Positions 1 to 64,000 of a DNA stretch of 64,000 nucleotides are shown here, one piece after another. Numbering within the stretch: the stretch's first letter is position 1; each line of letters starts with the position of its first letter. The notes under the pieces are model-generated. The model ran no database searches. It saw nothing but the letters and a program-made list of their open reading frames with translations, and was not told the origin of the DNA. The position numbers and the translations under genes are program-made. Origin of the DNA: Candidatus Reidiella endopervernicosa (GTDB lineage: Bacteria; Pseudomonadota; Gammaproteobacteria; GCF-013343005); the NCBI RefSeq assembly GCF_013343005.1, contig NZ_CP054491.1, positions 2,090,501 to 2,154,500 on the forward strand, written 5' to 3'.

Positions 1-2
1 TC

Positions 3-2228
3 AACCGTTATACCGAGTACGCCATCATCCTCGGCTTCGGCATCTGGCGTATCGTTGCCGAGCAGAACCCCTACACACGCAAGCGACTAATGGTGCTGGT
101 GGCAGTGGTTACAGGCTTCTGGTGGCTGATCCCGTGGCTGACGCCCTTCACCGAACCCTATGTCGGTTTCCTCTGGGCGCAGCCTGTATTCCCCTCACTG
201 CATACCCCCGGCACCATCACCTTCTTTCTGGTGCTGGCTCTGGTGTTTCTCTTCGGGCGGCGGGTGATCTGCGGCTGGGGTTGCCCCTGTGTCGGTATCC
301 GCGAGACGGTCGGCTTCTCCTTTCGCGATCGCACCCCGCGTTCCAAGTGGGCGTGGCGGCTGCGTCACAGCAAGTGGTTCTTCTTTATCTACTACGTCGG
401 GGTGATGATCGTCACCCAGTACCCGCCCAATAGCTGGACGGTGAGTTTTGTCGGCGGCTTCTACGCCATCGTTGCACTGACCTACTTTGGCACCTTCTTC
501 CTTGCCCCGCTAACGGGTAACCGCAACTACTGTCGCTACTTCTGCCCCTTTGGCGCCACCTTCGGTCTGCTCAACCACGCCGGTCCCTACGGCATCAAGA
601 TGGATACCGATAAGTGCATCGACTGTCGCAGCTGCGAGCAGGTGTGCGACATGGGAATTCCGGTCTGGGAGCAGGGCAGGCAGAGCGGCCGGGTGACTGG
701 TATCGAGGACTGCATGGGGTGCGGCCGCTGTGTCGTCTCCTGTCCCACCGATGCGTTGGAGTTTCGCGATGCACGTAATCTGCTGCGACCAAATCTGGTG
801 CAAAACGGTTCTCATCTGCTCAAACGCACGCCACCCGCACCGGTTGAGCGGCAGGAGATGACAACACGTCGTGCAAATGAACGAGGCGGCGACTGGCACG
901 AGATCGAAGAGCGACCTTCGCTGGCTGAGATCCAGCGTCAGGCGGCGCGCTGTCTCGACTGCGGTGTGCCGGGTTGCAGCCACGCCTGTCCGCTGGGTAA
1001 CCGTATCCCTGAATGGCTGGAGGCGACTGCTGCCGGTGAGATCGAACGGGCTGCCGTCATCGCCCATACCACCAGTAACTTCCCTGATCTCTGCGGCCGT
1101 CTCTGTCCGCAGCAGCGTCTCTGTGAGGGGGGGTGTACCAAGGCCCGTACCCCGGAGGGGGCGGTCACCATTGGTGCCATCGAACGCTATATCAGCGATG
1201 AAACGCTATACAACGGCTGGCGCCCGGAGCTGGGCCAGATGGCAGATAACGGTAAACGGGTGATCATAGTCGGGGCCGGACCTGCGGGGCTTGCCTGTGC
1301 CGATCAGCTGGTACGTGGTGGTTTTCGCGTCGCCCTCTACGATAAAGAGCCGCTGGTGGGCGGATTGCTCACGACCGGTATCCCGCCGTTCAAACTGGAG
1401 AAGTCCCACGTAACGTTGCGTTATCGCCATCTTAAGGCGGCGGGCGTGGAGTTCCATCTCGGTCAGAGGGTGGATGAGGTCGTGATGCGGCGGCTACTTG
1501 ATGAGGGCGATGCGCTCTTTCTTGCCACCGGTGCGCAGCAGTCGCGTCCCCTGCAGGTTTCGGGGGCTGAGCTGGCGGGCGTTCAGGATGCGCTTAGCTA
1601 TCTGGCGGCGGTCAATCGTGTGGGTGGCGGCGATGAGCTGCGCGGCAGGCGGGTGGTGGTCATTGGCGGCGGTGATAGCGCCATGGATTGTGCCCGAGCG
1701 GCGGTTCGTCAGGGCGCGGTCTCGGTAACGGTGGCCTACCGTGGTTGTGACTCGGTAATGCGCGCCTCATCCAGGGAGCAGCAGAGTGCTCGTGATGAGG
1801 GGGTCGAGTTTTGTTATGAGACGACCGTTGAGAGAATCGAGGGCGAGCAGGGCGTTACTGCGATTGAGCTGAACGTGGCGGGTGAGTCGCAGCGGCTTGA
1901 GTGTGATGCAGTGATCAGTGCCATCGGTCAGCTTCCGGCACCGCAGCCGTGGCTGCAACGCTTCGGCGTTGAGTGTGAAGAGAGTGGTGTGGTTCGCACC
2001 GATTCGATGGGGCGTACCAGCCATCTGAAAATCTACGCTGGCGGTGATAACAGCCACGGTCCTGATCTGGTTGTGACCGCCGTGGCGGCAGGGCGCAGGG
2101 CAGCCGAGGCGATAGTGAGCGACTTCAAACCGCTGCGACGTCTCATCGCTGGACGATCCAGAATAGAAAAATCGGACTCTCAGACATCGGTGATGGTTGC
2201 TGCCAGAGAAGCGGGGAGCCTGCAGTGA
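3..2228 (+). CDS. NapH-like membrane ferredoxin fused to GltD-like NAD(P)/FAD oxidoreductase (5' partial)
   Basis: The reading frame is open to the left edge of the window, so the N-terminus is missing; the first internal ATG is at 90. The N-terminal part has several hydrophobic segments and the NapH/CcoG-like motifs CGWGCPC and CRYFCPFGA, followed by two 4Fe-4S ferredoxin motifs (CIDCRSCEQVC, CMGCGRCVVSCP). The C-terminal part resembles the glutamate synthase small subunit: Cys-rich segment CLDCGVPGCSHACP, FAD-binding GAGPAGLACADQL and NAD(P)-binding GGGDSAMDCARAA. Such modules pass electrons between NAD(P)H, flavin, Fe-S clusters and the membrane. Its stop overlaps the start of the downstream diheme cytochrome, so it probably serves the multiheme cytochrome locus; that role is inferred from context. 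Unlike the cytochrome genes it shows no lesion in the visible part. Confidence 0.85.
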   Translation, partial: NRYTEYAIILGFGIWRIVAEQNPYTRKRLMVLVAVVTGFWWLIPWLTPFTEPYVGFLWAQPVFPSLHTPGTITFFLVLALVFLFGRRVICGWGCPCVGIRETVGFSFRDRTPRSKWAWRLRHSKWFFFIYYVGVMIVTQYPPNSWTVSFVGGFYAIVALTYFGTFFLAPLTGNRNYCRYFCPFGATFGLLNHAGPYGIKMDTDKCIDCRSCEQVCDMGIPVWEQGRQSGRVTGIEDCMGCGRCVVSCPTDALEFRDARNLLRPNLVQNGSHLLKRTPPAPVERQEMTTRRANERGGDWHEIEERPSLAEIQRQAARCLDCGVPGCSHACPLGNRIPEWLEATAAGEIERAAVIAHTTSNFPDLCGRLCPQQRLCEGGCTKARTPEGAVTIGAIERYISDETLYNGWRPELGQMADNGKRVIIVGAGPAGLACADQLVRGGFRVALYDKEPLVGGLLTTGIPPFKLEKSHVTLRYRHLKAAGVEFHLGQRVDEVVMRRLLDEGDALFLATGAQQSRPLQVSGAELAGVQDALSYLAAVNRVGGGDELRGRRVVVIGGGDSAMDCARAAVRQGAVSVTVAYRGCDSVMRASSREQQSARDEGVEFCYETTVERIEGEQGVTAIELNVAGESQRLECDAVISAIGQLPAPQPWLQRFGVECEESGVVRTDSMGRTSHLKIYAGGDNSHGPDLVVTAVAAGRRAAEAIVSDFKPLRRLIAGRSRIEKSDSQTSVMVAAREAGSLQ

Positions 2229-3003
2229 GGTGGTTGCTACTGCTGTTCACACTTCTGACGGCCGGTCAGGCCGTGGCGGGACACGACTGGGGCGGTATGG
2301 ATCTCTGCACCCTCTACCCGGAGAAGATGCCGCCGGGTATGTCGATAGAGCAACTCCCGCAATCCGATCACCCCGGAGCCCTGTTGATGCAGCGCTACTG
2401 CGCCCAGTGCCACAACCTGCCGGGGCCGGGCCGACATACCGCTGTCGAGTGGCCGCAGGTGCTGGAGCGAATGGATACCCTGATGGAGGTCTCCAGTCGT
2501 TTTGGTGCGCTGCTGGGGCGGGTGGAGGTGCCGACCCAGGGCGAGAGCCTGCAGATTCAGGCCTATCTGAACACCAACGCCCTGCAGCCGATGAGACACT
2601 TCAGTGGCGGCTTTAGGGAGAAGAGTTATCAGCAACACTGTAGTGGCTGTCACGCGCTACCCGATCCGGCGCAACACAGTGCTGATGAGTGGCCGATGGT
2701 GATGGCGCGGATGGCGCGTAACCGAGAGGTGATGAAACGGGCTCCGCTCAGCCCCGAGACGCAGCTGACGATCCTCGCCTACCTGCAGCAGGCCTCGCTC
2801 AGTTCTCCCTCTGCAGAGGCGATATCGGGTGCCGCCGACAGTACGAACCGGAGGCAACGCATCGCTTGCAGCTGCCTCGCTCTGGGACCTGGCTGGCCCT
2901 CGGCCCCTTTCTGCTATTGGTAGTGGTCGGGCTGTGGCGCTGGCGGTATGGCCAGCGGCAGGACGGTCGTGCTGAACCGCAGCCAGAGAGACGGGGCGTG
3001 TGA
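2225..3003 (+). pseudogene. diheme c-type cytochrome, membrane-anchored, frameshifted near the 3' end
   Basis: Signal peptide at residues 1-19, then two heme-binding motifs, CAQCH and CSGCH, in duplicated cytochrome c-like units each followed by a VEWPQV or DEWPMV segment. The frame starting at 2225 runs to 2923 with a nonsense-looking tail. After about 2840 another frame encodes a hydrophobic segment (ALGPFLLLVVVGLW) and a basic tail ending at 3003, as expected for a C-terminal membrane anchor. One indel near 2830-2850 therefore separates anchor from cytochrome. The start overlaps the upstream oxidoreductase and the stop overlaps the next ATG, so this was a translationally coupled operon. 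The likely job was electron transfer to the octaheme protein (inference). Confidence 0.75.
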
Positions 3004-4641
3004 TGCGACAACGGGTGCGCTATATCTACATCCCCCTGCTACTGCTCGCGGTGTTGGTCCCGAGCGGTTACTACTTTGTCGAGTGGAGCAAAGGAGGCGA
3101 GGGAGACGGGCTCTACTCGCGCCAGTGGCAGCCGGTTGAGGGATTTGGCTACTGGCACCCCGATCAGTTCTACCAGTCGGTCGAGTCGATAAGTGGTGAA
3201 TTTGAGGGCCGTGAGTGTGTCACCTGCCATGAGTCGGTCACCCCGGTATTGTCGCCGACTGGCGTGCCAGTGGGCATTCGCAACCCGCCTCGGGTGAAGG
3301 GCCGATCTACTGCTCCAGCGTCACGGTAACGACCATCAGGCGCTGAGAATGCCGACACCCGATGTGTGGTGGTTGTCACAGTCCAACAGCATGATCAGTT
3401 TGTTGATGAGCGTCGTTACGGTTTCCCAAGCCACGCACTGGCGATGGAGCGGCGCTGGATGCCAGCACTTTGTCGACAAACCCAAGGCCGAGGTGACTGC
3501 ATGTGTGCAGTGTCACTCGGTGGCAACCAAGTGCGACTCCTGTCATACCCGGCATCTCTATAGCGCCGCCGAGGCGCGCCGTCCCGAGGCGTGCATTACC
3601 TGTCACTCCGGTCCGCCCCATCCCGATGATGAGACCTTTGCCTCCGCCCACGGCCAGCTCTATCTGGCCGAGGGCAGGAGTGGACTGGAGTAAACCGCTG
3701 AGCAAGGGCAACTACAAGGGCCCCAGCTGTGCCTACTGTCACATGGGTGGCGGTAAACATCAGGTGGCCGATAAGAGCATCTGGAAGTTTGGCCTCAAGC
3801 AGGTCAACCCTCTGAACTCTGCCAATAGCGTGCGTCGTGATCAGTGGGTGGAGCTCTGTGCCGATTGCCACGAAGCGGAGTGGTCGCGCCAGCAGTTGGC
3901 AGGGCTGGATGCCGAACGTAAACAGGCCTGGTCGATGCTCTATGAGGCTGAGCGCCAGCTCAAGGCGCTACGCAGTGATGATCTGCTGCACCCCGCTGCC
4001 GATGAGCGGCCACCCTATCCGCTGGATGCGATCGATGCGCTGATCCAGCGTGAACGTATCGGTTTTTTGAAGGGCAGGCCTCCGCCTTCTACAACGTCTC
4101 ACCCATCGAGCGTGACTACTTTGACCGGGGAGTCGCTATTTTTGCGAAAGTTTGTTTTGGGCATCCAAGCCCAAGCAAGCGGCAAATACTTAACGCGACC
4201 GTTTATGCCTACGGCTCCCCGACGTCCTGCGTTCGTTGCGTAATCACCTCTTCGCGGCTCTACACAACTCCCTCACTGACTCTACGCCGACATAAAGCCG
4301 CTGCTGCATCTTCTTCGTCGTTCGCTCGCGCTCTCAACTACGAATAGGCAGACGGCGTCGACTATCGGGGACTAATAACCGCCCTCACTTCGCTCTCCAT
4401 GGCGGTCAGCGGATGTGGTACTTCGACAATCTTGGTGCCTACAAAGGGGCGGCGCACGGTGCGAAGGGGTATGTCGATCAGGGGCATACGGCGATGAGTC
4501 AGTCGCTGCGGCAGATCAAAAGAGGGCTGCACAGCTACGCAGTTTGGGGAGGCGGAGCGGGCTGCTTTGGACAAGCGTCCCGCCGCTGGTCCCTGGTGGC
4601 GTGAGGGTGAATACACTGAGTTTAACCGGGAGCATAACTGA
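3003..4641 (+). pseudogene. octaheme c-type cytochrome (hydroxylamine oxidoreductase-like), multiply frameshifted and interrupted
   Basis: The N-terminal anchor (YIYIPLLLLAVLVPSGYY) precedes eight heme sites when all frames are joined: CVTCH, CSSCH (broken by a 1-base loss near 3313), CGGCH, CVQCH, CDSCH, CITCH, CAYCH and CADCH. The spacing and the segments GIVADWRASGHS and MWYFDNLGAYKGAAHG resemble octaheme cytochromes of the hydroxylamine oxidoreductase/multiheme nitrite reductase group. Frame changes are needed near 3245, 3313, 3370, 3450, 3690, 4075 and 4545, and a 282-bp mobile element sits at 4128-4409. Removing the element plus one CG restores the frame across DYFD|RMWYFD. The protein cannot be made. 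Context suggests an N-oxide-reducing or -oxidising respiratory complex, but the substrate cannot be told from the sequence. Confidence 0.8.
4128..4409 (-). mobile_element. CG-flanked short mobile element, copy 1 (in octaheme cytochrome gene)
   Basis: Full-length 282-bp copy, reversed relative to the reference orientation (which starts CTGACCGCC and ends GCGACTCCC). CG dinucleotides flank it at 4126-4127 and 4410-4411. It belongs to the subfamily with GCGGCAAATACTTAACG near the hairpin end and has a small insertion (aat) near 4375. It carries no gene. Confidence 0.9.
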
Positions 4642-5215
4642 TGCGTCTGTTTGTGCTCGTAGTGCTGTTGCTGGCCGGGGTGCGGCGGCCGATGGGCTTC
4701 CTGAGGGGCCGTTTAGCCAGGCGCAGTGCAGTGAGTGCCACGCTGAGAAGAGCCCGGCAGTACACAGTTACGCCACCTCCAAGCACGGCGTGCTGGCTCG
4801 GCTCGGTAACGGTCCGGTCGGGCGCAGTCCCGACTGTGTCGGTTGCCATACGGAGCGGGCCCATGCGCCATCCAATCCAGAGCGGATGCGTCAGAACTGC
4901 AATCGTTGTCACTCCTCACGCTACGTTAGAACGCTGATCACCAACGGTAAGCAGATGATAGAGCTGGGAATGATGAAGGCGCGCGAGGCGGAGCAACTGC
5001 TGCTCCGCGCGCGTGCCGAGTTCCCGGCCGACTCACTGCTGGAGATGGAAGCGTACTACCTCGAGCTGCAACAACATCTGACCAATCTGCGTCTGGGAGT
5101 GGCCCATCAGTCCCCCGATTATCAGTGGTGGCACGGCCAACCAGCGCTGGATGGCGATCTGCTGCACATCAAAGGGGCCTACGATCTGCTGCAGCGCCAG
5201 CGCGCGCTGGAGTGA
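4641..5215 (+). pseudogene. triheme c-type cytochrome, frameshift after the signal peptide
   Basis: The ATG at 4641 overlaps the stop of the octaheme gene and starts a signal peptide (MRLFVLVVLLLAG). Near 4680 the frame must shift to continue into AAADGLPEGPFSQAQ and three heme motifs: CSECH, CVGCH and CNRCH. The C-terminal half is alpha-helical, rich in Glu, Leu and Arg, without further hemes. It resembles the cytochrome subunits that accompany octaheme enzymes. The single frameshift near a GGGG run separates signal peptide from heme domain, so the exported protein is probably lost unless this is an assembly error. Confidence 0.72.
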
Positions 5216-5222
5216 GGGCGGT

Positions 5223-5861
5223 ATGACCCCGGCGGAGTACGAGGCGTGGTACCACACCTCGCGTGGTTGCTGGGTCGCACAGCGGGAGTTCAGGCTGCTG
5301 CGGCGGCTGATGCCGATGGAGCCGGGCGCCACTCTGCTTGATCTCGGCACCGGCACCGGACACTTTGCCCGCCGCTACGCTGCTGCGGGTCTTGTCGTCA
5401 CCGGTCTCGATCCGGACCAAAATGCCCTCGATTACGCTCGCACTCTGGGTGGCGGTATCGACTATGTAGAGGGCAGTGGGCTGTCACTGCCGTTTGCCGA
5501 TAACAGTTTCGACTACGCTGTCGCCGTCACCTCCCTCTGCTTCGTTGACGATCCGGCGCGTGCCCTGCAGGAGATGTGGCGTGTTACTCGTCGTGGTGTG
5601 GTGCTCGGGCTACTCAATCGCCACAGTCTGCTATATCGGCAGAAGGCGGGGCGGGGTGGTTATACGGGGGCTCGCTGGGATGATCTGACCACCGTAAAAC
5701 GGTGGATAGGGGGGCTGCAGCCACGGCCACAGAGGCTCATGGTGGGCTCGGCACTGTTTTTACCGGGCGGCGGTTGGATTGCAAGAGTGATTGAGCCAGC
5801 TATACCCTATCGAACGCCCTTGGGAGGCCTGCTTGCGATGGCCATAGACAGGAATGGATAG
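5223..5861 (+). CDS. class I SAM-dependent methyltransferase
   Basis: The start chosen is the ATG at 5223, 7 bp after the cytochrome stop; an upstream in-frame extension overlaps that gene and is unlikely. It has Rossmann-type motif I LLDLGTGTGHFAR (about residues 38-50), an acidic residue in VTGLDPD, and SFDYAVAVTSLCFVDD as motif IV, like UbiE/Methyltransf_11 proteins. Length 212 aa. It is the last gene of the cytochrome operon and the only one after the oxidoreductase without a lesion. The substrate is unknown. Confidence 0.8.
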   Translation: MTPAEYEAWYHTSRGCWVAQREFRLLRRLMPMEPGATLLDLGTGTGHFARRYAAAGLVVTGLDPDQNALDYARTLGGGIDYVEGSGLSLPFADNSFDYAVAVTSLCFVDDPARALQEMWRVTRRGVVLGLLNRHSLLYRQKAGRGGYTGARWDDLTTVKRWIGGLQPRPQRLMVGSALFLPGGGWIARVIEPAIPYRTPLGGLLAMAIDRNG

Positions 5862-5878
5862 GCAGTGGAGTTAAATGC

Positions 5879-6874
5879 ATGGTGATAATCAGGGGGGCTG
5901 TGGCCCTATTACTACTGGCGGTGGTCTCTGCCTGCTCGTCCGTCCCATCGACTCAGGCTAACCGTTCGGCCTTGAATCTGTTGGTTCCCGAGGCGCGTGA
6001 TGGTGCGTGGCATGCCGTGCGCTTTAAGCAGGTCTGGCCTGAGGGTGAAAAGGCTCGTTGGCATATCGATACGTTAATCGCCCATCGCGTGGTCGCTCCC
6101 ACGCTGTTAACTTTTCAATCAGAGATACCACTGTGGCGTTTTCATCGACGTGCAAGTCGTGATTTAGCCGGGCATCGTTTTAGTTTCATCTTCTACGCAA
6201 CGGAGGAGGTGGCCGATGCGGTAACAGAGGAGCTTGAGAGTAGTGAGTTGGTGGCTTCACTGCGTGATACGAGGGTGTTGGAAGGGGTGATTCGGAGTGA
6301 TTATGGTGGGGATGCGTGGCAGCTCTCGGCCACGAGTGATGCCAGCTGGTCTGAGGCGGTGCAGCGTTCATGGCCACACTTCATTATGGGGGTGAGTCGC
6401 ACCTGGTTGGAGTTGATTGCATCGATCGCGCAGGGTCGAGTCGATGCGACAACCGACGCTGACCGCCATGGAGAGCGAAGTGAGGGCGGTTAGTCCCCGA
6501 TAGTCGACGCCGTCTGCCTATTCGTAGTTGAGAGCGCGAGCGAACGACGGAGAAGATGCAGCAGCGGCTTTATGTCGGCGTAGAGTCACTGAGGGAGTTG
6601 TGTAGAGCCGCGAAGAGGTGATTACGCAACGAACGCAGGACGGTCGGGGCGCCGCAGGCATAAACGGTCGCGTGAAGTTTTGCTGTTTGCTTGGGCTTGG
6701 ATGCCCAAAACAAACTTTCGCAAAATAGCGACTCCCGGTACCGAAGCGCTTATTGAGCGTTATGCGGAGATAGATGCAGAGGTGACCGAGCTTTGGAGTG
6801 ATCACGGACAGCACGCCTTTCTGCATCACCTCAATGCTATCTACGGTTATAAACCGTTCGGTATACGTTACTGA
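5879..6874 (+). pseudogene. lipoprotein of unknown function, interrupted by a mobile element
   Basis: Start ATG 5879 with a purine-rich RBS (gtggag) 8 bp upstream. A lipoprotein signal peptide ends in the lipobox VSAC at residues 16-19. The remaining ~200 residues match no family I recognise. The frame runs into the mobile element at 6459 and stops after a short tail. Downstream of the element the same frame resumes (TEALIERYAEIDAE) and ends at 6874. Excision of the element with one CG gives the continuous reading DATTDGTEALIER, so a protein of roughly 240 aa was split by one insertion. No other lesion is visible, so this is a recent inactivation. Confidence 0.75.
6459..6735 (+). mobile_element. 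CG-flanked short mobile element, copy 2 (in lipoprotein gene)
   Basis: 277-bp copy in reference orientation, CG at 6457-6458 and 6736-6737; one C of the terminal CCC is missing. It lies in the same direction as its host gene, so translation ends after the peptide DADRHGERSEGG. Confidence 0.9.
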
Positions 6875-6939
6875 CAGGAGGTTATTGGCTGCGTCGTAGC
6901 CTCGTACGATAAGGCCCGATTTTCTATTTCTGCTTGATC

Positions 6940-6954
6940 GTTCTCATAAAGTTC
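6940..6954. promoter_or_regulatory. LexA box of alphaproteobacterial type, GTTC-N7-GTTC
   Basis: GTTC at 6940-6943 and again at 6951-6954, separated by exactly seven bases, 36 bp before the lexA start. This is the direct-repeat operator known from alphaproteobacterial LexA, not the CTGT-N8-ACAG palindrome of E. coli. A -10-like TATAGT follows at 6966-6971, so a repressor bound here would block transcription. Confidence 0.65.
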
Positions 6955-6989
6955 TCTACTCTTGTTATAGTTCACAGAGGAGAGCAGCC

Positions 6990-7601
6990 ATGCTGACCCG
7001 CAGCCAACAGAAGACACTCGATTTCATCCGCGACTTCATCGCCCGTGAGGATCACGCGCCGACGCTCTCCGAGATCGCTGCGGGGATCGGTATCCAGTCG
7101 AAAGGGGTGGTGCACCGTTACGTGCAGGCGCTCAGTGATGCGGGCGAGATTGAATTGTTGGCGGGGCGTCACCGTGGTATTCAGCTGGTTGCACAGGGTG
7201 GAGAGAAGGGGGTGGAAACGGCCGTTACGCTGCCACTGTTGGGTAAGATTGCTGCTGGTCTACCGATCGAGGCGATCCCCGATCAGAATGAGATAGATCT
7301 GACTGAGTTTTTCATTGGAAACAATCAGTTTGTACTGAAAGTTCAGGGCGATTCTATGGTTGATGCCGGTATTCTCAGCGGTGATATGGTGGTGGTGCGC
7401 AGCTGCAACACGGCACGTGACGGGGAGATTGTGGTGGCGCTGATCGACGGTGAAGAGGCGACACTGAAACGGATTAAACAGAGCCCCGACGGCACCATTA
7501 CCCTGATCCCCGCCAACCGTGCGATGCGGCCGATGATCTTTCCCGCCGGACGGGTACAGATCCAGGGTGTGGTCTCGGCACAGCTGCGCAGCTACCGCTG
7601 A
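6990..7601 (+). CDS. lexA: LexA SOS repressor / S24 autoprotease
   Basis: 203 aa. N-terminal winged HTH at residues 1-65, with the recognition region SKGVVHRYVQAL, which resembles the alphaproteobacterial form (SKSGIHRL...). The cleavage site Ala-Gly lies in KIAAGLP, the catalytic Ser in VQGDSMVDAG and the Lys in EEATLKRI. RBS ggag lies about 8 bp before ATG 6990. It represses SOS genes until RecA-stimulated self-cleavage. The stop overlaps the start of the polymerase gene by one base, so repressor and translesion polymerase form one autoregulated operon behind the GTTC-N7-GTTC box. Confidence 0.95.
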   Translation: MLTRSQQKTLDFIRDFIAREDHAPTLSEIAAGIGIQSKGVVHRYVQALSDAGEIELLAGRHRGIQLVAQGGEKGVETAVTLPLLGKIAAGLPIEAIPDQNEIDLTEFFIGNNQFVLKVQGDSMVDAGILSGDMVVVRSCNTARDGEIVVALIDGEEATLKRIKQSPDGTITLIPANRAMRPMIFPAGRVQIQGVVSAQLRSYR

Positions 7602-8839
7602 TGGGGGAGTCGTTCACCCACTGGCCATGGGCAATCATCATGGTCGATATGAACGCCTTTTTTGCCTCGGTTGAGCAGCGTGACTGTCCCGAGTGGCGAG
7701 GGCGACCGGTGGCGATCACCAACGGCCTGCAGGGGAGCCGCATCATCACCTGCTCCTACGAGGCACGTGCCTACGGTGTACATACCGGCATGCGTCTGAA
7801 AGAGGCGCGTCGACTCTGTCCCGATCTGATTCAGTCTCCGGCACGCCCAGAGCGCTATGCGGAGACATCAGCCGCGATCATGGTCTCATTGGAAGATATC
7901 ACCCCCGATATTGAGGTCTTCTCCGTTGATGAGGCGTTTCTCGATGTGACCCGCTGCCAGCGGCTGCTGGGACACCCAGAGCAGATTGCCAAACGGGTTA
8001 AGCAGCGCGTTTTTGAGGTCTCCAAGGTGCTCTGCTCGGTGGGTGTGAGCGGTGATAAGACCACCGCTAAGTACGCCGCCAAGCTCAACAAACCCGATGG
8101 ACTGACAGTGATTCCGCCCTGGGAGGCGAAGGCGCGGCTACACGATGTGCCGGTAACGGAGCTGTGTGGCATCGCCCGCGGTATTGGTGACTTCCTTGCC
8201 CAGCACGGGGTGCACAACTGCGGCGATATGGAGCAGTTACCTATCAGTGTGCTGGCGCGCCGTTTTGGCAATCTGGGGCGACGCATCTGGTACATGGCGC
8301 AGGGGGCCGATCCCGACCCACTGCAGATGACGGTGGCAGCGCCAAAGAGTGTTGGTCACGGCAAGGTGGTACCGCCCAATACCCGCGAGCGGACGGTGCT
8401 TGAAACCTATCTGCTGCATATGAGCGAGAAGGTTGCCGCCCGACTGCGTCGCCATGAGATGGAGGCGATGAAGTTCTTCATCGGTCTGCGGGGTGCTGAG
8501 GGGTGGATTGGCGGCAAGCTGAAGCTGGAGCTGCCGTGCAGTGATGGTGGCGCGATCATGGCGCTCTGTCGTCGGGTACTGAATGAGCAGTGGCTGGGTG
8601 AGGGGATTCATCAGGTACAGGTGACGGCGCTCGATCCGAAACCGCTTGCCTCGCAGGGTGACCTCTTCGCTGCTGCTGTTCCGGTGATGCAAAGAGAGAA
8701 CACCAACGAGGTAATGGATGCGGTCAATGATCGCTATGGTGAGTTCAACCTCGCCCCGGCGCGGCTGCTGCAGCGCTCTTCAATGCCCAACGTGATCGCA
8801 CCGGCATGGAAGCCATTCGGTCACCGTAAGACGGTCTGA
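7601..8839 (+). CDS. Y-family translesion DNA polymerase (DinB/UmuC-like)
   Basis: 412 aa. Palm catalytic residues are in VDMNAFFASVEQ and SVDEAFLD; a finger/thumb HhH region sits around CGIARGIGDFLAQHGV, and a little-finger domain is at the C-terminus. It copies past lesions at low fidelity. The start overlaps the lexA stop (TGATG), indicating co-translation and SOS control. It differs from the usual Pol IV in its longer C-terminus and could be UmuC-like. No UmuD-like gene follows. Intact. Confidence 0.9.
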   Translation: MGESFTHWPWAIIMVDMNAFFASVEQRDCPEWRGRPVAITNGLQGSRIITCSYEARAYGVHTGMRLKEARRLCPDLIQSPARPERYAETSAAIMVSLEDITPDIEVFSVDEAFLDVTRCQRLLGHPEQIAKRVKQRVFEVSKVLCSVGVSGDKTTAKYAAKLNKPDGLTVIPPWEAKARLHDVPVTELCGIARGIGDFLAQHGVHNCGDMEQLPISVLARRFGNLGRRIWYMAQGADPDPLQMTVAAPKSVGHGKVVPPNTRERTVLETYLLHMSEKVAARLRRHEMEAMKFFIGLRGAEGWIGGKLKLELPCSDGGAIMALCRRVLNEQWLGEGIHQVQVTALDPKPLASQGDLFAAAVPVMQRENTNEVMDAVNDRYGEFNLAPARLLQRSSMPNVIAPAWKPFGHRKTV

Positions 8840-8853
8840 GAGGCGCTTCGGTT

Positions 8854-9264
8854 ATGTGCGGCGGCGTCTACTACACCCATAACGGGCTCGATACCCGATT
8901 CTATTTCCCCAATCCGAAGGCGAAGCTACCGGTCCGGCAGCGTTCGGGATCGGTGGCGCTGCTGCCGTGGGGACGGCGCCAAGAGCAGCGTGGCGTGCTG
9001 CCACTGGGTGGCTGGGCACGGCTCGACTCAATCTACGGTGGTCGCTGGGATCGCTGGTTTCCGGTGCCGGTTAAGCTGCCACTGAAGAGCTTTATGGAGC
9101 GCGATATCGAGGGGCAGAGCCACTGGTTTGATCTGGTACGCGGACAGTGGATTCAGGGCCTGGTAGCGCGTGATGGTAGTGAGCAACGTATCTATATAGT
9201 CACGGTAGAACCGGAATTGGAGAGCGCGGTTCATGAACGCTGGCCACGGATTCTGAGTGGCTGA
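8854..9264 (+). CDS. SRAP-like protein (YedK/HMCES-related), short form
   Basis: 136 aa. It begins MCGGVYY, placing a cysteine at position 2 like the catalytic Cys2 of SRAP proteins, which trap abasic sites in single-stranded DNA. The segments ALLPWGRR and SHWFDLVRGQWIQGLV may match the family's WG-(L/I)-P and ..EW regions, but the NAR motif is not obvious and the protein is much shorter than YedK (~220 aa). It lies 14 bp behind the translesion polymerase in the lexA operon, which fits an SOS role. The family assignment is tentative. Confidence 0.55.
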   Translation: MCGGVYYTHNGLDTRFYFPNPKAKLPVRQRSGSVALLPWGRRQEQRGVLPLGGWARLDSIYGGRWDRWFPVPVKLPLKSFMERDIEGQSHWFDLVRGQWIQGLVARDGSEQRIYIVTVEPELESAVHERWPRILSG

Positions 9265-9372
9265 GCCGCTGCGGTTGCATTCTTACAAGTCGATCTGAGT
9301 CTCATATCGGCGTTTTCGGTCAGTAGAAAATAGCGGTTAATCGGTCTCTCTTGCGACTGTTTTCCGCTTTCG

Positions 9373-9650
9373 CTGACCGCCATGGAGAGCGAAGTGAGGG
9401 CGGTTAGTCCCCGATAGTCGACGCCGTCTGTATATTCGTAGTTGAGAGCGCGAGCGAACGACGGAGAAGATGCAGCAGCGGCTTTATGTCGGCGTAGAGT
9501 CACTGAGGGAGTTGTGTAGAGCCGCGAAGAGGTGATTACGCAACGTACGCAGGACGTCGGGGCGCCGCAGGCATAAACGGTCGCGTGAAGTTTTGCTGTT
9601 TGCTTGGGCTTGGATGCCCAAAACAAACTTTCGCAAAAATAGCGACTCCC
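9373..9650 (+). mobile_element. CG-flanked short mobile element, copy 3 (intergenic)
   Basis: 278 bp, CG at 9371-9372 and 9651-9652. It lies between the SRAP-like gene and the IscR-like regulator, about 130 bp upstream of the tandem repeats of that promoter, so it breaks no gene. Confidence 0.9.
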
Positions 9651-9783
9651 CGGTTTTATGTGGCAATTGTTAAACATTGTCACAACGATGTGTCCTGAGG
9701 TTACAAATCCCCTCTTTTTTGTCTTTATTTACTAGTAGAAGGGTCGTAAAGAGTGGCCGTAAGGCGCTGTTATTGCAGGTAAT

Positions 9784-9813
9784 TAACATTCTGTAACATC
9801 TTGTAACACTATG
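9784..9813. repeat. three tandem 10-bp repeats, possible operator
   Basis: TAACATTCTG, TAACATCTTG and TAACACTATG follow one another without a gap. A period of one helical turn puts all three on the same DNA face. They end three bases before a -35-like TTGCAA (9817), the position typical of an activator or a cooperatively binding repressor. Confidence 0.55.
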
Positions 9814-9816
9814 TTT

Positions 9817-9845
9817 TTGCAAGAAATGTTAACAATTCATAAATA
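9817..9845 (+). promoter_or_regulatory. putative sigma70 promoter of the iscR-like gene
   Basis: -35 TTGCAA (9817-9822), 17-bp spacer, -10 TAAATA (9840-9845). The resulting leader would be about 100 nt. It is directly abutted upstream by the tandem TAACA repeats. Confidence 0.45.
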
Positions 9846-9950
9846 CTGCACATTGCCTTGACGATCCCTTATCCTGATTAGTAAGTTTATATCCGAGAGC
9901 AGGGGTTGGTTATTGGTCCTGCTAAATGACACGGAACAAGGAGATTGATG

Positions 9951-10409
9951 ATGAAACTGTCGAGCAAAGGTCGTTACGCGGTTACCGCTATGATGGATAT
10001 CGCTATTCACGATCGTTATGGACCGGTTACGCTGGCCGATATCTCATATAGCCAGGGTATTTCGCTCTCATATCTTGAGCAGCTGTTTGCCAAGCTGCGC
10101 AAGCATGGGTTGGTTGAGGGGCTACGTGGACCGGGTGGTGGTTACCGTCTGGGTCGCCCGAGTAGCGATATTACAATCGATCAGATTATTACCGCTGTCG
10201 ATGAGAAGGCGAATGCAGCTCGACAGCCGACTGCAGAGGGTGAAGATCTGACCCAGACGCTGTGGAACGACCTCAGCGATCAGATCCACAACTTCCTCGG
10301 CACCATCACCCTGGCACAGTTTGTTGATCAGCCTAATGTGCAGGAGCTGGTTAAGCAGCAGGAGTTTGTGCAGGGACGGATGTATAACTATCGCAGTAGC
10401 GCCGCCTGA
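9951..10409 (+). CDS. Rrf2-family regulator, IscR-like but lacking the Fe-S cysteines
   Basis: About 152 aa, start ATG 9951 seven bases after AAGGAG (an ATG at 9948 is also possible). The N-terminal winged helix is nearly that of IscR (LSSKGRYAVTAMMDIA, GISLSYLEQLF, RGPGGGYRLGR). In the effector region IscR has Cys92, Cys98 and Cys104, whereas here the corresponding stretch reads NAARQPTAEGEDLTQTLW, shorter and without any cysteine. No isc genes follow; the next gene is convergent. It cannot hold an IscR-type 2Fe-2S cluster through those residues, so it may act as a constitutively apo-like regulator or sense another signal (inference). Confidence 0.85.
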   Translation: MKLSSKGRYAVTAMMDIAIHDRYGPVTLADISYSQGISLSYLEQLFAKLRKHGLVEGLRGPGGGYRLGRPSSDITIDQIITAVDEKANAARQPTAEGEDLTQTLWNDLSDQIHNFLGTITLAQFVDQPNVQELVKQQEFVQGRMYNYRSSAA

Positions 10410-10425
10410 AGTGGCTCTTAAGTTG

Positions 10426-10476
10426 GCGTTGAATGCAACGCTGACTGAAAGCGCCTGATAGCCCCCCTAGGGGGGC
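10426..10476. terminator. two hairpins between convergent genes
   Basis: A stem GCGTTG/CAACGC (10426-10441) is followed by a perfect 16-bp palindrome GCCCCCCTAGGGGGGC (10461-10476). They lie between the iscR-like gene and the convergent HDOD gene. No long T run follows on either strand, so termination is plausible but not proven. Confidence 0.4.
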
Positions 10477-10488
10477 AGTTAGGATCAT

Positions 10489-12228
10489 CTAGTGGCGTGC
10501 CGAGATGTGGGCAATGCCGAGCATCGCCTGCTGGCAGAAGTGTTTGAAACTTGAGTAGAGCTCTTCGTTAAGTTCACGCTTGCTCGGTTTTCGATCAGCG
10601 TAGAAAATGCCGATGGTTCTGCCAGCCACTTTGATTGGCATGGCAAAGAAGGGAGCATCGTCGACGATCTCCTTAACGCTCTCCGTCACCATTATTCTGA
10701 TGTTGTAGGGAGAGTGGGAGTCGACATAGATCGCCTCACCCGTTTCGAGTAGGTAGCGGAAGACGTTGGCGCTCTCGGGTAGTACGTCAAAACTGAACTC
10801 CTGCTTCAATTTAATCGCATCCCATCCCACCGTATAACGCGCCTTGAGCAGTTTCCGATCGGGCGTGAGCATGGCAAACAGCACTCGATCCATACCGACG
10901 CCACGTGATATTCCCTCCAGTACCATCTCAATCAGCAGATTGACGTCATTACCACTATCGATGGTAGCAGCGAGCTCGCGCAGGATGCTGAGCTACAGCA
11001 TCGGGTCGGCTTCGGGATAGTTGTCCTGTAGACCTCCCTTGGTGGTGCTTATCTCCTCTTTCTGAGGTGGCTGTTGTACCGGCTGTGGAATCAGGGTGCT
11101 GGCGTGTTGTGCACCGTACATACGGGCGATCTCAACGGCGTGTTCGGCGTTCTCCTCGACCAGTCGTTTGGTCTGATCGAGCGGCATTAACAGTAGTTCA
11201 GAGACCTTCTCTCGCTGACCGCCATGGAGAGCGAAGTGAGGGCGTTAGTCCCCGATAGTCGACGCCGTCTGCCTATTCGTAGTTGAGGCGCGAGCGAACG
11301 ACGGAGAAGATGCAGCAGCGGCTTTATGTCGGCGTAGAGTCACTGAGGGAGTTGTGTAGAGCCGCGAAGAGGTGATTACGCAACGTACGCAGGACGGTCG
11401 GGGCGCCGCAGGCATAAACGGTCGCGTGAAGTTTTTGCTGTTTGCTTGGGCTTGGATGCCCAAAACAAACTTTCGCAAAATAGCGACTCCCCGGAGCTGC
11501 TCCAGCGCCTCGGGTGTTTTCCAGCCCTGTTCAACGCTGCGAGCCAGGTCATAGCCCATGTTGATGTTACTGGTACGAGGGTTATTACCTGGGACAGGGC
11601 TGAGAGAGTGTTCGAGCAGCTCGCCAAGCTGCCACTCCTTGCAGAGACCAAAGGAGAGTTCGCGCAGTGTGAAGCCGAGCGCCGCCTGTTCAGCGCTCTC
11701 CGGGGTGGCGTCTGGCTGTTTCAGTGCTTCGTCGAGTGTCTCGCCGGCGTCACTGGCAAACGACCAGAAGGCGATTCTGCCAAGATTGTGCAGCAGGGTG
11801 GCGATGTAGACCTCTTCAGGTGACTTGTCGTTGCGTTTCTCGGCAAAGGCGCGTGCCTGAACTGCGGCATGAAACGCCTGCGCCATCTCCTGTGAGACGT
11901 GCTCCTGATTGCTCCCCTTCAACACCGATTCGATCATCGCGATTGAGAGACAGAGGCTGCGTACCGCCTCAAAACCGAGTACCACCACCGCGCGGCTGAT
12001 GGTATTGATACTGCGGCTGCCGGGGTTGTAGTAGATGTTGTTGGCGGCCTTAAGCACGCGTGCGGTCATCGACGCATCCTGCAGGATGATGCGGGCGAGT
12101 TCGGCGGCTGAGCTGTCGCTGCTGCCTGAGACGCTGGTGAGCTTGCTGGCGGTATGTGTGAAGACCGGCATCTCGGTCTCGCTCAGCTTCTGTACCCAGC
12201 TCTGAAGTTTCTCTTCGTTTGATTCCAT
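10489..12228 (-). pseudogene. HDOD-GAF signalling protein, interrupted by a mobile element and an amber codon
   Basis: The N-terminal HDOD domain spans residues 20-230 (DASMTARVLKAANN, TLLHNLGRIAFWSFA). A linker follows, and the C-terminus is a GAF-like domain (GMDRVLFAMLTPDRK ... GIFYADRK). The mobile element at 11215-11491 interrupts the region after EALEQL. Removing it with one CG gives EQLREKVSELLLMP in frame. Further on, an in-frame TAG at 10993-10995 separates DPML from LSILRELAATID. Reading frame is otherwise kept throughout, so the gene carries two independent, fairly young lesions. HDOD proteins are signalling or regulatory scaffolds; the partner is unknown. Confidence 0.8.
11215..11491 (+). 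mobile_element. CG-flanked short mobile element, copy 4 (in HDOD-GAF gene)
   Basis: 277 bp with CG at 11213-11214 and 11492-11493; antisense to its host gene. In this orientation the host frame reads about 80 codons into the element before stopping. Confidence 0.9.
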
Positions 12229-12425
12229 CTGCAGCTTTTACCGGGGACCCGGTATGAAATTGGATAGCCAGTGATGGTGCCAGAAGGTGCGCTGGTCAAC
12301 AACAGATTGAACAAGTTATTTCTGTCTGATGATCGGGATAAAGGAGAAGGAGTTAAGAGGATGTTCATCTCCTGCCTCTTCCGACTAGAGGCAAGGGGCG
12401 GCGGTATCGTATCTTTACAGGTCGA

Positions 12426-12596
12426 CTACAGCTCGAAGATCGACTTCGCAAATGGCATCAGCAGATAGGCGATAACCAGCGCTGTGATGTGGTCGCTATA
12501 CATAGTGAGGTCGGTGAATAGACTCTCAGAGATCACCGGTACCGCATCGGTTGAGAGATAGATCAAAATTGAGTTGAGGATCAGTTTTCCCATCAT
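12426..12596 (-). CDS. small hydrophobic protein, 56 aa
   Basis: ATG at 12596 (a second ATG follows directly) preceded by a strong RBS, aaggagg. It reads MMGKLILNSILIYL at the start and has a central helix ITALVIAYLLMPFAKSIF; stop TAG at 12428-12426. The hydrophobic C-terminal half suggests a single membrane helix. No family recognised. It sits in the gap between the HDOD gene and the DUF2059 gene and is the only good coding candidate there. Confidence 0.5.
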   Translation of the reverse strand: MMGKLILNSILIYLSTDAVPVISESLFTDLTMYSDHITALVIAYLLMPFAKSIFEL

Positions 12597-12818
12597 GGCT
12601 GCGCCCTCCTTACCTTTTATTTCCTTCGTTGAGTTAATTATCGGTATCCCGGCACTGAAACTTCGTGTCGTAGGTCATGGTTGCTATGTGAACCGATTCA
12701 CAGATCTCGGTATTGGCTGTCAGGAGGTGCTTAAGCTGCCTTGGGATGGGTGTGGTAGAGTGCGATCACATCTGGGTGGTATCCACCGCCTGGAAGTCGA
12801 TGGGTTTCTGGATTGTTT

Positions 12819-13280
12819 ATGAAAATCAAAGTGTTGTCGTTATTGGTGTTGCTGTTCTCTGGTTGGCAGGCACCGTTGAGTGCAGCTGGTGAGCGAGTTT
12901 CAGTTGAGCGCGCGGAGGAGATCCGAAAGCTGCTGGTGTTGACGGGGTCTGACAAGATCGGAATGCAGGTATTTAGCAGCATGATGGAGAGCAATCGTCG
13001 CAACCTGCCTCAGGTACCTGATGAGTTCTGGAATGAGGTGATTAAGGAGTTCAAGCCCGATGAGCTCATTGAGCTGGTGGTACCGATCTACGCCAAGCAT
13101 CTGACCCATGAAGAGGTAAAGGCGTTGGTGCGGTTTTACCAAAGCCCACTTGGCCGCAAATTGATCGCCGCGATGCCGGGAATCACCCGTGACAGCCTAA
13201 ATCTAGGTCAGATGTGGGGACGCAGTGTTGGTGAACGGGTCAAACGGCGGTTGATGGAGAAGGGATACATCCAGTCGTAG
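12819..13280 (+). CDS. exported DUF2059 domain protein
   Basis: 153 aa from ATG 12819. The signal peptide ends around PLSAAG (residue 25). The C-terminal half carries the DUF2059 signature ALVRFYQSPLGRKLIAAMP. The function of this periplasmic family is unknown. It lies 33 bp upstream of mrcB in the same direction and may be co-transcribed. Intact. Confidence 0.8.
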   Translation: MKIKVLSLLVLLFSGWQAPLSAAGERVSVERAEEIRKLLVLTGSDKIGMQVFSSMMESNRRNLPQVPDEFWNEVIKEFKPDELIELVVPIYAKHLTHEEVKALVRFYQSPLGRKLIAAMPGITRDSLNLGQMWGRSVGERVKRRLMEKGYIQS

Positions 13281-13313
13281 CGGATGCGAATGTCGTGAGA
13301 GAGTTTAGATAAC

Positions 13314-15659
13314 GTGGCCGCACGGAAACGATCACAGGGTAGAAAAAAGCGCGGTGGGCGGGCAAAACAGCCGCCCAAACGTTCGTTGCTGCGTGCCTTT
13401 CTGTGGCGTGCCGTTCTGATCGTACTGTTGGTGGGGGGTGGTTATACCCTCTACCTCGACTACACCGTACGCCAGCAGTTCGATGGCAAGCGCTGGGCAC
13501 TGCCGGCTACTGTCTATGCACGACCGATGGAACTCTATGTCGGTGCACCGATCGGTGCCGAGCAGTTCCATCAGGAGCTGAAACTGCTCAAGTACCGTAA
13601 TCTGGCCAATCCGACCGCAACAGGCAGCTACCTGCGCAAGTCGAATCGCTTCATCCTCACTTCACGTCCCTTCTCCTTCTGGGATGGTGAGGAGCCGAAA
13701 CAGCAGCTACGTATCAGCTTCAGTGACGGCAAAGTCTCCAAACTCACCGATGGTGCTGGGCGGTCGCTCGATCTGGTACGGCTCGATCCGCTGCAGATTG
13801 GTGGTATCTACCCCTCACATAATGAGGATCGGCTGCTGGTGCAGCTGAGCGAGGTGCCTCGCGTATTGCAGCAGGCGCTAATCGCAGTGGAGGATCGCAA
13901 CTTCCACAACCATCACGGCGTCTCACCGCTTGCAATCCTGCGTGCCGCCTGGGCCAATCTGCGTGCCGGACGGGTGGTGCAGGGCGGCAGTACCCTGACC
14001 CAACAGCTGGTAAAGAACTTCTATCTCAGTAGTGAACGCACCCTGAGCCGTAAGGCGCAAGAGGCAGTGATGGCAGTCCTGCTTGATGCCCACTACGAGA
14101 AGGATGAGATCCTTGAGGCTTATCTCAATGAGGTCTATCTGGGACAGGATCGTAGTCGTGGTGTGCACGGCTTTGGGCTTGCCGCACAGTTCTATTTCGA
14201 GAAGCGTGTTGCCGATCTGAAACTGCACGAGACCGCGCTGCTGGTTGGCATGGTCAAGGGACCCTCCTACTACAATCCGCACCGCCATCCCGAGCGGGCC
14301 AAAAAGCGACGTAACCTGGTGATCGATCTGATGCTGCAACAGGGCATGATCGATGCCAGGACAGCCGATTGGTCGCAGCGGCAGAAGCTTGGGGTGCGTA
14401 GCGGGCGCTTTAGTGGGGTGACCCAGTATCCCGCCTTTATCGGTGTGGTGCGCAGCCAGCTAAGGCGCGACTACCGTGACGAGGATCTCACCTCTGAGGG
14501 GCTACGCATCTTTACCACCATGGATCCTCAGCTTCAGAACGAGGCGGAGCGGGTGCTTAAATCGCGTGTAGAGCAGCTTGAGGCAGCGAAGGGTATTGAC
14601 AAAAACAAGCTGCAGGGTGCGGTGGTGGTCACCGGTATTGAAGGCGGAGAGCTACTGGCTGCCGTGGGCGGTCGCCATGCGCGTTACGCCGGGTTTAACC
14701 GTGCGCTGAACGCGGTACGGCCTATCGGTTCGTTGGTGAAGCCGGCGGTCTATCTGACGGCGTTGATGCAGAAACAGCGCTACACGCTCGCGACCATGCT
14801 TGAAGATAAGAAGTTTGCACTGAAGAACCACGACGGCAGCCTCTGGCAGCCACAGAACTACGACCATAAAGAGTATGGCGAGGTGCCGCTCTATGGCGCA
14901 CTGAGCCGCTCGCTCAATCTCTCCACGGCACGCCTTGGTATGACGGTGGGGCTTGATCGCGTTGCTGAGACGCTTGAGCGGCTGGGTGTCGAACGCGATA
15001 TTGACCGTTTCCCTTCGATGCTGCTCGGTACCCTGGCGCTCTCACCATTGGAGGTGACGCAGCTCTACCACACGCTGGCCAGCGGCGGTTTCCACACGCC
15101 GCTGCGCTCGATCCGTGCGGTACTCGATGTGAATGGAGAGGCGCTGCAGCGCTATTCGTTGCAGGTCGAGGCCGCCCTGCCTCCCGAGGCGATCTACCTG
15201 ACCAACACAATACTGCAGAAGGTGGTCTTGGAGGGGACAGCCCGTTCGCTGTCGTGGGCGATGCGTGCCAAGGTGAAGGCGGCGGGTAAAACGGGCACTA
15301 CCGATGATCTGCGTGATAGCTGGTTTGCCGGTTTTACCGGCAACCGGTTGGCAGTGGTCTGGTTGGGACGTGACGATAATAAACCGGCCAAGCTAAGCGG
15401 TGCCTCGGGGGCTCTGAAGGTGTGGGGTGATCTGATGGGGCGTATCGATCCTGAACCACTTGCGCTCACCCGCCCCGATTCAGTCGGTATGCACTGGATC
15501 GACCCGGAGAGTGGTCTGCGAACGCAGAAAATCTGTCCCGATGCCGTACAATTGCCCTTTATTCGCGGCACCGAACCGCGTTCGGCCGGACCCTGCGTGG
15601 GTAAGACGTTGGAGTCGGCGGTCGATTGGATTAAAGGGGTAATTGATGGTGGTCGTTAG
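13314..15659 (+). CDS. mrcB: penicillin-binding protein 1B, bifunctional glycosyltransferase/transpeptidase
   Basis: 781 aa, GTG start at 13314. A short basic cytoplasmic tail precedes one membrane helix (AVLIVLLVGGGYTLYL). A UB2H-like region follows, then the GT51 glycosyltransferase with EDRNFHNHHGV and GGSTLTQQLVKN, and a C-terminal transpeptidase with Ser in the RPIGSLVKP motif, SRSLN and KTGTTDD. It polymerises and cross-links peptidoglycan. It normally needs a lipoprotein activator (LpoB in E. coli); a small lipoprotein gene overlaps its 3' end. Fully intact, unlike the accessory genes around. Confidence 0.95.
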   Translation: MAARKRSQGRKKRGGRAKQPPKRSLLRAFLWRAVLIVLLVGGGYTLYLDYTVRQQFDGKRWALPATVYARPMELYVGAPIGAEQFHQELKLLKYRNLANPTATGSYLRKSNRFILTSRPFSFWDGEEPKQQLRISFSDGKVSKLTDGAGRSLDLVRLDPLQIGGIYPSHNEDRLLVQLSEVPRVLQQALIAVEDRNFHNHHGVSPLAILRAAWANLRAGRVVQGGSTLTQQLVKNFYLSSERTLSRKAQEAVMAVLLDAHYEKDEILEAYLNEVYLGQDRSRGVHGFGLAAQFYFEKRVADLKLHETALLVGMVKGPSYYNPHRHPERAKKRRNLVIDLMLQQGMIDARTADWSQRQKLGVRSGRFSGVTQYPAFIGVVRSQLRRDYRDEDLTSEGLRIFTTMDPQLQNEAERVLKSRVEQLEAAKGIDKNKLQGAVVVTGIEGGELLAAVGGRHARYAGFNRALNAVRPIGSLVKPAVYLTALMQKQRYTLATMLEDKKFALKNHDGSLWQPQNYDHKEYGEVPLYGALSRSLNLSTARLGMTVGLDRVAETLERLGVERDIDRFPSMLLGTLALSPLEVTQLYHTLASGGFHTPLRSIRAVLDVNGEALQRYSLQVEAALPPEAIYLTNTILQKVVLEGTARSLSWAMRAKVKAAGKTGTTDDLRDSWFAGFTGNRLAVVWLGRDDNKPAKLSGASGALKVWGDLMGRIDPEPLALTRPDSVGMHWIDPESGLRTQKICPDAVQLPFIRGTEPRSAGPCVGKTLESAVDWIKGVIDGGR

Positions 15660-16275
15660 GGGATTCATTGTTGTTGTGTTGGCAGCCTGGGTATCGGGGT
15701 GTGGAACCGTGTTCGGGTCATGCGGTTCTAGCGATGAGCGTGCGCCAGTGGTTGATCGCGGCTACCCGGTGTGGGATCTGCGCCAGCGTGATGCGCTCAA
15801 GTCGTCACGCACTTCACCTGCTGCACGTAGTCGTTCAAGTGATACCGAGGCGGTGCCGCTAGTAAGTGGTAGTGACGATGTCGTTGTCGCGACAGCCATT
15901 CCCTACACCCCCAGTCGCTCCAGTTCGAGCGGTAGCAGTGAAGCGGGCTCCACCAACAGTGCCGTGCTGGGGCTGATGAAACGTGCCAAGCAACAGCTTA
16001 ACCAGGGTGATGAGGAGGGGGCGGCCGCTTCGCTGGAGCGGGCGTTGCGGATCGAGCCGCGCAACGGAGTGCTCTGGCACAACCTTGCCGTGTTGCGACT
16101 GCGACAGCAGGATTATGGTCAGGCCGAGAGCCTTGCGCGGAAATCGATCAGCTTCTCCGGCAATAAACGTGCGCTCAAGGCGCGTAGTTGGGAACTGGTT
16201 GCTGCAGCGCGTCGTGGTAAGGGTAATGAGCAGGGTGCCCGTGCAGCAGAAAAAGAGGCGAGACGCTATGAATAA
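15646..16275 (+). CDS. TPR lipoprotein downstream of mrcB
   Basis: 209 aa from ATG 15646, overlapping the mrcB stop by 14 bp. The signal peptide carries the lipobox WVSGC. A long Ser-rich linker follows, then two TPR-like repeats at residues 105-185 (GDEEGAAASLERALRIEPRNG, LRLRQQDYGQAESLARKS). The tight overlap with mrcB suggests a role in outer-membrane-tethered regulation or assembly of PBP1b, by analogy with LpoA/LpoB. That is inference, as no Lpo family signature is seen. Confidence 0.75.
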   Translation: MVVVRGFIVVVLAAWVSGCGTVFGSCGSSDERAPVVDRGYPVWDLRQRDALKSSRTSPAARSRSSDTEAVPLVSGSDDVVVATAIPYTPSRSSSSGSSEAGSTNSAVLGLMKRAKQQLNQGDEEGAAASLERALRIEPRNGVLWHNLAVLRLRQQDYGQAESLARKSISFSGNKRALKARSWELVAAARRGKGNEQGARAAEKEARRYE

Positions 16276-16335
16276 ACGTCAAGAAATCGACCTATCTATA
16301 TGAGATTGTGGCACTATTAACGAAGCAGCAGAACG

Positions 16336-16884
16336 ATGCAACTGAATAGCGAGATCCAGCGGGAAGCCGATTTGTCCATCTACTCCGTCAATAAACTGAT
16401 CGCCGAGGCGCGCCGCATTGCGGCCGACTACCGTCGTGCGACCGGCAAGACGTTGAGCGGTGTGAGCAGTGAGATCGCCCTGCACGATGCCTGTCACCAT
16501 CTCGATCTGGAGCTGGAGAAGGAGCCTGTTAGCGGTTTTGATGCAGTGGGTCACGGCAAGCGTGACGGCCAGCGGGTGCAGATCAAGGCACGGGCGATCT
16601 TCGATGAGAAGAAGGGCGGTCAACGCATTGGTCAGCTCAAGCTCGATAAGGAGTGGGATCTGCTGGTGCTGGTACTGCTCAATGAGGATTTCGAGAGCTT
16701 CGAAATCTACGAGGCTGACCGCCAGAGCATCGAAGAGGCATTGAACGAGAACAGTTCTTCAAGCGCACGCAGTAAACGCGGTGCGATGTCGGTCGCCCGC
16801 TTTCGCAACATCGGCCACCTGGTCTGGACCCCCGAAGAGGGTGAGGTCGAGGATGACGAGGTCTGGGAAAACCGCGGGGGCTGA
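16336..16884 (+). CDS. conserved hypothetical protein (DUF6998-like)
   Basis: 182 aa. The segment GKTLSGVSSEIALHDACHHL is followed by KRDGQRVQIKARA and LDLLV-type strands (EWDLLVLVLLNEDFES). This recalls small restriction-endonuclease-fold proteins of the DUF6998 type, but no catalytic motif can be claimed. It sits between the TPR lipoprotein and yoaA on the same strand with short spacing. Confidence 0.6.
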   Translation: MQLNSEIQREADLSIYSVNKLIAEARRIAADYRRATGKTLSGVSSEIALHDACHHLDLELEKEPVSGFDAVGHGKRDGQRVQIKARAIFDEKKGGQRIGQLKLDKEWDLLVLVLLNEDFESFEIYEADRQSIEEALNENSSSSARSKRGAMSVARFRNIGHLVWTPEEGEVEDDEVWENRGG

Positions 16885-16935
16885 TCGCTGTTGTCGACTC
16901 CCTCCCTCTCTCTATCTACCCTATCTGAACTAACC

Positions 16936-18864
16936 ATGATTACCGACGCACGATCCGCACTGGCCGATGATGGCCCACTGGCTAATGCCATTGAGGGTTT
17001 CGCCCCGCGCCCACAGCAGCAGCAGATGGCCGAAGCAGTCGAACAGGCGCTGGAGAACAGTGCCCAGCTGATCGCAGAGGCTGGCACCGGCACCGGCAAG
17101 ACCTTCGCCTACCTGATCCCCGCGCTGCTCTCCGGCAAGCGGGTAATCATCTCCACCGGCACCCGCACCCTGCAGGATCAGCTCTACCACCGTGATCTGC
17201 CGACGGTGCGTGAGGCACTCGGCGTGCCGATCGAGACCGCGCTGCTCAAGGGGCGCTCCAACTACCTCTGTTACCACCGTCTCGAGACCGCCGAGAGCGA
17301 GGGACGTATCAACCACTCGCTACTCTCCGATCTGGCCAAGGTACGACGCTGGGCTGCAGGCACCCGCAAGGGCGATATCGCCGAGGTGAGCGGTGTGGCG
17401 GAGAACTCCTATATCTGGCCGCTGGTCACCTCCACGGTCGATAACTGTCTCGGTCAGGAGTGTCCTACCTATAAGGACTGTTGCGTACTCAAGGCACGAC
17501 GTGATGCACAGGAAGCAGAGCTGGTGGTGGTTAATCATCACCTGCTGTTTGCCGATATGGCACTCAAGGAGGAGGGCTTCGGTGAGCTGCTACCGGGTGC
17601 CGATGCCTTCATCCTTGATGAGGCGCACCAGCTGCCCGAGATCGCCACCATCTTCTTTGGCCAGTCACTGAGCAGTCGTCAGCTTGGAGATATCGCCCGC
17701 GACGCGATCGGCGAGTATCTGCGTGAGGGCGGCGTGCAGGGTGAAATGCCGAGTGCAATCGATTCCATCCAGAAACATGCTCGCGATCTGCGCCTGGCGC
17801 TCGGCATGGAGAGTCGACGTGCACCGTGGGCGACGGTCGCCACCGCCCCCAAGGTAGAAGAACTGCTGGCGCTGATTGAGGGCGACCTTGGACAGCTCGA
17901 GGCGTGGCTGGAGGAGGTCGCGCCTCGCGGCAAGGGACTGGAGAACTGCTGGCGTCGGGTCGCCGATGTCAGAGTGCGGTTGAAACTGCTGACCGAGAGT
18001 GATGACGAAGGCCAGATCAAGTGGTTCGAGACCCGTCCGCGTAGCTTTACCCTGCACATGACGCCACTCGATGTGGCACCGCTCTTTACCGAACGGCGTC
18101 AGCGCTACCCCAGTGCCTGGATCTATACCTCTGCGACCCTTGCCGTTGGTGAGGGTTTTGATCACTACATCTCGCGTCTTGGTCTTGATGAGGCGGAGAC
18201 GCTGCGGCTCGATAGCCCGTTTGATTACGCCAACAACACCCAGCTCTACATCCCGAAAGATATGCCAGAGCCAAGCAGCCGCGACTACACACATGCGGTG
18301 GTGGAGGCGGCGCTGCCGGTGCTACAGGCGAGTGGTGGACGCGCTTTTCTGCTCTTTACCAGCCACCGCGCACTCAAACAGGCAGCTGAATTGCTGCACA
18401 ACCGCGTCGACTTTCCGCTGCTGGTGCAGGGCGATGCACCGCGTGCTGAGCTACTCGACCGCTTCCGTCAATTAGGTAATGCGCTGCTGCTCGGCACCGG
18501 CAGCTTCTGGGAGGGGGTCGATGTACGTGGTGAGGCGCTCTCGTTGGTGATTATCGACAAGCTCCCCTTTGCCGCGCCGGACGATCCGGTGCTGAGTGCT
18601 CGCATCGATTCGATTCGTCGTAACAAGGGCAATCCCTTCATGGAGTACCAGGTGCCCACGGCGGTGATCACCCTCAAGCAGGGAGTCGGGCGGCTGATCC
18701 GAGATGTGAGCGATAGTGGCGTGTTGATGCTCTGCGATCCACGTCTCTATTCGAAGGCCTATGGCCGGGTCTTTCTCAAGAGTCTGCCGCCGATGCCACC
18801 CACCCGGGAGCTTGAGCAGGTGCAGCGCTTTTTGAAAGAGATAGTGCCGAGATTCCGCAAGTGA
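16936..18864 (+). CDS. yoaA: ATP-dependent DNA helicase of the DinG/XPD family (YoaA)
   Basis: 642 aa from ATG 16936 (a TTG at 16891 would add 15 residues unlike the family). Walker A AEAGTGTGKTFAYL, Fe-S cluster cysteines in SNYLCYHR and CLGQECPTYKDCC, DEAH box LDEAHQLPE, motif V/VI region GSFWEGVDVRGE and QGVGRLIRD. XPD-like Fe-S 5'-3' helicase that acts in DNA repair, in E. coli with HolC. Ends 10 bp before tsaB as in many gammaproteobacteria. Intact. Confidence 0.92.
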   Translation: MITDARSALADDGPLANAIEGFAPRPQQQQMAEAVEQALENSAQLIAEAGTGTGKTFAYLIPALLSGKRVIISTGTRTLQDQLYHRDLPTVREALGVPIETALLKGRSNYLCYHRLETAESEGRINHSLLSDLAKVRRWAAGTRKGDIAEVSGVAENSYIWPLVTSTVDNCLGQECPTYKDCCVLKARRDAQEAELVVVNHHLLFADMALKEEGFGELLPGADAFILDEAHQLPEIATIFFGQSLSSRQLGDIARDAIGEYLREGGVQGEMPSAIDSIQKHARDLRLALGMESRRAPWATVATAPKVEELLALIEGDLGQLEAWLEEVAPRGKGLENCWRRVADVRVRLKLLTESDDEGQIKWFETRPRSFTLHMTPLDVAPLFTERRQRYPSAWIYTSATLAVGEGFDHYISRLGLDEAETLRLDSPFDYANNTQLYIPKDMPEPSSRDYTHAVVEAALPVLQASGGRAFLLFTSHRALKQAAELLHNRVDFPLLVQGDAPRAELLDRFRQLGNALLLGTGSFWEGVDVRGEALSLVIIDKLPFAAPDDPVLSARIDSIRRNKGNPFMEYQVPTAVITLKQGVGRLIRDVSDSGVLMLCDPRLYSKAYGRVFLKSLPPMPPTRELEQVQRFLKEIVPRFRK

Positions 18865-18874
18865 GTAACGACCG

Positions 18875-19558
18875 ATGAAACTACTGGCCATCGACACCGC
18901 CACCGAGGCGTGTTCCGCCGCACTCTATATCGATGGTGAGGTGCTGTCGCGATTTGAGATTGCACCACGCCAACACGCCAGACTGATCCTGCCAATGATC
19001 GACTCACTGCTGAGTGAGGCGGGTATCGTCGTTGCCGATCTTGATGCACTCGCCTTCGGTCGTGGTCCTGGTGGTTTTACCGGTGTGCGTATCGCCACCG
19101 GTGTGATCCAGGGTGTCGGCTTTGCCACTGAACTCCCCGTTGTTCCCGTCTCAACCTTGGCTGCTCTGGCGCAGGGTGCCTGGCGCGAGTTTGGTTACAA
19201 GCAGATTGCTACTGCCATTGATGCACGAATGGGGGAGGTCTATTGGGGACGCTACACACTGGCCGATAATGAACTGATGCAGCTACAGGGCGAAGAGTTG
19301 GTCATCCCACCCGAACAGGTGGAAGGCGAGGGTAGTGGTTGGGTTGGCATCGGCAGTGGCTGGACGACCTATAGCGATGTGATGCAGTCACAGCTTGTTA
19401 ACGAGCTGGAAGAACAAAAAGGTGAACGTTTCCCCAATGCACACGACATCGCACTCCTGGCCGTGAATGATTTTCATAATGGAGTGGCCGTTAACGCCGC
19501 CGAAGCCCTACCGATCTATCTGCGCGACAAGGTGGCAAAAAAGAAGGGTGAGCAGTAG
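18875..19558 (+). CDS. tsaB: tRNA threonylcarbamoyladenosine biosynthesis protein TsaB
   Basis: 227 aa. ASKHA fold start LLAIDTATEACSAALY, HARLILPMIDSLL and the GRGPGGFTGVRIA segment are diagnostic. TsaB bridges TsaD and TsaE in making t6A37 of ANN-decoding tRNAs. It has no own catalytic site. Directly follows yoaA. Intact. Confidence 0.95.
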   Translation: MKLLAIDTATEACSAALYIDGEVLSRFEIAPRQHARLILPMIDSLLSEAGIVVADLDALAFGRGPGGFTGVRIATGVIQGVGFATELPVVPVSTLAALAQGAWREFGYKQIATAIDARMGEVYWGRYTLADNELMQLQGEELVIPPEQVEGEGSGWVGIGSGWTTYSDVMQSQLVNELEEQKGERFPNAHDIALLAVNDFHNGVAVNAAEALPIYLRDKVAKKKGEQ

Positions 19559-19667
19559 CCTTGCGTAGTAGGGGATAGAATTAATTATGACTCCTCATAT
19601 CCCACCATGTAATCCAGATCACAATTTAATCCTGTCCACTTTCTGTTTACAAGGAGAGTAACACCCA

Positions 19668-19944
19668 GTGAAACAACAACTACGAACCCTCTTCTCGCCC
19701 ATACTCAATACATTCGAGTCGGGCAATGAACCATTCGAATACCGCGCCTCACACCGAACCATCCTGCTGGTCATTGGTGTTCTCTTCTCCGGTCTGGCGA
19801 CACTGCTTTTCTGGCTCGTACTCGGAAAAGATCCCGCCTACCTGTTTCCAGTGTTTGTTTTGGGCGGTGGGTTTTGTCGCCTTTCTGGTTGGCGGACTTG
19901 GTACCGATCGAGCCGTGGCGAAGATCTGGAATTCTAGGAAGTAA
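19668..19944 (+). pseudogene. small two-helix membrane protein with one frameshift
   Basis: GTG start at 19668 behind an AAGGAG RBS. The first helix (TILLVIGVLFSGLATLLFWLVL) and start of the second (AYLFPVFVLGGG) read in one frame. At the T/G-rich stretch near 19860-19880 the frame must shift to continue as FVAFLVGGLGTDRAVAKIWNSRK, ending at 19944. Without the shift the protein ends with a hydrophilic nonsense tail at 19937. Homopolymers at the site make a sequencing error possible. No family recognised. Confidence 0.5.
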
Positions 19945-20057
19945 CCGTGCGGTATTACTCACGACCTGGCAGTAATTAACGTTCGCTGTTATTTAGTGAT
20001 TACTCTCTGACGTCCAACCACCATTGCGGCGATTGTTAATACTACGTCGACTATCCT

Positions 20058-20246
20058 TTAGCAGATCGAAACGTATTTGATCGCGTCGGTCGCAGCTTTC
20101 ACGACGGGAGTAAAGGCGAAGCGACGATCATGGCCTATATATTCGCCGTCGTCTTTCTGTCCAAAATTAGCTATCGCTGGTGAGTTGTTCTCTTCGTCGA
20201 GAGGCACAAGTTCCAATGGCTGTTTGTTCGATTCATTGCTGTTCAT
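20058..20246 (-). CDS. small hydrophilic hypothetical protein
   Basis: 62 aa from ATG 20246, with a strong RBS (gggaggag) six bases upstream. The composition is hydrophilic and acidic in the first half (LVPLDEENNSP), with a basic-aromatic patch HDRRFAFTP. It has no recognised family. Support is the RBS and the absence of any competing gene in this interval. Confidence 0.4.
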   Translation of the reverse strand: MNSNESNKQPLELVPLDEENNSPAIANFGQKDDGEYIGHDRRFAFTPVVKAATDAIKYVSIC

Positions 20247-20364
20247 TATCACTCCTCCCTTGCACTGTTTCAGTAATTAAGATTGCATCGATTGTGCATA
20301 ATGAAAAAGACTCAGGAGCAATCTTCATCGCTTCTTCACACTCTCCATAATGACTGCATATTGT

Positions 20365-20430
20365 GTTCTCCATATGGAGTGGTGTCTGATGCCGTGAACA
20401 GATATCTCCTATGAGGCTTCAGAGCCTCCG
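20365..20430. repeat. palindrome and hairpin upstream of putA
   Basis: A 12-bp perfect palindrome CTCCATATGGAG (20368-20379) and a hairpin GAGGCT-tcag-AGCCTC (20413-20428) lie about 90-150 bp before the putA start. They could be operator or attenuator sequences. Nothing else is seen in 20253-20515. Confidence 0.3.
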
Positions 20431-20515
20431 AGGAGTGCTATAACGACTGCTATACTTTTTCCATACGTATCTGGATCACACATACACTGGATGGGGCAGG
20501 GTATCGATACAGGCT

Positions 20516-23500
20516 ATGAATCAGCGCTCCGGCACGCATCCGTCCCATCAATCAACGTCACCGATAACCTCCGCTTCGGAGCAGCAGATCCAGGCGTTGG
20601 GCACCGAACTTCTCTCTGCGCTTCGTGAGACGGCGGCCTCTCGTTCGGTAGCTGAACAGTGGATGGAACGGCTGCTGACCGGGCTGATGGAAAATGAACG
20701 ATTTCGTGTACAGGCGTTGCGTTTTGTCGATCTTCTACCTGCCCTCTCCGATGATCTCGATCTGGTTCATCATCTACGCGAATATTTTACTAAGGACGAT
20801 TTGGCGCTGCTGGGTTTGGGCAGATGGGATCTGCCCAGTTCAGATGAGGGTATAACCTCACGTCTGATTGCAAAGGCGGTGCGCATCTCCATGCTAAGTA
20901 TGGCTCGCCGTTTCATGGGTGGCAGCGATGCGGGTGAGGTATTCAAGAGCGCCAGGAAACTGCGTCAACGGGGGATGAACTTCAGCATCGACCTGTTGGG
21001 TGAGGAGACGGTGAGTGAGGTCGAGGCCGTTGAATACCAACAGGCCTATCTAGCGTTGATCGGCCAGCTCAAGGGACGTGTTGATAAGTGGGATGAGGTA
21101 TCGTTACTGGATAGAAGTAACAGACGATACTCTCCCCGGCAGTCGCTCTCATTAAAAGTTTCTTCACTCTATTCACAGCTCACCTGCCTCGATCCTGAGG
21201 GTGGTATCGAGGCGCTCTCTGAGCGATTGCGTCCTATCTTGCTCAAGGCTCGTCGCAACGGCGCCTTTGTCACTATCGATATGGAACAGTATGAGAGCAA
21301 GGAGATTACTCTGGGGGTGTTTAGAGAGCTATTAATGGAACCTGAGTTACGCGACTGGGCTGATGTGGGGATTGCTATTCAGAGCTATCTGCGTGATGCC
21401 GAGCAGACCATTCATGAATTGATTGAGTGGGCCCGTGAACGGGGAGCGCCGGTGACGGTGCGGCTGGTGCGTGGTGCCTACTGGGATTATGAGACGGTGG
21501 TTGCCAGTCAACAGCACTGGTCCGTCCCCGTTTGGGGAACGAAGTGGCAGACCGATCGCTGTTTTGAACGCTGTGTGCAGTTGCTGATGCAGCATCACCC
21601 CACCATCGAGACCGCTATTGCGACCCACAATGTTCGCAGTATTACGGTGGCTATGGTGGCGGCAGAAGAGCAGGGGTCGTGCCGAAGAATTATGAGTTTC
21701 AGATGCTCTATGGGATGGCGGAACCGCTGCAGAGGATGCTGGTTGAACGCGGCTACCGTTTACGGATCTATCTCCCATTTGGGCAGCTGATTCCCGGTAT
21801 GGCCTAGCTGGTGCGTCGCCTGTTGGAAAACAGTTCCAGTCAGTCTTTTTGCGTATGGGCTTTAGTGATGAGAGACCGGCAGCTGAACTGCTGGCTGAAC
21901 CGAAAGAGTCAGTCGACGCCGGTGATCCCAGTTTAACCGCCAATTCTGAATCGCCCTTTTTCAATGAACCGGTCCGACGATTTGTGGGGCCGGATGAGGC
22001 TCCGCATTTCGCAGTGCCATTGCTCAGGTGCGTACAAGGTTGGGCCTCGACTATCCGTTGGTGATCGATGGTCAAAAGCTGAGCACTGAAGATACGATCG
22101 ATTCGATTAATCCAGCCAGCTGTTTTGAGTTGGTGGGGCGAGTCTGTGTGGCAGGTGAGCGGGAGGTGGAGCGGGCGCTACAGGGCGCAGAGGCCGCCTT
22201 TGCCCACTGGAGTGTCAGGCCAGTGGATGAACGCTCTGCATTGATGCGTCAAGTTGCAGCGGCCCTGCGTGAACGTCGCGATGAGTTTGCGGCATGGGAG
22301 ATCCTGGAGGCGGGTAAGGGGTGGGCCGAAGCCGATGCCGATATCACCGAGGCGATCGCTTTTATCAACTACTACGCCGATGCGGCGGAGCGGTTGGGGA
22401 AGGTGCGGCCGCAGAATGTTCCCGGTGAGGATAACCTCTATCGCTATTTGCCAAAGGGGTTGGATTGATTCTGCCGCCCTGGAACTTTCCTATGGCTATC
22501 CTCTGCGGCATGTTGAGTGCCGCGGTGGTGAGCGGTAATACGGTGATCCTCAAGCCCTCATCACTGACGCCGGTAGTGGCGGCTCACTTTGTCGACCTGC
22601 TGCATGAGATGGGACTTCCCGCAGGGGTGGTGCAGTTTCTACCCGGCCCCGGTGAGGCAGTTGGGGAGTATCTGGTACGGCACCCAAAGACCCACTTTAT
22701 CGCCTTCACGGGTTCGCGAGAGGTGGGGCTGAGGATTCTGGAACTGGCGGCTAAACCATCCCCGGAGCAGCACCACGTCAAACGGGTGATCGCTGAGATG
22801 GGCGGTAAAATGCCATCATCGTCGACCGTGATGCCGATCTCGACGATGCGGTGGCGGGTTCTATTGCCTCGGCCTTTGGCTTTCAGGGGCAGAAGTGCAG
22901 TGCCGCCTCGCGGATCATCGTGGTGGGGAGTGCGCGTTATGAGCTCTTTGTCAGACGTTTGAGTGAAGCGGCGCAGAGCCTGCGCATCGGGTCGCCCGAA
23001 GAGTCCGGTAGTGCCATGGGGCCGGTGATCTCACGGCGTGCGCAGGAGCGAATCATCAAGGCGATTGAGTGCGGCAGAGGAGAGGCGCGGCTGGTCCTGG
23101 CACCCGATCACCCGGTTCACCTTGAGGGGTACTATGTCGGCCCGACCATCTTTGCCGATGTGACACCGGACTCCACACTGGCTCAGGATGAGATCTTTGG
23201 CCCGGTGTTGAGCGTCTTGCGAGCTACAGATTTTGAACAGGCATTAGAGATTGCCAATGGCACCGCCTATGCCCTGACCGGCGGTGTCTATTCGCGGAGT
23301 CCTGAAAACCTTCGCTTGCAACAGAGCGGTTCCAGGTGGGCAATCTCTATCTCAACCGAAAGATCACCGGTGCCATGGTCGGACGACAACCCTTCGGCGG
23401 CTATAAGGAGAGTGGGGTGGGTAGTAAGACGGGTGGGCCCGATTATCTACTCCAGTTCATGGAGCTGCGCACGATCACCGAAAATACACTGCGGCGAGGA

Positions 23501-23524
23501 TTTGCGCCGTTGTCGAAGGAGTGA
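20516..23524 (+). pseudogene. putA: bifunctional proline dehydrogenase / P5C dehydrogenase (PutA), decayed
   Basis: The N-terminal half (20516-21675) is a PRODH TIM barrel with SLKVSSLYSQL and VRLVRGAYWDYE. A frameshift near 21675 moves the frame to YEFQMLYGMAEPL, followed by an in-frame stop at about 21805. Another shift brings in the P5CDH half (22028 onward: [23 protein letters not shown]-like FTGSREVG, catalytic GQKCSA), itself broken near 22465, 22815 and 23320. The end is [22 protein letters not shown] to 23524. Thus at least five lesions; the proline-to-glutamate pathway by this gene is lost. The catalytic Cys is still present, so the decay is not ancient. Confidence 0.85.
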
Positions 23525-23642
23525 GGCGCGGTTATCTGAACAGTCCATTTATCGTGATCGGATAATCGTTAGCAGCACAAATCGCTGTGCGCCCCTCTCC
23601 TTTACCCTGGCCTCACCGATCAGAGACCGCGCTTGCGTGTGA

Positions 23643-25106
23643 CTACCCCAGGCTGAAGAGGGCTCTGATGCGAATAAGCGTCTGCTCCAGGATAGATTGA
23701 GGCTGCTGCTCTACATCGTCTATTTGTGCCGATGCAATCTTCGCAGCTGAGTCGGCCTGACGTTCGGCGAGTAGCTCAGCGAGATAGTTGGCCAGTTCGG
23801 GGCGCCCCTGCATCATCTGGGTCATGGTGTCGCGGGAGATCTCTATGATCATCGAGTCGACAATCGGCACAACCGTGGCTGACCTTGGCTCACCGAGCAG
23901 CAGCGACATCTCGCCGAAGAAATCCCCCGGTTGAATACGTCCCACAACGGTTTCTGCTTGTCCCTCCTTGGCCTTGCGTACCTCCAACATGCCTTCACGC
24001 AGGATGAAGAGTGAATCACCGGCTTCACCCTGGCGAAGCAGAGGTGTTCCTGCATGGGCTAATCGGTTGTTTGACTGGGTCGATAGCTGGCGTAACTCCT
24101 CTTTTGTAAATACTACAAAAATAGGGATGTGCAGGATGAGCGGATCGATGTCGCTAAATTCATCGCTCTGTTCGGGCCGTGCAGGGATACGACGAAGATC
24201 GAGTTTCGGTATGGGGACTTCGATGCCTGCGTAGTGAAGGTTACGCAGAATGTTTTGATGCACCTTGAAGCGGAAAACCGGCACACGTCCTGCGTCTGGG
24301 CACCAGTACAAGATGCGCCACAGGATGCCGCGTTCGGTGTAGTCAGCGATGCTGATGATCGAGTTACGAGGTATGGCCGCTATCTCATCAATCTGATTAA
24401 CGGCTCCGAGCAGAATGCGTTGTCCCTGGTGAGTGGTGACGTTATATGGCAGCGTCACTTTGATCTCATCGCGGAAGAACTGTTGTGGGCGCGAATAGAG
24501 TACTGCCTGGTTGCTGGTGAAGTGGCCATTGGGTACCACCAGAGTGACCTCATTCGGAGTCACAAGATGCACGGCCCGCCAGTTCATCTCCGTTACTCGA
24601 CCAACCCCGGACTCTTCATCGACCAGTAGCCAATCGCCGATCTCAAACGGTCTTTGCAGTGCCAGCACTATGCCTGAAAAGGCGTCCAGAATGGGACGTT
24701 GCAGGGCGAAACCAGCTACACCCATCGAGACGGTGGATGCCGCTATCAAGGTGGTGAGTGATAGGCCATAGACGAGACTCACTACGCCGCAGGCGGCCCA
24801 GAACCAGATTAGTGCAGCGATGATTTGACGCAGCAGACGCGGTGCGTGATAGCCATGTGCCACCATTAAACGCTGCCAGACCACCGCATCAATCAGGCGA
24901 ATTAGCAGAAAGGCACCGCTGATCCAGAGTAGTGTCGATGTCAGGTGGAAGAGTGCGTTGAGAGTGCTTTCATCTGCAATCAAACGACTGCCGAAGGTGT
25001 TGGCTGCACCTATTAGGCCGAATGCTGCGGCCAGAAGTAATAGTGGGGCTATCAGTGTTAGTAATGAGTGTTGCTTGTCCGGCGAGACAGTCGGGAGGGA
25101 AGACAT
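23643..25106 (-). CDS. MscS-type channel fused to a cyclic nucleotide-binding domain
   Basis: 487 aa. About four N-terminal membrane helices lead into the MscS core (VSMGVAGFALQRPILDAFSGIVLALQ broken here only by description) and the beta domain FEIGDWLLVDEESGVG. The C-terminus has a CRP-like cNMP-binding fold with GDFFGEMSLLLGEPRSATV (about residues 395-415), containing the GE and RSA phosphate-binding-cassette residues. This is the bacterial cyclic nucleotide-gated (bCNG) arrangement within the MscS superfamily. Intact and single-gene. Confidence 0.85.
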   Translation of the reverse strand: MSSLPTVSPDKQHSLLTLIAPLLLLAAAFGLIGAANTFGSRLIADESTLNALFHLTSTLLWISGAFLLIRLIDAVVWQRLMVAHGYHAPRLLRQIIAALIWFWAACGVVSLVYGLSLTTLIAASTVSMGVAGFALQRPILDAFSGIVLALQRPFEIGDWLLVDEESGVGRVTEMNWRAVHLVTPNEVTLVVPNGHFTSNQAVLYSRPQQFFRDEIKVTLPYNVTTHQGQRILLGAVNQIDEIAAIPRNSIISIADYTERGILWRILYWCPDAGRVPVFRFKVHQNILRNLHYAGIEVPIPKLDLRRIPARPEQSDEFSDIDPLILHIPIFVVFTKEELRQLSTQSNNRLAHAGTPLLRQGEAGDSLFILREGMLEVRKAKEGQAETVVGRIQPGDFFGEMSLLLGEPRSATVVPIVDSMIIEISRDTMTQMMQGRPELANYLAELLAERQADSAAKIASAQIDDVEQQPQSILEQTLIRIRALFSLG

Positions 25107-25366
25107 CTGAGGCTCCTAAAGGTGTGGTTAAACACTCACCTGGAACCCTGTTCATAACTGGCCTCTCTCTGTGCCGCAGATGAAGAGGCAATTAACCTTG
25201 TTTATGTGTGGAATTGCTTTGTCATAGATCAAGTGAGCTGGGGTTTCTGAGCGACATCGGTGTTGTTATAGACCGTCTTACGCAGAGCTGAACGTCGTGA
25301 ATATCTGGTCTCAGAAGGGAAGGGTGACGGTGTGTCGTGGTCGTCCAGTCAGCTTGTCTTAAGTCG

Positions 25367-25855
25367 CTAGTTATTTCGGATAAGAAAGCGATGCCAGCGC
25401 CAGCCCGCGATGGCAAACAACGCGGCATAACCGAGCCACATCAACACCATGTGCCAGTTGATAAGGAGTGCGAGTCGGCTCTCCTGATGGTTGTGCGGAT
25501 TGTAGTGGACGGTGATGCTATTTCCCGCGGTGATCTGTTGATTATTGGGTGCTATGTCGAGTCCCGTGTAAGAGTTCTCCATCAGCGAATAGCGATAGGC
25601 GATCCGGTGGCTATCAACTGCAAGATACTCTGCCTTCCCACGGTAGCCTGCCGTGACTCCATTCTGATTCTTTCCCTGTGTGGCTGAGACAAAGCCGGTG
25701 ACCTTGCCGGTGACGTTGGGCCAGAACTCGGCACGACTACCATCGTAGAGATTATAGAGGGCGAAGCTGGTACAGAGGGCTGTGAGCAGATAGGCGAATG
25801 AGACGAGGGGAAATCTCTTAATCCAGTTGATGATGTTCATGCTTCTCTTCTTCAT
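25367..25855 (-). CDS. DUF3592-like membrane protein
   Basis: 162 aa with two membrane helices (FPLVSFAYLLTALCTSFALY near the N-terminus; WHMVLMWLGYAALFAIAGW near the C-terminus) and an extracytoplasmic loop with IAYRYSLMENSYTG and ITVHYNPHNHQESRL, the pattern of DUF3592 proteins. Start ATG 25855 (an internal ATG lies 15 bases downstream). Function unknown. Confidence 0.65.
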   Translation of the reverse strand: MKKRSMNIINWIKRFPLVSFAYLLTALCTSFALYNLYDGSRAEFWPNVTGKVTGFVSATQGKNQNGVTAGYRGKAEYLAVDSHRIAYRYSLMENSYTGLDIAPNNQQITAGNSITVHYNPHNHQESRLALLINWHMVLMWLGYAALFAIAGWRWHRFLIRNN

Positions 25856-25996
25856 TAGTTGTTATTTGGTAGATGGTATCAAAGTTGAGGGTGATCGGCT
25901 CAGGTGTGGGGGCTTATACAGGGTTATCACACATCGGTCGTTCTACTGGTATTATGCGATGCAATAACTAACAACAAGATCGATACGAGGGGCAAT

Positions 25997-26449
25997 ATGG
26001 ATATCACCAAGGCGCTGGCTGCAAATGAGCTTTTTCAGGGGATGACGGCTTCACTGATTGAGAAGATAGCCGCCATCTGCATACCGACACACTATCTGAG
26101 CGGGATCGAGATCTTTGATCGTGGTACCAAGGGTAAGGAGATCTATATCGTTCCTCACGGTCGTGTTGCGCTTGAACTCACCACGATTGGTGAGACGGTG
26201 ACCGAAGAGCTCGATCAGGCGCTGGAAAATGAGGTGTTTGGTGAGATGGCGCTGGTGCATGACTACCGTCGTAGTGCCCGTGCTACGGCCCTCGAAGATA
26301 TCGAGCTGCTTAAGATCGATTGTGCCGCGCTACTCGAACTGCTCGATCGTAACCATGAGGATGGTTACAACGTGATGCGTAATCTGGCCAAGATTCTGGC
26401 ACGCAAGGTGGTCCACACCAACCTGTTGCTGCGTAATGCGATGGTCTAA
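25997..26449 (+). CDS. single-domain cyclic nucleotide-binding protein
   Basis: 150 aa from ATG 25997, RBS gagg 6 bp upstream. CRP-like beta-roll with FDRGTKGKEIYIVPHGRVAL and cassette ENEVFGEMALVHDYRRSARAT, holding the conserved E and R residues. There is no DNA-binding domain. It probably acts as a sensor subunit or adaptor. A second cNMP-domain gene (bCNG-like channel) lies 900 bp away, though on the other strand. Confidence 0.75.
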   Translation: MDITKALAANELFQGMTASLIEKIAAICIPTHYLSGIEIFDRGTKGKEIYIVPHGRVALELTTIGETVTEELDQALENEVFGEMALVHDYRRSARATALEDIELLKIDCAALLELLDRNHEDGYNVMRNLAKILARKVVHTNLLLRNAMV

Positions 26450-26494
26450 TCCACGATGATCTAAGTCGCAATAGCAGATTGGCAATTAGCCCCG

Positions 26495-26665
26495 TTGACC
26501 ACATTGGAGAGCGAAGCGAGGACGGTTAGTTCCCGATAGTCGACGCTGTCTGAATCTTCGTAGTTGTGAGTGGAAGCGAACGATGGAGAAGATGCAGCAG
26601 TGGCTTTGAGTCAACGTAGAGTCAGTAAGAGGTAGTGTGGCGCCGCGCGGTAGCGATTGCGCTAT
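26495..26665 (+). mobile_element. decayed 5' part of the CG-flanked element (copy 5)
   Basis: About 170 bp resembling the first half of the element with many substitutions (TTGACCACATTGGAGAGCGAAG..., GTAGTTGTGAGTGGAAGCGAACGATGGAG). The 3' hairpin half is absent or unrecognisable. It marks an older insertion than the other eleven. The rest of 26666-26776 shows nothing recognisable. Confidence 0.7.
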
Positions 26666-26776
26666 CTGCTCAGGATGGTTGTTGAACGCACATTTAAATC
26701 CAAGCTAGTTACTTGGCCAAGGTAATAAATCAAACCACCTGAACCAATAACTATCACTCTTTAGTGTGCTGAGCCC

Positions 26777-27947
26777 TTACTTATTCACCATGCCACTATC
26801 TTCAGCTACTCCAGTTATCAGATGATTGTTTTCGGCACTATTTGATCGTATGCCGATGTTATCCTCTGCAAGGACATAAGGTGTTAATACAATAAGAAGC
26901 TCTCTCCTGAACTTCATTATCCGTTGAACCGAATAGTGGTCCAATACCAGGCAATTCACCAACAACCGGTACACGGCCTTTAGATTTTCACGATTAGCTG
27001 CGGCAAGTCCGCCAATGATAATGGGTGTGCGATCAGGAATGCGGGCGAATGTACGCACCTTGCGGCTGGCAGCACCAGCTTTTGTAGCCAACAACACCCT
27101 TCCACCTGCATTATCAGGTGCAAACACTTCACCGGCATTATCATCAACTTCGGCATCGACAGTTGCATCGATCTCCATGCTAATCCACTGACGATCCGCT
27201 GAAACACGTGGCCGCAGATTCAACGTAATACCAATCAACAACGGCTCGAACGAGTAGTCTGAGATCGTAATGCTGCCATTTTCATTGATTCGACTGGAAA
27301 TTCTAGGCGTTTGTAATACATCAACAATTTGAATTACCGCTTGATGATTACTCAATGCTAAACGCTCGGGCGTGACAGAATCTGTGCACGCCCATTCTCA
27401 ATCAACGCTCGCAGTTTAAACTGTACACCGACCCCGGATTAAAAGTGAAATCACCGGCCTCATCCATTCTTGTGTTACTTTCGTATGATACAGAGTCTCC
27501 ATCTTTTATTTCCATCTGCCCAAGGGTTAGCAGGGTATGATTTCCAATATTAGCCGATTGCCACTCCACACCCAGTTCCTTGGAATCTTCACTACTAATC
27601 TCTACCACAAGAGTTTCTATGAACACCTGAGCAGAGGCAGTGTCGATTCGTTCAGACACTGTAGCCGTCAATTCATCCAGGTCCTGCTTTTGTTCAGGAT
27701 GATAAAACACCAATAATCGATCAAGGTTTGATGAATTACTTTTGCGCAACGGGTTGATAGTCAGGTTTCCTGTCGCGCCAGCCGCGCTTCCATGTAGCTG
27801 TTCACCACCAACAAAGGTCATTTGAGTATCATCAGGAGCAGTTGGCAAAACAATTACCGGCAGTTGGTCACAGGTATATCGACCTGCATTGATGCCTAAC
27901 GCAACACTGGAAAGGTCAATTAAGTTATACCCCATTACCGACAACAT
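26777..27947 (-). pseudogene. outer-membrane secretin (GspD/PilQ/MshL family), frameshifted
   Basis: Two frames give one protein. The upstream piece (27947-27402) has VFIETLVVEISSEDSKELGVEW, the strand that begins the secretin core (split here for brevity: VFIETLVVEIS then KELGVEW). After a frameshift near 27410 the core continues as LRALIENGRAQILSRPSVLAL and ends with VRTFARIPDRTPIIIGGLAA and LLIVLTPYVLAED. These are classic secretin-domain motifs. The N-terminal N-domains are not found. A small lipoprotein gene lies upstream, as in several pilus or secretion loci. No other pilus gene is near, so this is a remnant. Confidence 0.75.
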
Positions 27948-28127
27948 CGTTGCTGTTGACCTGACATCCTGATTTGAAAGTGATACCTCTTCGAGAGTAA
28001 ATCTTTTAATGCAAAACTACCCGTATCGCATGCACGAACAGTTTTCTGCAGCGCTCTATTTTTACGGCAGCTGCTTTATTTCTGTGTTATGACGTGCGGC
28101 AGATCTCAGCTGCTCGTTGTAAAGAAA

Positions 28128-28271
28128 TTAGCGCGCCTGTGCTGCCTGCAATCGCTCAGCACGTTGCGCTGCATTATCGGACCTGTCCGCATCCATTGCG
28201 GCACAACCAGACAGCACCCAGCATGCCAAAATAACAACTGAAACATGAGAGATAGATCGTTTGTTTTCCAC
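28128..28271 (-). CDS. very small lipoprotein upstream of the secretin remnant
   Basis: GTG start at 28271 (weak RBS). 47 aa: basic N-region MENKRSISH, hydrophobic VVILACWVL, lipobox LSGC, then a polar AAMDADRSDNAAQRAERLQ tail. It could be the head of a longer decayed lipoprotein or a complete small lipoprotein. It has the same direction as the secretin remnant. Confidence 0.4.
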   Translation of the reverse strand: MENKRSISHVSVVILACWVLSGCAAMDADRSDNAAQRAERLQAAQAR

Positions 28272-28351
28272 CTGTAGCTGGCGTGACTGAATACAAGGCG
28301 AAATCAAATCACTTGAATGTGCAATCCATCTACTACCAGATCCATATTCCG

Positions 28352-28629
28352 GGAGTCGCTATTTTGCGAAAGTTTGTTTTGGGCATCCAAGCCCAAGCAA
28401 GCGGCAAATACTTAACGCGACCGTTTATGCCTACGGCGCCCCGACCGTCCTGCGTTCGTTGCGTAATCACCTCTTCGCGGCTCTACACAACTCCCTCAGT
28501 GACTCTACGCCGACATAAAGCCGCTGCTGCATCTTCTTCGTCGTCCGCTCGCGCTCTCAACTACGAATAGGCAGACGGCGTCGACTATCGGGGACTAACC
28601 GCCCTCACTTCGCTCTCCATGGCGGTCAG
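28352..28629 (-). mobile_element. CG-flanked short mobile element, copy 6 (intergenic)
   Basis: 278 bp with CG at 28350-28351 and 28630-28631, reverse orientation. No gene is recognised at either side; 28632-28907 shows nothing else. Confidence 0.9.
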
Positions 28630-28907
28630 CGTCGGCATATAACGCTCTCCCTCAACCAGTCCTAGTTACGGTGCTCGACCTACTAGGTCTTAGTCTGCAT
28701 TTGATTTTTATATAACAGCTAATTCATGTTGTGCAGAAGCCTGTGGGCGGGTCCGCTCTGGACGTATCCAGCCCAGAGCGGTTAAACAACGACCAAAACC
28801 CCGTTCATCTGCTGACTAAATCTCGCCATATTTCAAAGGATGAAACCAGAAAGTATGGCCATCCCAAGAAGCTTAACTAAGCGCTTAACTTAACCAACTC
28901 AGACCCG

Positions 28908-31900
28908 CTACTTGAAGCTGGCCGATTTATCCATGGCCAGCTTTCCGAATTGGGCAAAGTGGGCCTTGTTCCCCGTCGGTGTCGTACCAGATGTGATCGT
29001 TGACCACATTGAGAGTAGTTCTCGGGCACCCTCACCGGAAGCGAGCATTCGTGGTATATCGACCGGTTGTCCTGCTCCAGCCCGATTGGCCACTAGTTGT
29101 GGGTGGGCATTATCTAAATCTGCAATACGCTCGACCATGGATGTCATTACTGATAGCCAATCCAATTACGATCTGTGGACCAGTGGATAAAACGGCCTTG
29201 GCCACTGCCCTCGCTGAGGTTTTAGCAACTTCGGACACGATCTTTGCCGCCAGTTTCGTCCCAAGCCTTCTGGTCGCGCTACTCGCGGCCTGGGAACCTG
29301 ATCTTAATCTGGATAGCGCCTGCCCAAAATCGTAGTACCCCTTGAAGCGATGAGGGAAAAGATATAATGAGACACTATTTTTGGGAACCAAGGTCACAAG
29401 ACCGGCCACAGTAACACCGGCTTCTACTGCTACACCACGGAGCATACTTCTAGTGATGAGCTCATCAAAATTGGGAGGCACGGCATCGAATTTTACAAGG
29501 GTTCGATCGGGTGTTGTTCTACGAACACTTTCTAAATATTCTGCACGCTCGTATGCCGTGGTCCAGGCATCCAGAGCATCCAGGGCATCCTGAGCAAGAA
29601 ATACACGATACTCGCGAATGGCCTCGCCGGCGCTGACCGCCATGGAGAGCGAAGTGAGGGCGGTTAGTCCCCGATAGTCGACGCCGTCTGCCTATTCGTA
29701 GTTGAGAGCGCGAGCGAACGACGAAGAAGATGCAGCAGCGGCTTTATGTCGGCGTAGAGTCACTGAGGGAGTTGTGTAGAGCCGCGAAGAGGTGATTACG
29801 CAACGTACGCAGGACGGTCGGGGCGCCGAAGGCATAAACGGTCGCGTTAAGTTTTTGCTGTTTGCTTGGGCTTGGATGCCCAAAACAAACTTTCGCAAAA
29901 ATAGCGACTCCCCGGTACTTATCAGAAGTTGTTTCTCCGCTGCTGTGGCCTGACCAGGCTTTTCTGCCGCCATGACCAGTCGCGAAAAGATAGCCACCTT
30001 CAGTATATCGCTCTCCTCGGGTACTGTTGCGATCTCGTCCCAGACCGCCTTGCGGAACTCAGCAGCACTCATCTCCATCTTTGGTGCAATGTCGGTCGCA
30101 ATGGTATTGATCAGCTTGCCATCCTTGACCAGGTCGAGTGCAACCTGCTCGGCACCACGCAGACCAAACAGCCCTCGCTGCGTGTACGCGGCTGTTTCCC
30201 AATTCAGAGTGAGCACATCGCAGGCATTGTTAGCATAAACAGGGTGATGTGATCGTGTTGTCATAACCGAGCATTGCCAGCAGGTCGCGCCATCTCCCTT
30301 GTTGATTGCCGGTTTGCTCTGGCGAGTCAGTTCGGTGTTGCGTGTCTGCAGAGCGATAGATACCTTGGGGTCCCTTGTGCTGATCAGATCGAACACCTGA
30401 TCCTTCGGACAACTCAAGGACTCGACCTCTGTGGCCTTGGCAAAGATAAAACCACCATCCTTCTCGCAGGCCGCATTGCCGTCGATAGTATTGACGGTGC
30501 GATCCCAGGCAGTCGGACAGACCCAGCAACCACCGCCTGCGGCGGTGCTCTGACTGCCTCTTATTTTCGCGTCCTTAATTTCTCCCGGCCCACATTGGGC
30601 TTTCTTGACGACGCTAGCCTTGGCATGCCTCTCACCTATGAGTCTGGAGCAGGCCCGTCCTTTGCTATCATTGATATGGTAGGCAGTGCGCTTGTAATTG
30701 GATGGGCAGGTAAAGCAACCACCACCGCCATCAAAGAATGTGCCGGATCTACATTCATGAGGCCATATGGTTTTCTGTTGGCGAGTTGCCGCCTTGAAGT
30801 CTTCTCTCTGAGGGATATAACAGGCATTGGGCATGTCGATATGGGCGGCGGAGCGATTATAACCAGCCGGACAGCTGAAACACTCTCCGTCACGGATAGG
30901 GTCGAAGAAGCTGCCATCCGAGCATAGCTTTCCTACGAACCGGGCAGGCCCGAATTCACCGCGTGCGTTGCGGTCCGGTTTTCGACAGGCACGCTCAGTG
31001 TGAATAGCCGCAGCAGATCGTTCGTAGCCTTGCGGGCAGCTCCAGCATGACCAGTTAGTCAGATCGAAGAAGCTACCAGCCGGACATTTGCCTACCGCAT
31101 TGCCAATGAGCTTGGCTGACTCATAGCCACAGGCCTCCTGTCCCGGCAGACCGCAAAGGGCTCGGATGTACCGACCTTGCCGAATCCGAATGCACCATAT
31201 GCCCAAGTTTTCAGGGGTGGCAATTCCTCATTAGGATTCAGGTTGAGTTCGCTAGGACTCAGGGTGACATCGATGGTGGTGGTGTCCGGATGCAGAGTGA
31301 GTTCGGTGGTGATACCGGTGCCCTGGTTCAGAACGATGTCGGTATCCTGATGCTGGGTAGTGCTGGTGCTCTGCAGGTTTAGGTTTCCAGGCTCAATATT
31401 ATTTCGGCTGAAGCCTTTGTTAGTTTCAGTACTGGCCACGACTATTACCACGTTTAACCAGAGGGGCATGAGGGAGTTTTATCGGTATCCAGCACCTTAT
31501 AGTATCTGGTCTGGGCACTGTGTCTGGACTTGTACATGTTGGTCAGGCGATAGTTGCCATTACCCATTTGTTTCAGTTTCCATAACTGGCCACTGTATTT
31601 TCTGGTGGGGCCGATAATCAGCTTCTGGCTGTCGTTCTCCAGTGAGTGCTTGTCGCCGAGGCCGAGATTGGTGATTCGATAATAGCCATTATCGGTGGCT
31701 TTGAATTTCAAAGCTGTTTCTGGCCCGGTTGGTTGAGTCATGTCCAACGCATTATTTACCCCCACCGTCAGCGCTCATGCCTTTCTTCAGTGAAGCGTTA
31801 CTCAGCAGATAAGTAGCCTGAGAGTCTGGAAGGGCCGCTACGGCCATATCTGTCATCGTTAAGATGAAGACCAGGCTGATCGCTCTAATATGTTGAATCG

Positions 31901-31910
31901 ACTCATCGTT
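28908..31910 (-). pseudogene. large secreted Cys-rich repeat protein with ricin-like N-terminal region, decayed
   Basis: Joined frames on the minus strand give a signal peptide (IRAISLVFILTMTDMAVAA), a region like a beta-trefoil/ricin lectin (GYYRITNLGLGDKHSLEN, GQLWKLKQMGNGNYRLTN) and five Cys-rich modules between about 31100 and 30220. Modules 1-3 share C-x(2)-GSFFD...C-(F/W)-(S/T)-CP-x-GY-x-RSA-x-HI...AC; modules 4 and 5 are diverged. A helical, Ala-rich C-terminal part follows. Frame changes are needed near 31890, 31770, 31470, 31200 and 29150, and a mobile element sits at 29633-29912 (excision restores LLISTAGEAIREY). Function unknown; a surface or adhesion role is a guess. Confidence 0.6.
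29633..29912 (+). mobile_element. CG-flanked short mobile element, copy 7 (reference copy)
   Basis: 280 bp, CG at 29631-29632 and 29913-29914, antisense to its host. Predicted stems in element coordinates: 1-9 with 27-35; 49-54 with 118-123; 126-131 with 160-165; 228-232/234-239 with 254-258/246-251; 261-264 with 272-275. The outermost stems lie at or within a few bases of both ends. No terminal inverted repeat exists. Confidence 0.92.
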
Positions 31911-32155
31911 ATCTACCCTTCAGATAGTTAATTGTTGTATTTAAGGAGGGTAGTAAGTCCACGTCATATGACTATATGATTTGTTACGTAGCAAGAGAAG
32001 ATTATATTGAAAACGTCAGCATCCACTATTAGCCAAAAGTATGAATATTGAGAAATTTACAAGTTAGGTAGTTGAAGGTGATCAGGTAATCCCTCCGAGA
32101 ATCAGCGGCACTTATAAGTAGACTTTTCTAACATAGATAACCTGGGATAATCTAC

Positions 32156-32790
32156 ATGAAGAAATCTCGTTACAGTGAGTCCCAGATTATTAGCATCCTG
32201 AAAGGGGCACAAAGCGGTATTCCAATTGCTGAATTATGTCGAAAGCACGGCATGATCGACGCCACTTTTTATAGCTGGCGGCCTAAGTACGATGGCATGG
32301 ATGTCAATAATGAAGCGCATGAAGGGGTTGAAGGAAGAGATGCCGACTGAAAATGATCTATGCTGAAGTGAAGATAAAGGCCGAGATCATCCAGAAGGCA
32401 ATGGAAATAGGTGGTAAAGCTATCTCAGCGAAGGGAGATGGTGCAAAAACGGTAGAGGGCTGAGGTGTTTTCATCCGGCTGGCTCGCATGGTTTTCGGTA
32501 TCAGCGAAACCTGCTATCGATATCGGGCCATATGCTTGGGTAACATGCCCTGATTGTGGACTGGCTATTACGCTTGACCACATCTAGCCAGGAAAGCCCC
32601 AATAGAACGCCTACGTTGAACTATTTAATCGATCAGTGCAGCACGAATGGCTGGATCAGCATCTGTTTGAAATATCGCACATGCACAGGAAGCAGCAATA
32701 TGCCGGTTATGGCATTACAGCAATGAACAATCCAATATGGTCATTGGCGGTATCACTCCGAAACAGGAATTACTGATAGTCGTATGACCT
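32156..32790 (+). pseudogene. IS3-family (IS51/IS407-like) transposase remnant
   Basis: OrfA starts at 32156 with MKKSRYSESQIISILKGAQ and an HTH ending in IDATFYSWRPKY, typical of IS3 OrfA, but it stops early at 32350. Downstream, degraded pieces of OrfB appear in several frames: AYVELFNRSVQHEWLDQHLFE and, further on, a GGITPKQE-like end near 32755. The DDE core is gone. Similar AAGTAGA strings at about 32116 and, inverted, near 32797 might be decayed ends. It is unrelated in sequence to the short CG-flanked elements. Confidence 0.75.
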
Positions 32791-32884
32791 CTACTTCTGA
32801 ACACCATTATTAATGGGGATTGCCCATGCTGCGTAGAGATTCTTGCTGCTATTGAAAATAGATCTGTCAAAGTTTTCAACGTTC

Positions 32885-33963
32885 CTATTTAAATCCTAAC
32901 AACAGGTCGGCAGCCAGTCCCAGGCTCCCATCGTTGCGGTAGAACTGACCGCGCTGGCTGATCACATCACTGCCGTTTAGTAGCTGATAGGTGTTCTTCG
33001 CATTCAGCGAGATACCGACACACCCGCCTCGAAGAGGCTTCGTTGCGACTGCTGTCCGCTGCTGTCGATCTGCAGTAGTTTTAGCTTGCTGTATATCTCA
33101 TCCTTGCGATCGATGCGTCCATCACCGTTTTTGTCGTAATCGGCGAGTGCCATAAAGCCGTTTTCGTGGCCGTTCTGATCGCCGAAGAGTTCACGACCAT
33201 CATCAATATGTCCATTGCCATTACGATCAAAGGCGAGCATTGCATCGTTGCCGGTGATAAAGCTGGTGCGGTCGAGAATGCCATCGGCATTGATATCGAA
33301 GTTCACCCCATTCTCAATCCCGGTGGTCTGGATACCGTTTCCATCCAGATCGAGTGCCAGTGGATCGGCGCGTCGTACCGGCTGCTCGATATTGCTGCTT
33401 TGACGTAGCGAGAACTGTTCAAACTCGGTGCGGTTTATCGAAACACTAAGTCGATCCTCGCTCATCTCGATATCGATCGACACGGCTTCAAATCGGACAT
33501 ACTCAATCTCAATCACCGAGTCGGCAGCGAAGATGGTGATATCGGTCGATTCGAAGATCTGCGTCTCGGCAGAGAGATCAAACGACTCAAATTCGCCGGC
33601 TCCCTCATTCAGATCGAGAATCTGGCGCAGAAAGTTGGCATAGAAGCGGTAGTTCTCATCAAGCTGCACTTCTCCCTCAGCAGGCAATGCATCCGGATTG
33701 CTCTCGGCAGTGAACGTTGCTGGAGCTTGTGCAGGGAGGGCAGTGGGTAGAGGGGGGATTGCGACCGGTATTCGGCCGCAGGCGACATCTGGACGGTTCT
33801 CCAGCGCACGTGGATTGCCGGGTACCGGCAGTCGTTCACGTTCAGATTCAGGTTTTCCGGGGGGCGATGCTGAAACAGGTGGTGCTGGGCGACGCTGCAC
33901 AGCTTGCTGTGCGGAGGGGAGCTGCTCTATGGCCATGACGGATACCTCTGCCAAGTTGGACAT
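32885..33963 (-). pseudogene. calcium-binding (EF-hand/dockerin-like) protein, frameshift near the C-terminus
   Basis: The long frame from 33963 has a Pro-rich N-terminus, then an acidic region with repeated EF-hand-like loops: DLDGNGIQTTG, DINADGILDRT, DRNGNGHIDDGRELFGD, DKNGDGRIDRKDE. This pattern is found in secreted VCBS/hemolysin-type proteins. The listed frame ends at 33004 with GVSVSR, but shifting by one or two bases near 33020 continues it as ISLNAKNTYQLLNG...GLAADLLLGFK, ending at 32885. Probably one indel. No signal peptide seen; function unknown. Confidence 0.6.
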
Positions 33964-34014
33964 TCTCAGAGAGGTATAACGGCCGAACTGTTTTTTACTT
34001 TAGTCTTCTCTGTG

Positions 34015-35157
<1,143 letters not shown>

Positions 35158-35505
35158 TCAGAGACCAAACAGGCTAGCGTAATCGCTATCCTTGAAGCCG
35201 ATCTGTATCGCGCCGTCGTGATCGAGTACAGGGCGCTTGATGAGAGTGGGGTGTTCAATAAGTAGTGCCACAGCTTTTGTCTTGTTAAGACCGTCGCGAT
35301 CTTGTTCATCAAGCTGACGCCAGGTGGTACTGCGACGATTAAGTAATAGCTCCCAGTCGACCGATTTGGCCCAGCCATCGATCAGTTTTTTATTGATGCC
35401 GTCGGCACGAAAATCGTGGAAGGTGTAGTCGATACCGTTGGTCTCGAACCACTTGCGTGCTTTTTTTACCGTATCGCAGTTTTTAATTCCGTATAGCGTG
35501 GTCAT
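35158..35505 (-). CDS. yffB: ArsC/Spx-family protein YffB
   Basis: 115 aa. Thioredoxin-like start YGIKNCDTVKKARKWF with one active-site Cys, and the NRRSTTWRQL and IKRPVLD segments of YffB-type ArsC homologues. Adjacent to dapE (12 bp), as in E. coli. Probably a glutathione-dependent thiol protein; it lacks evidence of arsenate specificity. Confidence 0.9.
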   Translation of the reverse strand: MTTLYGIKNCDTVKKARKWFETNGIDYTFHDFRADGINKKLIDGWAKSVDWELLLNRRSTTWRQLDEQDRDGLNKTKAVALLIEHPTLIKRPVLDHDGAIQIGFKDSDYASLFGL

Positions 35506-35542
35506 GTGATTTTTCTTTATTGTTTTAATTAAAGAGCAGAGA

Positions 35543-36130
35543 CTAAATTACGCGCACGCCGCTGTTACCGAGCATGGCAATTAATTTGATCAGTGGCAGG
35601 CCGATCAGGGCGTTGGGATCTTCGCCCTCCATCTTCTCAAACAGGGCGATACCGAGCGCTTCCGACTTAAAGCTGCCGGCACAGTTATAGGGCTGTTCAC
35701 GTTTGAGGTAGTTGTTGATCTCTGATTCGCTTAGATCACGGAAGGTGACATAGAAGGGAACGACGATCTCCTGAGCCTGTTTTGAAGCTGAATCGTAGAG
35801 GCAGAGGCCGGTGAGAAAGGTGACGTGTTTTCCCGAGGCCGCCGTGAGCTGCTGCATGGCGCGCTCATGATCACCCGGTTTGCCGAGAATCTCATCGCCC
35901 AGCACTGCCACCTGATCGGAGCCGATGATCAGTGCATCACTATGGCGCTCGGCGACTGCTTCGGCCTTGGCGCGTGAGAGGCGTGCCACCAGTGCCGCAG
36001 GCGTTTCATCCTCAAGACGACTCTCATCGACATCGGGTGAGTCGGTCTCGAAGTGGATGCCGAGTTTGTCGAGCAGTGCTTTACGAAAGGGCGAGGTAGA
36101 GCCGAGGACAATCTTTCTCTCAGTGGTCAT
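35543..36130 (-). CDS. yceF: Maf-family nucleotide pyrophosphatase, YceF type
   Basis: 195 aa. Motifs GSTSPFRKALL, DVDESRLEDETP and IIGSDQVAVL match the YceF (7-methyl-GTP pyrophosphatase) subfamily. In E. coli yceF is divergent from yceD-rpmF-plsX; here the two pyruvate carboxylase genes lie between them. Confidence 0.9.
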   Translation of the reverse strand: MTTERKIVLGSTSPFRKALLDKLGIHFETDSPDVDESRLEDETPAALVARLSRAKAEAVAERHSDALIIGSDQVAVLGDEILGKPGDHERAMQQLTAASGKHVTFLTGLCLYDSASKQAQEIVVPFYVTFRDLSESEINNYLKREQPYNCAGSFKSEALGIALFEKMEGEDPNALIGLPLIKLIAMLGNSGVRVI

Positions 36131-36150
36131 TGCTTACTTCTTTAACTCTC

Positions 36151-37983
36151 TTATTCAATTTCAATCAGTGCTTCGTCGGGATTAACGCTGTCGCCCTTTT
36201 TGATGTGGACCGCCTTGATGGTGCCGGTAATTGGAGCCTGTACCTCGGTCTCCATCTTCATCGCCTCGGTGATCAACAGTGGATCGCCAGCGGCGACCTC
36301 ATCACCCTCACTGACCAGTACATCGACAATGGTGCCGGGCATCGAGGTCTTCACGTGGCCGGGCTCGGTGGCGCGTAACCGTTTGCTGGTTCCCTTGTCG
36401 GCCACACCGGTCTTGCCGGGGCCGCCGGGGGTGAGTGAGACCATCTCGCCGAGGCTCTCGATCATCAGCTCCTCCGGCACGCCATCAATCGACATGTAGA
36501 AGGGGCGCTGCTCCTGATCCCACTTGCCGGCACCCGTTACATTAATATGGTAGGTCTCGCCGTGTAGTGTGATGGCGAACTCGGTCGGTGCAAAACAGAC
36601 CGCACCCGGCGCATCATCGGGGTGTTGCTCAAGCGTTTCGGGCGTGAGTGTACCGGCCTCGCGCTCCTCAAGGAAGGTTTTGCCGATCTCGGGGAACATG
36701 GCGTAGATGAGCAGGTCTTCGTCACTCTTCGCCAGCTCACCGATATCACCACGTAGTTTGTCCATCTCATCGTAGAGAATGTCTGCGGGTCGGCAATCGA
36801 TGATCTTCTCATCACCGATGGCGGCACTGCGAACCTCTTCGTTAATCTCGCCCGGTGCCTTGCCGTAGTGGCCGAGTAGGTAGTTTTTCACCTCGTTGGT
36901 GACGGTCTTGTAGCGTTCGCCGGTAACAACGTTGAGGACCGCCTGGGTACCGACAATCTGTGATGAGGGGGTGACCAACGGTGGAAAACCGAGGTCTTCG
37001 CGTACCCGTGGTATCTCGTCCAGAACCTCATTGATGCGATCGAGTGCACCCTGATCTTTTAGTTGTGAAGAGAGGTTTGAGATCATGCCGCCCGGAACCT
37101 GATTGACCTGTACGCGGGTGTCGAGTCCAGTCATGTCACTCTCGAACTGGTGGTAGTGCCTTCTGATCTCGCGGAAGTAGAAACCGATCTCCTGTAGCAG
37201 GGTGAGGTCGAGGCCAGTGTCGTATTCGGTGTTGCGGAAGGCGGCCACCATGCTCTCGGTGGGCGAGTGGCTGGCACCGCTGGCCATTGAAGAGATGGCG
37301 GTGTCGATGCGATAGCAGCCGTTCTCGATCGCCTTGAGCTGGCACATCTCGGAGAGACCCGCGGTGGCGTGGCTGTGCAGGTGCAGTGGCAGGTCAACCG
37401 CGTCACGCAGGGCGGCGACTAGATCGGCGGTGACCATCGGTGTGAGCAGGCCGGCCATATCCTTAATCGCAATCGAGTCACAGCCCATCGATTCCAGCTC
37501 CCTGGCCATGCTGACGAAGGTCTCGGTGGTGTGCAGCGGGCTGGTGGTATAGCAGATCGCCCCCTGTGCATGTTTGTCGACGGCCTTCACCGACTCGATC
37601 GCGGTGCGCAGATTGCGGGTGTCGTTCAGTGCATCGAAAATGCGGAAGACGTCGATGCCGTTATCGGCTGAGCGATCGACAAAGGCGCGCACTACATCGT
37701 CTGAATAGTGGCGGTAGCCGAGCAGATTCTGTCCACGCAGCAGCATCTGCAGGCGGGTGTTGGGCAGTGCTTCACGCAGGGTGCGTAGCCGTTCCCACGG
37801 ATCCTCTTTTAGAAAACGGATGCAGGCATCGAAGGTGGCTCCGCCCCAGACCTCGAGTGACCAGTAACCGACACGGTCGAGCCGCTCACAGATCGGCAAC
37901 ATATGTTCGGTGCGCATGCGGGTTGCCAGCAGTGACTGGTGCGCGTCGCGCAGGATGGTGTCGGTAATCTCAACCTTTGGCAT
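36151..37983 (-). CDS. pycB: pyruvate carboxylase subunit B (carboxyltransferase plus biotin carrier)
   Basis: 610 aa. HMGL-like carboxyltransferase start DTILRDAHQSLLATRM, metal-binding residues in HSHATAG, conserved carboxylase C-terminal region, and a biotinyl domain with the EAMKMET lysine near the end. The same family includes the alpha subunit of oxaloacetate decarboxylase. The neighbouring biotin carboxylase gene (31 bp upstream) instead points to two-subunit, anaplerotic pyruvate carboxylase; no beta/gamma decarboxylase subunits are present in the window. Confidence 0.88.
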   Translation of the reverse strand: MPKVEITDTILRDAHQSLLATRMRTEHMLPICERLDRVGYWSLEVWGGATFDACIRFLKEDPWERLRTLREALPNTRLQMLLRGQNLLGYRHYSDDVVRAFVDRSADNGIDVFRIFDALNDTRNLRTAIESVKAVDKHAQGAICYTTSPLHTTETFVSMARELESMGCDSIAIKDMAGLLTPMVTADLVAALRDAVDLPLHLHSHATAGLSEMCQLKAIENGCYRIDTAISSMASGASHSPTESMVAAFRNTEYDTGLDLTLLQEIGFYFREIRRHYHQFESDMTGLDTRVQVNQVPGGMISNLSSQLKDQGALDRINEVLDEIPRVREDLGFPPLVTPSSQIVGTQAVLNVVTGERYKTVTNEVKNYLLGHYGKAPGEINEEVRSAAIGDEKIIDCRPADILYDEMDKLRGDIGELAKSDEDLLIYAMFPEIGKTFLEEREAGTLTPETLEQHPDDAPGAVCFAPTEFAITLHGETYHINVTGAGKWDQEQRPFYMSIDGVPEELMIESLGEMVSLTPGGPGKTGVADKGTSKRLRATEPGHVKTSMPGTIVDVLVSEGDEVAAGDPLLITEAMKMETEVQAPITGTIKAVHIKKGDSVNPDEALIEIE

Positions 37984-38013
37984 CGAAGCCTCTCCGGTTA
38001 TTCATAACTATGG

Positions 38014-39432
38014 TTAAAGCCCCATGTTGGCGGCGATGGCTGCGGCAATGGCAGCAGCCAGCTCGCGTGGGCGTTGTCGTGTCGAGTAGTTGATCAACTC
38101 GGGGTGGCTCTCAACAAAGCCGGTATCGAAGCGTCCACTACGGAAGTCGGCCGAGCCGAGGATCTCCAGATGATAGGGGATGGTGGTCTTTACGCCGAAG
38201 ACGCCGATATCGTTGAGCGCACGCTGGGTACGGTTGAGCATCTCATCCCAGTCGAGCGCCCAGACGATCAGCTTGGCGCACATCGAATCGTAGTAGGGGG
38301 GGATTTCGTAACCGGTATAGATCGCACCGTCGGTACGCACGCCGGGACCACCCGGTGCAAAGTAGCGGGTGATGCGACCGAAGCTTGGCATGAAGTCGTT
38401 TTTCGGGTCTTCAGCATTGATACGGAACTCCATCGCCCAGCCACGACGGGTGATCTCATGCTGCTCATAACGCAGCGCCAGACCTGCGGCGATACGAATT
38501 TGCTCCTGCACAATGTCGATACCGGTGATCTGTTCGGTGACGCAGTGTTCGACCTGGAGGCGGGTGTTCATCTCCATGAAGTAGAAGTTGTCTTCGCTGT
38601 CCATCAGGAACTCGACCGTTCCAGCGTTCTCATATCCAGCGGCCTTGGCGGCGGCCACCGCATAGTCACCGATCTGTTGACGTTGTTCTTCATTGAGCTG
38701 TGGCGAGGGGGCGATCTCGATCAGTTTTTGGTGGCGACGCTGAATCGAACAGTCGCGTTCGAACAGGTGCACTACGCTGCCGTGGCTGTCGGCCAGAATC
38801 TGTGCCTCGATGTGACGCGGGTTGATGACGCACTTTTCCATGAAGACCTCGGCACTACCGAATGCCTTGGTCGCCTCGGAGATGACACGGTCGTAGTTGC
38901 TGGTGAGCGATTCGGCATCGTCGCAGCGACGAATACCACGGCCACCGCCGCCAGAGGTCGCCTTAAGCATGACTGGGTAACCGATCTTCTCAGCCAGTGT
39001 GAGCGCCTCATCGACGCTGGAGAGGTTATCTTCACTGCCGGGGGTGACAGGAATGCCGGCGGAGATCATTGTCTTGCGTGCTTCGGTCTTGTCGCCCATG
39101 CGGCTGATGACTTCCGCCTTGGGGCCGATAAAGCGAATGTTGCGCCTCGCACAGGCGGCAGAGAGTTCGGGATTCTCGGAGAGGAAACCGTAGCCGGGGT
39201 GGAGCGCGTCACAACCCGACTCGACGGCGATATTGACGATGCGGTGTACGTTCAGATAGCCAGCGACGGTGTCGGGGCCGAGCGAATAGGCCTCGTCAGC
39301 TTTTTTTACATGCAGCGCATTTCTGTCTGCTTCGGCGTAGATGGCGACCGATTTGATCCCCATTTCGGCACAGGCGCGTACAATACGCACCGCGATCTCA
39401 CCCCGATTGGCAATAAGAACTTTTTTAATCAA
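38014..39432 (-). CDS. pycA: pyruvate carboxylase subunit A (biotin carboxylase)
   Basis: 472 aa. ATP-grasp biotin carboxylase: KVLIANRGEIAVRIVRA at the N-terminus, KATSGGGGRGIRRC glycine-rich loop, EMNTRLQVEHCVTE active site. It carboxylates the biotin of PycB using bicarbonate and ATP. It could serve acetyl-CoA carboxylase (accC paralogue), but linkage to pycB decides for pyruvate carboxylase. First gene of the leftward operon pycA-pycB-yceF-yffB-dapE. Confidence 0.9.
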   Translation of the reverse strand: MIKKVLIANRGEIAVRIVRACAEMGIKSVAIYAEADRNALHVKKADEAYSLGPDTVAGYLNVHRIVNIAVESGCDALHPGYGFLSENPELSAACARRNIRFIGPKAEVISRMGDKTEARKTMISAGIPVTPGSEDNLSSVDEALTLAEKIGYPVMLKATSGGGGRGIRRCDDAESLTSNYDRVISEATKAFGSAEVFMEKCVINPRHIEAQILADSHGSVVHLFERDCSIQRRHQKLIEIAPSPQLNEEQRQQIGDYAVAAAKAAGYENAGTVEFLMDSEDNFYFMEMNTRLQVEHCVTEQITGIDIVQEQIRIAAGLALRYEQHEITRRGWAMEFRINAEDPKNDFMPSFGRITRYFAPGGPGVRTDGAIYTGYEIPPYYDSMCAKLIVWALDWDEMLNRTQRALNDIGVFGVKTTIPYHLEILGSADFRSGRFDTGFVESHPELINYSTRQRPRELAAAIAAAIAANMGL

Positions 39433-39520
39433 CTGATTTGATCCTTTCCAGGGTGCGAGATGGTGTCGTCAGAGAGAGCGATCTACAGGGCTATATAGTC
39501 GATAGAACGGCCATGCATAG

Positions 39521-39549
39521 GGTTTACGGTAAAGCTTGTTGGGTGTCAA
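39521..39549 (-). promoter_or_regulatory. putative promoter of the pycA operon
   Basis: On the minus strand: perfect -35 TTGACA (39549-39544), 17-bp spacer and a weak -10 TAAACC (39526-39521), about 90 bp from the pycA start. It is divergent from, and shares its -35 sequence with, the yceD promoter. Confidence 0.4.
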
Positions 39550-39604
39550 CCCGTCACGAGGTGACAGATGTGCCCAAACATACCGATTTATATAGAGAAA
39601 TTCT

Positions 39605-39633
39605 TTGACACACCGTAGTCAAAACAATAGAAT
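39605..39633 (+). promoter_or_regulatory. near-consensus sigma70 promoter directly before yceD
   Basis: -35 TTGACA (39605-39610), exactly 17 bp, -10 TAGAAT (39628-39633). The yceD ATG is at 39643, so a start site 6-8 bp after the -10 leaves a leader of only about 1-4 nt and no room for an RBS. Confidence 0.65.
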
Positions 39634-39642
39634 TGCGCGCTT

Positions 39643-40170
39643 ATGTTTGGCCGCTTACCCGTGTTTGTTGACCTTAAACGTTATGCTGATCAAGGCGTGA
39701 TGCTTGAAGGCGAACTCGAGTTAAGCAAAATGTCCAGGTTGTTGGAGTCGCTCACCTCCGATGAGGGGAGTATTAAGGTTGCGATCAACTTCGGCATTGA
39801 TGAGCAGCGTATTCGCTATATGCGAATCGAGGCAACTGCAGAGCTGATGTTACGTTGTCAGCGCTGTATGCAGCCAGTTGAGCAGCAGGTAGTGCTCAAT
39901 TCAGCGTTGGGGCTGATCAGCAGTGAGGCTCAGGCCGAGAGGCTGACAGGGGAGTATGAACCGTTTCTAATCCCTGATGAGCAGGCTGCGATAGCGGAGA
40001 TTATTGAGGATGAGCTGATTTTGGCGCTTCCGATTGTTCCCCGTCATGCCGATCAGCTTGCCTGTGCGCCGGTTGACTACTCATCGGACGATGCCGAACA
40101 GGAAAAGGTTGTCGAACAGGAAGAGAAGGTGAACCCCTTCGCAGCCCTGAGCGATTTGAAGAAACATTGA
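39643..40170 (+). CDS. yceD: YceD / DUF177 protein, 23S rRNA accumulation factor
   Basis: 175 aa. The DUF177 signature is the CQRCMQPV zinc-like motif (residues 74-81) and the acidic DEIL-type ending (IIEDELILALPIVPRH). It is the usual partner of rpmF and plsX. The N-terminus FGRLPVFVDLKRYADQG aligns in length with known YceD proteins, which supports the ATG at 39643 despite the lack of a leader. Confidence 0.9.
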   Translation: MFGRLPVFVDLKRYADQGVMLEGELELSKMSRLLESLTSDEGSIKVAINFGIDEQRIRYMRIEATAELMLRCQRCMQPVEQQVVLNSALGLISSEAQAERLTGEYEPFLIPDEQAAIAEIIEDELILALPIVPRHADQLACAPVDYSSDDAEQEKVVEQEEKVNPFAALSDLKKH

Positions 40171-40200
40171 ATTTTTGACAGTTAGTTAGGAGCCACGACC

Positions 40201-40380
40201 ATGGCCGTACAAAAGAACCGTAAGACCCGTTCAAGACGTGATATGCGCCGTTCACACGACGCACTCACCGCCCGCGCACTCTCAATCGATCCTACCTCTG
40301 GTGAGACTCACGTGCGTCATCACATCACCGCAGACGGCTTCTACCGTGGTCGTCGTGTCATTGCCGAAAAGGGCGAATGA
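40201..40380 (+). CDS. rpmF: 50S ribosomal protein L32
   Basis: 59 aa. [20 protein letters not shown] is the typical start, followed by [14 protein letters not shown]. This form lacks the zinc-binding cysteines found in some L32 proteins. RBS taggag 8 bp upstream. Second gene of the yceD-rpmF-plsX operon. Confidence 0.97.
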
Positions 40381-40390
40381 TGTTCCGTTT

Positions 40391-40411
40391 GGAGCGGCAT
40401 TTTGCCGCTCC
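40391..40411. terminator. hairpin between rpmF and plsX
   Basis: GGAGCGGC/GCCGCTCC, 8-bp stem with a 5-nt loop, 10 bp after the rpmF stop. No T run follows, so it more likely stabilises the rpmF mRNA end or attenuates than terminates fully. Confidence 0.5.
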
Positions 40412-40450
40412 GGACAACCTCTCCAGTACCACTAAACTAACTCGAAGGGC

Positions 40451-41479
40451 ATGGATCGGATGACGATTGTCTCTCTCGATGCCATGGGTGGCGACGCAGG
40501 CCCAGATGTCACTATCCCGGCGGCCGAAATCGCACTCGAAGCTAATCCCGATCTCAAGCTGATTCTGGTTGGCGATCAGGAATTACTCACCAAACGTATA
40601 GCGGACCTTAAGCCAGCACTGGCTGAGCGGGTTTCAATTCGTCACGCCTCGCAGAAGGTGGAGATGGATGAGTCTCCTTCATCGGCACTGCGTGGCAAGA
40701 AGGACTCCTCGATGCGGGTTGCGATCAACCTGGTTAAAGAGGGTGAGGCGGGTGCCTGTGTCAGTGCCGGAAATACCGGTGCGCTGATGGCAACGGCGCG
40801 TTTTGTGCTCAAGACTCTGCCCGGTATCGATCGTCCTGCCATCTGTACCTCGATCCCCTCGGTTGAAGGGCACAACCATATCCTTGATCTCGGCGCCAAT
40901 GTCGACTCCAGCTCTGATCACCTGTTCCAGTTTGCAGTGATGGGATCGGTGCTGGCGAGCGCGGTTGATAATATCGAATCGCCTCGTGTGGCACTGCTCA
41001 ATATTGGTGAGGAGGAGATCAAGGGTAACGATCAGGTGAAGCGCGCGGCGTCGATATTGGCTGCAAGCGAGCTTAACTACATCGGTTATATCGAGGGTGA
41101 TCAGGTCTTTAAAGGTGGTTCGGACGTAGTGGTCTGCGACGGTTTTGTCGGCAACGTGATGTTGAAGACGACCGAGGGGGTGGCGAAGATGATCAGTCAC
41201 TTCATGAAGGAGGCCTTCATGCGTGGTCCGCTCTCCAAATTGGCCGCGGTTATTGCGATGCCGGTGCTGAAATCTTTCCGTAAGCGTATCGACCCGCGCC
41301 GTTATAACGGTGCCAGCCTGCTCGGCCTGCGCGGTATTGTGGTGAAGAGCCACGGTGGTGCTGATGCTTTCTCATTTGCCAACGCGATCAAGATTGCCAC
41401 ATTGGAGGTGAGCAAGTCGGTACCTGAGCGCATCCACTCTGAGCTGGAAACGCTACTAACAAGAAGAGAAGCGGTTTGA
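40451..41479 (+). CDS. plsX: phosphate acyltransferase PlsX
   Basis: 342 aa from ATG 40451; a second ATG at 40460 gives the more usual [12 protein letters not shown] start. Contains [18 protein letters not shown] and the C-terminal [14 protein letters not shown]. Makes acyl-phosphate from acyl-ACP for phospholipid synthesis. Its stop overlaps the fabH start. Intact. Confidence 0.95.
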
Positions 41480-42444
41480 TCTATTCGCGAATTGCAGGAA
41501 CCGGCGGACATCTACCGGAGAAGGTGCTGAGCAACGGCGATCTGGAAAAGATGGTCGATACCAACGATCAGTGGATACGTGATCGCACCGGCATCGAGAA
41601 ACGCCACATCGCCGCTGAGGGTGAGACCACCTGTGACCTGGCCGAAGTGGCCGCACGCAAGGCGATTGAGGCTGCAGGTCGCAGTGTCGATGAGATCGAT
41701 CTGATTATCGTTGCGACCACCACCCCTGATCGCGTCTTCCCGAGTACTGCCTGCCTGCTACAACAGCGACTTGACATCCACGGCTGTGCTGCGTTTGATA
41801 TCCAAGCGGTCTGTACCGGTTTTGTCTATGCCCTTGGTGTGGCCGATAAATTCATTAAGAGCGGTTCGGCCAAATGCGCGCTCGTCGTCGGTGCCGAGAC
41901 CCTGTCACGCATTGTTGACTGGAATGATCGCACCACCTGTGTGCTGTTTGGTGATGGTGCTGGTGCGGTGGTGCTAGAGGCATCCGAAGAGCCCGGTATT
42001 CTCTCCACCCATCTGCACGCTGATGGTAAGTATGAGTCGCTGCTAACGGTTAATAGTGGTGTCTCCACTAATTATCAGCAGGTGCTCGACCACGGTGCCT
42101 ATATCGAGATGCGTGGTAACGAGGTCTTCAAGATGGCGGTTAATACTCTGGGTCGCATCGTTGATGAGACTCTCGCCGCTAATAATATGGAGAAGAGCGA
42201 TATCGACTGGCTGGTGCCGCATCAGGCCAATACCCGCATTATCGGTGCGACGGCCAGAAAGCTGAAAATGTCGATGGATCATGTGGTGGTCACGGTTGAC
42301 CAACACGGCAATACCTCTGCCGCCTCAGTACCGTTGGCGCTTGACGCTGCTGTGCGCGATGGCCGTATTAAGCGCGGTGAGACGCTGTTGTTGGAGGCGT
42401 TTGGCGGCGGCTTTACCTGGGGCTCAGCGCTACTGAAGTTCTGA
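41476..42444 (+). CDS. fabH: beta-ketoacyl-ACP synthase III
   Basis: 322 aa, TTG start at 41476 overlapping the plsX stop (TTGA). Catalytic Cys in [11 protein letters not shown], His in VPHQANTRI and Asn in [10 protein letters not shown]. Condenses acetyl-CoA with malonyl-ACP to start fatty acid synthesis. Intact. Confidence 0.95.
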
Positions 42445-42499
42445 TTCGGTCAACACCCCGCATATAGAACAAGAACTACTCAATCAGGAAAAACACTCA

Positions 42500-43441
42500 A
42501 TGAACTTTGCTTTTGTCTTTCCCGGTCAGGGATCACAATCGGTCGGTATGCTCGCCGATCTGGCAGAGGGCCATCCGGTCGTCGCCGATACTTTTGCCGC
42601 AGCATCCGATGCGCTCGGCTACGACCTCTGGAAACTGATCCAGGATGGTCCTGTAGAAGAGCTTAATAAAACCCATATCACCCAGCCTGCGATGCTGGTC
42701 TCCGGTGTTGCCGTCTGGCGCGCCTGGCAGGCAAAGAGCGGTGCCACTCCTGCGGTGATGGCGGGTCACAGCCTCGGTGAGTACACCGCGCTGGTCTGTG
42801 CAGGGGCGCTCGCTTTTGAGGATGCGGTCAAACTGGTCGAGAAGCGTGGGCTGCTGATGCAGGAAGCGGTTCCGGCGGGTGAGGGTGCCATGGCGGCAAT
42901 TCTTGGTCTCGACGATGAGGCTGTTATGAGTGTTTGTGCCACAGCGGCAGAGGGTGAGGTCGCAGAAGCGGTTAACTTCAACTCGCCGGGGCAGGTGGTT
43001 ATTGCAGGCAGTAAGGGTGCAATTGAGCGCGCCATGGTGCTGGCCAAGGAGCAGGGTGCAAAGCGTGCACTGCCGCTGCCTGTCAGTGTGCCGTCGCACT
43101 GTGCGCTGATGAAACCTGCGGCTGAGAAGATGGCCGAGGCGTTAGCGGCGACCGAAATCAAGGTGCCTGCAATTCCCGTTATTCATAATGCGGATGTTGT
43201 CAGCCACAACAGTGGTGATGATATTCGCGATGCACTGAAGCGTCAGCTACATATGCCGGTCCGCTGGGTTGAAACGGTTGAGAAGATCAATGCCGACGGC
43301 ATCGGCACTTTGATTGAAGGTGGTCCGGGTAAGGTGCTTGCGGGGCTGAACAAACGTATCGTCAAGACAATGACTGCAATGCCGGTCTTTAGCGGTGATA
43401 CGCTGGAGAAGGCGTTGGCTGAGATTGGAGGAGAAGCGTAA
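42500..43441 (+). CDS. fabD: malonyl-CoA:ACP transacylase
   Basis: 313 aa. FPGQGSQSVGML start, nucleophile Ser in AGHSLGEYTAL, His in PVSVPSHCALM and a GGPGKVLAGL C-terminal motif. The stop codon overlaps the fabG ATG by one base, giving coupled translation. Confidence 0.95.
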   Translation: MNFAFVFPGQGSQSVGMLADLAEGHPVVADTFAAASDALGYDLWKLIQDGPVEELNKTHITQPAMLVSGVAVWRAWQAKSGATPAVMAGHSLGEYTALVCAGALAFEDAVKLVEKRGLLMQEAVPAGEGAMAAILGLDDEAVMSVCATAAEGEVAEAVNFNSPGQVVIAGSKGAIERAMVLAKEQGAKRALPLPVSVPSHCALMKPAAEKMAEALAATEIKVPAIPVIHNADVVSHNSGDDIRDALKRQLHMPVRWVETVEKINADGIGTLIEGGPGKVLAGLNKRIVKTMTAMPVFSGDTLEKALAEIGGEA

Positions 43442-44184
43442 TGAGCTTAGAGAATCAGATTGCACTGGTTACCGGTGCCAGCCGAGGTATCGGTCAGGCA
43501 ACTGCCCACGAGCTGGGTCGTATGGGTGCGACCGTGATCGGCACTGCGACCAGCGAAGGTGGTGCGGAGAAGATCGGTGCGGCGATGGCTGAAGCGGGTG
43601 TTAAGGGGGTGGGTCGGATGCTGAATGTGACCGATCAGGCCTCGATCGATACTCTGCTTAAGGCGATCGGTGATGAGTTCGGAGCGCCGACTATTTTGGT
43701 CAATAATGCCGGAATAACCCGCGATAACCTGCTGATGCGTATGAAGGATGATGAGTGGGATTCGATTATCGATACCAATCTCAGTTCAGTCTTTCGCCTC
43801 AGTCGCGCCTGTCTGCGCGGCATGATGAAGGCGCGCCAGGGGCGCATTATCAGTATTGCGTCAGTGGTTGGTTCAATGGGTAACGCCGGTCAGACCAACT
43901 ACGCGGCGGCCAAGGCGGGCATTATGGGCTTTACCAAGTCACTGGCACGTGAAGTTGGTTCACGTGGTATTACTGTGAATACCGTGGCGCCCGGCTTTAT
44001 CGATACCGATATGACCCGCGCCCTTCCCGATGAGCAGAAGAAGGCGCTGCTGGATGTGATCCCGCTCAATCGTCTCGGTTCGGCCGAGGAGATTGCCCAG
44101 TCGGTTGGCTTCTTTGCATCGCCGGCTGCGGCCTATATCACCGGTGAGACGCTGCATGTAAATGGCGGAATGTACATGGGGTAA
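43441..44184 (+). CDS. fabG: 3-oxoacyl-ACP reductase
   Basis: 247 aa SDR. NADPH-binding TGASRGIGQATA, catalytic Ser in SIASVVGSMGNAGQ, YxxxK as NYAAAKAG. The end VNGGMYMG is typical of FabG. A hairpin CGACTC/GAGTCG at 44186-44201 follows the stop directly. Confidence 0.95.
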   Translation: MSLENQIALVTGASRGIGQATAHELGRMGATVIGTATSEGGAEKIGAAMAEAGVKGVGRMLNVTDQASIDTLLKAIGDEFGAPTILVNNAGITRDNLLMRMKDDEWDSIIDTNLSSVFRLSRACLRGMMKARQGRIISIASVVGSMGNAGQTNYAAAKAGIMGFTKSLAREVGSRGITVNTVAPGFIDTDMTRALPDEQKKALLDVIPLNRLGSAEEIAQSVGFFASPAAAYITGETLHVNGGMYMG

Positions 44185-44416
44185 TCGACTCATCGGAGTC
44201 GGTTGGCCGTTTGATGGGCGTAGCCAATCAATAAATGGCATTAACAATAATCGTTAACTGATTGTTTATTAATAAGTAATAGATATTTGAATTGACGGAT
44301 TTGCAACGCTTAAATTGGACTTCACATAGGTGTGGAACCGTGCGTTCGATTCCAATACAATAGCCGCCGCAGCCCAATACGGCATAAAGAGAACAAGTCT
44401 GGAGGATATATCAGTC

Positions 44417-44653
44417 ATGAGCAGCATCGACGAACGCGTCAAGAAGATTGTAGTAGAACAGCTGGGTGTTAAAGAGGACGAAGTGACCAACGAAGCCTCT
44501 TTCGTAGACGACCTTGGCGCAGATTCACTCGACACCGTCGAGCTGGTAATGGCCCTCGAAGAAGAGTTCGAGTGCGAGATTCCAGACGAAGAAGCAGAGA
44601 AGATCACCACCGTTCAGCAGGCTATTGACTACGTCACCGCCAACCTGGACTAA
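44417..44653 (+). CDS. acpP: acyl carrier protein
   Basis: 78 aa from ATG 44417, RBS ggagg upstream. Phosphopantetheine Ser in [18 protein letters not shown], very acidic. A separate gap of 230 bp from fabG suggests its own promoter. Expected to be highly expressed. Confidence 0.97.
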
Positions 44654-44673
44654 AATCTGCTGTTTCAATATAG

Positions 44674-44704
44674 GGCCGTAACTGCACTCGCTGCAGTTGC
44701 GGCC
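44674..44704. terminator. strong hairpin between acpP and fabF
   Basis: 13-bp stem (one G-T pair) GGCCGTAACTGCA / TGCAGTTGCGGCC with a 5-nt loop, followed by TTGT. It lies 20 bp after acpP and should uncouple the abundant acpP message from fabF. Confidence 0.65.
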
Positions 44705-44747
44705 TTGTAGCTTCAGTACATACGTAAATATTCAAGAGGTAGTCGCA

Positions 44748-45989
44748 TTGTCGAAGCGTCGCGTCGTAGTGACCGGTATTGGTGCCGTCACCCCCGTTGG
44801 TCTCAATGTTGAAGAGACCTGGAAAAACATTCTTGCTGGTAAATCGGGTATTGCTCCAATTACCCATTTCGATGCAGCTGCATTTTCCGTGCGTTTTGCC
44901 GGTGAGGTGAAGGACTTCGACATCACTGAATACATCACCAACAAAGATGCCAAGAAGATGGACCCCTTTATCCACTATGGCATTGCCGCAGCGTGTCAGG
45001 CGATCGACGATTCGGGCATTGAAGTGACCGATGAGAATGCTGAGCGAATTGGTGTTGCGATCGGTTCCGGTATTGGTGGTCTACACACCATCGAAAAGAC
45101 CGATGCGGTCTACCATAAGAGCGGCCCACGCCGTATCTCTCCCTTTTTCATACCTAGCAGTATCACCAACATGATCTCGGGTAACCTCTCGATCAAGTAC
45201 GGTATGAAAGGTCCAAATATTGCCATCGTCACGGCCTGTACCACCGGTACACATAATGTCGGCGATGCGGCTCGCATGATCGCTTATGGTGATGCCGATG
45301 TGATGGTGGCTGGTGGTGCCGAGATGGCAACTACTGAACTGGGTGTGGGTGGCTTTGCCGCTGCTCGTGCACTCTCCAGTCGTAACGATGATCCTGAGAA
45401 GGCGAGTCGCCCCTGGGATAAGGATCGTGATGGCTTTGTACTCGGCGAGGGTGCCGGTGTTGTTGTGCTTGAGGAGTATGAGCACGCCAAGGCCCGTGGT
45501 GCGACCATCTATGCCGAAATGAGCGGTTACGGTATGAGCGGCGATGCCTACCACATGACCATGCCTTCAGAGGGTGGTGAGGGCGCGATGCGCTGCATGG
45601 TAAGTGCGATGCGCGATGCGGGTCTTAACCCAGATCAGATCGACTACATCAATGCCCACGGTACCTCCACACCGGCGGGTGATATTGCCGAGACGATGGC
45701 AGCGAAGAATGCATTTGGTGACCACGCTTACAAACTGGCGATGAGCTCCACCAAGTCGATGACCGGTCATCTTCTCGGTGCTGCCGGTGGTATTGAGGCG
45801 GTCTTCTCAATTCTGGCAATTCGCGATCAGGTGGCTCCGCCCACCATCAATATCGACAATCCAGATGAGGGTTGTGATCTCAACTATGTCGCCCACGAGG
45901 CGCAGCAGATGGAAGTCAATGCAGCGCTCTCCAACTCCTTCGGTTTTGGCGGCACCAACGGTTCGCTGCTCTTTACCCGTCTGCGTTAA
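44748..45989 (+). CDS. fabF: beta-ketoacyl-ACP synthase II
   Basis: 413 aa with a TTG start at 44748 (RBS agaggt 7 bp upstream); this gives the family-typical [17 protein letters not shown] start. Catalytic Cys in [14 protein letters not shown], His in [11 protein letters not shown] and [15 protein letters not shown]. Elongates acyl chains. Intact. Confidence 0.95.
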
Positions 45990-46019
45990 ATATCGCTGCC
46001 CCAGCGCAGCGAATCGCCT

Positions 46020-47406
46020 GTGACGCAACCGGCAGCAGAAAGCGGAGAAAATACGGTCTCAATCGAGATCGCCTCGAAGATCGATCTGCTCGATCTTCAC
46101 CGCTTCAACCGCGAGCGTTATCCTCATCTGCTTGAGAGCGTGCTACATGGCACGGCTCAGGCGCGATACGACATCCTGTTTGCCTTTCCTGATCACTACC
46201 TCACCCTGATGCAGAGTGGCGATCTGAATGAGCCTCTGGGCTGATCAGGAACGCCCCTTTCTGTCTGAACTCGATCGCTGGTGGCAGCAGAACCGTATCG
46301 AGGTCTGTGATAGTGAGCTTCCTTTCAGCGGAGGCTGGTTTCTCTATCTTGGCTATGAGCTGGCAGGGGAGATCGAACCGACACTTAAGCTCCCAGCGAC
46401 GCGTTCTCAGTTTCCCATTGCGATGGCTGTTCGCCACCCAGCAGCGGTTATTGTCGACCATCAGGCTGGTACAACCCATCTTGTTGTCGAGGCGGGCCGT
46501 GAGGAACAGCTGGCATCACTACAGGCCGATATCGAGGCAGTGACACAGAGTCAGTCGCCACGGACCCAGGCTATTAGCGCGCGGATCGAGGAGGAGCCTG
46601 CCGAGCGCTATCTCGATGCGGTTGAGCGCATTCTCTCCTATATCCGCGAGGGTGATGTCTTCCAGGTCAATCTTTCACGTGAGTGGAGTGGGACGCTACA
46701 GGAGTCGGTTACTGCCGCTGATCTCTATAGTGTGCTGCGAACCACCAACCCAGCGCCCTTTGCCGCACTGGCTACCTTTGGTGAATCGGCGGTGGTCAGC
46801 TCGTCACCGGAACGACTGGTATCGGTGCATGATGGAGTCGTACAGACTCGCCCAATTGCCGGAACCCGTCCGCGCAGTGAACGGCGTGAGGATGATCAAG
46901 TACTTTCAGAGACACTGATGTCACACCCCAAGGAGCAGGCTGAGCACATCATGTTGATCGATCTTGAGCGTAATGATCTCGGGCGCGTCTCGGTACCGGG
47001 CAGCGTTGAGGTCGATGAGTTGATGGTGCTTGAAAGCTATGCCCATGTGCACCACATCGTCTCCAATGTGCGAGGCAGATTGCGAGAGGGTGTCACGCCC
47101 GGTGAGGTGATTCGCGCCACCTTCCCCGGCGGTACCATCACCGGCTGCCCCAAGGTGCGTTGCATGGAGATTATTGCCGAGCTGGAGCAGACCGGCCGTG
47201 GCCCCTATACCGGTTCGATCGGTTACCTCAATCGTGACGGCAGCATGGATCTCAATATCCTGATCCGAACCATGCTGCTTGAGCAGCAGCAGGTGACCTT
47301 CCGCGCTGGTGCGGGCATCGTGACCGACTCCATTGCCGAGCGTGAACTCGAAGAGACACGCGCCAAGGCGCTCGGCATGCTGCGTGCGCTGGAGCCTCAG
47401 TCATGA
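46020..47406 (+). pseudogene. pabB: aminodeoxychorismate synthase component I with one frameshift
   Basis: The first frame (46020-46244) covers the N-terminal ~70 residues, ending LMQSGDLNEPLG. The rest reads in the +1 frame (from 46228): LWADQERPFLSELDRWW and the intact chorismate-binding domain with GDVFQVNLSREW, PERLVSV, HIMLIDLERNDLGRV and PGGTITGCPKVRCMEII. One extra C in the CCTC stretch near 46233 would explain it. All catalytic motifs are intact and the gene sits between healthy fabF and pabC, so this could be a sequencing error, or the downstream frame could be expressed from its internal ATG at 46228. Confidence 0.75.
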
Positions 47407-48209
47407 TTCTGGTTAACGGAAAACGCGGCATGACGGTTGATCTACTCGATCGCGGTTTCCAGTATGGCGATGGCCTGTTTGAGACAGTTGCCTTCAGTGG
47501 TGGTGAATTGGCCCATTGGGATCGTCATATGCATCGTCTTGAGCAGGGGTGTCTGCGTCTTGGCATCCCGACGCCCGACCTCGAGCTGCTACGCAAAGAG
47601 GCGCAGCAGCTGATCAAGGGGGAGGAGCGGGCCGTCATTAAGCTGATCATCACCCGTGGTAGCGGAGGACGTGGCTATCGTCCACCCATAGAGGCGAAAC
47701 CGACACGCATCGTGGCCCGTTACGGCTGGCCTGCCTATCCCGATGAGTTTGCCGAGCAGGGCATCTGGCTACGACTCTGTGAAACCCCCGTTAGCATCAA
47801 TCCACGCCTTGCGGGACTTAAGCACCTCAATCGACTCGATCAGGTACTGGCACGCGGTGAGTGGGATGATGATCAGGTTCCTGAAGGGTTGATGCTCGAT
47901 GCCGATGGCTGGGTAGTTGAAGGCACGCAGAGCAATCTCTTTATTATCAAAGAGGGTCGACTCGTTACGCCCGATTTGTCGCGTTGTGGTGTCGCTGGCA
48001 TCATGCGTGAAGTAGTGATTGAGGCGGCTGCAATGGCTGGGATTGAGTGTGAGATCGGCGCGCTCTCACTCGAGAGTGTTAAAGCAGCCGATGCACTCTT
48101 TGTCTGCAACAGCCTGATCGGAATCTGGCCGGTTCGACAACTGGGTAAACAACTATTCAAAATAGATGCAATCACCCGCACCCTACAACAGGCCGTGGGC
48201 CACACATAG
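47403..48209 (+). CDS. pabC: aminodeoxychorismate lyase
   Basis: 268 aa, class IV PLP enzyme. DRGFQYGDGLFETVAF, the PLP lysine in AGLKHLNRLDQVLA and EGTQSNLFI. Makes p-aminobenzoate for folate. Overlaps the pabB stop by 4 bp. Confidence 0.93.
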   Translation: MILVNGKRGMTVDLLDRGFQYGDGLFETVAFSGGELAHWDRHMHRLEQGCLRLGIPTPDLELLRKEAQQLIKGEERAVIKLIITRGSGGRGYRPPIEAKPTRIVARYGWPAYPDEFAEQGIWLRLCETPVSINPRLAGLKHLNRLDQVLARGEWDDDQVPEGLMLDADGWVVEGTQSNLFIIKEGRLVTPDLSRCGVAGIMREVVIEAAAMAGIECEIGALSLESVKAADALFVCNSLIGIWPVRQLGKQLFKIDAITRTLQQAVGHT

Positions 48210-48265
48210 ATAGATGGATTTGTGATTTGTTTCAGAGCATTCAACCACCAGTAACGTATCTACAG

Positions 48266-49285
48266 ATGAGAGGTTTTGCACGAACTCTGCTGATGGCCGT
48301 GATCCTTTTTATGGCTGCAGCGGTGATCGGTTTTTTCTGGCTCAATCACCAGTACGAACAGTTTCTGCAGACTCCCCTGAGTATCGATGAAGAGGGATTG
48401 GAACTGGTGGTGGCAGAGGGGAGTGCCTTGAAGGGTATTGCTTCTGATCTGGCCAATCGTGAGGTGATAAAACAACCTCGCTATCTTGAGTTCTATGCTC
48501 GCAGCAACGATCTGGCGCAGCGTATCAAGGCAGGTGAGTATCGAATCGATGCAGGTGCTCGACCGGCCGATCTGATCCAGCAGATCGTCGACGGGAAGGT
48601 GATCCACTACAGCGTTACACTGATCGAAGGGTGGAATTTCCGTGAGTTGATGGCGGCGATTAAGGCTCATCCACAGCTTGAGCAAACGCTGACAGAGACC
48701 GACGGGGCTGGTGTAATGAAGGCGCTTGGTGAGCCCGAGCTTCATCCCGAAGGGCTCTTCTATCCCGACACCTACCACATCACACGCGGTACTTCCGATC
48801 TGGCGCTGCTCAAACGTGCCAGAGCAAGGATGAAGCGGTATCTCGAGCAGGCGTGGCAGGCGCGAGATACGAAGTTACCGTTGAAATCTCCCTACGAGGC
48901 GCTGATTCTTGCCTCAATCGTGGAGAAGGAGACCGGTGTGGCCGAGGAGCGCCCGACCATTGCAGGTGTCTTTACCCGACGTCTCAATAAGCGGATGCGG
49001 TTGCAGACCGATCCGACGGTAATCTACGGCATGGGTGAAAGCTTCGATGGCGATATACGCTTTCGTGATCTGAAGCAAGATACCCCATACAATACCTATA
49101 CACGTAGAGGACTACCGCCAACTCCAATTGCGATACCCAGTGGTGCTGCAATCGATGCGGCGCTGCATCCGGCCGATGGTAAGAGCCTCTACTTTGTTGC
49201 CGATGGTAGTGGTGGCCACACCTTCTCGGCAACACTCGAAGAGCACAATCGCGCGGTGCGTAAATATCAGCTGCGCCGCAAGTAG
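48266..49285 (+). CDS. mltG: endolytic peptidoglycan transglycosylase MltG
   Basis: 339 aa from ATG 48266; upstream in-frame codons overlap nothing useful. One membrane helix (LLMAVILFMAAAVIGFFWL), a LysM-like subdomain, then YceG motifs SIVEKETGVAEERPTIAGVF (catalytic Glu) and QTDPTVIYGMG. Cuts nascent glycan strands at the inner membrane. Intact. Confidence 0.95.
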   Translation: MRGFARTLLMAVILFMAAAVIGFFWLNHQYEQFLQTPLSIDEEGLELVVAEGSALKGIASDLANREVIKQPRYLEFYARSNDLAQRIKAGEYRIDAGARPADLIQQIVDGKVIHYSVTLIEGWNFRELMAAIKAHPQLEQTLTETDGAGVMKALGEPELHPEGLFYPDTYHITRGTSDLALLKRARARMKRYLEQAWQARDTKLPLKSPYEALILASIVEKETGVAEERPTIAGVFTRRLNKRMRLQTDPTVIYGMGESFDGDIRFRDLKQDTPYNTYTRRGLPPTPIAIPSGAAIDAALHPADGKSLYFVADGSGGHTFSATLEEHNRAVRKYQLRRK

Positions 49286-49306
49286 AACAACAATAAAAGG
49301 GCATTC

Positions 49307-49939
49307 ATGCGAGGTCGTTTCATAACCGTTGAGGGTACCGAGGGCGTTGGTAAATCGACCAACCTCGAGTTCATTCGTCAGCAGCTCGAGGCTGCTGGAA
49401 TCGAAGTGGTGCAGACCCGCGAGCCGGGCGGTACACCGTTGTCCGAGGATATCCGTCAGCAGCTACTCGATCATCGCCATACAGGCATGTCTTCCGACTG
49501 CGAACTGCTGCTGATGTTTGCTGCACGTGCTGAGCACCTGGCCAAGGTAATTGTGCCAGCACTCGAAGCAGGTAAGTGGGTACTTTGCGACCGTTTCACC
49601 GACGCCACCTACGCCTATCAAGGCGGTGGACGCGGTATAGATACCAGCCGTATCTCGGCACTGGAGAATTGGGTGCAGGGCGAGTTACGTCCCGATGCTA
49701 CGCTGATCCTCGATGTGCCGGTTGAGATCGGACTGGCACGTGCCAGTCAGCGAGGTGAGCTTGATCGTTTTGAGCGCGAGAAGGAGGAGTTCTTCAACAA
49801 CGTGCGCAACGCCTATCTCTCACTGGCTGAGCAGTATCCAAAACGAATTCACATCATCGATGCGGCTCCCGCGCTTGAGGTGGTGCAGTCACAGCTTGCG
49901 GATGTACTGAAACAGATCATGGAGCCAAACGGTGATTGA
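49307..49939 (+). CDS. tmk: thymidylate kinase
   Basis: 210 aa. P-loop EGTEGVGKSTNLEFI, TREPGGTPLSE, DRFTDATYAYQGGGR. dTMP to dTDP. Overlaps holB by 8 bp. Confidence 0.96.
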   Translation: MRGRFITVEGTEGVGKSTNLEFIRQQLEAAGIEVVQTREPGGTPLSEDIRQQLLDHRHTGMSSDCELLLMFAARAEHLAKVIVPALEAGKWVLCDRFTDATYAYQGGGRGIDTSRISALENWVQGELRPDATLILDVPVEIGLARASQRGELDRFEREKEEFFNNVRNAYLSLAEQYPKRIHIIDAAPALEVVQSQLADVLKQIMEPNGD

Positions 49940-50903
49940 GCGCTTCGCCTGGCACGACCCGAATTGGCATGAGCTGATCGAGCGCAAGCGTAGCGGGCGG
50001 TTTCCGCATGCGCTGCTCTTCAACGGTGCTGGCGGTACCGGCAAGGCACAGCTCGCGCTGGCACTTAGTCACGCACTGCTGTGTCAAAACCCGGCCGAGA
50101 CAGGAGAGGCGTGTGGCCAGTGTAAGTCGTGTCTGCTGATCGAGGCGGGCAGTCACCCCGATCTACTGACTCTCACCCTCGAAGAGGATGCAAAAGATAT
50201 CAAGATCGCCCAGGTGCGTGAGTTGATGTCGCAGCTGGCGCTGACCAGCCAGTACGACGGCTATAAAATCGCTATCATCTGGCCAGCCGAGCGGATGAAT
50301 ATCAACTCCGCCAATAGTCTGTTGAAAACGCTGGAGGAGCCTGCCGACAATACCTTGCTGATTCTGGTGACGGCACAGCCATCGCGCCTGTTGCCAACGA
50401 TTCGCAGCCGCTGCCAGCAGATCAACTTCACCCTGCCACCACACGATATGGCGCTGCAGTGGCTTGCCGAACAGAGAGTCGAGCAGGCGGAGTTACTGTT
50501 GGCGCTCGCCGATGGGGCGCCACTGCTGGCAGCAGAGCTGGGTGAGAGCGAGGCGCTGGAGCAACGCAGTACGCTGTTCGCGGCATTTAAGGCGCTCAAT
50601 ATGGGCAAAAACGACCCGATCTCGGTGGCCGATATCTGGGGTAAGAGCGAACCGACAACCTCTCTGCGCTGGTTGATGTCGTGGGTGATGGACATGATTC
50701 GTCTGCGCATGGGTGGGAGTCGTGAGATGCTGGCCAATCCCGATATCGAGCAGGATTTGCAACGCCTTGCGGAACCGTTAGACTTAGCCGAAATGTTCAA
50801 GCGTTTCGACCAGATAGCCGAATCGCTTAGACTGAGTTCAGCTACCATTAATCAGCAGTTACTGCTTGAAGAGACGATGATGAGTTGGGCTCGTAACCGA
50901 TAA
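49932..50903 (+). CDS. holB: DNA polymerase III delta-prime subunit
   Basis: 323 aa, GTG start at 49932. Clamp-loader AAA+ with NGAGGTGKAQLALALS, zinc cysteines CGQCKSCLL, SANSLLKTLEEP and SRCQQINF. Part of the clamp loader. Intact. Confidence 0.95.
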   Translation: MIERFAWHDPNWHELIERKRSGRFPHALLFNGAGGTGKAQLALALSHALLCQNPAETGEACGQCKSCLLIEAGSHPDLLTLTLEEDAKDIKIAQVRELMSQLALTSQYDGYKIAIIWPAERMNINSANSLLKTLEEPADNTLLILVTAQPSRLLPTIRSRCQQINFTLPPHDMALQWLAEQRVEQAELLLALADGAPLLAAELGESEALEQRSTLFAAFKALNMGKNDPISVADIWGKSEPTTSLRWLMSWVMDMIRLRMGGSREMLANPDIEQDLQRLAEPLDLAEMFKRFDQIAESLRLSSATINQQLLLEETMMSWARNR

Positions 50904-50921
50904 GAGATAACTAGAAAGATA

Positions 50922-51296
50922 ATGAGCGAACAGAGCGCAGCATCAGCCAAGGCACGTCCAGCACGACAGGGTATCCTCTCCCTGACGATCAAGGACAAGA
51001 GCGCGCTCTATGCGGCCTACATGCCGTTTGTGACCAATGGCGGTCTCTTTATTCCGACCAACAAGAGTTACGATGTTGGCGATGAAGTCTTCATGCTACT
51101 GACGCTTATGGATGAGACCGAGAAACTGCCGATCGCGGGCAAGATCGTCTGGATCACTCCCAAGGGTGCACAGGGCAACCGTGCGGCAGGTGTGGGTGTG
51201 CAGTTCAGTGATCAGGATGGTGGTGCGGCACGCAACAAGATCGAAACCTATCTGGCCGGTGCGCTGCAGTCGGATCGTCCTACCCACACCATGTAA
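50922..51296 (+). CDS. pilZ: type IV pilus assembly protein PilZ
   Basis: 124 aa. Very close in pattern to Pseudomonas PilZ: GILSLTIKDKSALYAAYMPF, GGLFIPTNKSYDVGDEVFM, WITPKGAQGNRAAGVGVQF, ending SDRPTHTM. This subclass lacks the RxxxR c-di-GMP motif and acts with FimX/PilB in pilus extension. The tmk-holB-pilZ-tatD order is conserved. Confidence 0.95.
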   Translation: MSEQSAASAKARPARQGILSLTIKDKSALYAAYMPFVTNGGLFIPTNKSYDVGDEVFMLLTLMDETEKLPIAGKIVWITPKGAQGNRAAGVGVQFSDQDGGAARNKIETYLAGALQSDRPTHTM

Positions 51297-51342
51297 TCTG
51301 CTCGGCCTCCCGCCGACATAACCTCAAGCACTCCCTTTCACT

Positions 51343-52119
51343 ATGAAACTCGTAGATTCTCACTGTCATCTCGATCGTCTCGATCTGAGCAAACACGACA
51401 ACTCACTTGAAGCAGCCCTGCAGCAGGCGCGTGATGCCGGCATTGAAGAGATGCTCTGTGTCGGCATCGATATGGAGGCGATGGAGCCGATGTTGGCACT
51501 GGTAGAGGCGCACGAAGGTGTCTACGCCTCCGTTGGTGTGCATCCCAACGAACATGACGGGCACGATCCGAGTATTGAGGAGCTGATCGAACTCTCAAAA
51601 CGTCCCAAGGTGATCGCCATCGGTGAGACCGGTCTCGACTACTTCCGCAGTGAGGGCGATCTAACCTGGCAACGCGACCGTTTCCGTCGTCACATTGAGG
51701 CGGCCAAACAGGTCAACAAACCACTCATCATTCATACCCGTGAGTCCTCAGCTGATACGCTACAAATTCTCGAAGAGGAGGGGGCCGAGGCGGTTGGTGG
51801 TGTGATGCACTGCTTTGTTGAGGATATGGAAACGGCACAGAGAGCCCTCGATATAGGCTTCTACATCTCCTTCTCCGGCATCGTTACCTTCAAAAACGCC
51901 AAAGAGCTGAAAGAGGTCGCCAAACAGGTGCCGCTCGAACGCATGCTGGTCGAGACCGATTCACCCTATCTGGCACCGGTACCGCATCGCGGAAAACCGA
52001 ATCAACCCGCCTATACCCGTCACGTTGCCGAGACGATAGCAGAGCTGAGAGAGATACCACTCGAACAGCTGGCCGAAGCGACCACCGACAACTTTCACAA
52101 ACTGTTTAAATTCTCGTAG
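51343..52119 (+). CDS. tatD: TatD-family metal-dependent deoxyribonuclease
   Basis: 258 aa. VDSHCHLDRLD metal ligands, IGETGLDYFRS, IIHTRES, MHCFVED and ETDSPYLAPVPHRGK. YcfH-type member, last gene of the conserved block. Intact. Confidence 0.92.
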   Translation: MKLVDSHCHLDRLDLSKHDNSLEAALQQARDAGIEEMLCVGIDMEAMEPMLALVEAHEGVYASVGVHPNEHDGHDPSIEELIELSKRPKVIAIGETGLDYFRSEGDLTWQRDRFRRHIEAAKQVNKPLIIHTRESSADTLQILEEEGAEAVGGVMHCFVEDMETAQRALDIGFYISFSGIVTFKNAKELKEVAKQVPLERMLVETDSPYLAPVPHRGKPNQPAYTRHVAETIAELREIPLEQLAEATTDNFHKLFKFS

Positions 52120-52185
52120 CCTGTAAGCTGTTTGCTGTCGGGGATCCGAGTTTAGATGCCGCTAATCTCCATCCGCGCTACCAGT

Positions 52186-53595
52186 TTAGAGATCGGCTGT
52201 AACGGCCAAAGCCAACGCGCTGTCGATCACCTCGTAAGGTGTATAGAAGTGAGGTGAGAAACGCACACCACCTCCTCGGGCGGCACACATCACCCCTTCG
52301 GACATCAGTTGTTCGTAGAGCCGTTTCGATTCGATGTTGATATGGCTGAAGGTGACGATACCGGCGTAACGTCCCTCTGCTGCCGAGGTTAGCAGCTCTA
52401 ACTTTGGTTCGTCCTTGATCCGTTCAAACAGGTAGCGACTACGCTTCAGAACCTCTGACTCAACGGTCGCGTATCCCGTCTCCTCCAGCAGAGAGAGGCT
52501 GGCGCTGAGAGCATGAATACAGACCATGTTGGGGCTGCCGCACTCGAAGCGCCGAGCAGTGTTGGCGACCTGCCACCCTTGCTGATCGAAATCGCCCACC
52601 GCTTCTACCATGTGCCAACCGTACTGGTTGAGTCTGAGTTGATCGCGTAGTTCTGCACGACAGTAGAAAAGAGCGAGCCCTTCTGGTCCCAGCATCCATT
52701 TGTGACCATCGGCCACGACGAAGTCGGCATCGACCTGCTGCAGATCGAACTGCAGCGCCCCGAGACCCTGGATCGCATCGATGCAGAGCAGCACGCCGCG
52801 TTCGCGACAGGCATTGGCGAGGCGTGCCAGATCCATCGCTGACCGCCATGGAGAGCGAAGTGAGGGCGGTTAGTCCCCGATAGTCGACGCCGTCTGCCTA
52901 TTCGTAGTTGAGAGCGCGAGCGAACGACGGAGAAGATGAGCAGCGGCTTTATGTCGGCGTAGAGTCACTGAGGGAGTTGTGTAGAGCCGCGAAGAGGTGA
53001 TTACGCAACGAACGCAGGATGTCGGGGCGCCGTAGGCATAAACGGTCGCGTTAAGTTTTGCTGTTTGCTTGGGCTTGGATGCCCAAAACAAACTTTCGCA
53101 AAAATAGCGACTCCCCGGGCGCAGTCCGCTGCCGTATTGAACGGTGCTGACTGAGAGAAGCCGGGTCTGATCATTCATCTGGTCGATCAGCGCCTGCTCG
53201 GGATCGTCGCCGCTGATATCAACCATCCGCGTCTCAACACCCTGAGAGGCGAGTGACTCCCAGACGATGCGGTTGGAGGGGAACTCCTGCTCGGCGATGA
53301 CGATGTTCTCGCCCTGTAGCCAATCGAGACCATAGGCGATCAGAGAGAGTCCCTCAGAGGTGTTTTTCAGTAATGCGATATCGTCAGCGGTAGGGGCGTT
53401 GATGAGCCTTTGTAGCTGCTCACGTAGTAGGCCTTCGACAGCCATCCACTGTGGGTAGTGTTTTGAACCAAGATGGAGGTTTTCTTCGGTGAAGCGTCGC
53501 ACCGCCTCAGCGGTACGCAGCGGCCAGGGGGCGACCGCTGCGTGGTTGAGGTAGCAGAGACCCTCTTCCAGTGGGAATTCGGGGTGCTGCTCCAT
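52186..53595 (-). pseudogene. class V aminotransferase (cysteine desulfurase-like), split by a mobile element
   Basis: Starts at 53595 with EEGLCYLNHAAVAPWPLRT. PLP Lys lies in VVADGHKWMLGPEGLALF. The element at 52839-53115 lies between STVQYGSGLRP and MDLARLANACRERG; removing it with one CG gives GLRPMDLARL in frame. No other lesion is seen, so this is a young, single-event inactivation. Closest families are SufS/CsdA-like or Egt/kynureninase-like class V enzymes; the substrate is unknown. Convergent with tatD. Confidence 0.85.
52839..53115 (+). mobile_element. CG-flanked short mobile element, copy 8 (in aminotransferase gene)
   Basis: 277 bp, CG at 52837-52838 and 53116-53117; antisense to its host, so the host frame reads through about 75 codons of the element. 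Confidence 0.92.
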
Positions 53596-53610
53596 GGGTG
53601 ATACTCCCGT

Positions 53611-55005
53611 CTAGAAAATGCGATTGAGACCGTCGAGTGCCGCCACGCGGTACGCCTCGGCCATGGTCGGATAGTTAAAGGTGGTATCTACAAAGTAGCG
53701 CACGGTGTTGGCGCTGCCCTTCTGTGACATGATCGCCTGACCGATGTGCACGATCTCAGAGGCCTGGTGACCGAAGCAGTGGATACCAAGAATCTCCAGG
53801 CTCTCGCGATGGAAGAGGATCTTCAGCATGCCGATGTTGGAACCGGTGATGTGGCTGCGGGCCAAATTCTCAAAAATCGAACGGCCCACTTCGTAGGGGA
53901 CCTTATCATCAGTCAGCTCGCGTTCGGTACGACCGACCGAACTGATCTCCGGGTTGGTGTAGATGCCCGTGGGGATATCCTCGATCAGCTTTGACTCTGA
54001 GACACCCTCGGCAATGTGGGTGGCGGCAAAGCGGCCTTGATCGTAGCTGGCACTGGCGAGGCTCGGCCAGCCGACCACATCGCCGATGGCATAGATATGG
54101 GGCAGGGCGGTCTGGTAGTCCTCATTGATCGAGATCGAACCGCGGTGATTCACATCGATGCCGATCTCCTCAAGACCCATATCCTGGGTGTTTCCCGAGC
54201 GACCGTTGGCCCACAGCAGCAGATCGGTCTTGAGGCGTTTGCCTGAGGAGAAGGTCATGATCACTCCGTCATCGGTGGTCTCGACCGACTCGTACTCCTC
54301 GTTGTGGCGCAGAATCACGCCCTGGCTACGCAGGTGGTAGCTGAGCGCATCGGTAATTTCATCATCAAGGAAGGCGAGCAGCCGCTCGCGGGTGTTAACC
54401 AGGTTCACCTTGATATCGAGATTGGCGAAGATCGAGGCGTATTCGCAGCCGATGACACCGGCACCGTAGACCGTGATCGAGCGGGGAGTGCAGTCGAGAT
54501 TCATCAATGCATCGCTGTCGAGCACCCGAGGATGGGAGAAGTCGATATCGTCGGGGCGATAGGGGCGTGAGCCTGTGGCGATAATGAAGTGGTCGGCACT
54601 GTAACGCTCGATGCTGCCATCATTGGATGTGACCTGAATCTCATTGGCAGAGATAAAGCAGGCGTGGCCCTGAATCACCGGTACTCGGTTGCAGTCGTAG
54701 AAGCTACGGCGCATGCGGGTCTGACGTGAGATGACCTCATCGCTGCGCTCAAGCAGCTGTGGCCAGGTGATTTCCAGATGCTCCATGGCACCCGCAAAGA
54801 GCTCGTTCTGCTTGTAGTCCTGGATTAGCTGCACTTCATGACGCAGCGCTTTGCTGGGGATGGTGCCGCTGTGGGTACAGCTACCGCCAACCACCGGTGC
54901 CTTCTCGACGACAGCAACCGAACGCCCCTTCTTCGCCAGGGTCATTGCAGCGCCTTCGCCGCCAGGTCCACTTCCGATGATAATGGTATCGAACTGCTTG
55001 CTCAT
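53611..55005 (-). CDS. sthA: soluble pyridine nucleotide transhydrogenase
   Basis: 464 aa from ATG 55005 ([21 protein letters not shown]); an upstream ATG at 55023 is less typical. FAD-binding start, and [13 protein letters not shown] in place of the redox CxxxxC of lipoamide dehydrogenases, diagnostic of SthA. NAD(P)-binding [15 protein letters not shown]. Balances NADPH and NADH. Intact. Confidence 0.93.
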
Positions 55006-55222
55006 AAGGTGACCACTCTCCAATATGTGAACCCCCGATTATACCCAAGCCTCCAGCGGAGCGTCACCCGATGATGCCGTGCCAGATGGGCACTGAAACG
55101 GTCTCTGCTGTCAAATGCATCACAAACTGCGCAGGGCGCATCGACCGGGCTCACTCTTCCTTGGACAATTGCCCGCCGATCTGAAAAAATTGCGGCAATT
55201 AACCCACAATGCGATCACCAAA

Positions 55223-55930
55223 ATGTCTTATAAAAAAATACTCTTAGCCCTACCACTCCTAGTGATTTTGACCAGTGTTGAGGCTGAAACTCGTTACGTG
55301 ACCGACCAGTTTAAGGTCATGGTGCGTAGTGGCGAGGGAACCAAGCATAAGATCGTACGCATGCTACCCAGTGGTTACAGTGTTGATGTTCTTGGAGCCA
55401 ATCCTGAAACGGGCTACAGCGAGGTTCGACTCAAGAATGGCAATACCGGCTACATCCTTACCCGCCAGCTGATGGCCGAGCAGAGTGCGCGCGACCGTAT
55501 TGCCGTTGCTGAGCAGCGTGTAGAGGAACTCTCAGCTGAGCCGGGTCGACTCAGCAGCCGCCTTGCGGAGATCCAGGTTGAGAACCAGAAGCTACAGAAG
55601 AGCAACGGTTCACTCCAGTCAAAAAATGCACAGCTCGAGAAGGAGCTGAAGAGCATCAAGCGCACTGCCTCCAATGCGGTCAAGATTGCTAATGAGCGAA
55701 ATGAGCTCTCTACCCGTGTTGAGGGGCTGGAACAGCAGCTCTCTGAGGTGAAGTTCGAGAACCAGACCCTCTCCAACCAGTCGACCCAGAAGTGGTTCAT
55801 GATCGGAGCGGGTGTCACCATCACCGGAATCATCATCGGTCTGATCCTGCCCAACGTGCGCCTAGGTCGTCGTAGAAAGGATTCCTGGGTTCTCTCTAGC
55901 AACAAAGTTTCGATAGTGGTTTTCATCTAA
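55223..55930 (+). CDS. TIGR04211-type SH3/coiled-coil membrane protein (YgiM-like)
   Basis: 235 aa from ATG 55223. Signal peptide, bacterial SH3 domain (VMVRSGEGTKHKIVRML, GYSEVRLKNGNTGYIL), a long coiled coil (residues 90-180) and a C-terminal membrane helix (MIGAGVTITGIIIGLIL) followed by a short basic tail. The tail is longer than usual and may be altered near 55880. Periplasmic, function unknown. Confidence 0.8.
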   Translation: MSYKKILLALPLLVILTSVEAETRYVTDQFKVMVRSGEGTKHKIVRMLPSGYSVDVLGANPETGYSEVRLKNGNTGYILTRQLMAEQSARDRIAVAEQRVEELSAEPGRLSSRLAEIQVENQKLQKSNGSLQSKNAQLEKELKSIKRTASNAVKIANERNELSTRVEGLEQQLSEVKFENQTLSNQSTQKWFMIGAGVTITGIIIGLILPNVRLGRRRKDSWVLSSNKVSIVVFI

Positions 55931-56220
55931 AGAGGGAACTTTAGCGGATCTCCCGTAATCGGTAACCAGATATTAACGTTACTGATTTCAAAGTCAGTTT
56001 TACCAGCCTGCACTTTTGTGCAGCGGCTATGGTTGTGTGATTTCCATAACAGTGAATGGTTGTGTCCTCTACGAGATTTCGAGGGCATGTCTGTTATGTG
56101 CCGATTTAGCTCGTCAGGTTGATTTGTTGAGGACGGTTCGTGCTTAAATTGTTTCTTTCTGCAAGCGCCTTTTTCCCTTGTTTCTGGAGTTTCTAATCTT
56201 TGGAAAGGGCTCTGCACTCG

Positions 56221-56498
56221 CTGACCGCCATGGAGAGCGAAGTGAGGGCGGTTAGTCCCCGATAGTCGACGCCGTCTGCCTATTCGTAGTTGAGAGCGCG
56301 AGCGAACGACGAAGAAGATGCAGCAGCGGCTTTATGTCGGCGTAGAGTCACTGAGGGAGTTGTGTAGAGCCGCGAAGAGGTGATTACGCAACGTACGCAG
56401 GACGGTCGGGGCGCCGAAGGCATAAACGGTCGCGTTAAGTATTTGCCGCTTGCTTGGGCTTGGATGCCCAAAACAAACTTTCGTAAAATAGCGACTCC
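56221..56498 (+). mobile_element. CG-flanked short mobile element, copy 9 (in eptA-like gene)
   Basis: 278 bp, CG at 56219-56220 and 56499-56500, same direction as the host. Belongs to the GCCGCTTGC hairpin-flank subfamily. Confidence 0.92.
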
Positions 56499-57577
56499 CG
56501 ATTTTGTTTGTCTCCTATTCATCTCTTTTGTTCGTTGCGTCAGCGATGTCTGGCAGGTGGTACCTGTTTGTGGTGTCACCATTTCTACTGCTATCGACGA
56601 TAGTCTCTCCCTATCTCATTCTGACTAAATCTCGTCTGCAATATAATGTCATCTCCTCGATAATTGATTCCGATGTCGGTGAAACCGTTGAGTTTCTGGC
56701 AACACCGTTTTTCCTCAAATTTGCACTGTTATCACTTGCAATTATCGCTATTCCGTTTGTTTTATGTCGATTGAGATCTCTTGTTGACAGGTGTTCATCA
56801 CAGAAATTGACTCGAATTTATCTAATTATCCCGGCGCTATTGTTATCTCTGTTTGCAGTGTTGAAGGCACCTCATGACAGGGAAGAGTTATATAACGATG
56901 GTTTATACCGATATTTTCCTCTGCGACAGGTGGTTCTCGTAAAAGGAGCATTGTTGAGACAAGAGTCGTAGTTAATCAGTATCAAAATATGAGCCTGGAC
57001 TTGAGTGTTGCTCGTGATAAAGAAAATGATGTTTCGGTTGTGTTGGTTGTCGGCGAGGCTGCAAGAAGAAAATCGATGGGTGTATATGGGGCAGCATTTA
57101 ATACAACGCCATTTTATCTTCGATGTCATCTAAATCAACGGATCAAGTTGCGCTTTTTCAGATGCTGTAACTGTTGCGCCATTTACCAGGGTTGCTGTTC
57201 CGTTATTGCTTTCGATGGCTGGGGCACGCGACTACACAAAGATAGGGCGCACCCCTCGATATATAAAATTCTCAATCAGGCAGGAGTTATATCGACTCTT
57301 GTATCGAAAAATCATGGTGTGACACTGCATGAACAATTGATTGATGTGATTGTTAAAGATAATGCGAATGCTGTGGGCGGTGCTTCTATATACGATGTGG
57401 ATCTGCTGGCGCATATGTCAGATGCGCTTGCTGAGAGCGACAGTGGTAGTGATTTCATTACGTTAAGGTTGTTGGGAAGTCATCAGCGATATAAGGATAG
57501 ATATCCATCTGACCATGACTGTTTTTCACCAGATACTCCAGAAGCAAACTATCTAAGCTCGATAAGATATACCGACG

Positions 57578-57856
57578 CTGACCGCCATGGATAGCGAAGC
57601 GAAGGCGGTTAGTCCGCGATAGTCGACGCCGTCTGCATATTCGTAGTTGAGAGCGCGAGCGGACGACGAAGAAGATGCAGCAGCGGCTTTATGTCGGCGT
57701 AGAGTCACTGAGGGAGTTGTGTAGAGCCGCGAAGAGGTGATTACGCAACGTACGCAGGACGGTCGGGGCGCCGAAGGCATAAACGGTCGCGTTAAGTTTT
57801 TGCTGTTTGCTTGGGCTTGATGCCCAAAACAAACTTTCGCAAAAATAGCGACTCCC
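57578..57856 (+). mobile_element. CG-flanked short mobile element, copy 10 (in eptA-like gene)
   Basis: 279 bp, CG at 57576-57577 and 57857-57858. Excision with one CG gives SIRYTDDYFLSEL in frame. It shows a few private changes (ATGGATAGCGAAGCGAAG), so it is slightly older or of a different source copy. Confidence 0.92.
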
Positions 57857-58344
57857 CGACTATTTTCTTTCGGAACTGATGTTGCTATTGATGAATAGCG
57901 ATAAGCCATACGTGGTTATTTATCTTTCAGATCATGGTGAGTACGTCAACGATGAGGGTGACCAAATATATGGTCATGGTTTCAAGGCGATATCACGCGG
58001 CGAGATAGATATTCCACTGGTGTTTCTATTTAACGATGAGTACCTGAAAAGCATCGTAAGACAGCTGATCTGATTCGTGCGCGGTCAAATTATGGCGCTT
58101 CGCTTGATAATATTAGCCATACAATACTCGGCCTGTTTGGTGTCAGTGATAGTGAGTTTTACGATGAGACATACGATCTGTCTCTCCTGCACTTATGGCA
58201 CATCGTCGTTATATTGTTGATCGGAGTATGAGTATCTACGAACTGGACCAAATGGACCTGTATGAAACTGGTTTGGAAGAGAAGTCGAGATCCACAATCA
58301 CGCCGATCGCTGAGTGTGACGATTCTAGTAGCTGACCCTGATTG

Positions 58345-58640
58345 GAGTGGTGGTGTGTGAGTGCACACATTCAATGTGTTGGGTCATATTGAGTGACGTC
58401 TACCCTTAATTTATGTGTCCGGTTTAGTAGGAAGGGCGGGTCTTGAATTGTGAGTTAGCCAGACTATGTTAGCGCTTTCTGATTGTGACAAGATCTGACA
58501 TGTTGGCTTCTCTATAAACACACTGCTTATTTCAAAACTGTTAACTGCATCACACTCTAAGCGATAAAGAAGATTCTTCCCCTCTCTTTTATTGACTCTC
58601 TACCTGCACGATGAAACTATCCCGTATCACTATTGGGGTA
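58345..58640. other. gap without recognisable gene
   Basis: About 300 bp between the eptA remnant and the EAL-CZB gene. No ORF with a good RBS, repeat or terminator was recognised. It may hold the promoter of the EAL gene. Confidence 0.4.
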
Positions 58641-59306
58641 TTTCTTCGTCATGCAAAGCTCACTATCACCTCTCATTGAAGAGGCTCTGATCAGGGATGA
58701 GTTTGTTTTTCACTATCAGCCAAAGATCTCTCTGCTTAACGGTAAAGTGAGTGGAGCTGAAGCGCTAATAAGGTGGAAGAAAGCAGACGGTTCTCTGGTT
58801 CAACCGAATGATTTTATCCCAGCGGCTGAAGAGTCGGGGATGATCAAGAAGATCTCCCTTGCGATGTTTCCTAAGTTGATTGCTGACCTGGTTATTGTCC
58901 AGGATCTCAGATCCAGATCTGATTATCTCTTTTAATCTTACCGCACAGGACGTTGAAACGAGTGCAATGGTCGATTGCATTCGCGAAACGATCGAGAAGT
59001 ATCAGGTTAATCCTCAACGCCTCCAGGTGGAGCTCACCGAAACGTCGGTTATTAACAGCTCTAGTAGTGCTAGAAAAAATATTGAGTCTTTGGTCGAGAT
59101 GGGACTGGCGCTGGCTATGGACGATTTCGGAACGGGTTACTCATCAATCGATCTGCTTAGCCAGTGGCCCTTCTCAGTGGTGAAGATTGATCAGGGGCTG
59201 ATTCAGCGCATGATCACCTCCGAGAAGAGCACCACAATCGTCCAGGCGAGTATCCGCATGGTGCACCAGCTCGGAATCAAGGTGGTGGCTGAGGGTATCG
59301 AGACCG

Positions 59307-59586
59307 GGGAGTCGCTATTTTTGCGAAAGCTTGTTTTGGGCATCCAAGCCCAAGCAAGCGGCAAATACTTAACGCGACCGTTTATGCCTGCGGCGCCCCG
59401 ACCGTCCTGCGTACGTTGCGTAATCACCTCTTCGCGGCTCTACACAACTCCCTCAGTGACTCTACGCCGACATAAAGCCGCTGCTGCATCTTCTTCGTCG
59501 TTCGCTCGCGCTCTCAACTACGAATAGGCAGACGGCGTCGACTATCGGGGACTAACCGCCCTCACTTCGCTCTCCATGGCGGTCAG
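59307..59586 (-). mobile_element. CG-flanked short mobile element, copy 11 (in EAL-CZB gene)
   Basis: 280 bp, CG at 59305-59306 and 59587-59588, opposite to the host direction. Excision with one CG keeps GIETGGAVYDFLL in frame. Confidence 0.92.
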
Positions 59587-59995
59587 CGGTGGTGCCGTAT
59601 ATGATTTTCTGCTCAATTCTGGCTGTACCGAGGCGCAGGGTTTCTGGATGGGCAAGCCGATGGAGTTTTCGGAGTTTCTAACCTTCCTGAAGGTGGATCA
59701 GCGCTGGTCGGGTATCCCGATTGGATTGATCCATATGGCGCAGCTTGATCATATTCAGTGGCGGCGTTCGCTCGTCGAGCTAGTGATGTCTAAGGCGTTT
59801 GTTACGCAAAAGATGAGGGTGTGCAGTCTGTTGAGGCGGAGCTTGATCATCGTTGTTGTAAGCTCGGTCAGTGGTATTACGGTCACGGTCAGGAGTATGA
59901 GGGCTTTCCCGCTTTTGATGCGCTAGAACACCCTCACTGTGAACTTCATGGGCTCGGCAAGGAGCTTGTTGAAGCAGTAGAGCAGAGTGCTTCCG

Positions 59996-60272
59996 CTGAC
60001 CGCCATGGAGAGCGAAGTGAGGGCGGTTAGTCCCGATAGTCGACGCCGTCTGCCTATTCGTAGTTGAGAGCGTGAGCGAACGACGGAGAAGATGCAGCAG
60101 CGGCTTTATGTCGGCGTAGAGTCAGTGAGGAGTTGTGTAGAGCCGCGAAGAGGTGATTACGCAACGAACGCAGGACGGTCGGGGCGCCGTAGGCATAAAC
60201 GGTCGCGTTAAGTATTTGCCGCTTGCTTGGGCTTGGATGCCCAAAACATGCTTCCGCAAAATAGCGACTCCC
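59996..60272 (+). mobile_element. CG-flanked short mobile element, copy 12 (in EAL-CZB gene)
   Basis: 277 bp, CG at 59994-59995 and 60273-60274, same direction as host. Excision gives EQSASEREEVTRLL in frame. Some private substitutions (ACATGCTTCCGC for ACAAACTTTCGC). Confidence 0.92.
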
Positions 60273-60441
60273 CGAACGTGAGGAGGTTACTCGACTGCTT
60301 CGCTTATTGACAGAAAATCGGGTGAGGTCCTGGGGCTGCTACGAGGAGCTTGAGAGCGAAGCGCTGCTGGAACGTGGTGGCTTCAATGTTTCAGAGAGTG
60401 TGGCTGAGCTCTGATTTAAACCATCAACCCTTTGTTGATTT

Positions 60442-61202
60442 TCAATCCCATAATTTTCTTTTGATCCGACGAACGATGCCAATCGGTGAACGATATTGCC
60501 GCTCTGCCAATCGATAGGCGTTGTCCTGCGGCAGATAAGCAAGCTTCATTTGAGTCTCTGATAGATCGTGTGGTGTGGGATGGTTATCCGAGATGCCGTT
60601 GAATACCCCAAACTGAACCGATTCTGGTTCCTCAACGCTGCAGGTGAAGAGTTGCACCAGATCATCATGCGTTAGCGCATGTTCAAGCTGCCAGCGTGTC
60701 GGCCACATCCCTTTATGTTTTGAAGCTACAACCCAGCCTAAACGCAGGCAGTGAATCGATAGATTGGTGCTTTCGAGAGTAGTTGTGCCTCTCGCTCTGT
60801 CTGTAGCTTTACCTCGTTATACGCGGTGCTGGTCGGATAGATGTCGATCGATAGACTGCTGGCAAATACGACTCTACGGCAGTTACCTACGGCAGCATTC
60901 AGGAGTGATCTGTTCCCAGTCAGGTTGGTGTGAGAGAACTGCTTATTGGGTGAGAGGTGGTTGCCGACGACGGCGAGGTGAATGACTGTGTCCACATTTA
61001 TGCAGAGCTTTTTCATCATGCCGCTATCACAGATGTCGGCTTGAACTGTCCGTGCGCCTTGAACCGGCTTGATCGGCTTGATGTCGACCAGTGTTAGATC
61101 GTAATAATCATGCCACGCCTTGCTGAGTATCTGTCCAACCAGACCTGCTGCACCCGTAATCAGTAGATGTCGCTTTGTGGTCTTGGGTGTATTGCTGATC
61201 AT
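60442..61202 (-). pseudogene. NAD-dependent epimerase/dehydratase (extended SDR), one frameshift
   Basis: Starts at 61202. Rossmann motif TGAAGLVGQILSKAW, VIHLAVVG, catalytic Ser in FASSLSID and the Tyr/Lys in TAYNEVKLQTE (YxxxK). A frameshift near 60760 separates it from the C-terminal part (LRLGWVVASKHKGMWPTRWQ; VFNGISDNHP). It resembles uronate dehydrogenase/UDP-sugar epimerase-like SDRs. It lies 61 bp downstream of the CDPS gene on the same strand, so the two could be co-transcribed. Confidence 0.75.
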
Positions 61203-61263
61203 GGTTAGTTGATTCTAAACACTACTCGCACAGTAAGTTGGTTGTTATTGGAACGTACAAGCC

Positions 61264-62057
61264 TCATGCAGCTGAGGAACAGTTGTTTTGCATGATACGA
61301 AAGTCGATATAGATGAGTCCCGCATGGTCGCGTGTCAGAGCGCTGAGTTGAGGTAGTTCATCGGCATACTGCCCCGATTCGATCTTCCAAAATAGACTGG
61401 GTTGCTCGCCTGGGTAGATATCAACGATCTGATCGCCAGATAAGTAGTAGATGTAACAGAGTACTGGAAGCTCGCTGAGTAAAAACTGAGAGAACATCTG
61501 CAGGCTCTTCTCATCGGTGCAATGAGGAATCACCTCCTGGGTCCGCGCAAGAATATCGCGATAAAAATGCCTCTATTGTCAAAAGCGGCTGTTATCTCAT
61601 CTTTTAACCATGTGGGTGTCTGATGTTCGAGCTGTTGCCAGCTCAATAACGAGACGTGACTGTTATTATGCTTGCCGAGAATTCTATGCAAACGTCGGTT
61701 CGACTCTTCGGCGATGGTCTTTAGCTTCTTGAGCTCTTTGGATTGAGTTTCGGCGTCGTGATGATTGGCGTAAATGTTATTGATATAGGGTGTATCGACC
61801 AAAGTGATGAAACTTCTGTCGAGATGAGTGTTGGTAAATTCACAAAAGTGTTCGATCAGGCGATTGCTAAAGCTTTTGTTCTTAATGCTGACCATGAGAT
61901 AGCCCGTTTTGTCGTGCAGTAGTTCGATGTTACCTCTATCACTCCGACTGACGATGGTGAGGTCTATCTTTCCGGCAAAGTTACTGTTGATGGTATGTAG
62001 AGACTGGAGGGCATTGACGTTCTCAGTAGCTAATCGCTTTTGTAAAAGCGTTGTCAC
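61264..62057 (-). pseudogene. tRNA-dependent cyclodipeptide synthase (CDPS), one frameshift
   Basis: The N-terminal frame (62057-61530) has YLMVSIKNKSFS, which aligns with the nucleophile loop of AlbC (GISAGNSYFS): the catalytic Ser37 and Asn40 equivalents are present. It is followed by FITLVDTPYINNIYANHH and the basic helix KELKKLKTIAEESNRRLHRI that contacts tRNA in the family. A one-base shift in the T run near 61560 continues as FYRDILARTQEVIPHCTDEK. Then come SQFLLSELPVL (the Glu182 equivalent; Tyr178 position is Phe) and a Tyr-Pro in IVDIYPGEQP. The family makes cyclic dipeptides from two aminoacyl-tRNAs. Length after correction (~263 aa) fits. The homopolymer shift may be an error. Confidence 0.8.
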
Positions 62058-62102
62058 TTGATTATAAGGGATTGGCTGCGCAGATAGGGCAGCTGATCTA
62101 TG

Positions 62103-62126
62103 CCAGTCCGACTAGTATTGGACTGG
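62103..62126. promoter_or_regulatory. inverted repeat between divergent CDPS and racemase genes
   Basis: CCAGTCC (62103-62109), 10-bp spacer, GGACTGG (62120-62126). It lies in the 85-bp gap between the two divergent starts, 16 bp before the racemase GTG. One regulator bound here could control both genes. Confidence 0.45.
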
Positions 62127-62142
62127 TTTATTGGAGGAATAA

Positions 62143-62911
62143 GTGGGTATTAAGCTTGCATTGGTAGATATTGCAGATGAGTGGATCGAAGGCTTGCTGG
62201 GAGCGGGAGTATCATTGAGCACCACAGCTATGGCGGTGATCTCTCAATCTTGAGTACCACTATTATGGACACGTGGCGGTCCACAATCTGATTCCCGCAG
62301 CCATCAAGGCAGAGAAGGGTGGTGCAGATGGGATACTGCTTGGCTGTTTTTACGATCCCGGACTGCGAGAGCTTAGAGAGTTGCTACAGATGCCGGTGGT
62401 CGGTGTCGGAGAAGCGACTCTGCATACCGCCGCCACGCTTTGTGCTGGAAAATTCTCCGTTATCGTCGGGCGAAATAAGTGGATTCCCAAGATGGCTGAT
62501 AATGCCCGTAGCTATGGCCTTGAAACGCGAATTGCATCCTGGCGCTCACTTGAGATGAGTGTGGCGCAGATGGATGATCGAGAGCGTGCCTACGAGGCGA
62601 TTATTCGCGAGGCCAAGGTTGCGATGGAGGTAGATCGTACTGAGGTGATCTGCCTGGGCTGCACCGGCCTGACCGGGCTTGCTCGAAGGGCGCAGCAGGA
62701 GTTGGGGATACCGGTGCTCGATCCAGTGGCGATTGGTCTGAAAGTACTGGAATTCAGGGCTGAGCTTTGGCGTCTGCAGGGTGTTTCACACAGCAAGGTG
62801 GGTGGTTATGAATCGCCGCCGATCGATGAGTTTGCAAAGATCTATGCGAGCAATAAAAGGGGCTATAGAGTAGCCGAAGGCGGTTCACTGGCACCGATAA
62901 AGCAACCGTGA
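62143..62911 (+). pseudogene. Asp/Glu/hydantoin racemase superfamily enzyme, one frameshift
   Basis: GTG start at 62143 with RBS ggagg. The first 36 codons (MGIKLALVDIADEW...MAVISQS) end at a stop; shifting one base near 62253 gives EYHYYGHVAVHNLIPAAIKAE and the rest. Two catalytic cysteines: GILLGCFYDPGL and VICLGCTGLTGL. The motif VVGVGEATLHTAA is typical of hydantoin racemases. Divergent from the CDPS. Members of this superfamily have been reported to epimerise diketopiperazines in actinomycete CDPS clusters, so a cyclodipeptide epimerase is a reasonable guess. It overlaps the end of the convergent radical SAM gene by 49 bp. Confidence 0.75.
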
Positions 62912-64000
62912 GTGCAGCTGCAACCATCAACCTGATCCCTGGACTCATCGCCGGCAGGAGAGAACCAGACGGTGGAAAAATCGAAGTCTCTCTCCCTGAC
63001 GTTCCCGATCACGGGAAAGGACTCGCAGAGTCGAACATCACCATCGGGTTCAAGCACACCGATTCGATTCCCGGCCTGACAGGGAAAGGGGAGTTGACCA
63101 CCACTGAGCAGGTCACTCCATAGGGCGTAGCGTTGCTGCAAGCGTTCCTCAATTCTGGTTCGTGTCATTTCGTCACTAGTGCCACGTCTGGTATAGGTAT
63201 CGAAAAAGGGTTTGGCCTGCTCAGTAAGGCGTGTAAATGCCTCTCCCGAGGGTGCCAACAGCGACGGCTCCTTGGGATCGCCGCGCATGGGTGAGAGCAG
63301 GTGAGAGTCAACCAGGATACGTTTTTGAACATATGTCATCAGCGGAATGACATCATCAATATTCTGGTTGGAGACCACTGTGTTGAGTAATAGGCCGAAT
63401 CGCTGTTTTTTACGCAACAGACGCGCGCGCAGGAAGTTGAGCTGCTTAATGCTCTCTTCAACCGAACTGAAGGCACCTTGTTTGTCATGGATGGTGTCGT
63501 GAAGTGGTGGCAGGCCTTCGAGCGAAAACATCAGCGTCAGTTTAATGCAGGGATTCTCATCCAGAATTCGTTCAACGCTTGAGATTATCGTGGCAGGTCG
63601 TGAACCGTTGGTGGGGATGAAAATCGAGGGTACGCCTGTGTTCTCGACAAAGATGCGGCAAATGTCTGTAAGCTCTTTTCTCAAAAACGGTTCGCCGCCA
63701 GAGATCCATAGAATCTTCAGTTGACCGAGTGTTGACGATACCCGTCAATATTTATCGAGCGTCAGTTCCTGACGGTCACTATTTAAATGCTCATGGTAGT
63801 AACACATTGCACAGCGGTGGTTGCAGCGGTTAGTCACCGTAACAATCAGTTCAGAGAGATTAAGCTTGTGTTCCAGAATGGTGTTAACAAAACTGAATCG
63901 CTTGATATTGTCGATCTGTGGGTCCGTTAGGCCGTGATGGCGCAGATAGGCGCGTGTATGGCGAATGAAGACCTTGCATTGCCACTTCTGCTCAAAGTAT
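62863..64000 (-). pseudogene. radical SAM/SPASM protein with an in-frame stop (5' partial)
   Basis: The frame enters from the right edge. Radical SAM cluster motif CNHRCAMC (about 63830-63807), then LTLDKY, an in-frame TGA at about 63745, RVSSTLGQLKILWISGGEP (the GGE motif), and the barrel. The SPASM end has FPCQAGNRIGVLEP, RLCESFPVIGN and CSCTHGC. The frame is otherwise kept, so the TGA most likely replaces TGG (Trp). Such proteins modify peptides or activate partner enzymes. Convergent with the racemase-like gene. Relation to the CDPS product is inference. Confidence 0.75.

Follow-up and report, generated by a model that had tools for sequence, protein, structure and literature searches.

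The best-known leaderless mRNAs of enterobacteria are those of phage and mobile-element regulators. Enterobacterial leaderless mRNAs (lambda cI, Tn1721 tetR, racR, dicA, pgpA, rhlB) share with the gene described here an AUG start, the lack of a Shine-Dalgarno (SD) sequence and a leader of 0-4 nt, which for yceD is predicted. Leaderless mRNAs have been termed rare in enterobacteria (PMC9031893), with 18 counted in E. coli (PMC3415461), 33 in Salmonella (PMC3293720) and 83 in Klebsiella (PMC3536570). An RNA-seq map of E. coli that defines leaderless as a leader of < 10 nt names dicA, pgpA, racR, rhlB, and ymfK, and yceD is absent from that list as excerpted (PMC4681348). Also alike are the TA-led genes (Zheng et al. 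2011, PMC3160421), in which a -10-like signal precedes the start codon by about 10-12 nt and is read as leaderless. Unlike our reading of yceD, the excerpted E. coli K-12 run of those authors contained SD-like and atypical genes only.

For E. coli yceD, one clause of PMC4378010 says that the gene is without a 5' leader. The same paper reports low translation of yceD relative to the next gene, a trait common to the leaderless mRNAs listed above. Two E. coli promoters, yceDp1 and yceDp2, are credited to a 1989 paper (PMC13060810), and a yceD knockout leads to lower 23S rRNA (PMC5049393).

At the locus level, the window (the whole 64,000-nt stretch from Candidatus Reidiella endopervernicosa analysed here) has the same gene order as the yceD (g30k)-rpmF operon of E. 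coli. On the + strand, yceD (39643..40170), the predicted leaderless first gene, is followed by rpmF for L32 (40201..40380), plsX (40451..41479), fabH (41476..42444), fabD (42500..43441), and fabG (43441..44184), the last five identified by profile matches. Thus, yceD heads an operon with rpmF and fatty acid genes, as the sequence-only reading had proposed. The divergent upstream neighbour, yceF in E. coli, is here a biotin carboxylase subunit gene (38014..39432, - strand) that bounds a 210-bp intergenic region. At the DNA level, the locus presented no similarity to E. coli genomes, and no Rfam family matched 39400-40300, where cis-acting RNAs were sought.

The yceD product (DUF177, 23S rRNA accumulation protein) matched Pfam PF02620 with E 2.1e-18 and 66.9 bits, above the cut-off of 33.2. 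It matched NCBIfam PRK11193 (YceD) with E 6.8e-33 and 114.1 bits, which is below the equivalog cut-off of 192. Since the gene order yceD-rpmF-plsX-fabHDG supports orthology, we term the product a DUF177/YceD-family protein, with no claim to the equivalog.

Sequence inspection places TTGACA-N17-TAGAAT directly before yceD on the + strand, with the -35 box at 39605..39610, the -10 box at 39628..39633 and the end of the latter 9 nt before the ATG at 39643. The hexamers match the sigma-70 consensus at 11 of 12 positions, and the 17-nt spacer lies within the required 16-18 nt. A scan of 38500-41500 found this as the only promoter-like site (9/12 matches expected by chance in such a 3-kb scan: 1.5), and no other match in the region upstream of it exceeded 8/12. 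The coordinates in the sequence-only reading are therefore correct, and the distance of 9 nt falls within the about 7-12 nt expected for leaderless genes. The TAG inside the -10 box is a stop in the yceD frame, so no earlier in-frame start is possible. E. coli yceD has TTGACT-N17-TAATAT-GCGCGCCCT-ATG, with the same 9 nt before the ATG and hexamers at 9/12 versus 11/12 in the window. Serratia, Proteus, and Aeromonas are like E. coli, with TTGACT and a TAATAT-type -10 box before the ATG.

Across the complete genome, a single contig of 3,446,950 bases, TTGACA-N15-19-TANNAT-N7-11-ATG occurs at one place, which is yceD, and a reversed-pattern control also gave one. Without the ATG condition, TTGACA-N15-19-TANNAT is found at three places of the same 3.45-Mb genome. 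Across 140 class genomes, the strict pattern TTGACA-N17/18-TANNAT-N9-ATG was found at 65 places in 62 genomes, against 13 for the reversed control. The yceD start accounts for 52 of them and the other 13 lie elsewhere (positions from protein searches; G153 by eye). As the 13 places outside yceD equal the 13 of the control, the entire excess of this layout comes from one gene.

We found the layout to be the rule across Gammaproteobacteria rather than an oddity of one genome, as the sequence-only reading had taken it to be. In 29 other class genomes (protein search), nearly every yceD had the same promoter layout. For each of 143 class loci, we took the best core promoter in the range of 0-90 nt; its -10 box ended exactly 9 nt before the ATG in 97 loci, 10 nt in 8, and 8 nt in 6. 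A match of at least 9/12 at 8-10 nt was present at 111/143 yceD starts versus 12/8461 of the remaining ATGs in these loci, both strands counted. In a set of 170 class loci, obtained by adding 27 to the former set and part of which are best-scoring YceD matches with no random draw, 135 had a core promoter of at least 9/12 ending 8-10 nt before the ATG, and 141 had one at 7-11 nt. The spacing is thus kept in the relatives, and a match occurs in one or more loci under 75 of the 92 family labels (139 of the 170 loci mapped).

Six of the 170 loci (L202, L204, L207, L209, L211, L213) had entered the set because the pattern had already been found there; leaving them out gives 129/164 at 8-10 nt. L001 and L042, which duplicate L002 and L007, were omitted. 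The 170 also exclude L210, which by eye is a yceD site. The starts of L027 and L081 were set by hand to the first in-frame ATG in the 170-locus set, while the 143-locus set kept a wrong start for L027.

For a sample of GTDB-named genomes, a search of the contigs with a single YceD protein found no match, and a search with an 11-protein alignment found 577 loci, of which 80 were kept. By script, 75 of these 80 presented the promoter at the usual distance. The loci include Pseudomonas, Stutzerimonas, Halomonas, Methylophaga, Marinobacterium, Methylomicrobium, Dokdonella, Enterobacter, and Pantoea. In four of the five script misses (L251, L267, L276, L282), inspection by eye places the site 9 nt ahead of an in-frame ATG which the script had skipped. 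L312 (a Porticoccaceae MAG) is the sole one without an ATG at the usual place; it keeps promoter and discriminator, and its nearest start lies about 20 nt beyond. In Methylophaga-type loci (L242, L244, L246, L247, L250, L257, L272, L303), we observed a perfect TATAAT with a poor, TTTGCT-like -35 box and 10 nt to the ATG.

In the 170-locus set, 35 loci fail the strict test, some as near misses and others as clearly different. The near misses by spacing have 11 nt (L040, L081) or 7 nt (L058, L104). L036, L082, and L086 are near misses too: they read ATTATG, with 9 nt from the end of the -10 box to the ATT and 12 nt to the ATG, which would mean a leader of 3 nt or else initiation at AUU. For L135, the ATG 9 nt below the promoter would fall 81 nt (27 codons) above the start set by script, in an open frame. 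Finally, L090, L101, and L124 have no such promoter at the start, and L100, L130, and L235 have a -10-like box only.

With these comparisons, it becomes barely credible that the site looks like a promoter by accident or that the start codon was misassigned. Weak 9/12 matches do arise by chance, at the rate given above for a 3-kb scan. An accidental site is contradicted by the conservation across the class and the genome-wide reversed control, by which we ruled out a chance motif or single-genome oddity. It is also contradicted by the protein itself, conserved from codon 4-5 on and at a constant distance from the ATG. The ATG proposed from the alignment with YceD N-termini hence stands, and a later start codon, named beforehand as a possible refutation, was dropped as unlikely on the same conservation. 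The start codon is ATG in 135/135 class hits, which is weak for the class given that the script preferred ATG; in the window, the ATG is read directly.

Regarding translation signals, the SD pairing energy in the 20 nt before the yceD ATG is +0.2 kcal/mol in the window, so the sequence-only reading rightly saw no ribosome-binding site. In the class, its median is -0.4 kcal/mol, with -4 or lower in 8 of 135 loci. For rpmF, preceded by a normal SD sequence (TTAGGAG), the energy is -6.5 kcal/mol in the window and -6.8 kcal/mol as class median, with -4 or lower in 86 of 88 loci. Thus, yceD lacks an SD sequence as leaderless mRNAs do. Folding is weaker over the 40 nt that begin with the ATG than in windows inside the gene (-6.3 vs. 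-9.7 kcal/mol, n = 132). An accessible 5' AUG would lead one to expect this, although gene starts in general are often weakly structured.

These energies bear on a second explanation, which accepts the promoter as genuine and conserved but derives most YceD from longer transcripts that start upstream and carry a leader; the promoter at the start codon would then act chiefly for rpmF and the lipid genes. Two facts from E. coli would agree with it: the two named yceD promoters and the absence of yceD from the excerpted list of leaders of < 10 nt. However, a leader would be of no help to genes without an SD sequence, and the fixed 9-nt spacing would be left without a reason. A start further upstream was also named as a refutation in the sequence-only reading; another promoter of at least 10/12 lies 20-250 nt upstream in only 2 of 128 class loci, and the upstream region in the window has nothing above 8/12. 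The E. coli upstream region likewise has no promoter above 8/12 besides the one at the start codon. We regard this explanation as unlikely.

At the base level, the class promoters are well defined. The -35 box is TTGACA in 100 and TTGACT in 16 of 134 class hits, pairwise identity is 47% in the core promoter versus 25% upstream, and the shortened consensus of 81 loci reads ttt.cTTTGACAg...TA..AT.ccccGCtTATG. Just above the -35 box, the AT content is 0.558, compared with 0.478 further up (n = 132). G+C at -8..-4 is 0.917 over all class hits versus 0.572 in the CDS, and low-GC loci are also GC-rich there (0.86, n = 17). In the window, a GC-rich discriminator and pyrimidine tract of 9 nt, TGCGCGCTT (39634..39642, + strand), follows the class base pattern and abuts the ATG. 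The discriminator itself, TGCGCG, is GC-rich as in stringently controlled promoters.

RNA polymerase prefers to start at a purine that follows a pyrimidine. Among the loci with 9-nt spacing (n = 117), the base at -4, the sixth after the -10 box, is G in 74%, and it is followed by C in 82% at -3, C or T in 100% at -2, and T in 96% at -1. Since the seventh to ninth bases are pyrimidines, the candidate starts are the A of the ATG (tenth base) and the G at -4. This conservation favours the A of the ATG, and we place the predicted transcription start at 39639..39643 (+ strand), with A39643 as the likeliest base and G39639, giving a 4-nt leader, as the main alternative. Of the leader of 1-4 nt proposed in the sequence-only reading, the near-zero length holds up as a prediction; the class bases point to 0 nt, and up to 4 nt would be possible. 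A discriminator of 9 nt, implied by a start at this A, is longer than the commonest. Where the spacing is 7-8 nt, the CTT tract is incomplete, which by eye likewise keeps the A within reach. The conserved pyrimidines before the ATG could also have another role, as a dipyrimidine before starts has been reported for Proteobacteria generally (PMC3160421).

The spacing alone would also permit transcription to begin slightly further on, within the opening codons, giving transcripts that have no AUG and from which rpmF but no YceD is expressed. We consider this very improbable: a start in codon 1 would be at least 11 nt past the -10 box, conservation of pyrimidine-pyrimidine-A points to the A of the ATG, and most loci would have no good promoter for yceD.

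Taking all the comparisons of DNA and protein together, we hold it highly probable that the site works as a genuine sigma-70 promoter, that its transcripts begin at the yceD start codon or up to 4 nt before it, and that selection maintains this geometry across Gammaproteobacteria. The simplest reason for the fixed spacing would be that promoter and start codon occupy the same few bases, so that an indel between them would either lengthen an SD-less leader or remove the AUG.

Outside Gammaproteobacteria, the arrangement is essentially absent. In 48 loci from other classes of the phylum, the layout was present at the script-chosen start in 0/48. Because these starts are poorly anchored, we tested all 248 in-frame candidate starts and obtained a 9/12 match in one locus only (L175); 44 of the 48 loci have an SD energy of -4 or lower before some candidate start. 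In the sister family f183 (L171, L175, L177, L198), TTGACC-N16-GATAAT-GCGCGC lies 31-32 nt before the yceD ATG, with GGAGGT between them. By its sequence, this is a similar promoter type with a normal leader, a natural leadered counterpart. Hence, the absent leader in Gammaproteobacteria looks like a specific state and no by-product of the promoter.

At the functional level, RNA polymerase would bind TTGACA/TAnnAT at yceD, and the rRNA-type GC-rich discriminator (GCGC) together with the CYT tract would shift the first transcribed base to the A of the AUG. Ribosomes could then use the AUG at the 5' end of the new mRNA directly, without an SD sequence, by a leaderless 70S-type initiation as described in the E. 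coli literature. Little YceD would be made per transcript, while L32 would be translated strongly from its own SD sequence on the same mRNA, a low YceD:L32 ratio that may exist by design. Growth-rate or ppGpp control may act through the discriminator, as GC-rich discriminators have been linked to ppGpp repression (PMC3293720). The stringent rRNA and tRNA promoters, with their GCGC discriminator, are alike in the GC-rich stretch from -10 box to start and in the link to a ribosomal gene operon. Unlike in those promoters, the yceD discriminator runs into the start codon, and its ppGpp response is a prediction.

A bolder and less likely proposal is that the leaderless start is a conserved control device. 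YceD would be made only by leaderless initiation on mRNAs from its own GC-discriminator promoter, so that its synthesis reads ppGpp (at transcription) and free 70S ribosomes, initiation factors, or initiator tRNA (at translation), with feedback on large-subunit assembly. If true, a class-wide sensor of ribosome state would head the L32/fatty-acid operon.

Leaderless genes of the lambda cI type are scattered and often belong to phages or mobile elements, whereas yceD heads a housekeeping ribosome/lipid operon with a class-wide geometry. As a housekeeping gene that is present in E. coli K-12 and keeps its spacing over dozens of families, yceD could serve as a natural non-phage model of leaderless initiation. 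It also provides a comparative argument that leaderlessness can be under selection, and a testable link among ribosome assembly, ppGpp control, and lipid synthesis genes. For the class-wide conservation, we found no report in the literature searched; already in print is the one clause on E. coli yceD in PMC4378010.

Some minor observations concern the records and the neighbouring gene. A MAG titled Rhodobacteraceae (L243) presented the gammaproteobacterial yceD layout; the title could be in error, or the bin could be mixed. Among the E. coli records, one of 377 kb that is labelled a plasmid (CP088398.1, L032) carries rne, rluC, yceF, yceD, and fab genes and is probably a chromosome piece. In the window, the divergent biotin carboxylase subunit gene has an apparent TTG start (39432, - strand), which GGAAAGGAT precedes. 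Antisense to this gene runs a 455-aa open frame (38074-39441, + strand), probably a shadow frame of codon bias.
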